Positions 1-43,236 of a stretch of 43,236 bases of DNA are shown in pieces. Origin of the DNA: Bacillota bacterium. Its GTDB lineage: Bacteria > Bacillota > UBA5301. The notes beneath the pieces were generated by a model. That model did not search any database, was not told where the DNA came from, and saw only the letters and a program-made list of their open reading frames with translations. Made by a program: the position numbers and the translations under genes. Location of the stretch: NCBI GenBank assembly GCA_012735535.1, contig JAAYHC010000023.1, forward strand, positions 1-43,236, written 5' to 3'. Each line of letters starts with the position of its first letter. Within the stretch, counting starts at the first letter, position 1.

Positions 1-195
1 CTCGGCTGCCAAGACGGCTCCAATCGTCAGGCTGATAATTGCCCATTCCAGTAGGGTCAGCCTGTAGACTATCCCGGCGATGACAACCAGCACCGCCACT
101 ACCAGATGGATCTGCATATTCTGCTGCGAACGCACAGCATACCTGATGCCCTGCCAGGCATAACCAAAACTCTTGCCGAGCCTGTCAATCTTCAT
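1..195 (-). CDS. dgkA: Diacylglycerol kinase / undecaprenol kinase family, 3' truncated by window edge
   Basis: Minus-strand reading from ATG at 195: MKIDRLGKSFGYAWQGIRYAVRSQQNMQIHLVVAVLVVIAGIVYRLTLLEWAIISLTIG...; DgkA-like N-terminus, and position after ybeY matches conserved synteny. Confidence 0.85.
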   Translation of the reverse strand, partial: MKIDRLGKSFGYAWQGIRYAVRSQQNMQIHLVVAVLVVIAGIVYRLTLLEWAIISLTIGAVLAAE

Positions 196-204
196 ACGCA
201 GCCT

Positions 205-693
205 TCACTCTCTAGTGAGCCCGGCCTGCACCAAATAGCGCTCTTCTGCCGCCCTCATCAGCAAACGATCGTGCTCGGCCAAGTGATCATAACCCAACAA
301 ATGCAGCAAACCATGTACAAACAAATAGGAAATCTCCCGGCTATACGAATGACCATACAAATCAGCTTGTCGCCAGGCGGTGTCCAAGGAAATCACAATA
401 TCACCCAATACGAGCGGGCCCTCTGCCTCATCACCCGGCTCTATAATGATCTGACCGGGAGCCGTATACTCATATAAGGGAAAAGAGAGGACATCGGTAG
501 CTGAATCGTTTTGTCTATATTCCCTGTTTAACTCCTGGATACGCTCATCATTGGTGAACAATACGCTGACTTCAGCCGCACGGCCAAGCTCAGCCGCAAT
601 AATCTCTTTAGCCAAAGTTTCAAGGGTATTGCCGAGACTCTGGTCGAGTTCGATTTCGCCGTGTTCATTCGTAATAATCACCTCGGTGCCCAC
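205..693 (-). CDS. ybeY: Endoribonuclease YbeY (rRNA maturation factor)
   Basis: HGLLHLLGYDH metal-binding motif (H-G-x-LHLxGYDH); likely GTG start at 693 with GGGGAGGTGA RBS rather than the longer ORF start at 759. Confidence 0.95.
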   Translation of the reverse strand: MGTEVIITNEHGEIELDQSLGNTLETLAKEIIAAELGRAAEVSVLFTNDERIQELNREYRQNDSATDVLSFPLYEYTAPGQIIIEPGDEAEGPLVLGDIVISLDTAWRQADLYGHSYSREISYLFVHGLLHLLGYDHLAEHDRLLMRAAEERYLVQAGLTRE

Positions 694-697
694 GGGC

Positions 698-2872
698 TCA
701 CCTCCCCTTTTTTGCTTCCATTTCCTTGAGTAGTTTGTCCGGGTATTCGACCCGGGCATGGAAAATACCGGTCAAAACCCTGACAAAGCTATTGGCGATA
801 GTATCAAGGTCTTTGAGCGTCAAGTCGGACTCATCCAACTGTCCATCGTCCAACCGCTCTTTGATGATTTTCCGGACCATAGCTTCGATCCGCCCGGGAG
901 TTGGCCTTTGCATCGAGCGGACCGCCGCCTCCGTGGCATCAGCCAACATCACGATCGCCGCTTCTTTAGTTTGTGGTTTCGGCCCGGTATAATGAAAATC
1001 TTGTTCCTCGATCGTACCGTCTTTCTCATTTTCTTGGGCCCGATGAAAGAAGTACTTAACCAGATCGGTCCCATGATGCTGCTGGATGATATCGGTGATC
1101 ACCTGCGGAAGCTTAGCCTCTTTGGCCATCTCAACGCCATCTTTGACGTGTGAAGTGATGATCAACGTACTTAAGCTCGGCGAGATTTTATCATGCGGAT
1201 TCTCCTGGGCAAACTGATTCTCGACAAAAAAGTACGGACGCTTCAGTTTCCCAATATCGTGATAGTATGCTCCAACCCGCGCCAACAGCGGGTCTGCATT
1301 CACCGCCTCGGCGGCCGCTTCGGCCATGTTGGCCACCATCAGACTATGGTGGTAGGTGCCCGGGGCCTCAACCAACAACCGTTTCATCAACGGCTGATTC
1401 GGATTGGATAACTCGAGCAGTTTAATCGCCGAAGTAATCCCGAAGAGGCTCTCCAGATAGGCGAGTGAGCCAATCGCCAAAATAGACGAAACGATGCCGT
1501 TAACCAGACCCAGATAGCTTTGTTTGATGACCGAAAGCTCATACTGAAACAGACCGATGCCCAAGATGGTAAAGAAGGTGACCCCGGCAACGATGCCGCC
1601 GGCGCGCATCAGGTCGCTGCGCTGGCTCACCTTGGACACAGAAAAGATCGCGGTCAATCCGCCAACGAGAGCGACAACCATGAACCGGAAATCGCCATTG
1701 CCTGCAACCACCCCGACTACAACCGCCAAGAACACGGCTGTCATTACCGCAACCCTGGCATCAATGAGAATGGCTATCAGCATTGTCGCAAAGGCCACCG
1801 GGATGATATAGCCGATACCCGGCCAGGGAATGGCGCTCAGAATTTTGGCGGCAAAGGTCGTCGTTACCGTGACCAAGCCCAACAGGGCTAAGAGAGATTC
1901 ATCTTTTATATAGCGCGGCTCATATTGGTAGATGAAAAACCCCAGCAGAGCGACCATGATCAGGGTCAAGATCGCGATCCCCAGGAAATTGATTAACCCA
2001 CCTTCACCCCGCTGTAGGCCCAGTTCCCGCAGGATCCTCAGGTCTTCTTGGTCGATCACATCACCGCGCCGGACAATCGCTTGTCCCTTGAGAATCCGCA
2101 CCGGTTCGACGGACTGGCGGGCAATCTCTTGGCCGCGCTGTACGGCATCCGGATCTAAAACCAGATTCGGTCGGAGCAGACCGGCAACGATGGTTGCCAC
2201 CGGTTCCAGCGGAAGCGACGCGTTTAACCGATCCGCCAAATCCCGCTCCAACTTCTCCCGGACCTCGCCCAAGTTTTCCGGCGTGATCCGCTCGGACAAC
2301 AAATATGTATTGAGCAAAGTCGCAGCTATATTCTGCAACCGGGGCAAAGATTGAGTGCTATCCAACAGAGCCACTAGCTGCCACGGGCTGATCTGCGCCC
2401 CGGAGATCTCCTCAATTCGAGCGGCAGCTTCTTGGGCAATGCGAGTCCGCTGCTCCGTAATGGACCCGGCTTCCCCCAAACGTGGCTGTTCCATTTCAAC
2501 CAGGGCTTCACTGATCACCTGAAAGACCAGTTCGACCTGGTCGGCCGCGGCTCGAGCAATTTCTCGATTAATCACATAATTAGCCGGATCCTCTTTGATC
2601 AGTTTTAGCGCTTGTTCTTCGGCAGCTTGCCGCAGTTTGGCGGTTGCCGCCTCATCGATGATGGTTCGCGGCGCTTGAATATCGCGGGTGGCGACTTGTC
2701 CAACCTGCAGGTTTACTTGGCGTGGCTCCAGATTCGCACCAAGAATCGCAATCAGCGAAATGGTGAAAACAGCACCCAGCACCCAGCTTTTTTTAAGCAC
2801 GGAGCCTAATTGAACAGCTTGTTTTCTATTAAAGTAGTTTTTTATCGTTCGCCAAAAATCTCGTTTAGTCAT
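698..2872 (-). CDS. pgpH: 7TM-HD family cyclic-di-AMP phosphodiesterase PgpH / YqfF
   Basis: Extracellular domain, several TM helices, HD domain (APGTYHHSLMVANMAEAAAEAV..ARVGAYYHDIGKLKRPYFFVENQ); synteny with ybeY. Confidence 0.93.
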   Translation of the reverse strand: MTKRDFWRTIKNYFNRKQAVQLGSVLKKSWVLGAVFTISLIAILGANLEPRQVNLQVGQVATRDIQAPRTIIDEAATAKLRQAAEEQALKLIKEDPANYVINREIARAAADQVELVFQVISEALVEMEQPRLGEAGSITEQRTRIAQEAAARIEEISGAQISPWQLVALLDSTQSLPRLQNIAATLLNTYLLSERITPENLGEVREKLERDLADRLNASLPLEPVATIVAGLLRPNLVLDPDAVQRGQEIARQSVEPVRILKGQAIVRRGDVIDQEDLRILRELGLQRGEGGLINFLGIAILTLIMVALLGFFIYQYEPRYIKDESLLALLGLVTVTTTFAAKILSAIPWPGIGYIIPVAFATMLIAILIDARVAVMTAVFLAVVVGVVAGNGDFRFMVVALVGGLTAIFSVSKVSQRSDLMRAGGIVAGVTFFTILGIGLFQYELSVIKQSYLGLVNGIVSSILAIGSLAYLESLFGITSAIKLLELSNPNQPLMKRLLVEAPGTYHHSLMVANMAEAAAEAVNADPLLARVGAYYHDIGKLKRPYFFVENQFAQENPHDKISPSLSTLIITSHVKDGVEMAKEAKLPQVITDIIQQHHGTDLVKYFFHRAQENEKDGTIEEQDFHYTGPKPQTKEAAIVMLADATEAAVRSMQRPTPGRIEAMVRKIIKERLDDGQLDESDLTLKDLDTIANSFVRVLTGIFHARVEYPDKLLKEMEAKKGR

Positions 2873-4145
2873 TAATCACGAATCCTTCCCAGTTCGCAGG
2901 AGGTGGTTCCCCTACCGCAACCCGGCGGTGAAGCCCAATGTCTTCACGGGCACTCACCAAAACCTCCGCGCGCACTCGGCCGTCCTCGGTGAGGAACCGG
3001 ATCTGTTCATCTAAGATCGTGGCCTCCGGAGGCAACTGCGCCCTGATTTTCGCCCTGGCCAACCGGAGAGCCTCTAATTTAGCCTCCTCCGGTTCAATCT
3101 TAATCTGAACCGTTTGCAGCTCTCGGTATACCAAGCGGACTAGTCTAATTTCACCTAATCTCCAAGGCAGGGGCCAGTACCAGGTTTGTTCTTCGGTTTC
3201 AAATTCCACGTAGGGTGAGACTTTCCTCCCAAGCGCAAGCGTCCGCTCACCCAGGCCCAAGTAGTAAGCACACGTCTGCCTTCCGGTCCGCTCGCGTTGT
3301 TGCGAAGCATACCTCACCTCAGCCGCGGCATCATACCAAGTCAACGCCTGCACCAAACCATCGGCAAAAAGATAACCCCACCGACCCGCCCGGCCTAGTA
3401 AGGAATCAGGGCCTGGGGCTACATTTTCGTTATTATAAACCTCCGGACCGAAGTAATCAAGGGGGACAACCCCGCTAATCAAGACATCTCCCGCCTGAAC
3501 AGTTTGTCCTTTGCGGACTACCGGCAAGCCGGCAAAAGTAATGAGCGAATCAACGACTCCTGATTTCGCAGCCACCAAGTGACAGGGTTGATCCCGTTTC
3601 TCCTCAAAGGATGTCCGCAGCACCGCCTCGACAAACAGAGCAGTGCCCCGTATCTCAACAGCAGCCCAGGACAGTGACTCGAGCTCCGTTAGCAGCAACC
3701 TCTCCAACTCTCTGACCTCGATGCCCCTACTACGGACCCCGGTAGTTATCCCTGCTTGCCCCAGCACCGCTTTAACCTGAACTCGCACCTCCGGGGGAAC
3801 ATTGTCCAGATTGATGAACCAGATAAAACCGCTGGCTAAATACAGCAAGAGACCAACGGCAACAATCCCCACCATGAGGGCCTGATGCTGAAAAAGCCGG
3901 CGGGCCAGAAAAGGCAAGCCACGCCGGCGTCTGATCTCAACGGCCAGCCGTAAACTTTTAATAATCGGGCGCAACCGACGGAAGTCTTTGACCGAAACCG
4001 AGCAATAGAGCCGGTCCGGCACCGGCCGGGAAACGTTGCTAAGCACGATTCCCTCTCTGTTGGCCATATTGACAAAGGTTTCCAGTCGGGCCCCTTTGAC
4101 TCTGATGACAACATATCCTTGCAGACCGTAGCGGAAGAAACCCAC
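2865..4145 (-). CDS. yqfD: Sporulation protein YqfD
   Basis: N-terminal GYVVIRVKGARLETFVNMANREGI pattern, single TM then soluble domain; adjacent to yqfC. Confidence 0.9.
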   Translation of the reverse strand: MGFFRYGLQGYVVIRVKGARLETFVNMANREGIVLSNVSRPVPDRLYCSVSVKDFRRLRPIIKSLRLAVEIRRRRGLPFLARRLFQHQALMVGIVAVGLLLYLASGFIWFINLDNVPPEVRVQVKAVLGQAGITTGVRSRGIEVRELERLLLTELESLSWAAVEIRGTALFVEAVLRTSFEEKRDQPCHLVAAKSGVVDSLITFAGLPVVRKGQTVQAGDVLISGVVPLDYFGPEVYNNENVAPGPDSLLGRAGRWGYLFADGLVQALTWYDAAAEVRYASQQRERTGRQTCAYYLGLGERTLALGRKVSPYVEFETEEQTWYWPLPWRLGEIRLVRLVYRELQTVQIKIEPEEAKLEALRLARAKIRAQLPPEATILDEQIRFLTEDGRVRAEVLVSAREDIGLHRRVAVGEPPPANWEGFVIND

Positions 4146-4451
4146 CTACTTCTCCTCCTTCTGGGCCGCGAAGGAAGGAAAAGCTAAGGAGGATACCCGT
4201 CCATCCACTACGATCTCGGTTGCGCTGATGGAGGCGATGGAAAGTCGTTGACCCTCGAGCCTTAATTCGCCGCCTCGCGCCCGGATTCTGAGACAATCAG
4301 GTTGATATAAGATAATGCCGAGGTGGTTTTCGATGATCACCTGCACCCCGGCGACGACCGTAACCTTGGGCAGGTTTAAAACCACCTCTTCGGGCAAATC
4401 CAGCAACTTTGAGGCCCCGCTGATAAGCCCTTTGCGATGAATGGAGCGCAT
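4146..4451 (-). CDS. yqfC: Sporulation protein YqfC (YabP/YqfC family)
   Basis: 101 aa, LDLPEEVVLNLPKVTVVAGVQVIIENHLGI..Y pattern of YabP/YqfC proteins; directly upstream of yqfD. Confidence 0.9.
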   Translation of the reverse strand: MRSIHRKGLISGASKLLDLPEEVVLNLPKVTVVAGVQVIIENHLGIILYQPDCLRIRARGGELRLEGQRLSIASISATEIVVDGRVSSLAFPSFAAQKEEK

Positions 4452-4472
4452 AGAAATCCTCCCTCATGCAGA

Positions 4473-4502
4473 ATTCTATGCGCCCGAGAAAGGAAATTAT
4501 GC
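4473..4502 (-). promoter_or_regulatory. Putative sigma-E-type promoter for yqfC-yqfD
   Basis: Minus strand GCATAATT-N14-CATAGAAT (-35 KMATATT-like, -10 CATACANT-like), about 22 nt upstream of the yqfC start. Confidence 0.5.
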
Positions 4503-5162
4503 TCGGCCAAACTCTACGCTGCCCCGAAAGCCGCTACGCTGTTGAAAGGCACTTAGTTGTTGTTTCCAGCGCCGATTGAGCTCGGCTTCCATTTCCCGCC
4601 GGAGCAACTCAACATGTAACCGCAGGTCATCCTGATATGAATCGCGCAAACGTTGTTCAAACTCGAAACACTCCTGCTGATACCGTAAAGCATACTCCGT
4701 CTCCAACTCTCGCCGCAGCTTCTCCAGATCCACTGAAAAGTCCGCCGGTTGCGCTGTCTTCTCCGGCGCTAGTTTCTGCTCGGGATCTGATCGTAGCTGC
4801 AGTTTGGGCTCTTGGAGCAGGAACTCATCGGTAGCAAAACCGACCAGTCCTTGATTATCTTGCACCGTGATCGCCAGACTCACCAGGGTAGTCTCACCAA
4901 CTCGTGATCCAGGTCTAGGTTTAGTATTTCTCACCCGACAGTCAACCGCTACGGATTGTCCCGGCAGCGCCCCGAAAACCGTTACTTGTCGGCTAAAAGG
5001 CACCTTGTTTTCGCACCGCTTAACAATGCCTTCGGCATCGACAACAGATACGATCTGCTCCAGAATGCCTTCAATTAAAACTAAATCCGGCTTAACAACC
5101 TTACCGGAGACTTCCTTTGGCTCGGTTTCAATGCTTTTCAGCATCCACTCATGGTTATTCAT
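4497..5162 (-). CDS. SPOCS/DUF3794-like domain protein with C-terminal coiled-coil (putative spore coat-associated)
   Basis: LVLIEGILEQIVSVVDAEGIVKRCENKVPFSRQVTVFGALPGQSVAVDCRV resembles the SPOCS (DUF3794) fold signature; C-terminal half is heptad-rich (LEKLRRELETEYALRYQQECFEFEQRLRDSYQDDLRLHVELLRREMEAELNRRW). Confidence 0.6.
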   Translation of the reverse strand: MNNHEWMLKSIETEPKEVSGKVVKPDLVLIEGILEQIVSVVDAEGIVKRCENKVPFSRQVTVFGALPGQSVAVDCRVRNTKPRPGSRVGETTLVSLAITVQDNQGLVGFATDEFLLQEPKLQLRSDPEQKLAPEKTAQPADFSVDLEKLRRELETEYALRYQQECFEFEQRLRDSYQDDLRLHVELLRREMEAELNRRWKQQLSAFQQRSGFRGSVEFGRA

Positions 5163-6217
5163 CGTTCAATCCTCCCAAGTAGTTGCCTGAATTCCGACCG
5201 CAACCTTTCCGGAAGATAATGGGCAGCGGTCCGCCGGGCCTGGTCGGCTAGCCTTCGGCGAAGGGGTTCATCGCCTGCCAGTTCTATGGTCAACCGACTT
5301 AATTCGGCCGGTGAAGACCAGTGAAACCCGTTCCAGCCAGGCTGAACAAGCTCCAGGGGTCCACCGGCGGCATAAACAAGTGGTACAACCCCCAAACTCA
5401 TAGCTTCCACTATACTAATGCCAAAATGCTCCGCTCGCTCCGGGGCCTTTGCCTCCTCACAGCCGGCACCATGCCAGAAGAGCTTGGCGCCGGCTAGATA
5501 CCTCAGCAGTTCACCCCGCGCAAGATCTGGTAAAATTTTGACCCGGCACCGAACAGCCAGTTGGCTTAGTTCACGCAGAAAGGCGCGGTCACGCTGACTT
5601 TGTCCCGATCCTCCAATAACATAATATTCCCAGGTTGGCATCTTGTCCCTGACAAGCGCAGAAAATGTGGTGAATAAAGCCCGATAACCCTTATTGTGCA
5701 GATCGGCCTGGAAACGCCCGATGCTGATGATCAGGTTTTGCCGCTCCAGAGTTGGCTGAATGGCCGGCAGGCCCGGCATGGCCGGGGCGATCACCACCGC
5801 ATCCAGCCCCCAGCGTTGTCTGATCCAATGTTGGCAATAGCGGGAGTAACAGATTACCGCCTGATATGAGGCCAAGACCTGCCGAGAAGGAGCTGCCCCG
5901 ACCGGAAACTGGATCACCAATATCCCGGTACGAGCTTGATTTACCGGCGGATCGCCCAAAGTCAGGCAGACAAAACGATCAAAACAGCGAGATAACTTGC
6001 TGACCTGCACATTGCTCAGCTGCGGTCGGCTGAGCCAATCTATTTCAGCCAGGCTAAGGCCAAAGCGCCGGTTTAACTGGTGACGCAGATCAGGCACCGG
6101 AGCAAGCAGGGTTGTCCGGCTATCCACGGCTAATTCTTTGGCCAACAAGGCAGCGTAGAGCTCCCCGCCTCCGAGAGCGGCAAAATACGGATCATAAACC
6201 AGACTAACCAGCGGCAA
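5159..6217 (-). CDS. Glycosyltransferase family 4 (GT-B)
   Basis: LGGGELYAALLAKEL N-terminus; C-terminal EHFGISIVEAMSLGVVPLVYAAGGPLELV; 4-nt overlap with downstream gene. Confidence 0.88.
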   Translation of the reverse strand: MPLVSLVYDPYFAALGGGELYAALLAKELAVDSRTTLLAPVPDLRHQLNRRFGLSLAEIDWLSRPQLSNVQVSKLSRCFDRFVCLTLGDPPVNQARTGILVIQFPVGAAPSRQVLASYQAVICYSRYCQHWIRQRWGLDAVVIAPAMPGLPAIQPTLERQNLIISIGRFQADLHNKGYRALFTTFSALVRDKMPTWEYYVIGGSGQSQRDRAFLRELSQLAVRCRVKILPDLARGELLRYLAGAKLFWHGAGCEEAKAPERAEHFGISIVEAMSLGVVPLVYAAGGPLELVQPGWNGFHWSSPAELSRLTIELAGDEPLRRRLADQARRTAAHYLPERLRSEFRQLLGRIER

Positions 6218-7316
6218 TTTGGGCCAACCTCTCTTTGATTCTTAAGGCGCTGTGTTCCCAGGTAAATTTGGCTAAGACGTCTTGCCGGGCTTTCGCGCCG
6301 AGCAACTTGGCCTCCTCCCGGTGCTCATACACCCACCGCATTAAAAAGCGCAGATGTTTCACGCTCGGCTTAGCCCAATAAAAACCTTGATAAACATGGT
6401 CGGTCCAAAAGCCGGCCGGGGTCGTTTTCTCCAAACGTTCCATATTTAAGAGCAGACTGTTAGAATGGTCCATGTACTCCAGATGAGCCGACCAGGCGGT
6501 ACAGATCACCGGCAGCCCGCTGGCCATCGCTTCGATCGCGGGCAAATTCCATCCCTCGCCCCGGGTCGGCAAGACGAAGCAGTCACCTGAGGAGTAAAAG
6601 CGGGGCATATCCGCGTACGGAATCACGTGATCCCATAAGATCGTACGTCGGCGCGCCGGGCCATGCTGGATTTTACTCAAATACTGTCTTCTCAACCGGG
6701 AAGGCTCGATTTTGGCGGTATTGGAAACCTTTAGAACCAGGCAGACATCATCTTTCTCCGTAAATTCACTGCTAAAAGCCTCCAAGAGGAATTCAAAACC
6801 TTTACGCGGGCGCCAATCAAAATTGGACAGAAAAGTGTACCCGGCTCGCTCGGGAATCTCCAGCGGCTCAAGTCCCGGTCGGAAGCGTTCTCCATCAACG
6901 CCAAAGGGCATTACTCTCACCTTGTCGGCCTGGACCCCGCTCTCAATGAAGGTCTTCCGGTTGAATTCGGAAGGAACCCAAATCTCATCCATCCGATTAC
7001 AAGCCTCAACCCAGGACCGGTGCAGACCGGTGGTTTCAATCATTGTCAAACCGATGTTGTAGCGGCCGGGGAAACGCTGAAAAGCCGGGGCGATCATGCT
7101 CTGGAGCACGGGCCAGCCCGGATTTTCCGGAGTCAGAGTAAGCCGGTGAAAGAACTCTCTTTGCTCTGCCGGTAAGCCGACATCCGGCAAGTCAATACCA
7201 ATGGGGTAGAGTTTGATCTGCACCCCGGCCGCGACCAATTTGGGAATAAGGTTCCGGTTCGATTCCGCATAACCGGTGATGTCATGGATATGTCCGTAAT
7301 AGGTGAGGCCTAGCAC
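6204..7316 (-). CDS. Glycosyltransferase family 4 (GT-B)
   Basis: VRVMPFGVDGERFRP; FVLPTRGEGWNLPAIEAMASGLPVICTAWSAHLEYM. Confidence 0.92.
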   Translation of the reverse strand: MLGLTYYGHIHDITGYAESNRNLIPKLVAAGVQIKLYPIGIDLPDVGLPAEQREFFHRLTLTPENPGWPVLQSMIAPAFQRFPGRYNIGLTMIETTGLHRSWVEACNRMDEIWVPSEFNRKTFIESGVQADKVRVMPFGVDGERFRPGLEPLEIPERAGYTFLSNFDWRPRKGFEFLLEAFSSEFTEKDDVCLVLKVSNTAKIEPSRLRRQYLSKIQHGPARRRTILWDHVIPYADMPRFYSSGDCFVLPTRGEGWNLPAIEAMASGLPVICTAWSAHLEYMDHSNSLLLNMERLEKTTPAGFWTDHVYQGFYWAKPSVKHLRFLMRWVYEHREEAKLLGAKARQDVLAKFTWEHSALRIKERLAQIAAG

Positions 7317-7329
7317 TAAGAACCCCTCC

Positions 7330-8475
7330 CTAATAGGTGGTATAATAGCCGTGCCGGTTCAGCGGCCGCAAAGTGCTGAGATGGCGGTACATTCGGCTAC
7401 AAGCGGCATCCCAGGTGTAATTAGCTAGAACACTTTCCCGGCCCAGTCTGCCGATGTTAGCTGCCCCAGGTCTGTTTTCAAATACCGAGCGCAGCAACAC
7501 GCCGAGATGGTGTGCACTGGGTCTGGCCCACATCGCCCCTTTGTATACGTGGTCATTGAATGGGTCAACCGGAGGGACGGGCTCAAAACACTCCACATTG
7601 ATCATCAAGGCATTCCCCGGATTGGCGTATTCCGTGTGACCGGACCAGTTCGTCACAATCACCGGCAACCCGGTGGCCATAGCTTCAATCGTCGGCATAC
7701 TCCACCCTTCGCCATGGCTGGGTAGTACAAAACAATCGGCAGCCCGGTAGAAGGCCGGCATCTCCTGATGCGAGACATTCTGTGTCCAAACGATGATTGT
7801 CGGCGGATCAGGCCGACACTCGCGGGCTAGCCTGTCAACTTCGCCCGGAATCCCGCTGAAATCGGCGCCCATGGTGTTAGTAATTTTCAAGATCAAACAC
7901 ACCTCATCTGCTGCCGAGAAGGTGTTGCAAAATGCTCTGACTAAGATATCCCAACCTTTACGCTTGTGCCAATCTAAGACCGACAGAAAAGTATAACCCC
8001 GGCGTCCAGGCACCGGATAAGCCGGTCCGTCCGGCCGAAAACGCTGGTGGTCAACACCAAACGGAAAAACCTTGACTTTTTCCGGACGCACCCCGCTGTT
8101 AACGAAGGTCTCCTGGTTAAAGCGTGACGGTACCCAAACCTCGTCCATGCGATTGCAGTAGTAGACCCAATGCGGGGTTAACCGGTCGGCCTCAAGCATG
8201 GTGACCCCGATGTTATAGCGGCCGGGTACGGCCTCGAAGCTGTTGGCCGGCCTGATTTGGAGGGTCACCGCCCGGTGGGAAACCCGATTATGGACGAGTC
8301 TGAGCAGCAAAGCCTCTAACTCCGGCTCGATCGGCACTTTAACCATCGGCACCGGAGCCGGCTCGACTTGTAGGGACACCCCCAGGGCATGTAATCCTTT
8401 GATGATCGCCCGGCTGACTTCGGCATAGCCGGAGACATCGAAGATATTCCCTTTAAACAGCACTTCCATGAGCAA
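7330..8475 (-). CDS. Glycosyltransferase family 4 (GT-B)
   Basis: VKVFPFGVDHQRFRP; FVLPSHGEGWSMPTIEAMATGLPVIVTNWSGHTEY; clear paralog of the neighbour. Confidence 0.92.
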   Translation of the reverse strand: MLMEVLFKGNIFDVSGYAEVSRAIIKGLHALGVSLQVEPAPVPMVKVPIEPELEALLLRLVHNRVSHRAVTLQIRPANSFEAVPGRYNIGVTMLEADRLTPHWVYYCNRMDEVWVPSRFNQETFVNSGVRPEKVKVFPFGVDHQRFRPDGPAYPVPGRRGYTFLSVLDWHKRKGWDILVRAFCNTFSAADEVCLILKITNTMGADFSGIPGEVDRLARECRPDPPTIIVWTQNVSHQEMPAFYRAADCFVLPSHGEGWSMPTIEAMATGLPVIVTNWSGHTEYANPGNALMINVECFEPVPPVDPFNDHVYKGAMWARPSAHHLGVLLRSVFENRPGAANIGRLGRESVLANYTWDAACSRMYRHLSTLRPLNRHGYYTTY

Positions 8476-8496
8476 ACCTTCCCCTTCCCCCTTGAA

Positions 8497-9573
8497 CTAA
8501 AAAGCCAAGCGCTGCTCGATTTGTTGACTTACTTGTTCCCAAGTCCAGTAAGTGCGCAGATGCAAACTGCCCAATCTCGCTTTCTCCCGGGCAGCCGCAT
8601 AATTGTTGTAGACAAAACGCATCGCCTCGCGCAGCTCGCTGAGGCTCGGTTCAAACCAGAACGGCCGACCGACCGTGCGTACGCCGCCAATTAAAGCCGG
8701 GTCGATCTCTCGCACTTTGCCGCGGACAAAGTACACCATATCGCTGTTGGCATATTCGGGCACCGGACCATAAAATGAGGTGATCGTCGGGATACCGCAA
8801 GCCAAAGCCTCGGCAACCGGCAGACAAAAACCCTCGGTTCGGTACGGATGCACCAAACAATGGCAGGCCCGGTAGATCCCCGGAATTTGCGTTGCGGAAA
8901 TCTCATCATACAAATAGAGGATTTCCGGGCGACTGGGATCACGACTAAGCGCATCAAGATAGGTCGAGCGACCGTAGAAAAAATCTTTGATGACCAGGCA
9001 GACATCTTCCCGCGGGCTGAATTCCTCGAAAAACGCTCGGAGCAATAAATCGAAACCTTTACGGCCGCCCGCCCGCGTTCCACCGACATAGAGAAACCGA
9101 AAGCTGCGTCTGGTCGGCAAGCGCGCCGCGGGCACATCCGGATTAAACAGGTCCGGCTCAACTCCACAGGGGATGACGTGTAGTTTAGCCAGTGGGATGC
9201 CGCTACGCAGAAATACATCCCGCACAAAATTGGAATACACCCAGATCTCATCCGGTTCGGTCTGCAAAGGGCGCACCCAGTCCACCGGTAAGAAGCCGTA
9301 CTCCCACGGTAGAATGACCGCCAAACGGCCATTCGCCGGACGATGAAACTCGGGCGGATAGACATGCCGCACGGTAAGCCCGTCGGGAACCGGACCAGGC
9401 AGCCCTAAGAGCGGACGATACCGGGCATCCTCGCTGATATTAGGCATCTGACCGCCGCGCTTAATCGCGCTTACGGTTACCCCCCGGCGTAGTAAAGCTA
9501 AGGCCGTCTCACGGTTAAAATGAGCAAAACTATGATAAGTGAAGAATTCGCCTTCGATCGTAATCGGACGCAT
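8497..9573 (-). CDS. Glycosyltransferase family 4 (GT-B)
   Basis: LHVIPCGVEPDLFNP; LVHPYRTEGFCLPVAEALACGIPTITSFYGPVPEY; likely start ATG at 9573 (MRPITIEGEFFTYHSF). Confidence 0.9.
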   Translation of the reverse strand: MRPITIEGEFFTYHSFAHFNRETALALLRRGVTVSAIKRGGQMPNISEDARYRPLLGLPGPVPDGLTVRHVYPPEFHRPANGRLAVILPWEYGFLPVDWVRPLQTEPDEIWVYSNFVRDVFLRSGIPLAKLHVIPCGVEPDLFNPDVPAARLPTRRSFRFLYVGGTRAGGRKGFDLLLRAFFEEFSPREDVCLVIKDFFYGRSTYLDALSRDPSRPEILYLYDEISATQIPGIYRACHCLVHPYRTEGFCLPVAEALACGIPTITSFYGPVPEYANSDMVYFVRGKVREIDPALIGGVRTVGRPFWFEPSLSELREAMRFVYNNYAAAREKARLGSLHLRTYWTWEQVSQQIEQRLAF

Positions 9574-9577
9574 GCTC

Positions 9578-10825
9578 TTATCCCCTCTGGGCAAACCAGA
9601 CATATCTGGCCGCCCACTGGATTTTGCGGATCAGTTCGTTGGCTGTGGACTCTTGGACTAAAGTTTGCCGGATCAGTCCGGCCTTGTTATGCCAGACGAG
9701 GCGCTCCCAGACTTTTGACCACACCATAAACGCATAGGTAAATGCACCCATGGCCTGGATCGCGGCATTCCAGGTTGACTCCGGATACAAACGCAAGACC
9801 TCAACCGGTTTGGCGAGGATATCCAAGTCCGAGAACTGGGTCAGCGAAGAGACAATCCGATCGGCATCTCGATCTGACAAACGATTAGCCTCACCCAAAA
9901 ATGAGTTCAGATCCCTGCGAGCAATCCAAGTCAAGCTTTCGGGCAAGCCGGAGTAGACCTGTGGGGGTACCCGGTGCGCGAGAGAACCATTGGCCCCACC
10001 GAGCTGGGTCAAGGCTTCGCGGAATTGAGCGAGGGCGGTAAGATTGCGCCCTTCTCTGCTGATCAAGTGTCCTCGGCCGGTCGCTTCGTAATAGTTAAGC
10101 GTTTTCAGATATCGATAATACTCGTATAAGGCCTGACCCGTGCTGACAAAAAGACCGACGAGCTGATCCCGCCAGCCCTCTTGCTGTTTATAGGCCAAGA
10201 TAAAACGGTCACAAAAGCCGCGAAATGGACTGAGATCGGAGATTCTGGTTGAGTTTTTCAGATGGTCGTCAACTTCCAGGTTTGTGTAATGATTTGATTT
10301 GCCGAAATAATGGGAGATGCTGGTATATGAGTAGTGCAAGATTGGATTGGTCAGGTTCACCACCGGCCCGTTAACAGCCACAGACTCATGCACATGAAAG
10401 GCTTGGAAAGCACCGGCATCTTTACGAAACAAGCGTAGCTGCCAATCAGGATACCAACCGCATCCTTTCACCCAGTGTCCCAGAAAGATATTACGGCGGG
10501 GAAAGCGATAGCCTAGCGCCTGTGGTGATGCTAGTACGGATTGAATCTCAGCTATAGTCTCCGGTGGCAACACCTCGTCGGCATCAATGCTTAAAACCCA
10601 GGAGTGCGCGGCTTGGCTGATAGCAAAGTTTTTCTGCTCGGCAAAACCCGGCCACGGCCGTTGAATTACCTTATCCGTATAGCGCCTGGCTATCTCGACC
10701 GTATTATCCGAACTCAGCGCATCGACGACAACAATCTCATTAACCCAGCGCAAAGAATCCAGACAGCGTGCCAAATCTGCCGCCGCATTCTTGACAATTA
10801 GAACCGCAGATACCTGTTCCAACAA
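9578..10825 (-). CDS. Glycosyltransferase family 2 (WaaE/KdtX-like N-terminal domain) with extra C-terminal region
   Basis: VSAVLIVKNAAADLARCLDSLRWVNEIVVVDALSSDNTVEIARRYTDKVIQRPWPGFAEQKNFAI..WVLSIDADE; TTG start at 10825 preceded by a GGCAGGGG RBS. Confidence 0.9.
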   Translation of the reverse strand: MLEQVSAVLIVKNAAADLARCLDSLRWVNEIVVVDALSSDNTVEIARRYTDKVIQRPWPGFAEQKNFAISQAAHSWVLSIDADEVLPPETIAEIQSVLASPQALGYRFPRRNIFLGHWVKGCGWYPDWQLRLFRKDAGAFQAFHVHESVAVNGPVVNLTNPILHYSYTSISHYFGKSNHYTNLEVDDHLKNSTRISDLSPFRGFCDRFILAYKQQEGWRDQLVGLFVSTGQALYEYYRYLKTLNYYEATGRGHLISREGRNLTALAQFREALTQLGGANGSLAHRVPPQVYSGLPESLTWIARRDLNSFLGEANRLSDRDADRIVSSLTQFSDLDILAKPVEVLRLYPESTWNAAIQAMGAFTYAFMVWSKVWERLVWHNKAGLIRQTLVQESTANELIRKIQWAARYVWFAQRG

Positions 10826-10857
10826 TGAACCCCTGCCTTTCCGGCGATTCTCGGTTC

Positions 10858-10884
10858 ATTGTATGCTCCGGTCCCAGGGTAGGT
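10858..10884 (-). promoter_or_regulatory. Putative sigma-K/sigma-E-like mother-cell promoter for the glycosyltransferase block
   Basis: Minus strand AC-N17-CATACAATG (sigma-K consensus AC-N16/17-CATANNNTA; final A is G here), about 33 nt upstream of the GT2 start. Confidence 0.35.
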
Positions 10885-10922
10885 TATTGCGATTGGAGTC
10901 CACATCCGCCTGAGCAAAGCAA

Positions 10923-10956
10923 AATAAAAACCCGACCTCTGACTTGAAGCCGGGTT
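10923..10956 (-). terminator. Rho-independent terminator after rpsU
   Basis: Minus strand AACCCGGC-loop-GTCGGGTT followed by TTTTATTTT. Confidence 0.85.
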
Positions 10957-10981
10957 ATCAAGCACATTATCTCTTTGTTAC

Positions 10982-11170
10982 TTAACCACGATGCCGCTTT
11001 GCTTTCTTTCGGTTAGCTTCCGCTTTCTTTTTCCGACGAACGCTGGGCGACTCATAATGCTCGCGCTTGCGAACTTCGGACAAAATACCGGATTTGGCGC
11101 ATTGCCGCTTAAACCGACGAAGGGCATGGTCCAAACTTTCATTTTCATGGACTTTGACTTCTGCCACCAC
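10982..11170 (-). CDS. rpsU: 30S ribosomal protein S21
   Basis: [58 protein letters not shown]. Confidence 0.97.
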
Positions 11171-11201
11171 ACACTACCCCCCTCCGTACACCATGTTCAC
11201 A

Positions 11202-11231
11202 ATTATACTTTATACTCAGCGGGGGTGTCAA
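11202..11231 (-). promoter_or_regulatory. Sigma-A promoter for rpsU
   Basis: Minus strand TTGACA-N18-TATAAT. Confidence 0.75.
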
Positions 11232-11247
11232 CAAAGCAATGGGACAC

Positions 11248-11595
11248 TCACCCAGGAGGCCAACCCAAGTTTCTCCCTCCTAAGAGGTGGAAATGGAGGT
11301 GCAAAACTGTTTGCCCGGCCTGTTCACCACAGTTATTAACCAGTCGATAGCCGTCTTCGGAGATGCCAAGCTTCCTAGCAATATCCCGGGCGACCGTGGC
11401 AATCCTCCCAACGATATTGGCATCCTGATCCCATAACGCGTCCAAGCTCTGGATGTGTTTACGCGGAATGATCAGAATATGCACCGGAGCCTGCGGATTG
11501 AGATCCCGAAACGCAACTACCTGACTATCCTCATAAACCAAATCGGCTTTCAGCTCGCCTTTGGCAATCTTGCAAAAAACGCAATCCGTTGTCAC
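11248..11595 (-). CDS. HIT family protein (histidine triad nucleotide-binding)
   Basis: DCVFCKIAKGE..; HLHFHLLGGR histidine triad; likely GTG start at 11595. Confidence 0.95.
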   Translation of the reverse strand: MTTDCVFCKIAKGELKADLVYEDSQVVAFRDLNPQAPVHILIIPRKHIQSLDALWDQDANIVGRIATVARDIARKLGISEDGYRLVNNCGEQAGQTVLHLHFHLLGGRNLGWPPG

Positions 11596-12944
11596 GGTGT
11601 CACCTCCTTGTCCGATAGTACTCCCCCACACCCTGCTGCGGTTGCGGACTCAATAATCACCGGTACCAGCGCACCGATCGAAAGCTCAGCCGGAACCTGG
11701 TTATATGGCACCTTAACTCGTATGTAATTTTCCGTATACCCTTGGCCAATTCCTGCCGAAAGCTCTTCAATTAGCACCGTAACCGTACGGCCAACGAACC
11801 GACGATGGAAACTCTCGCTCAACTCATGCCCAACGGCAATCAACTTCCGGCTCCGCAGATTCTTGACCTTCGTGCTAACTTGATCAGGCATTTTCGCCGC
11901 CGGTGTACCGCTGCGCGGCGAGTATGGAAAGACATGCAGTCTGGAAAAACCAACTTCCCGAACAAAAGCCACCGTCTCGTTGAACTCGGCTTCCGTTTCT
12001 CCCGGAAAACCGACGATGATGTCGGTGGTCAAGCCCAGATCAGGATTTAAGTTTCTAGCTTGGTTAACGATCGCCAAATAGTCACTCGGCGTGTATTTGC
12101 GTCTCATCCGGGCCAAAACTCCGGCGCTACCGGACTGCAACGGCATATGCAGATGTGCACAAACCTTGGGATGTTGGGTGACTAATTCCAGTAGTTCCGG
12201 TGTGACATCGGTCGGCTCGACCGAGCTCAAGCGGAGGCGCGCCAGCCCGGGAAGCTCCACAATTTTGCGGGTGATCTCAGCCAGGGATGACGGAGGTTGC
12301 AGATCCTTGCCATATGAGGAAAGATGAATACCGGTCAAGACAATCTCTTTATAACCCTCTGCGACCAGTTTTTCAGCGGTGGATAAAACCGCTTGAACCT
12401 CTCTGCTCCGCTCCGGTCCTCGCGCGTACGGTACCTTGCAATATGCGCAAAACTGTTGGCAGCCCTCCTGAATCTTTAAGACCGCGCGCACTTTTTCCAC
12501 AAACGACGAAACTACCAACTCTTCAAAAGTGCGATCTTTGAGGGGGGAAACCAGATTGCGCACGGCCGAAGGTTCCTTCTCTCGCAGGGCTTGGATCACC
12601 AAGTCCACGAGCTCACCGCGGCGTTGGGTACCCACCACAATCGACACCCCTGGTATTTCAGCCACTTTAGCAGCCTGCGTCTGAGCATAGCACCCGAAGA
12701 CCGCTACCACCGCCTGAGGATGTTCGCGAACAATGCGCCTGATCAGCTGACGCGATTTCTTGTCGGCAACATTGGTGACCGTACAGGTATTTATAAGATA
12801 AACCTCGGCAGGTTCTTCCGGAGGCACGACCACAAAACCACGAGCGGCAAAAGCTTCCAAGACCGCCTCGGTATCATACTGGTTTACTTTGCAGCCGAGA
12901 GTAAGCGCGGTCACCCTCGGTTTGTGTTCATCAACAAACATCAC
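11592..12944 (-). CDS. mtaB: tRNA (N6-threonylcarbamoyladenosine(37)-C2)-methylthiotransferase MtaB
   Basis: UPF0004 N-terminus (TLGCKVNQYDTEAV), radical SAM CxxxCxxC (CQQFCAYCKVPYARG), C-terminal TRAM. Confidence 0.95.
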   Translation of the reverse strand: MMFVDEHKPRVTALTLGCKVNQYDTEAVLEAFAARGFVVVPPEEPAEVYLINTCTVTNVADKKSRQLIRRIVREHPQAVVAVFGCYAQTQAAKVAEIPGVSIVVGTQRRGELVDLVIQALREKEPSAVRNLVSPLKDRTFEELVVSSFVEKVRAVLKIQEGCQQFCAYCKVPYARGPERSREVQAVLSTAEKLVAEGYKEIVLTGIHLSSYGKDLQPPSSLAEITRKIVELPGLARLRLSSVEPTDVTPELLELVTQHPKVCAHLHMPLQSGSAGVLARMRRKYTPSDYLAIVNQARNLNPDLGLTTDIIVGFPGETEAEFNETVAFVREVGFSRLHVFPYSPRSGTPAAKMPDQVSTKVKNLRSRKLIAVGHELSESFHRRFVGRTVTVLIEELSAGIGQGYTENYIRVKVPYNQVPAELSIGALVPVIIESATAAGCGGVLSDKEVTP

Positions 12945-12946
12945 TG

Positions 12947-13702
12947 TTAACCTCGTGGCATAATCTGATCATATTCATACATAATCATACTGATCATGGC
13001 TAATCCGGCGGTCTCGGTCCGCAAAATTCGCGGCCCCAGGGATACCGGTTTAGCCAATTTAGATAACACGGCCAACTCGCTTTCTGAGAAACTGCCCTCC
13101 GGACCGATATAGATCACGATCCGGTCCGGCCGGGACGGGGCTGCACGCAGCACCTGCTTAAGCGGTGCAGCACTCTTTTCAGCAGCCAGGAGATGTAGCC
13201 CCTGGCCGAAGGCTTCATGGGCTAGGAGTTCGGACAACTGCTGAACCGGCCAGACGCGGGGAATGATCAAACGGTCGGCCTGGGCAGCAGCCTCAGCGGC
13301 AATCTTTTGCCACCGGCTCACCTTCTGAGCGGCTTTGGACGGGTCATATCTAGCCACACTATGTTGACAGGCCAAAGGCACTATTTCCGCAACGCCCAAT
13401 TCAGTAGCCTTCTGCACAACCAAGTCCATTTTATCGCCTTTTGGTAACCCCTGCACGAGGACGACCTTTATTGACGGTTCGCCGGCGGCGGGCAAAGCCC
13501 GAACCACCTGGGCGGTGGTAGCGGCCGGATCAGCCCGCAGAATCCGAGCTAAAAAAAGGCTCCCGTGGGCATCAACCACCTCAAACTCAGCCCCATCTTT
13601 CAGCCGTAAGACCTTGACTAGGTGCGCTGATTCGTTGCGGTCCAGCTCAAACTCGGCGGAAAGGTTTAACACCGTTGCAACGAAGACCCGGGGCAAACTC
13701 AT
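12947..13702 (-). CDS. rsmE: 16S rRNA (uracil1498-N3)-methyltransferase RsmE
   Basis: IYIGPEGSFSESELA..LGPRILRTETAGLAMISMI; start likely ATG at 13702. Confidence 0.94.
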   Translation of the reverse strand: MSLPRVFVATVLNLSAEFELDRNESAHLVKVLRLKDGAEFEVVDAHGSLFLARILRADPAATTAQVVRALPAAGEPSIKVVLVQGLPKGDKMDLVVQKATELGVAEIVPLACQHSVARYDPSKAAQKVSRWQKIAAEAAAQADRLIIPRVWPVQQLSELLAHEAFGQGLHLLAAEKSAAPLKQVLRAAPSRPDRIVIYIGPEGSFSESELAVLSKLAKPVSLGPRILRTETAGLAMISMIMYEYDQIMPRG

Positions 13703-14595
13703 TGCTCCCCTCCTAGCTGAGCCCAATAAGCCACCCAATTCTCTTTTTCGGCTTTTTTGATTATCCGATACCCTTGCTGGCAGAGGACCATTTCAACCTG
13801 AGGAGACTTACCGGAGACAATGCCGGAAGTAATCAAGCCGGCCCCTGGATTGGACAACTTCACAAAAACCGGGGCCAGCTCGCAGATTACCTCAGCTAAG
13901 ATGTTGGCAACAATCAGCGAAAAGCCACCTTCCGGCAGGACGGCAGGGTCTGCACAGCGGACATCGGCCCGAACCTCATTGGCCGCTAGATTCGCTTTGG
14001 CCACTTCCACGGCAATGGGATCGATATCGCAAGCAACCAGGTCAGTAAAGCCAAGCCGGGACAGGGCAATGGTCAAGATTCCGCTGCCGGTCCCGGCATC
14101 AAGAGCTTTCCCGGCTACCGGAACCTCCTCTAAGAGCTCCAGGCAGAGCTGCGTGGTCGGGTGTAGCCCGGTACCAAAGGCCTGCCCGGGCCGGAGATAG
14201 ATGGGGAATCTGTCGGAACTCATCACCGCCGGTTTCTCCGGATAAATCACCCAGCGATTCCCTACCAGCAGCTCCGCAAAACCGATCGAGTTGGTACTCA
14301 GCCAGGCTTCATCGGAAATCTCCCTGACTGTAACCTGCTCGGCCCCGACCAGTTCTTGAAGCTCCTTTACCACCTGCCGACCTTGCTCGTTGGCCAGCCA
14401 GTATCCGATTAAGGCATTACATTCGGTATTGGGCATGCGCTCCGGACGACATTCTTCCGGCAGCTGGGCTTGGAGCGATAAGAAAACGCCGGGGTCACAT
14501 TCCTGGACGCCCCCGGCACCTAATTCCAGCATCCGATACAGAACCAGCTCGCGATTATCCTGGTTAACCCGGACCGTGATCTCCAACCACTGCAT
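13699..14595 (-). CDS. prmA: Ribosomal protein L11 methyltransferase PrmA
   Basis: RPGQAFGTGLHPTTQLCLELLE; LDAGTGSGILTIALSRLG; synteny. Confidence 0.95.
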   Translation of the reverse strand: MQWLEITVRVNQDNRELVLYRMLELGAGGVQECDPGVFLSLQAQLPEECRPERMPNTECNALIGYWLANEQGRQVVKELQELVGAEQVTVREISDEAWLSTNSIGFAELLVGNRWVIYPEKPAVMSSDRFPIYLRPGQAFGTGLHPTTQLCLELLEEVPVAGKALDAGTGSGILTIALSRLGFTDLVACDIDPIAVEVAKANLAANEVRADVRCADPAVLPEGGFSLIVANILAEVICELAPVFVKLSNPGAGLITSGIVSGKSPQVEMVLCQQGYRIIKKAEKENWVAYWAQLGGEQ

Positions 14596-15755
14596 TACCG
14601 TGCCTCCCCCGAATTGCGGAATGCATCCCTTACTTTACCAAAAAAGCTTTTATCTTCGTGTTCCGGAAGATCCTCCCCCGAGGCCTCCGCAAAGGCCCGT
14701 AACAGTTTGCGCTGCTCGTCGGAGAGTTTGATCGGTGTAACCACCTTCACCTGTACATGCTGATCGCCACGGCGAAAGCCACGTAGATCAGGGATGCCTT
14801 TTTCGCGCAGCCGAAAGACGGTTCCGGTCTGGGTACCTTCTGGGATGTTGATCTTGGTTTCGCCATCTAAGGTCGGGACCTTAATCACCCCACCGAGCGC
14901 AGCCTGAACAAAGCTAATCGGCACCTCGACATAAATGTGGGTCCCTTCCCGCCTAAAGATCTTATGCGGCTTGACCGTGATAAACACATAAAGGTCTCCG
15001 GGCGGTCCGCCTCTGGTGCCGGCATCACCTTCTCCGGCGACCCGCAGACGGTGGCCGCTGTCCACACCCGGCGGAATTTTGATGGTCAGTTTTTTGCGAT
15101 TCTGCACTCGGCCTGCACCACGACATTTTTTACAGGGGGTTTCGATCGTTTTACCCTCCCCACGACAGGCCGGGCAGGTGCGCACCGAAGTAAAATGGCC
15201 GAAAGCCGTCCGTTGCACGTTGGTAACCTGCCCGCTGCCGCCGCAGGTTGAACATGTTTTGATCGGCGTGCCGGGTTCGGCCTGATTGCCATGACAATGG
15301 GGGCATGTCTCTTCGCGCAAGATTTCTATTTTTTTATCCGCACCAAAAGCAGCTTCTTCTAAAGTAATCTCCAAGTCATACCGGAGATCGTCGCCCTTGC
15401 GCGGCCCCTGGCGGGAACCGGCACCGCGCATACCGCCCATGCCCCCGCCAAAAAAGACATCAAAGATGTCACTAAAGTCAAAGTCAACACCACCGAAACC
15501 ACCAAAGCCGCCCGGCCCGGCACCGGCCCCGTCAAAAGCGGCATGCCCAAACTGATCGTACTTGGCTCGCGCTTCCGGGTCTCCGAGCACTTGGTAGGCT
15601 TCGGCGATCTCCTTGAACTTTTCTTCGGCCGCGGGATCATCCTTATTGACATCGGGGTGATACTTCCGGGCCAATTTACGATAAGCCTTTTTTATCTCAT
15701 CCGCCGAAGCGGTACGATCTACACCTAGTACTTCGTAATAATCTCGTTTTGCCAA
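14595..15755 (-). CDS. dnaJ: Chaperone DnaJ
   Basis: J-domain with HPD, G/F region, four CxxCxGxG zinc repeats. Confidence 0.98.
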
Positions 15756-15777
15756 AGACTAGCACCGTCCAAACGCC

Positions 15778-18185
<2,408 letters not shown>

Positions 18186-18278
18186 CTCATCTACCTCCCT
18201 GTCAGTGAAATACCGCTACCAAATGGTAACGGTTAGCGACCCAGTACCAGAAAAAACTTGTCAATAATGAGTCGTCCT

Positions 18279-19301
18279 CTAAACCGTATCCTCAAGCAAC
18301 TCGCTCAAGACCTCGGCAAAGAAGGCGACGGTCGCCGTAGCCTTAGCGTAATCGAGACGAGTCGGGCCAAAGACGCCGATCGTACCGATAATCTCACCAT
18401 TATATTCATATGTGGCCGTCACCAGGCTGCATTCTTGAAACTCGTCAACCCTGTTTTCCTTTCCGATGCGCACTTTAAGCCCGCTGGTCTTCGCATCTTC
18501 CGAGAGGACATCCAACAGAATCCCCTTGGTTTCGACGGCCCGCAATAGCGACTTTACCTTGTTAATATCCATAAATTCAGGATGATCAAGCATATGAGCC
18601 GTGCCCTCAATTAAGACCTGATCGCCCTTGGGGCTGCGTCGGCCAAACAGCACCTCCAGCAGGTCCTCTGCCAACACTCTGTCAGGAATCAAGCTCTTGG
18701 CGGCCTGATACAAACTAGGGTTGATCTCACTCAGGTCTTTACCGCGCAAAATCGTACTTAGTTCGATACCCAATTGGGTCAACTCCGTATGGCTCAGCGG
18801 AGTTGACATCTGCACCGTGGCATTCTCGATAAAATTCGGCTCGGTGACCAAAACGGCAAAAGCGTGATGGTCGTCCATGCTGATCAAGCCGAGGTTTTTA
18901 AAGACTCGTTTGGATTGAAGGGGCGCGATCATGACCGAAGTATACTGGGTCATGGCCGATAGGAGCTGGACGGCACTATGCAACAGGCGATCAATCTCCT
19001 GACCGGACAATGATAAGCCGGCCCGGACCGAACCGGCTTGTTCTTCGGGAATCACGGCCGGCTCCATCAAAACATCGACATAAAAACGGTATCCCAGGTC
19101 GGATGGTATCCGTCCGGCCGAGGTATGCGGCTGTTCGAGATATCCCGCCTCCTCTAGCTCATACATCTCATTGCGAATCGTCGCCGGACTTACTCCCAAG
19201 TTATATTTGCGCGCAATCGTCCGCGAGCCTACCGGCTCGGCTGTGCTGATATAGTCATGGATAATCGCCTGTAAAATCAGTTTTTGTCTTTCATTAAACA
19301 T
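18279..19301 (-). CDS. hrcA: Heat-inducible transcription repressor HrcA
   Basis: LTQRQ-like start MFNERQKLILQAIIHDYISTAEPVGSRTIARKYNLGVSPATIRNEMYELEEAGYLEQPHTSAGRIPSDLGYRFYVD; start 19301 preferred because the longer ORF runs into CIRCE. Confidence 0.96.
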   Translation of the reverse strand: MFNERQKLILQAIIHDYISTAEPVGSRTIARKYNLGVSPATIRNEMYELEEAGYLEQPHTSAGRIPSDLGYRFYVDVLMEPAVIPEEQAGSVRAGLSLSGQEIDRLLHSAVQLLSAMTQYTSVMIAPLQSKRVFKNLGLISMDDHHAFAVLVTEPNFIENATVQMSTPLSHTELTQLGIELSTILRGKDLSEINPSLYQAAKSLIPDRVLAEDLLEVLFGRRSPKGDQVLIEGTAHMLDHPEFMDINKVKSLLRAVETKGILLDVLSEDAKTSGLKVRIGKENRVDEFQECSLVTATYEYNGEIIGTIGVFGPTRLDYAKATATVAFFAEVLSELLEDTV

Positions 19302-19351
19302 GCCGAGCACCCCCGTAGGTGACCGGGTCCCTCCGTTTGTTACTCTCCTTA

Positions 19352-19378
19352 TTAGCACTCGCCTCTTGTGAGTGCTAA
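19352..19378 (-). promoter_or_regulatory. CIRCE operator (HrcA binding site)
   Basis: Perfect inverted repeat TTAGCACTC-N9-GAGTGCTAA. Confidence 0.97.
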
Positions 19379-19420
19379 AATAAAAATAACATTCCGCCCT
19401 TTCTTTGTCAAGAATGGGAA

Positions 19421-20578
19421 TTACGGTACAAAGGTCAAGAAAATGCGGTTAGATAAGGACATGCCCGACTCGGTCAGCCCGATGGTCTGGCCTTGGCGCC
19501 AAATAAGACCCATTTGCTGATAGCTAATGATTTTTTCTCCGTACCGACGCCAAAATTCGGCCGCCGACATCCCAGGGATCGTTTCCATATTCAAGCCGTA
19601 CTTGGTGCGTAAAGCGAGAATAATCCGCTCGAAAGCTAATTGCTCCTTGGTCAACTTCTCGATTAACTCGGCAGCCGGGAATTGCTTGTCCCCCTGTCCA
19701 CTGCGGATGGTCGCCGTATACACCCAGGGATCGCCGAGATTACGGTAACGATACCCCTCCATAAAACCCGCAGCTCCCGCACCAACCCCCAAATATGGCT
19801 GATAGAGCCAATAACCGAGGTTGTGGCGGCTTTCTTTCCCTGGTTTGGCCCAGTTGGAGATCTCATAATGAATATACTCGGTCGGGTATAAACGATCGCA
19901 CGCATACTCCCACTGATCAGCCTGGATATCGGCGCTAACCTCGCGCGCCAAGCCCTGCTCGATCAAGTGGGCGAGCGGAGTATCTTCTTCAACCTGCAGC
20001 GAGTAAAGTGAAAGATGCTCCGGCTCGTAACGAAGCGCTGTTTCCAGATCGGCCTGCCAACGCGCATCAGAATCATCCGGCACCCCGTAAATCAGATCCA
20101 GCGACAGATTGTCGGTTGTTTCACGCAGCTTACCGACGGCTTGATGAGCCTGGTCCGCCGTGTGCCCCCGGCCCAATTTGGTCAGGGTGGCATCGTCAAA
20201 GCTTTGCACCCCTAAGCTGAACCGATTAACGCCGGCTTTTTTCAGGCCGCGCAGAACATCATCGGTACAGTCCAACGGATTCAGTTCGACTGTGATTTCG
20301 CATTCCGGAGCCAAGGAAAAGTACTTGGCGATGGCTTCCATGATGAGCACGATGCGCGCGGTATCCAACAATGGTGGAGTACCCCCGCCCAGATAGACCG
20401 AGGTGATCTCATGCTGGTGCGGGAAGATGCGGGCATAGTGCCTGAGCTCATATTCAATAGCTAATACATACAAGTCTAAGTCCGCTTCACTGAACCGGTG
20501 GAGCGGAAAAGAATTGAAATCGCAGTAGTAGCACTTTGCCCGGCAAATCGGGATATGCACATACAAACCAAGGCCCAT
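19421..20578 (-). CDS. hemW: Radical SAM HemW (coproporphyrinogen III oxidase-like)
   Basis: GLYVHIPICRAKCYYCDFNSFPL; VYLGGGTPPLL; GVQSFDD. Confidence 0.93.
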   Translation of the reverse strand: MGLGLYVHIPICRAKCYYCDFNSFPLHRFSEADLDLYVLAIEYELRHYARIFPHQHEITSVYLGGGTPPLLDTARIVLIMEAIAKYFSLAPECEITVELNPLDCTDDVLRGLKKAGVNRFSLGVQSFDDATLTKLGRGHTADQAHQAVGKLRETTDNLSLDLIYGVPDDSDARWQADLETALRYEPEHLSLYSLQVEEDTPLAHLIEQGLAREVSADIQADQWEYACDRLYPTEYIHYEISNWAKPGKESRHNLGYWLYQPYLGVGAGAAGFMEGYRYRNLGDPWVYTATIRSGQGDKQFPAAELIEKLTKEQLAFERIILALRTKYGLNMETIPGMSAAEFWRRYGEKIISYQQMGLIWRQGQTIGLTESGMSLSNRIFLTFVP

Positions 20579-20580
20579 GA

Positions 20581-22374
20581 TTAATCATCCGTCTGCAGCA
20601 CAGCCATAAAGGCCTCCTGAGGTATCTCCACATTACCCAGGGCCTTCATCCGCCGCTTGCCTTCCTTTTGCTTTTCTAATAACTTCCGCTTGCGGGTAAT
20701 ATCTCCTCCATAGCACTTGGCCAAGACGTCTTTGCGGAGCGCCCGGATCGTTTCCCGCGCAATTATCTTGTTCCCGATGGCGGCTTGGATCGGCACCTCA
20801 AATAACTGACTGGGAATGATCTCTTTAAGCTTTTTGGCCAACTCACGCCCCCGGGGGTACGCCTTATCCTGATGCACAATCGTGCTTAAGGCATCGACAG
20901 GCTTGCCGTTAACCAAGATGTCCAGCTTAACCAGTTTAGACTCCTTATACCCACTGAACTGATAGTCAAAAGAAGCATACCCCTTGGTCCGCGATTTCAG
21001 CTTATCAAAGAAGTCCATCAAAATCTCGCTGAGCGGCAACTCGTAAACCAGCCGCACCCTAGTGGTGTCCAGGTACTCCATATTCTGAAAAATCCCGCGC
21101 TTATCCTGGGCCAGTTCCATGACGGGTCCGACGAAATCTTGCGGCACAATTATGGAACCGGTGACATACGGTTCAAAGATCGCCTCAATCTCCTGAGGTT
21201 TTGGCAACAAGGCCGGATTATCGACATACAGTTCCGTCCCATCAGTCTTTTGCACCCGGTAGCGGACGCTTGGCGCAGTAGTAATCAGCTCTAAGCCATA
21301 CTCTCGTTCCAGCCGCTCTTGGATAATTTCCATGTGCAATAGGCCCAAGAAACCGCAGCGAAAACCAAACCCCAAAGCAACGGAGCTTTCCGGCTCGAAC
21401 TCTAGTGCGGCATCGTTGAGCTGCAGTTTTTCCAAAGCATCACGCAGCGCGGTGAAAGCGTCATTGTCAACAGGGTACAAACCCGAAAAAACCATCGGGG
21501 TCGCCTTGCGATAGCCTGGCAGGGGCTTAGCCGCCGGCCGTTCGGTCGAGGTGATGGTATCGCCGACATGCACATCCTTAACGTTTTTCACACCCGCGAT
21601 GATACAGCCGACCTCGCCGGCCCCCAGAGAATCGACGGGAACCAGTTTAGGCCGAAAGACACCAAGACCGTCGACCTCGAAACTTTTATTGGAAGCCATA
21701 AAGGTGATTTGATCGCCGACTTTTACCCGGCCGTGCACGATACGCACATACGCGATGACCCCCCGATACGAATCATAGGCGGAGTCAAAGATTAAGGCCT
21801 GCAAAGGGGCCTCTTCGCTACCTGTCGGCGGCGGGATCCGCTCGACTACGGCCTCCAAGATATCCTCAATGCCCTCACCCGTTTTGGCGCTGGCCAAAAT
21901 GGCCTCGTCCGGGTCAAGGCCAATCTCTTCCAGCTCGCGCTTAATCCGCTCCGGGTCGGCGCTCGGCAGATCAATCTTATTGATCACCGGGATTATTTCC
22001 AGATCATTCTCGAGGGCCAAATACAAGTTGGCTAAAGTTTGCGCTTCCACACCCTGCGAAGCATCGACAACGAGTAAAGCTCCCTCACAAGCCGCCAAAG
22101 ACCGGGAAACCTCGTAAGAGAAATCCACGTGCCCGGGGGTATCAATCAAGTTTAGAATGTACTCCTCCCCATTTTTGGCCCGGTAGTTCAGGCGCACCGC
22201 CTGCATCTTGATCGTGATACCGCGCTCACGCTCCAGATCCATACTGTCGAGCAGTTGTGAGGTCATTTCGCGTTGGCTGACAGTGCCGGTATCTTCAAGA
22301 ATCCGATCGGCCAGGGTTGATTTGCCGTGATCGATATGCGCGATAATACAAAAATTACGGATCTTTGACTGCAT
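20581..22374 (-). CDS. lepA: Elongation factor 4 (LepA)
   Basis: [94 protein letters not shown]. Confidence 0.99.
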
Positions 22375-22444
22375 CTTAAGGTAATACCCCATCCTATCTG
22401 TTAAAGTAATCTACCATCCACTATATAAAATAACGGCCAAACCT

Positions 22445-24013
22445 TCAACTCTTACGGTGTTTGATCTTCCGGGAGAAGGCGTTTAAGACTTGATGCAGCT
22501 CCTCCATTTTCAGGGCATAGGTTACTGCAAAATAGGTCACTGCACCAAACAGAATGGGAACTAAAGTTTCAATAGCCCGGGCGCGCATGAGTTCCAAGTT
22601 CAACCGACCGGCGAGATACGAATGGGTAGCCAAGACAACCGCCGACATTACTAAAGCTGCACAAAACATTTTAGTGACCGCAACCGTGATTCGCCGCCCA
22701 TCGATGCCGCCTAGCCTGCGCCGGATAATTACAACCGCGATAACCATGTTGACGATACTGCTCAGTGAAAAAGCAAGCGCTAACCCATGAAGCTGCAAAT
22801 TGGTGAAATTGAGGAAGAATAGGTTGAGGCCAAAATTGACGAAGAAAGTGATTACGCCGATTTTCACCGGGGTGATCGTATCTTGGAATGAATAGTAAAC
22901 TCTGGTGATAATCTGTAGCGTGGCTTGGCTGAACAGGGCCAGCGAAAAAAAGACGAGCGCTCCGGCGGTAATAACCGTATCCTCAGCTGTAAATTCCCCG
23001 GTCTGGTACAACAGGCGCACAATCGGTTCACTCAGGATCATCAATCCGAGCATCGCCGGGATGGTGATGTAATAAATCGAACGCAAGCTGAGCGAAACGG
23101 TCTGTTTGAGCTCTGCTAACTCAGCCAAGGCCGCCTGCGTAGTCATCGTTGGAAAGGCCGCGGTCGAGACGGCCATCGCAAACACTCCCAGAGGTAATTG
23201 CATTAACCGATTGGCTAGCCGAAAAGCCGTAATTGACCCTTCCGGCAGGGCAGAAGCAAGGTTTTGGGTAACCAGCAAATTCAACTGAATGATCGAGAGC
23301 CCGAAGACCGAAGGGAGCATCAGTTTGAACATCTTACGCACGCCGGGGTGCGCCAGGTCAATGCGCCAGCGATAGCCGGCATTGAGTTTGCGGGCCGCGC
23401 AAAACTGGGTCAGAAAATTCCCTACCGCACCACAAACTACCCCGGCCGCCAGGGCATAAACCCCGTATCTCCTTCCCAGGGCATAAGTGGCAATGATGAT
23501 GGCAATGTTGTAGATGATCGGACCGAGTGCAGGCGGGCCAAAACGTTTATAGGAATACAGAATGCCCATACCTAGACCGGCTAAAGCCGTGAAGAAAACC
23601 GCGGGAAACATGATCCGCATTAAGGAGATGAGCAGGACCAACCGCTCGCCGCTAAAGTCGTAGGCGACCAAGGGAGCCAAATAGGGTGAAAAGATCATCC
23701 CCAGGACCGTAAAGCCCAACAAGAGCAAGAAGATCAGGTTTAAAAAGCTGCTCCCGACATGCCAGGCCTCGGCTTCTTTACCTTTGGCTAAATATTCGGT
23801 AAAGACAGGGATAAAAGCCGCGCTCAGCGCACCTCCGACTAAAAGATAATACATTAAGTCCGGAATAGAAAAAGCGGCGAAAAAAGCATCTGTCACCGCA
23901 CTACGTCCAAAAATATCGGCTACCGCCCGCTCCCGGACGAAACCCAACAATCTGCTGGCCAGGATAGCAACCATCATAAATCCGGCTGCCCTGGCAACTT
24001 GGCGTTGTGACAT
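22445..24013 (-). CDS. murJ: Lipid II flippase MurJ
   Basis: MVAILASRLLGFVRERAVADIFGRSAVTDAFFAAFSIPDLMYYLLVGGALSAAFIPVFTEY; MviN fold, polytopic. Confidence 0.95.
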   Translation of the reverse strand: MSQRQVARAAGFMMVAILASRLLGFVRERAVADIFGRSAVTDAFFAAFSIPDLMYYLLVGGALSAAFIPVFTEYLAKGKEAEAWHVGSSFLNLIFLLLLGFTVLGMIFSPYLAPLVAYDFSGERLVLLISLMRIMFPAVFFTALAGLGMGILYSYKRFGPPALGPIIYNIAIIIATYALGRRYGVYALAAGVVCGAVGNFLTQFCAARKLNAGYRWRIDLAHPGVRKMFKLMLPSVFGLSIIQLNLLVTQNLASALPEGSITAFRLANRLMQLPLGVFAMAVSTAAFPTMTTQAALAELAELKQTVSLSLRSIYYITIPAMLGLMILSEPIVRLLYQTGEFTAEDTVITAGALVFFSLALFSQATLQIITRVYYSFQDTITPVKIGVITFFVNFGLNLFFLNFTNLQLHGLALAFSLSSIVNMVIAVVIIRRRLGGIDGRRITVAVTKMFCAALVMSAVVLATHSYLAGRLNLELMRARAIETLVPILFGAVTYFAVTYALKMEELHQVLNAFSRKIKHRKS

Positions 24014-24100
24014 AAATGACCTCCGGCCCTTGCTTCATCTACAGGATGGTAGAATGCTTTGAGCTTTATTCCACTTCAGCCCTGAATCTCCTGCCACCAC

Positions 24101-25381
24101 CTAGTTTAAGAGCGTCGCCAGCGCATCAGCAACTAAGCGCGCCGATTTAATCGCTTCCTCCCGAGTGTTGTAGTGATCCCCGATCTCCAGTAAGATAGCT
24201 TGCGGGTGCAGCTCTTGGTTATATGGCCAGTCTTTGACGACAATGCCGCGGCTTAATCCGGGATAGAGCCTCTCCATCGCTTGATGCAGCCGGGTAGCCA
24301 GGCGGTGATTGTCTTCCCAGTGCGGGTTGCTGAACCCGACCCGCCCTTTGCCGACGACAATCGCTACCCGGGCGAGCATTTCTCCGGCTACGGTGGTGGC
24401 AATCGCCGTCTCAGGCGGTTTGGTCAAGCCGTCCCGGTGAATATCGAGTACTATCTGCACGCTGGGGTACTGGCGCAAAATATTTTCCAAGGTCAAGCGG
24501 GAGTTGGTGTAAGCATCCCGGAAGACCGGGTAATCATGGATTTGCCGGGAGTGAACGACGGGTATTTTATACTCCTCAGCTAAAATCCGGGCCAGTTCGT
24601 CACCGACGGAAATGACCCCGAGATCTTGGCCCCAGCAGTAGTCACCGGCGAAAAACTGTTCTCCTTTGGTGTGTTGGTCACGCCCATGGTACATTTCCGA
24701 ACTGTGCGTATGGTAAATTGCTACCAGGGGCTGATCCCCTTTGGCCCTTTCCGGCACCACCTCAACCTTGGGCGCTGACTCTTTTGGCAACAGTGCAGGG
24801 TCCGGAGCGCGTTCCGTCATATAGGCAGGCAATTCGAAATCAGAACCAAGAAACTGCGCTTCTAGGATACTTTCAACCTCATACAAATCCACGTTGGTAA
24901 CCGTAGTAACCAGTTGTCTGACCATGGCCGGCAGATCAAAGTCAATAGGCTCACTCCCGGCGGCAACTCGCGGCAGACCGGCCTCCAACAACTGAGCCGG
25001 AATATCCTCGTTGGCCTGCAGGCTAAAGACCAAACTTGGGTACAGCTCATCTTTGATCCACCTAGCTCCGGCAACCCCGCATTCCCATCCGGCCCGGAGG
25101 AGTGAAGTTACCAGTCTGCCTGTTTCCAAAGGATGCTTGATAACCAGCGACCCACAGGCAATTAGAACAATGGCTGTGGCCATTTGCACCCAGAAGCGGC
25201 GGCCAAGGAACGCTCGCACCGGCTTGCGGCGCGGCGTCTGCAGCGTGGTAACCCAGCGCGGTACGGCCCCACCGCGCCTGCGCGCATAAGTCAAAGCCCA
25301 GCGACGAAACAAGCGATGCAAGCGCAACGCAAAAACCTGGCAATATCCGCGTATATTCCGTTGCCGCAGGTGCCTGGCCAT
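24101..25381 (-). CDS. spoIIP: Stage II sporulation protein P
   Basis: VAIYHTHSSEMY catalytic motif; VQIVLDIHRDGL; LLEIGDHYNTREEA. Confidence 0.92.
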   Translation of the reverse strand: MARHLRQRNIRGYCQVFALRLHRLFRRWALTYARRRGGAVPRWVTTLQTPRRKPVRAFLGRRFWVQMATAIVLIACGSLVIKHPLETGRLVTSLLRAGWECGVAGARWIKDELYPSLVFSLQANEDIPAQLLEAGLPRVAAGSEPIDFDLPAMVRQLVTTVTNVDLYEVESILEAQFLGSDFELPAYMTERAPDPALLPKESAPKVEVVPERAKGDQPLVAIYHTHSSEMYHGRDQHTKGEQFFAGDYCWGQDLGVISVGDELARILAEEYKIPVVHSRQIHDYPVFRDAYTNSRLTLENILRQYPSVQIVLDIHRDGLTKPPETAIATTVAGEMLARVAIVVGKGRVGFSNPHWEDNHRLATRLHQAMERLYPGLSRGIVVKDWPYNQELHPQAILLEIGDHYNTREEAIKSARLVADALATLLN

Positions 25382-25409
25382 CCTGCTCCCCCCATCGTTT
25401 TACCCATTA

Positions 25410-25436
25410 ATTGTATGCTTCGGACAATCGGGTTAT
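25410..25436 (-). promoter_or_regulatory. Putative sigma-E promoter for spoIIP
   Basis: Minus strand CATAAC-N14-CATACAATTA. Confidence 0.55.
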
Positions 25437-25511
25437 GTCCCAAGGCGGGCAGGATTATCTTTGGCCAAAGCGGAACTAGCTTTAAGATATCGGTAAAGTC
25501 GGAGGGATTGG

Positions 25512-26528
25512 TTGGTGGCAGTGAGCGCACCTCAGTTAATAGAGCAGACCGCCAAAGCGGTGGCCGGTGGCGATTGCGCCCCGATTCTTTTTCTTTCTGC
25601 CGAATCCTATCTGGTTGAAACTGCTGTCCAAGCCGTCACAACCGCTTGGCTTGGCACCGAACCTGACCAGTTTCAGCTGATTAGCCTCAACTGCCGGGAG
25701 TTTTCCCCCGATGATTATCTGGCGAATGTACTGACCTTTGGGATGTTCGCCCAGCGTCGTCTAGCAATACTTTCCGATATTGATCTGCTTAATGCGGCCG
25801 GGCTCGATCTGGTCGCCGATTCCTTCGGTCATCTACCACCGGAGACTCTGGTGGTGTGCACCGCAGCAACAAAGAAGAACATCAAGAGCAAATTGCTGCA
25901 AGCGCTACAAGCAGCGGGAAAAATCATCGAATTGCCCGCCTTGCGTGGTCTGGATCTTGTCAGTTGGCTGCGCAAAATGGCTAAAGCGGAAAAACTCACG
26001 TTGGATCCACAGGTCGAGGCTGAACTGATCGCGACTTTTAGCGGCGACCTTAACCAGTTACAGTCTGAACTGGCCAAACTGGCTGCATATAAAGGCATTG
26101 CTGGGTCAGCAGTCTCGATCGCCGATCTCAAAGCCGTCATGGGTCGGTCCAGCCTTCACTCTATTTTTAATCTCACAGATGCCATAGGCGAGCAAAACCT
26201 CAGCCGAGCTAGGAGCGAATTGCTGAACTTGTTAAATGCCGGAGAAAATCCGGCCTACATCGTTGCGATGCTCCAGTGGCACCTGGCCAACCTCTGGCAG
26301 TGCAAGGCAGCACCCTCTACCGATCCGCAAGCTTTGGCCAAACAGCTAGGCATCCACCCCTATGTGGCAAAAAAGTGTCTGAAACAGGCCGCTAATTTCG
26401 AACTCGCCACCCTGGAGAAGTCATATCTATTAGCTGTTGAGTGTGAATTTCGCCTGAAAGCAGGAAAAGCCCCACGCGCAGACGTGGAGCTTGACCGCTT
26501 AATCGTTGAAACTATCGCCAATCTGTGA
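25512..26528 (+). CDS. holA: DNA polymerase III subunit delta
   Basis: LIATFSGDLNQLQSELAKLAAY; overall HolA pattern and conserved position next to rpsT. Confidence 0.92.
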   Translation: MVAVSAPQLIEQTAKAVAGGDCAPILFLSAESYLVETAVQAVTTAWLGTEPDQFQLISLNCREFSPDDYLANVLTFGMFAQRRLAILSDIDLLNAAGLDLVADSFGHLPPETLVVCTAATKKNIKSKLLQALQAAGKIIELPALRGLDLVSWLRKMAKAEKLTLDPQVEAELIATFSGDLNQLQSELAKLAAYKGIAGSAVSIADLKAVMGRSSLHSIFNLTDAIGEQNLSRARSELLNLLNAGENPAYIVAMLQWHLANLWQCKAAPSTDPQALAKQLGIHPYVAKKCLKQAANFELATLEKSYLLAVECEFRLKAGKAPRADVELDRLIVETIANL

Positions 26529-26532
26529 GCAC

Positions 26533-26799
26533 TTATTCGCCGGCTTGGGCCATCTTTTTGGCTAAGCGTGATTTTTGGCGAGCCGCCTTGTTTTTATGAA
26601 TAATGCCCTTTGCGGCCGCTTTGTCCAGCTTAGAAGCGGCGAGCTTTACATAGTCGGCCGCATCAGCTGACTGGGCCTCAATAGCAGAGATTGCCCGCTT
26701 GAGGGTGGTCTTAACCTCGGACTTGATTGCCTTGTTATACAGGCGATTCTCGGCTGACTTTTTCACATCTTTCACAGAGGACTTAATGTTCGGCATCAT
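26533..26799 (-). CDS. rpsT: 30S ribosomal protein S20
   Basis: MPNIKSSVKDVKKSAENRLYNKAIKSEVKTTLKRAI..KGIIHKNKAARQKSRLAKKM. Confidence 0.97.
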   Translation of the reverse strand: MMPNIKSSVKDVKKSAENRLYNKAIKSEVKTTLKRAISAIEAQSADAADYVKLAASKLDKAAAKGIIHKNKAARQKSRLAKKMAQAGE

Positions 26800-26829
26800 G
26801 ACACCCCCCTCACCAGAAATTCGAACCTA

Positions 26830-26858
26830 ATTTTATCACAACTATCCAAGAATGTAAA
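26830..26858 (-). promoter_or_regulatory. Sigma-A promoter for rpsT
   Basis: Minus strand TTTACA-N17-TAAAAT. Confidence 0.65.
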
Positions 26859-26934
26859 CACACCCATTTACTGAGGCATACCACCACTTTAGTAGGGAAA
26901 GCTATTTGGTAGTAACCTGTAAGGATGGTGAGGT

Positions 26935-28080
26935 ATGAAACACTCAGATCGGCTCGTCCGTTTGATCAACTCATGGATCGGCGAAAACGATGAGGTCACA
27001 GATCCCTTTGAGCATGCGCACAGTATCCGGACCGACTTGGCCTTAGAAGCGACGGAAGTCATTAAAGCCGATCGCGGCCAAGAAATACCCGGGGCTAAGG
27101 TCGAAGTAATCGATGGCAAATACGCCAAGGTAACACGCATGGGTATTTTAACCGCCCAAGCGGCAAAAATCGTGGGGAAAATGCCCGGCCACTATTCGAC
27201 GATCGAAGCTCCCCAAATGCGTACCCGCAATCGTGATCTGCAGGAAGAGGTTAGTCAACTTTTTGCTAAAGAAATCGAACGCTTTTTACACACAATCAAA
27301 CAAGATGACCTGGTGCTTGTAGTCGGACTGGGCAACTGGAATGCCACCCCCGACGCCATTGGACCGCGGGTAATTCATCATCTGCTGGTCACCAGGCACC
27401 TGCACAAATATGCTCCCCCCGAGCTATCGGGAGGATTGCGACCGGTAGCCGCTATCGCACCGGGAGTAATGGGAACTACGGGCATCGAAACCGGCGAAAT
27501 AGTCCTCGGTTTGGTCAAACAAATCAAGCCGGCGATGGTCATTGCGGTGGATGCCTTGGCTTCCCGCTCGGTGGAAAGAGTGTGCACAACAATTCAGATT
27601 TCCAATACCGGTATCAATCCTGGAGCCGGTGTGGGCAACCGGCGGCTAAGTATCACCCCGGAAACTCTGGGAGTACCGGTTCTGGCGGTCGGCGTACCCA
27701 CAGTCGTCCACGCGACGACTTTGGTCAACGATGCGCTCAGACTGATTGAAGGTGATCAGTACGGCACCCAAGAAGCCAAACGACCCAAAACTACCTTTGG
27801 CCGGATAAATGTACTGGGTAATTCGGAGCCGGCCGGCGAGTCCGAACCTGCCCAACCGGAAAGCAAGCTCAATCGGTTAGCCGCCCTTAGCGAATTACCG
27901 CCTCTGCAAAAACAACAGATCGTCCAAGAGCTGCTGGCGCCCTTCATGGGGTCATTAATCATGACCCCCAAAGAAATCGATGTATTTATCGAGGATATGG
28001 CCGAAGTTGTCGCCGGCGGCTTGAATGCAGCTCTGCATCCGGGCATCGAACTCGCGGATATTCTCAAGTACTTAAAGTAA
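26935..28080 (+). CDS. gpr: GPR endopeptidase (SASP-degrading germination protease)
   Basis: RTDLALEATEVI; VGLGNWNATPDAIGPRVIHHLLVTRH; VIAVDALASRS. Confidence 0.97.
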   Translation: MKHSDRLVRLINSWIGENDEVTDPFEHAHSIRTDLALEATEVIKADRGQEIPGAKVEVIDGKYAKVTRMGILTAQAAKIVGKMPGHYSTIEAPQMRTRNRDLQEEVSQLFAKEIERFLHTIKQDDLVLVVGLGNWNATPDAIGPRVIHHLLVTRHLHKYAPPELSGGLRPVAAIAPGVMGTTGIETGEIVLGLVKQIKPAMVIAVDALASRSVERVCTTIQISNTGINPGAGVGNRRLSITPETLGVPVLAVGVPTVVHATTLVNDALRLIEGDQYGTQEAKRPKTTFGRINVLGNSEPAGESEPAQPESKLNRLAALSELPPLQKQQIVQELLAPFMGSLIMTPKEIDVFIEDMAEVVAGGLNAALHPGIELADILKYLK

Positions 28081-30345
28081 GCTTAAGAGCAGTCCGAGCA
28101 CGTTGCGAGCCCAAAGGTTTGGATTGATCGCCCCGCCGGTACTCGCAAGCGAGACCGCTGTGCCGTCAGTCCGCAGGCGAATGTTGCCGCTGTGATCTGT
28201 CCGAAAGGCGGTAATCCCAGCCTGGGCCAATTTGGCCAGGGTATCACGGTTCGGCTGTCCCCGCCGCAGCCCCTCTCCGGAAATAATCGCGTACCGCGGA
28301 TTAACGATGGACAACCAGTGCGCGCTAAGGGAATGGCCGCCATGATGTGGCACTTTGAGCACGAGCGACTTAATCTCATTCGCCTGGGCTAATACTTTTT
28401 GTTCCTGTGCCGGAAGATCCCCGGCAAAAATTAGGCTAAAAAGGCCATATTCGATTCTAAACACCATTGATGCCCGGTTGGGATTAGCGAGATAATCCGC
28501 CGAGTATTCCTCCGGATATAAAATCTGGCCTGTACAGCCGGCTTGCGCAAAACTGAGGCCACGCTGGGCCGCCAGCGGACCATTCGCTATTTCCGGGGCC
28601 GGCAGTAAAGGCGGTATCATCCCGCCTGGACTGACCACACCGCCCACGGGAATCTCGGCGAAAACCGGCAGTAATCCTCCCGTATGGTCGGCATGCCAGT
28701 GTGAGATCATCACTGTGTCAAGAGAGGTGCAATTAGCGTATTTGAGAAAAGGCAAGACTACCGAGCGCCCAATCCAATCGTGCAAATCCGCCTCGGATTG
28801 ACCGCCGCCATCGATCAGCATTTTGCTGCCGCCTGGTAGCTCCAAATAAAAGGCGTCACCATGCCCAACATTCAAGACGGTTACCGCCAACCATGGTGAA
28901 TACTTTGCCCCGAGTGTTTGGCAGAGCGCATTGGCCTGAAGTAGGGCGATAATCAGGCAATAACAGACCCAGCTTATCACCCGGTCACGGCCCTGGCCGC
29001 AGACTTTGTCGCTCGCTCTACGGCAAAGAAACACGAGGGATGAATAACAGGCGAGCATGAACAAGAGCCCAACTGTACCCACCGTTACCGTCACGCCCGG
29101 CAAGCGGCTAGCGACAAGCAAAATTCGTTCCAGCGCTATTGTCAGCCGATCAATGATCCAGCCAAACCACAGGAAGAAATAATCACCGACACCGCAAAGC
29201 AGAAATGGCAAGGCCGCCAGCCCGCCGAGCACCAACACAAAGACAAACGGCGCGCAACCGATCGTCAAGAAAGGCCCCCAGGGATTGATCACCCCAAAAT
29301 AGGCGGCCGCGACCGGCATGATGACCGCCGTCACCACCAGACCCGGGTTTAATAGATTGCCGAGCCGCGTACTCTCGGATCGGAAAGAATTATAAAGGAT
29401 CAGGCCCCAAACGCAGATAATGCTCAAGCGAAAACCGAGGTTAAACAAGTAAGCCGGGTTTAACCATAACAGGAGTAAGAGCGTACGGCCAAAGGCTTCC
29501 CGCGCGGTCACCTGCCGCCCAATCCAACCGGCCAAGGCAAAATACAAACCGGCTACAACCGCCCTGGTTGCCGAGGCTCCTCCACCGGAAAGAATGGCAA
29601 ACAGGATAATCCCGGTCAAAACAGTCCGAGGCCGTTTATTGCGCAAAGTTAAAGTCACAGCTGCAACGTACATCCCGAGATGCAGCCCGGAAATCGCTAA
29701 GAGATGGGAAACCCCGGTTTTTTTGGCATTTTCATTAATCACCGGTGAAAGATCGGTGCGATCCCCGAATAACAGTGCCTTAAGCAGCCCTTTACTTTCC
29801 GGCTGAAGGTTTTGCGCCTGTTCCAGGCGGCGAAGCACCACCTGCCGGAGGTCCCAGTTGCCCCGACGGAGCAGCTCGATCCCATCCCCCGCACAGTTGA
29901 TCGTCCACCCCTGCAGATTGAAGGGGTCCCACCACAGCCAATGCTGCGGAGGCGTAAAGCGTTGATAGCGGGCGGCGCCCCGAACCAGCACCGCGTCACC
30001 GACTTCACACGGAACAGGCTGACCATTGACAAAAACCCTGAGAAGCGAAGACCGCGGCAGGCCACTCGGTCTTAAATCAAGCATACTCCCCCATTCATAC
30101 CGGCGGATCCGCTCAATCGAACCGGTAAGCACCACCCTCTCTCCCTGCAATTGGCGTTCCAAAGCTACTAGCCGCGCAGCGTCCTGCCAGGCTGCCACAT
30201 AATAGAGGTACAATACCGAGAGGAGTAATAAGCCTGTTTTACCCGGCTTTTTGCCGCCCACAATCAGGACAATAAGCCAGCCAAAAACAACCAGCAGTCC
30301 CGGATAGATGAGGCATCCGTATTCAGTCGGCATCGCGCTCGCCAA
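28072..30345 (-). CDS. comEC: DNA internalization competence protein ComEC/Rec2 family
   Basis: ComEC core (GVSHLLAISGLHLGMYVAAVTL) plus C-terminal metallo-beta-lactamase (MISHWHADHTGGL, PHHGGHSLSAHWL). Confidence 0.95.
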   Translation of the reverse strand: MASAMPTEYGCLIYPGLLVVFGWLIVLIVGGKKPGKTGLLLLSVLYLYYVAAWQDAARLVALERQLQGERVVLTGSIERIRRYEWGSMLDLRPSGLPRSSLLRVFVNGQPVPCEVGDAVLVRGAARYQRFTPPQHWLWWDPFNLQGWTINCAGDGIELLRRGNWDLRQVVLRRLEQAQNLQPESKGLLKALLFGDRTDLSPVINENAKKTGVSHLLAISGLHLGMYVAAVTLTLRNKRPRTVLTGIILFAILSGGGASATRAVVAGLYFALAGWIGRQVTAREAFGRTLLLLLWLNPAYLFNLGFRLSIICVWGLILYNSFRSESTRLGNLLNPGLVVTAVIMPVAAAYFGVINPWGPFLTIGCAPFVFVLVLGGLAALPFLLCGVGDYFFLWFGWIIDRLTIALERILLVASRLPGVTVTVGTVGLLFMLACYSSLVFLCRRASDKVCGQGRDRVISWVCYCLIIALLQANALCQTLGAKYSPWLAVTVLNVGHGDAFYLELPGGSKMLIDGGGQSEADLHDWIGRSVVLPFLKYANCTSLDTVMISHWHADHTGGLLPVFAEIPVGGVVSPGGMIPPLLPAPEIANGPLAAQRGLSFAQAGCTGQILYPEEYSADYLANPNRASMVFRIEYGLFSLIFAGDLPAQEQKVLAQANEIKSLVLKVPHHGGHSLSAHWLSIVNPRYAIISGEGLRRGQPNRDTLAKLAQAGITAFRTDHSGNIRLRTDGTAVSLASTGGAINPNLWARNVLGLLLSLL

Positions 30346-30700
30346 TGACCAGAAATGGCCGGATCTGATTTAACTTGACCTCGCCTATACCGTTAACCTC
30401 TAAAAGCTCCTCGACACTGGAGATCCCACCGCTGTTCGTCCGGTACTCAATAATCCGCGCCGCCAAGGCCGGACCGATCCCGGGCAATTGCTCTAATTGC
30501 TCAGCACTGGCGGTGTTGACATCAAGCACTAGCGGGTCAGACGGTTGCGGGGTGGCCGGGACGCGCGAAGTCAGCTCCGAAAGTGGAGGGAGCTCGGTCA
30601 AGTGCCACACGATGCCCGCAGGTCCGAGAGCAAAATAACCGCGTAAAAAGGACAAACTCAGAGCTAAGAGAAATAAAGCCAGCATTGTTCGGGTTGACAC
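30323..30700 (-). CDS. comEA: ComEA-family helix-hairpin-helix DNA-binding protein
   Basis: VNTASAEQLEQLPGIGPALAARIIEYRTNSGGISSVEELLEVNGIGEVKLNQIRPFL; likely GTG start at about 30700 with GAGGTGAAGG RBS. Confidence 0.88.
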   Translation of the reverse strand: MSTRTMLALFLLALSLSFLRGYFALGPAGIVWHLTELPPLSELTSRVPATPQPSDPLVLDVNTASAEQLEQLPGIGPALAARIIEYRTNSGGISSVEELLEVNGIGEVKLNQIRPFLVIGERDAD

Positions 30701-30811
30701 GACCTTCACCTCAGCAAAATTGTAGCTGAAGAGCCTTCCCGTAAACAAAGCCGGCCTTAAGTCAAATCATTCATTTAACCGCTAGTACCGGTAAGCTTCG
30801 CCTATCCATTT

Positions 30812-31459
30812 CTAACGTTTCGGCACTTTTTCCCAGTCAGCTAGGAACCGTTCAATACCGATGTCGGTTAAGGGGTGTTGGACCATTTGCTGCAGGGTCT
30901 TATAGGGTATAGTAGCGATATGCGCACCGGCCAGAGCCGCCTCCACTACGTGGAGCGGATGTCTGATGCTGGCCGCAATGATTTCGGTCGAGAGGTCGTG
31001 TAACCGAAAGATCTCCGCGACCTGCCGGATCATAGCCATTCCCTCGGTGCTGATGTCGTCGAGGCGGCCCACAAAGGGGCTCACATAAGTGGCACCGGCT
31101 CTGGCAGCCAGTAAGGCTTGGTTGGGAGTAAAGGCCAGCGTCAGATTTGTTTTGATTCCTTGCTTGCTTAGGACACTCGTTGCCTTGAGCCCTTCCCAGC
31201 AAATGGGTATTTTAATAACAATATTCTTGTGCCAGCTCGCCAGTTCTTCGGCCTCGCGAATCATGCCGGCGGCCTCCGTGCTGACGACTTCAGCGCTAAT
31301 GGGGCCATCGACAATCTCGCAGATCTGGCTGACCACCTCGCGAAAATCCCGGCCCTCTTTGGCCACAAGTGACGGATTGGTCGTAACGCCGGCGATCACG
31401 CCGAGACTGGCCGCTTCCCGAATTTCATCGATATTAGCGGTGTCTAAAAACAATTTCAA
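30812..31459 (-). CDS. fsa: Fructose-6-phosphate aldolase / transaldolase (TalC/FSA family)
   Basis: [83 protein letters not shown]. Confidence 0.94.
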
Positions 31460-31471
31460 GTTAATTACCCC

Positions 31472-31816
31472 CTAATTCTCTATTAATTCTATGCGCAGAT
31501 TGTTCAAGACAAAAAAGCTTATCCTCTGACCGGAATTACCGGTGACCTGTCGCTCCTCGACCGCTCCGGCCTCAAGCAGACGAGTTTTCATCTGGTCAAA
31601 CTTATCAGTGGCAAAGGCAACGTGATCGATCCCCAGCTGATTGCGGCCCGTTTGTCGTAAGAACTCAATTTTAATGCCGGCAAAGTCGTATTCTTGTGCT
31701 GCCAGCCCGGCCTCGGTTATTGCCCATTGGCCAACAAGCTCAGCCTCGCAGACTTTGCTAATGGCAGCAGCTGATGCCAGGTCAGCAACATAGACGCCGA
31801 GATGAGCAAATCTCAC
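31472..31816 (-). CDS. VOC (glyoxalase/methylmalonyl-CoA epimerase-like) family protein
   Basis: FAHLGVYVADLASA; LGIDHVAFATDKFD; LRIELIE. Confidence 0.8.
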   Translation of the reverse strand: MRFAHLGVYVADLASAAAISKVCEAELVGQWAITEAGLAAQEYDFAGIKIEFLRQTGRNQLGIDHVAFATDKFDQMKTRLLEAGAVEERQVTGNSGQRISFFVLNNLRIELIEN

Positions 31817-32925
31817 TATTTCACCTCCACCAGCTCATAATCACGCTGGCCCAACCCGATTTTCTCCGCATAAGCGAGTTGCACCTCCGGATCAACATCA
31901 GGATGGATGAGGCGGAATTTATCGGCGCCACTGGGCAAATCAGCAGCCTTAGAATTCGGCAAACCGGGCGCAGCATTGATGAGGTCGAGGCTGGCCTGGT
32001 CAATTGCTACCGGATCCGTACTGGCGAGAATCCCCAAATCAGGCACTATCGGGGCATCGGACCAGCTGAAACAATCGCATTCCGGGACAACATCCATCAC
32101 AAAATTGATAAACCCGGCTTTACCCTCTTTGGTCCGCATTAACCCGTACGCAAACTCGGCCATTCTCTCCTGGACCGCCCGCTTGGGTCCGCCCCACTGG
32201 ATCCGCATGACCCCATGTGGGCAATTGACCGGACATTCGCCGCAGCCAATGCAGAGATCGGTGTTGATTTGCGCCACCCCATCGACAACCGTAATGGCAG
32301 CAGCCGGGCACCAGCGCACACACACGCCGCAGCCGATGCAGCCCTCACCGACCTCAGGTCGTACGGCGGAATGCATCATTTGCTTGCCGCCTCGGCTGGC
32401 CCCGCCCATCGCGATATTCTTGATCGCCCCGCCAAAACCGGTGAGCGGATGTCCCTTCACATGGGAAAGCGCAATCAGACCATGCGCGTGATAAATGGCT
32501 GAAGCAATCTTCACTTTCTGAAAATGCTCGAGATTGATCTCGACTTCGATGAAATCTTTGCCATGCAGGCCGTCAGCGATAATGATGGGTGCGCCACAGA
32601 CGGCATAAGCAAATCCGTTAGCAATAGCGGCATTGAGATGATCGACCGCATTTGACCGCTCGCCCAGATACAGGGTATTCGTATCCGTTAAGAACGGCTT
32701 GCCCCCGGCCTTTTTCACCTCGGCGACTACCGTCCGGGCATAAATCGGACGCAAGAATGCCGTATTGCCCATCTCGCCAAAATGCAGTTTAACCGCGACC
32801 AAGTCATCCTGGTCAATACAGTTGGCCAATCCCGCCTGACGAAAGAGTCTGCTCAGTTTGCGCAAGAGGCTGTCGGAATCTTTGGCTGAACGCAGATTGA
32901 TATAATATACCTTGCTGGCCGGCAT
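31816..32925 (-). CDS. DUF362 domain-containing protein with two 4Fe-4S clusters
   Basis: Ferredoxin motifs CIGCGVCVRWCP and CIGCGECPVNCP; N-terminal VKLHFGEMGNTAFLRP; likely start ATG 32925 with AAGGGAGGG RBS. Confidence 0.9.
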   Translation of the reverse strand: MPASKVYYINLRSAKDSDSLLRKLSRLFRQAGLANCIDQDDLVAVKLHFGEMGNTAFLRPIYARTVVAEVKKAGGKPFLTDTNTLYLGERSNAVDHLNAAIANGFAYAVCGAPIIIADGLHGKDFIEVEINLEHFQKVKIASAIYHAHGLIALSHVKGHPLTGFGGAIKNIAMGGASRGGKQMMHSAVRPEVGEGCIGCGVCVRWCPAAAITVVDGVAQINTDLCIGCGECPVNCPHGVMRIQWGGPKRAVQERMAEFAYGLMRTKEGKAGFINFVMDVVPECDCFSWSDAPIVPDLGILASTDPVAIDQASLDLINAAPGLPNSKAADLPSGADKFRLIHPDVDPEVQLAYAEKIGLGQRDYELVEVK

Positions 32926-33018
32926 ATGTTCGCCCTCCCTTAGTATGAAACCACAAATATCTTCCCATCTCTCCCCAGGATTTCCTGCCTCGTTTGCTTT
33001 CATCCTCAGAATTGGCGA

Positions 33019-33047
33019 CGCCCGAGGGGAAGCCCATCCCTCGGGCG
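33019..33047 (-). other. Perfect inverted repeat in the DUF362 leader
   Basis: CGCCCGAGGG-N9-CCCTCGGGCG, 10 bp perfect arms; no T-tract on either strand. Confidence 0.8.
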
Positions 33048-33115
33048 CTTAACTATAGACGATCCCGGAATCACCCGGAATCCATCGGCTAAGTTTATTT
33101 TTCTTTTCACTTCCA

Positions 33116-33144
33116 ATTATGTAATATTTTGATTTGTTTTGCAA
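33116..33144 (-). promoter_or_regulatory. Putative sigma-A promoter for DUF362 gene
   Basis: Minus strand TTGCAA-N17-CATAAT. Confidence 0.55.
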
Positions 33145-33204
33145 GAACAATAACTTTCATTTATGCTTTTCCGTCTGACTGCCTGGCAACTGCACTTTAT
33201 GCTA

Positions 33205-33236
33205 GAAAATAATAATGGCCCCCTGGCTTGGGGGCC
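33205..33236 (-). terminator. Rho-independent-like terminator after leuS
   Basis: Minus strand GGCCCCC-AAGCCA-GGGGGCC followed by ATTATTATTTT. Confidence 0.7.
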
Positions 33237-33257
33237 GATGACTCATTCTAGCTAAGC

Positions 33258-35741
33258 CTAGCCGATGACCACATTCACCAATTTTTCCGGAACCACAATT
33301 AGCTTGCGGATCGTCTTACCATTGAGAGCCTCGCTTACCTTCGGCAAGGCCTTGACCTTCTCCTCCAGCTCGGCTTCGGAGATTCCTTTCCTAACCAGCA
33401 GGCGATCGCGGACTTTACCGTTAATTTGGACGACGATCTCGACCTCATCTAAGACCAAGGCCGCCGGATCAAACTCCGGCCAGTTCTGCTCATGGACCGA
33501 GCCGTCAAACCCGAACGCGGACCAAATCTCCTCGGTGATATGCGGGGCAAACGGAGCCAGACAGAGCAATAAAGATTGCAGGGCTTCACGAACCACCCAA
33601 GGTTCCGAACGTTCCTGGTCTTCCGCGATGTACTTGGCGATCGTGTTGACCAACTCCATTAAGGCGCTGATTGCAGTGTTGAAGTTAAACCGTTCCTGAA
33701 TATCCTCGGAAACCCGTTTAATCGTGCTATGGGTCTTCCGGTGCAGTTCCAGGCCGGCCGGTGAAAGGGCCCCGGTAGCCGCATCCTGCCATACAGGAAG
33801 GTACTTTTCATAAATCTCGACCGCCAGCCGCCAAACCCGGTTCAAGAATCGATAACAACCCTCAACCCCCTGGTCGCTCCATTCCAAATCCTTCTCGGGC
33901 GGGGCGGCAAAGAGAATGAATAGGCGAGCGGTATCTGCGCCATAAGCATCGATGATGTAGTTTGGATCGACGACATTCCCCTTCGATTTGGACATTTTGA
34001 AGCCGTCTTTGGTCACCATACCCTGGGTCAACAAATTGGTAAACGGCTCTTCAAACCCGACCAGACCGAGGTCATAACAGACCATAGTGAAAAATCGCGC
34101 ATACATCAGGTGCAGAATCGCGTGCTCAATACCGCCGATGTACTGGTCGACCGGCATCCAATAGTCAGCCTTCTCCCGGCTAAACGGCATCTGCTCATTG
34201 AGCGGATCGGTATAGCGCAGAAAATACCAAGAAGAACAGACAAAGGTGTCCATGGTATCGGTTTCCCGTCTCGCCGGTCCGCCGCAAGTCGGACAAGTGG
34301 TCGCGACAAAATCAGCCAACTCCGCAAGGGGTGACTGCCCCGTCGGCTTAAAACGCACATCCTCCGGCAGAAGTACCGGCAGCTGATCTACGGGCACCGG
34401 CACAATCCCACAGTGCTCACAGTAAACAATGGGGATTGGTGCGCCCCAATACCGTTGCCGGGAAATTAACCAGTCCCGGAGACGATAATTGACCTGGGCC
34501 TGACCAATACCCAGTTCCTCAACCTTACGGATAACGGCACCGATGGCCTCTTGGGAGGGCATACCCGTAAACTCGCCCGAGTTCACCAAATACCCTTCCG
34601 CGGCAAAAGCCTCGGTTAACTCTTCACCCTTCAGCTCAACATCCTCCGGAGAGATTACCACGCGCACCGGAAGGCCATATTTGCGTGCAAACTCAAAGTC
34701 CCGCTGATCGTGGGCGGGAACACCCATCACGATACCGGTACCATAGCCCAGCAAGACATAGTTGGCCACCCAGATCGGCACTTTTTCCCCGTTCAACGGA
34801 TTAATCGCATAGGCTCCGGTGAAAACCCCTTCTTTCTCGGTATCGGCAGCCGTGCGCGCAATCTCATCTTGGTCCATCACCTTCCGCACAAAGCTCCGCA
34901 CAGCTTCAGCCTCGGGCTTACCGGCGATGAGCTTTTCCACCAACGGATGTTCCGGAGCGATCACCATGTACGTGACGCCGAAAATCGTATCCGGCCTGGT
35001 CGTAAAGACTGGGAGTTCTGCGCCTTCTTCACTGCGAAAGACCACACGCGCGCCCTCACTCCGCCCAATCCAGTTTTCTTGCATTACTTTGACCCGTTCC
35101 GGCCAGCCGGTCAACTTCGGCAAATTATCCAGCAAACGGTCGGCATAATCGGTAATCTTGAAAAACCACTGCTCCAAATTTTTCTTTTCAACCCTGGTGC
35201 TGCAGCGCTCACAAACACCGGCTCCGACAACCTGCTCATTAGCCAGGACAGTTTGGCACGACGGGCACCAGTTAACGTTCGCCTCTTTTCTGTAAGCTAA
35301 ACCCTTTTTGAAAAATTGCAAAAACAGCCATTGGGTCCATTTATAATAAGAGGGGTGACAAGAGGCTACCTCCCGATCCCAGTCATACGAAATCCCCATC
35401 CGTTTTAACTGCGAACGCATATTGGCAATATTGTCCCAGGTCCATTTGGCGGGTGGAATATTATTTTTGAGTGCTGCATTTTCAGCCGGCAATCCAAAAG
35501 CGTCCCAGCCCATGGGGTGCAAGACTTGATAACCTTTCATCCGATAAAATCTGGCTAAGACATCGCCGATCGAGTAGTTGCGAACGTGCCCCATATGCAG
35601 TTTGCCGGAGGGGTACGGAAACATCTCCAGGCAGTAGAACTTTGGTTTTCCGGAGACTTCGCTGACCTTGTAACTGCCTTGGCTTTCCCAGGTATTCTGC
35701 CATTTCTCCTCAATGGCCTTAAACGAATACTTTTGGTGCAT
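33258..35741 (-). CDS. leuS: Leucyl-tRNA synthetase
   Basis: [37 protein letters not shown]; start ATG 35741 ([15 protein letters not shown]) with GAGGAG RBS. Confidence 0.98.
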
Positions 35742-35765
35742 CGCATCCACTCTCCTCATCTAAGC

Positions 35766-35797
35766 TAAAAACCCCTCGCCACAAAGGGACGAGGGGT
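35766..35797 (-). terminator. T-box regulated terminator hairpin
   Basis: Minus strand ACCCCTCG-loop-CGAGGGGT followed by TTTTT. Confidence 0.88.
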
Positions 35798-35827
35798 AAC
35801 TCGCGGTACCACCCTATTTTAAAAATA

Positions 35828-35903
<76 letters not shown>

Positions 35904-36090
35904 ACACACTTTTTACTCTCGAAAGTCGATAACGGTGACAACCGGCACAAGCTACTACTATTTCACCTGGCATCCCTCAGAGGCGAGTTGGGAACTTGTT
36001 GCCGGCTCACACCGCCCACCGGCTCTCTGAAACAGCGTTCTTACTACTCCTCATCATTGGATAGGTCTGTTTTCAATTTCGACAATGGTT

Positions 36091-36119
36091 ATTATATTAA
36101 AAGCCTTCGGTAGTGTCAA
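36091..36119 (-). promoter_or_regulatory. Sigma-A promoter for T-box/tRNA-Ala/leuS
   Basis: Minus strand TTGACA-N17-TATAAT, perfect consensus, just downstream of the rsfS stop. Confidence 0.9.
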
Positions 36120-36123
36120 GGGT

Positions 36124-36528
36124 TTAGGCCGAGAAATTGACCCGGGGTAGATCTTGCCAATGCTGCTCCAAGTCGTAGTAATCCCGGGCATCAACATGGA
36201 AGACGTGAACTACGACCCCTCCGTAATCCAGTAAAACCCACCGACCTCCGCCAAAGCCTTCCTTGTGCAGCGGACGCACCCCGAGCTCTTCGAGCCGCTC
36301 CTCAACCGCTTCGCTCAAAGCCTTAACTTGAATGGTCGAGTGCCCGCTGACAATGATAAAATAGTCCGTAATCACCAATTTGCTGCGCATATCAATCCCG
36401 ACAATCTGGGACCCCTTTTTCTCTTCTAAAGCAGCCACCACGGCTTTGGCGATCTCCTCACTACTTAATAAGGTCGTCTGCTCATTACTCAAGCTGTTCA
36501 ATCCCTCCCCAAAGTTACACATTACCAT
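36124..36528 (-). CDS. rsfS: Ribosome silencing factor RsfS
   Basis: DMRSKLVITDYFIIVSGHSTIQVKALSEAVEERL..WVLLDYGGVVVHVFHVDARDYYDLEQHWQD; exact start uncertain. Confidence 0.95.
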   Translation of the reverse strand: MVMCNFGEGLNSLSNEQTTLLSSEEIAKAVVAALEEKKGSQIVGIDMRSKLVITDYFIIVSGHSTIQVKALSEAVEERLEELGVRPLHKEGFGGGRWVLLDYGGVVVHVFHVDARDYYDLEQHWQDLPRVNFSA

Positions 36529-37798
36529 GATAATCGCGTCCGAGGATCACGGTAACATCCACACTCTCGTCTGCTCTAAAATCTTGGGTCACAGTTCCGT
36601 AAACCCGGAGGATCTGACGGATGCGCGAAACCGCAACATCAGATGGAATATGCATGATAATCTCGGTTTGCTGATAATTAAAGCTGTTGGCATTGCCGAT
36701 CTCGACAACGTCGAACCCTTGTTGGGTTAAAAAGTTCTTCGCCGAACGCGCAGCCCCCGGAGCACCACTGCCATTTAGGACCCTCACCCTGATCGGTCGC
36801 GTAGTCTGTTCGTCTTCTTGCACCACCGGTGGTGGAGTCGGGCGCTGCATCGATTGAACCAACCGCGCAACCTGCGCCTCATCCGGCACCCAGTAGCTGG
36901 CACCGTTGATCGTCTGCGCGCTGCCCGGCAAGACGGAAGTGAAAATGTTGCTAGTTGGAATATTTTGGACAATCGCCGCATATCTCAAGATCGTCGTCAT
37001 CGGCATATTGGTGTCCAAAGCATCAGCTAACCGCCTGATCAGAGCCGGCGCTTTCCAGATGTTGGCCGGATCTAAAATCTGCTCCGCAACAGCCTTGACA
37101 AACTTTTGCTGCCGTTCGATCCGGCCTTCGTAAACATTATTCACCGGATCTACGAGGGAAATGTCGCCCAACCCATCGCCGCGGAAACGCACATATTGGA
37201 GGGCCTCTTCCCCGGAGAGACGCTGCCGGCCAGGCTTGAGATGAATATGCAGCCCTTGGGCATAATCATCATAGTCCATCGCCTTTTCAACATCGATTTC
37301 AACACCACCGACCGCATCGATAATTTTAGCAAAGCCTTGGAAATCGGTGGCCACATAATAATCTATCTCCAGCTTAAGCAGGTTCTCGACAGTTTGCTCG
37401 ACCAGTTCGGCACCTCCGTAACCGTACGCGGCGTTAATCCGGGACTGCCCTGCAAAACCGGGAATAGTTGCTCTCGTGTCGCGGGGTAAGGAGATCAGGC
37501 GAATAGTTTTATATTTGGGATCGATCGAAGCAACCATGATGGTGTCAGCCCGTCCGATGTCTCTCTCCCGTTTATCGATCCCCAAAATTAAGACGGTAAC
37601 CGGCGGTTCCGCCTCGGCGACCTCCGGCTTTTCTAAATGTTTAAAATTAACCCAGTAAGTATAATAAGCGGTTCCACCGGCGATCAACAACAATAAAAGA
37701 ATAATCGCGATCCAAAACAGCCACCTGGAGCTGTTACGTTTCCGTTCGCCACTCGAAGGAAGTAACGGATCATCATCCCGCCAACGGTGTTTGCCCAT
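36515..37798 (-). CDS. LCP (LytR-CpsA-Psr) family protein with LytR C-terminal domain
   Basis: N-terminal TM; VLILGIDKRERDIGRADTIMVASIDPKYKTIRLISLPRDTRATIPGF; GGVEIDVEKAMDYDD; C-terminal VRVLNGSGAPGAARSAKNFL. Confidence 0.94.
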   Translation of the reverse strand: MGKHRWRDDDPLLPSSGERKRNSSRWLFWIAIILLLLLIAGGTAYYTYWVNFKHLEKPEVAEAEPPVTVLILGIDKRERDIGRADTIMVASIDPKYKTIRLISLPRDTRATIPGFAGQSRINAAYGYGGAELVEQTVENLLKLEIDYYVATDFQGFAKIIDAVGGVEIDVEKAMDYDDYAQGLHIHLKPGRQRLSGEEALQYVRFRGDGLGDISLVDPVNNVYEGRIERQQKFVKAVAEQILDPANIWKAPALIRRLADALDTNMPMTTILRYAAIVQNIPTSNIFTSVLPGSAQTINGASYWVPDEAQVARLVQSMQRPTPPPVVQEDEQTTRPIRVRVLNGSGAPGAARSAKNFLTQQGFDVVEIGNANSFNYQQTEIIMHIPSDVAVSRIRQILRVYGTVTQDFRADESVDVTVILGRDYHGNV

Positions 37799-37804
37799 CC
37801 TGAT

Positions 37805-38392
37805 TTATCCTTTCTCCGAGTTCCGCAGAATCCCGGTCAAAACATAATGATTGTATAGATTAAGTGTTTTGGGATGAATTGTCATCTGTTGCTCGGCCAA
37901 GTAAGTGATGATGGAGCGAACGGCCGCAGCAACACCCAAATCCAGCCCTGATTGTGCTGCCACTCTAGCCGATTCAACCCCTTGATAAGCTCTACCAGGC
38001 TCAATGTAATCAGCAAGGAAAACTATCTTTGCAATTGTGCCGAGCGGATAATCGCCGGTAGTGTGCAGGCTGACCGCTTCCAGGATTTCAGAATCGGTTA
38101 GATTGTAATCCCGCTGAAGGATGGCCGCACCAAGCGGGCCATGTAATAGAACAGGGAAATCTGCCTCTATTTCATTACATATAATACCATAGTCGGCAGC
38201 CTGCTTCAACAACTCCGCCGGTTCCATGTCCCTAGCCAGATCATGAATTAAGCCTGCTAGATAGGCTTTTTCCGGATCCGCAGCCCAGAGGCGAGCCAGG
38301 TTTTCGGCTGTCCGGGCCACGCGCAAACTGTGCTCAAAACGTCTCACAGTCAACCTGGACCGTAATACCTGCTCCCAAAAAGCGGGATCCAT
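37805..38392 (-). CDS. yqeK: HD-domain protein YqeK (Ap4A hydrolase family)
   Basis: HSLRVARTAENLARLW; AGLIHDLARDMEP; ADYIEPGR; position next to nadD. Confidence 0.92.
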   Translation of the reverse strand: MDPAFWEQVLRSRLTVRRFEHSLRVARTAENLARLWAADPEKAYLAGLIHDLARDMEPAELLKQAADYGIICNEIEADFPVLLHGPLGAAILQRDYNLTDSEILEAVSLHTTGDYPLGTIAKIVFLADYIEPGRAYQGVESARVAAQSGLDLGVAAAVRSIITYLAEQQMTIHPKTLNLYNHYVLTGILRNSEKG

Positions 38393-38393
38393 C

Positions 38394-39002
38394 CTAGTCC
38401 TCCTGATACAGCCGGTTTTTCCGGATATAATGATCCACCGTTTCGGGGACTAAATAGCGGATTGGGCGCCCCGCTCTGACCCTTTGCCGAATATCGGTTG
38501 AGGAGATCGCCAAGGCCGGAACTTCTACAAAGTGGAAGCAGTCCCGGTAGCTGGTGTACAAAGCGCCTAACTTTGTCTCCAAGGCCTCAATCGAGTAGCC
38601 GGGACGGGTGGCGGCGATAAAATCACAGAGCCCGAGCAAACGGTGGGCATCTTTCCAGGTAATAATCTCTAAAATCGCATCGGCTCCGGTAATAAAAAAA
38701 AGTTGATCATGCGGAAAAAGAGCCTTAAGATCGGTTACCGTATCGATAGTATAGGTTATTCCTTCGCGATCAATATCAACGCGGGAAACCTCGAAAGCCG
38801 GGTTGGTCAAGGTAGCCAACACGGTCATCAGGTACCGATGCTTACTCTCGGTCACACTGGACTCCGGCTTATGCGGCGGATGACCGGAGGGGACAAATAA
38901 CACTTTATCCAACCGGTATTGATCTCGTGCTTCTTCGGCTGTCATCAAATGCCCGTAATGGATAGGGTCGAAAGTCCCTCCCATAATGCCAAGGCGAGCC
39001 AT
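38394..39002 (-). CDS. nadD: Nicotinate-nucleotide adenylyltransferase
   Basis: [55 protein letters not shown]. Confidence 0.97.
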
Positions 39003-40262
39003 TTACCGCACCTCGCCGTTGCCGAAAACCACAAACTTGGTGGTTGTTAGCTCTCTAATACCCATCGGGCCACGCGCATGCAATTTCTGAGTACTGATGC
39101 CGATTTCGGCACCTAGTCCAAATTGACCGCCGTCATTAAAACGGGTTGAGGCATTGACAAAGACGGCTGCGGCATCAACCTGCTCCAGAAAGCGCAGCGC
39201 CGTCGCATAATTCTCGGTAACAATCGCTTCGGAATGCTGGCTACCATACCGCTGAATATGCTCGACAGCTTCCGCAAAACTGTCGACTACACGGATCGCC
39301 AGCTTCAAAGCCAAATACTCGGTAGCCCAATCCTCTTCAGTTGCGGCTCCGGTCCCCGGAATGAGCTGCTGAACCGTTTCATCGCCAACCAGTTCGACCC
39401 CGGCCTCCTGCAACCGGCGTCCCAACTCCGGCAAGACCCGGGGGGCTATTTCGCGGTGAACCAACAGGGTCTCCATCGCATTACAGACCCCGGGACGAGA
39501 AACTTTAGCATTAAAGGCAATCTCGATTGCTTTGGCGAGATCAGCATCAAGATCAATGTAGGTATGACAAATACCTTTGCCATGTTTAAATAATGGGACC
39601 GTCGCACCGGCTAAAGCGGACATTAACGACTCCCCACCCCTGGCGATCAGCACATCGATCAAATCATCCAGAGTCGCCATAGCCTTAATGGAAGCCCGAT
39701 CGGTAGTGGGAATCAATTGCACGGCATCGTTGGGCAGACCGGCGGCCATTAAAGCTTCGGATAAAATCTGCGCCAACTTGGTATTGGAATTAAACGCCTC
39801 CGAACCACCACGCAGAAGTACGCTATTGCCGGCTTTCAGGCATAAAGCGGCCGCATCAACCGTCACATTTGGCCGGGCCTCGTAGATGATGCCGATCACT
39901 CCCAGAGGTACCCGCATCTTGCCGACCTTGATCCCGCTCGGCCTTGGCTTGAGTTCGGTAATCTCACCGACCGGATCCGGGAGTGCCATTACCTCGCGAA
40001 CCCCTTCGGCCATCGCCGCAATGCGTTCCGGAGTCAGCAACAGGCGATCCAGCAAAGCGGAAGAAAGGCCTTTGGCCCGGCCATTTTCCATGTCAATGCT
40101 GTTAGCCGCCAAGATTTCCGCTTGGCGTGCCAGTAAGCTCTCAGCAATCCTTTCCAGGGCAGCATTTTTGGCTGTTTCACTAGCAATCGCTAACTTCCTA
40201 GCCGCAGCTTTAGACCGCTCGGCACATTCCCTGACCAAATCGTAAACTTCACGGCTCACCAT
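39003..40262 (-). CDS. proA: Glutamate-5-semialdehyde dehydrogenase
   Basis: VPLGVIGIIYEARPNVTVDAAALCLKAGNSVLLRGGSEA; GICHTYID; RPGVCNAMETLLVH. Confidence 0.97.
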   Translation of the reverse strand: MVSREVYDLVRECAERSKAAARKLAIASETAKNAALERIAESLLARQAEILAANSIDMENGRAKGLSSALLDRLLLTPERIAAMAEGVREVMALPDPVGEITELKPRPSGIKVGKMRVPLGVIGIIYEARPNVTVDAAALCLKAGNSVLLRGGSEAFNSNTKLAQILSEALMAAGLPNDAVQLIPTTDRASIKAMATLDDLIDVLIARGGESLMSALAGATVPLFKHGKGICHTYIDLDADLAKAIEIAFNAKVSRPGVCNAMETLLVHREIAPRVLPELGRRLQEAGVELVGDETVQQLIPGTGAATEEDWATEYLALKLAIRVVDSFAEAVEHIQRYGSQHSEAIVTENYATALRFLEQVDAAAVFVNASTRFNDGGQFGLGAEIGISTQKLHARGPMGIRELTTTKFVVFGNGEVR

Positions 40263-40281
40263 AAATCCCCCTTGTCCAAGC

Positions 40282-41409
40282 CTAATTTATCAGCACCAAA
40301 TTATCCCGATGAATAACCTCGTCGTAGTACTTGTATCCTAGTTTCTTTTCAATATCACAACTCTTGCACCCTTTGATTTGGGCAATCTCTTCGCTCCCGT
40401 AATTGGTAATCCCACGGGCAAAGACCTCTCCCTGAGGAGTGGTGATCTCTACGGCATCACCGCGGACAAAATCGCCGGCGACCGCGGTAATCCCGGAGGG
40501 CAATAAACTCTTGCCGTTATGTTTAATAGCTTTGACAGCTCCCTCATCGACAACAACTTTACCGCTGGTGGGTAGGCTAAAAGCGATCCAGCGTTCCCGA
40601 CTATTAAGCCCGGAAGTGCAGGGCATGATCAGGGTGCCGAGCTGTTCACCGGCACAAATTCTGGTCAGTACATTCGGGATTGAACTCTGGGCCACGATAA
40701 CCTTGATCCCGGCAGCTGTAGCAATGCGGGCCGCCTCCAGTTTGGTACGCATACCCCCGGTACCCATGCCCGAACCTTCGCCGCCGGCCTCGACCCGCTT
40801 AATCAATTCCGGATAGGTCAAATTATCCAGAAGGACCGCCTCGGGATGTACACGGGGATCGGCGGTATAAATGCCATCAATGTCGGTGAGAATTATCAGC
40901 AAATCAGCATTCGTCAAAGAGGCGACCAAAGCTGAAAGGGTGTCATTATCGCCGAATTTCAACTCCTCGACCGCTACGGTATCATTTTCATTGATGATGG
41001 GCACAACTCCTAACGACAGCAGTGTAGACAGCGCATTCTGGGCGTTCAAATAGCGTTTGCGGTCGCCAATGTCTTCGCGGGTCAGCAGAACCTGAGCCAC
41101 GACTTGGCCGTATTGACTGAACATTCGCTCATAAATCTGCATTAGTAAGCCTTGTCCAACCGCAGCAACAGCCTGTTTTTCGGGAATGGTCTTCGGACGG
41201 GTTGATAGGCCCAGGCGCCCCATCCCGGCGCCGACCGCCCCGGAGCTGACTAAAATGACTTCCCGTCCACTGTTAACTAAATCAGCAACCTCCTGGACCA
41301 GGCGCTCAATCGCCTGATAATGGAGCTTGCCGTTGGCATGGGTCAGCGAACTGGTCCCCACTTTGATCACAATCCGCTTACTATTCAACTTGCGCACGAT
41401 TACATCCAT
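40282..41409 (-). CDS. proB: Glutamate 5-kinase with PUA domain
   Basis: RIVIKVGTSSLTHANGKL; VSSGAVGAGMGRLGL; GSGMGTGGMRTKLEAARIAT; start ATG 41409. Confidence 0.97.
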   Translation of the reverse strand: MDVIVRKLNSKRIVIKVGTSSLTHANGKLHYQAIERLVQEVADLVNSGREVILVSSGAVGAGMGRLGLSTRPKTIPEKQAVAAVGQGLLMQIYERMFSQYGQVVAQVLLTREDIGDRKRYLNAQNALSTLLSLGVVPIINENDTVAVEELKFGDNDTLSALVASLTNADLLIILTDIDGIYTADPRVHPEAVLLDNLTYPELIKRVEAGGEGSGMGTGGMRTKLEAARIATAAGIKVIVAQSSIPNVLTRICAGEQLGTLIMPCTSGLNSRERWIAFSLPTSGKVVVDEGAVKAIKHNGKSLLPSGITAVAGDFVRGDAVEITTPQGEVFARGITNYGSEEIAQIKGCKSCDIEKKLGYKYYDEVIHRDNLVLIN

Positions 41410-41410
41410 C

Positions 41411-41701
41411 CTATGGCAATAAAATCTTCGGTTCTTTGAGGTTGCGTCTCCAAAGCACGAAATTATTGCCGATTCTCTGTACAACCTCCGCCCTGACTGC
41501 TTCGGCCAGTTGGTCGGCGATTTCATCGCGTTCCTGGCCGGAATTGGGCAGCACCCTGACCTTGATCAACTCTCGCGCCGTCAAGGCATCGTCGACTTGT
41601 TTGACCAGTGTATCGACTACACCGCCCTTACCAACATGGACCAGGAGCTGCTCAGTATTGGCTAATGAACGCAAATAAGCCCGTTGCTTGCTATTTAACA
41701 T
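41411..41701 (-). CDS. yhbY: CRM-domain RNA-binding protein YhbY family
   Basis: LNSKQRAYLRSLANTEQLLVHVGKGGVVDTLVKQVDDALTARELIKVRVLPN. Confidence 0.94.
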   Translation of the reverse strand: MLNSKQRAYLRSLANTEQLLVHVGKGGVVDTLVKQVDDALTARELIKVRVLPNSGQERDEIADQLAEAVRAEVVQRIGNNFVLWRRNLKEPKILLP

Positions 41702-41743
41702 TGATTGTACTCCTCTCTATTCTGTGAGGGACTAACAAATCCT

Positions 41744-43072
<1,329 letters not shown>

Positions 43073-43170
43073 TTACATTATATCATGAGATCATTGGGAA
43101 GTTTATAGTCCTCTCCGGTGATCTCGCCGGAATTATCGCCTGTCAGCGCAAGAACACTCTCTAAGCAGAC

Positions 43171-43197
43171 AAAAAAGCCCCGGATTTCTCCGAGGCT
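43171..43197 (-). terminator. Rho-independent terminator for the gene upstream of obgE (outside window)
   Basis: Minus strand AGCCTCGG-AGAAAT-CCGGGGCT-TTTTT. Confidence 0.8.
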
Positions 43198-43236
43198 CCG
43201 AAAACTTGCTGAACACGAACTATAGAGCTACCTCAG

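Follow-up and report, generated by a model that had tools for sequence, protein, structure and literature searches.

SPOCS stands for the SpoVID–CotE–SipL domain. CotE is a small protein with a single SPOCS domain, and acts as a morphogen of the outer coat; SipL and SpoVID have a C-terminal LysM domain, which binds SpoIVA. Glycans of the spore have been described in a few species of Bacillus and Clostridioides. The sps, cge and yfn operons of B. subtilis are not known to encode a SPOCS protein.

The SPOCS domain can mediate the interaction between SPOCS proteins, as in the binding of SpoVID to CotE (PMC10867305). Regarding glycosylation, the C. difficile gene encoding the glycosyltransferase SgtA lies beside that of its acceptor, BclA3, and SgtA acts on the protein from a sugar nucleotide (PMC7157674). 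The spore-surface sugar genes sps of B. subtilis include one that codes for a GT2 enzyme (PMC7439481). A full-text search of CC-licensed papers in PubMed Central returned no published description of a linkage between SPOCS (DUF3794) and glycosyltransferase genes.

The window, by which we mean the whole stretch of 43,236 nucleotides analysed here, is contig C71 of a draft genome of 1.94 Mb (98% complete) from a Bacillota bacterium. Six open reading frames on the minus strand (10825–4497) form a cassette between the rpsU terminator and yqfC. From the rpsU side, they encode a GT2 glycosyltransferase (9578–10825, 415 aa, TTG start), four GT4 glycosyltransferases, which we call GT4a (8497–9573, 358 aa from an ATG), GT4b (7330–8475, 381 aa), GT4c (6204–7316, 370 aa) and GT4d (5159–6217, 352 aa), and a SPOCS protein of 221 aa (4497–5162). 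The mechanical reading frame of GT4a begins at 9603, and the ATG at 9573 is preferred for its better context. Outside the cassette, the same strand continues with yqfC (4146–4451), which codes for a YabP-family sporulation protein (PF07873, E = 8e-14; TIGR02856, E = 1.2e-20), and yqfD (2865–4145), which codes for a sporulation stage IV protein (PF06898, E = 4e-95; TIGR02876), then with yqfF and ybeY.

The genes are tightly packed: the gaps are of 4 nt (GT2/GT4a), 21 nt (GT4a/GT4b) and 13 nt (GT4b/GT4c), GT4c and GT4d overlap by 14 nt, GT4d and the SPOCS gene by 4 nt, and 45 nt separate the latter from yqfC. Short gaps and overlaps at all junctions of the cassette make it very likely that it is transcribed as one unit. 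The hairpin and T-run of the putative Rho-independent terminator of rpsU (about 10920–10954, minus strand; CCCGGCTTC...GGTCGGG followed by the T-run, as read from the sequence) would isolate the cassette from rpsU. The initial annotation of this DNA had described a tight block of one GT2, four GT4 and a SPOCS gene with overlaps of 4 and 14 nt, and the reading frames, the Pfam matches of the glycosyltransferases and the junctions all confirm it. The GC content of the cassette is not much different from that of its flanks.

The five glycosyltransferases have kept the motifs of their families, so that domain and motif both assign them to GT2 and GT4. The GT2 enzyme has a WaaE/LgtF-like GT2 domain (PF00535, E = 7.5e-17) with a DXD motif that reads DAD (residues 81–83). 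The E-x7-E motif is EGFCLPVAE in GT4a (PF00534, E = 5e-13), EGWSMPTIE in GT4b (PF13692, E = 1.6e-16), EGWNLPAIE in GT4c (PF13692, E = 6e-17) and EHFGISIVE in GT4d (PF00534, E = 1.2e-18), the best Pfam E-values of the four thus ranging from 5e-13 to 1e-18. None of the six cassette proteins contains a membrane-type stretch.

Among solved structures, the best match of the GT2 domain is GmaR of Listeria (E = 3.6e-18), followed by SunS. The window enzyme differs from this family by a C-terminal helical extension which is seen only in the cassette's own family; the mean pLDDT of its AlphaFold model is 67. We rejected the likeness to GmaR as decisive proof of protein glycosylation, since the scan shows that the closest relatives of this GT2 are WaaE/LgtF-like enzymes from Acidobacteria, Nitrospirae and others. 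In the phylogenetic tree, the paralogs GT4b and GT4c of the cassette's family stand as sisters (support 96/93), and GT4d is found only in that family among the genomes examined. Relatives of GT4b and GT4c are also present in ordinary sugar gene clusters, those resembling GT4c together with GDP-mannose genes.

The SPOCS protein taken alone is under the cut-off of Pfam PF12673 (E = 0.01, 16.5 bits vs 23.6), and an NCBIfam search with it gave no match. A profile of three orthologs, however, detects SPOCS proteins across the phylum, in 66 of the 399 genomes sampled, and hhalign matches it to 12 SipL SPOCS domains (95.3%, E = 2.2e-8). At the level of sequence profiles, the presence of a true SPOCS domain, which had been proposed as DUF3794/SPOCS and looks weak by Pfam alone, is therefore confirmed. 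The AlphaFold model (mean pLDDT 78) consists of a six-stranded beta domain (residues 7–116, the SPOCS domain), a low-confidence linker and one helix of 65 residues (146–210, pLDDT about 94), in agreement with the long C-terminal coiled coil predicted at first. A PDB sequence search found nothing significant and a fold search with the model found no match at E ≤ 0.001 in the PDB; we found no solved SPOCS structure for comparison.

In its single-SPOCS layout, the window protein matches CotE. It differs from SpoVID, CotE and SipL in being linked to five glycosyltransferases and in having the 65-residue helix and no LysM domain (according to Pfam), the domain that marks SipL and SpoVID; the SipL of this organism is encoded by a separate gene on contig C69, with SPOCS and LysM domains. 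In the SgtA–BclA3 system a glycosyltransferase gene adjoins the gene of a spore-layer protein, and here glycosyltransferase genes adjoin that of a candidate spore-layer protein. In C. difficile, however, one glycosyltransferase is paired with a collagen-like acceptor that is glycosylated on threonine, whereas in the window five glycosyltransferases are linked to a SPOCS-coil protein that does not have the make-up of an acceptor: serine and threonine make up 10% of it and are few in the variable linker. This low content makes it a poor acceptor candidate and an adaptor or scaffold role likelier. Compared by description, the sps, cge and yfn crust polysaccharide genes of B. subtilis are spore-surface sugar genes with a GT2, as those of the cassette probably are, but they include genes for nonulosonic-acid synthesis.

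Upstream of GT2 stands a putative mother-cell promoter of the sigma-K type (10857–10885, minus strand; AAC-N17-CATACAATG), whose -10 box is 40 nt 5' of the start. The pattern MAC-N17-CATANNNTR has this single match in the 43-kb window, for 0.82 expected, which is near chance, so that only the position of the site and its conservation count. The -10 box recurs at the same place in genomes G005 (CATAGTATG), where the upstream gene is different, and G006 (CATAGTATA). Within the window, mother-cell -10 sites of the form CATANNAT lie at most 60 nt 5' of spoIIP, yqfC, GT2 and fsa, that is, 4 of the 11 sites fall in 2.6% of the window (p = 1.2e-4).

The -35 element is ATA for sigma-E and AC for sigma-K (PMC3789822). 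It is of the ATA type for SipL and yqfC and of the AC type for GT2; the GT2 element is clear in the window and not in G005, and the preference for sigma-K over sigma-E therefore draws on few sites. The yqfC gene has a putative sigma-E-type promoter of its own (4473–4502, minus strand; GCATAAT-N15-CATAGAAT), which is kept in three genera. Judged by its motif, the cassette promoter looks like a late mother-cell promoter of the sigma-K type, separate from that of yqfC. The sporulation control first proposed for the block is thus upheld insofar as its promoter looks to be of mother-cell and not of vegetative type, but since yqfC and the cassette have putative promoters of different types, the link does not run through the neighbouring sigma-E genes.

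All three genera that make up the family (f1) keep the order GT2-GT4a-GT4b-GT4c-GT4d-SPOCS-yqfC-yqfD at 37–78% identity, which is more than chance would give. These genera include UBA5301, where the stretch is divided over two contigs, and GB_MAG18_067. Each of the seven genomes of the class has Spo0A, SpoIVA and SigK, which exceed the cut-off in that of the window, but four class relatives that have the sporulation genes (G001–G004) contain no close homolog of GT4a or GT4c. One of them, G003, has the layout rpsU-nfeD-floA-yqfC. The initial annotation had considered nfeD/floA-like genes to be absent here; floA is indeed missing from the interval, but it is present elsewhere in the genome (G000:C53).

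Cassettes of five glycosyltransferases that end in a SPOCS gene also occur in families f6, f53 and f117, but at a second genomic site, past yabG and veg. Their order is GT4c-GT4-GT4-GT2-GT4a followed by a multi-SPOCS gene, 10–291 nt from GT4a, which codes for a protein of 640–711 aa with several SPOCS repeats. They share with the window an orthologous GT4a, a related GT4c, a GT2 and the adjacent SPOCS gene, and differ from it by their site, by the multi-SPOCS protein of about 650 aa and by two unrelated GT4s that replace GT4b and GT4d. The cassettes of f6 and f53 have a CATANNATA-type promoter, and a CATAGTATA/CATAATATA -10 box stands 5' of the f53 and f6 cassettes. We rejected the idea that the multi-SPOCS neighbour is SipL, since no LysM is detected in it by Pfam and the SipL of the window genome is a separate gene.

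In the tree, GT4a of the window groups (support 100/98) with the GT4s that lie directly 5' of the multi-SPOCS genes of f6, f53 and f117, and all members of this clade, from four families and two genomic sites, are SPOCS-adjacent; f1 is counted as such although its SPOCS gene is at the opposite end of the same operon from GT4a. Outside its own family, GT4c likewise finds its best matches in the cassettes that f6, f53 and f117 carry next to a SPOCS gene. The cysteine-rich proteins that adjoin GT4c-like genes in f18, f78, f80 and f118 (L083–L086) were tested as hidden SPOCS proteins and are unrelated. Homologs of GT4a (E ≤ 1e-50) are present in 15 of 399 genomes, and 12 of these 15 are next to a SPOCS gene (the neighbourhoods of 13 were examined); that of G281 has no SPOCS gene in the 20 kb examined. 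Since yqfD is present in all 15 genomes, no non-sporulator is apparent among them, and in this sample homologous cassettes in non-sporulating relatives, which the initial annotation had named as evidence against its reading, were not seen.

The survey of SPOCS neighbourhoods that had been suggested bears out the linkage: in the phylum sample, a glycosyltransferase gene is within 5 kb of 20 of 39 SPOCS loci vs none of 40 yqfD loci (p = 2.6e-8), and a GT4 gene within 5 kb of 13 vs none (p = 3e-5). The set was selected by similarity to the window SPOCS protein and not at random, which limits the generality of the result. The association is weak at canonical SipL loci (GT4 at 2 of 21), where some GT2 matches are themselves weak and were dropped in stricter counts. 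Another clade of GT4s (100/99) consists almost entirely of SPOCS-neighbours from f1, f6, f25, f53, f107 and f117, with one member from f119. It includes one member from the window genome (C35, L137).

Contig C35 carries a second locus of this kind in the genome. Its two multi-SPOCS genes have GT2s, a GT4 and a GDP-mannose 4,6-dehydratase on their flanks, and the dehydratase hints at a deoxyhexose donor. The 747-aa multi-SPOCS gene of this locus has CATAGTATG at -40, and its G005 ortholog has it at -41.

From the gene content, the conservation, the SPOCS homology, the promoter type and the link between GT4a and SPOCS genes that the tree reveals, we infer, with a probability of about 0.62, that the cassette is an operon of the late mother cell whose products glycosylate a coat layer, and that its SPOCS protein acts as an adaptor rather than an acceptor. 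The spore-surface glycosylation system of the initial annotation, in which the SPOCS protein was a scaffold or an acceptor, is retained as a SPOCS-tied sporulation cassette that would modify a coat or exosporium layer, with the scaffold or adaptor likelier; the acceptor part is not, given the 10% of serine and threonine. In the mechanism we propose, the sigma-K-type promoter would turn on the single operon at a late stage of the mother cell to yield five soluble glycosyltransferases and the SPOCS-coil adaptor. The SPOCS domain would dock on the coat layer by binding further proteins with this domain, perhaps SipL or the multi-SPOCS proteins of this genome, and the long helix may recruit or oligomerise the glycosyltransferases. 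At the surface of the forespore, the enzymes would then add sugars one after another, from sugar nucleotides of the mother-cell cytosol, to form a short glycan directly on a coat protein. The first transfer most likely falls to GT2, given its likeness to GmaR and other protein glycosyltransferases, and the GT4s would lengthen the chain.

A different proposal, which we regard as rather unlikely, keeps a mother-cell spore glycan operon but makes the SPOCS protein a minor structural protein of the coat, co-regulated with the glycosyltransferases but taking no direct part in glycosylation; the enzymes would modify some other acceptor or produce a free polysaccharide of the coat or exosporium. The low serine and threonine content, which speaks against an acceptor, fits this proposal, as does the existence of single-SPOCS-coil proteins without glycosyltransferases, for instance in G153, and the sps genes work, as far as we know, without a linked SPOCS gene. 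On the contrary, the adjacency of GT4a and SPOCS genes at two genomic sites in four families exceeds what shared regulation needs.

It is improbable that the genes serve the surface of vegetative cells, as a cluster for an exopolysaccharide, S-layer or teichoic-like glycan, and are beside sporulation genes by chance. The occurrence of GT4c-like enzymes in sugar clusters with GDP-mannose genes is in favor of such a cluster, and so is the likeness of GT2 to the WaaE/LgtF type of many non-sporulating phyla, but the promoter is of mother-cell type, the SPOCS gene overlaps GT4d by 4 nt, and the SPOCS domain is missing from all 14 control genomes. Moreover, none of the six genes encodes a flippase, a polymerase or a priming lipid-phosphate transferase, so that the cluster is not of the Wzx/Wzy type. 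Last, a role of the SPOCS protein as the acceptor of the glycan, like that of BclA3 for the neighbouring SgtA, has a precedent in the adjacent sgtA–bclA3 pair (PMC7157674) but is very improbable for a protein with 10% serine and threonine, made of an ordered beta domain and a helix joined by a variable linker poor in these residues.

Beyond the adaptor role proposed for the window protein, we suggest, tentatively, that in several families of Bacillota the SPOCS proteins other than those of the SipL core are docking adaptors, through which sets of cytosolic glycosyltransferases reach the coat as it grows. Complexes of SPOCS proteins and glycosyltransferases would then glycosylate the spore coat in place, the window operon being a compact, relocated version. 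The recurring pairing of SPOCS and glycosyltransferase genes under a mother-cell promoter offers a testable handle on this idea: the best-known domain of coat morphogenesis may also organise coat glycosylation. The pairing may also serve as a rule for locating spore-glycan operons in uncultured lineages.

Two inverted repeats were noted near the ends of the cassette. The one across the GT2 start (10822–10862) was taken as chance, being absent from the sequences of G005 and G006. The other, of 13 nt (4446–4483, minus strand), has no equivalent in 41 other yqfC loci, and its fold z-score is -4.2 to -4.9 in three genera. It pairs the -10 box of yqfC with the start codon of this gene, and from its position it would close the translation of yqfC only in read-through mRNA.

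The start of yqfC, downstream of the glycosyltransferase operon, carries an inverted repeat (GCGCATAG...CTATGCGC, window 4446-4483) in which the -10 box and the start codon of yqfC pair with each other. It is found in all three cassette-bearing genera, with fold z-scores of -4.2 to -4.9, and no equivalent was found at 41 other yqfC loci. On a read-through mRNA from the glycosyltransferase operon, and only on such an mRNA, the repeat would block the translation of yqfC; it is apparently a translational insulator. Another mother-cell-type -10 site, CATAGAAT, lies at window 31486-31493, 34 nt upstream of a transaldolase-like gene (fsa). In G006, one of the cassette-bearing genomes, an in-frame TAG disrupts yqfD (G006:C152 108-1231, L070) and the gene is fragmented; this reflects either a sequencing error or a pseudogene.

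The window genome contains a second SPOCS-sugar locus (G000:C35 1-9300, L137), also present in G005 (G005:C1, L145), which encodes a GT2, a GDP-mannose 4,6-dehydratase, two multi-SPOCS proteins (747 and 433 aa, both devoid of LysM), a 549-aa unknown protein, a GT2 and a GT4. A single-SPOCS protein with a helical C-terminus, which shares 26% identity with the window's SPOCS protein across 213 residues, is encoded in the yebC-ruv locus of G153 (L130 10118-10822), which has no glycosyltransferases.

In four families other than that of the window, GT4c-like and GDP-mannose genes adjoin Cys-rich proteins (L083 4587-5207; L084 18702-19328; L085 1343-5943 and 15231-15845; L086 1972-2739). These form two conserved families without Pfam match, which look like coat proteins; a test for hidden SPOCS domains showed no relation, and they are not SPOCS proteins. 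Last, canonical sipL repeatedly has a GT2-like gene (VVPAKNEEGRI.. type) at a distance of a few kb (L178-L188, L201).
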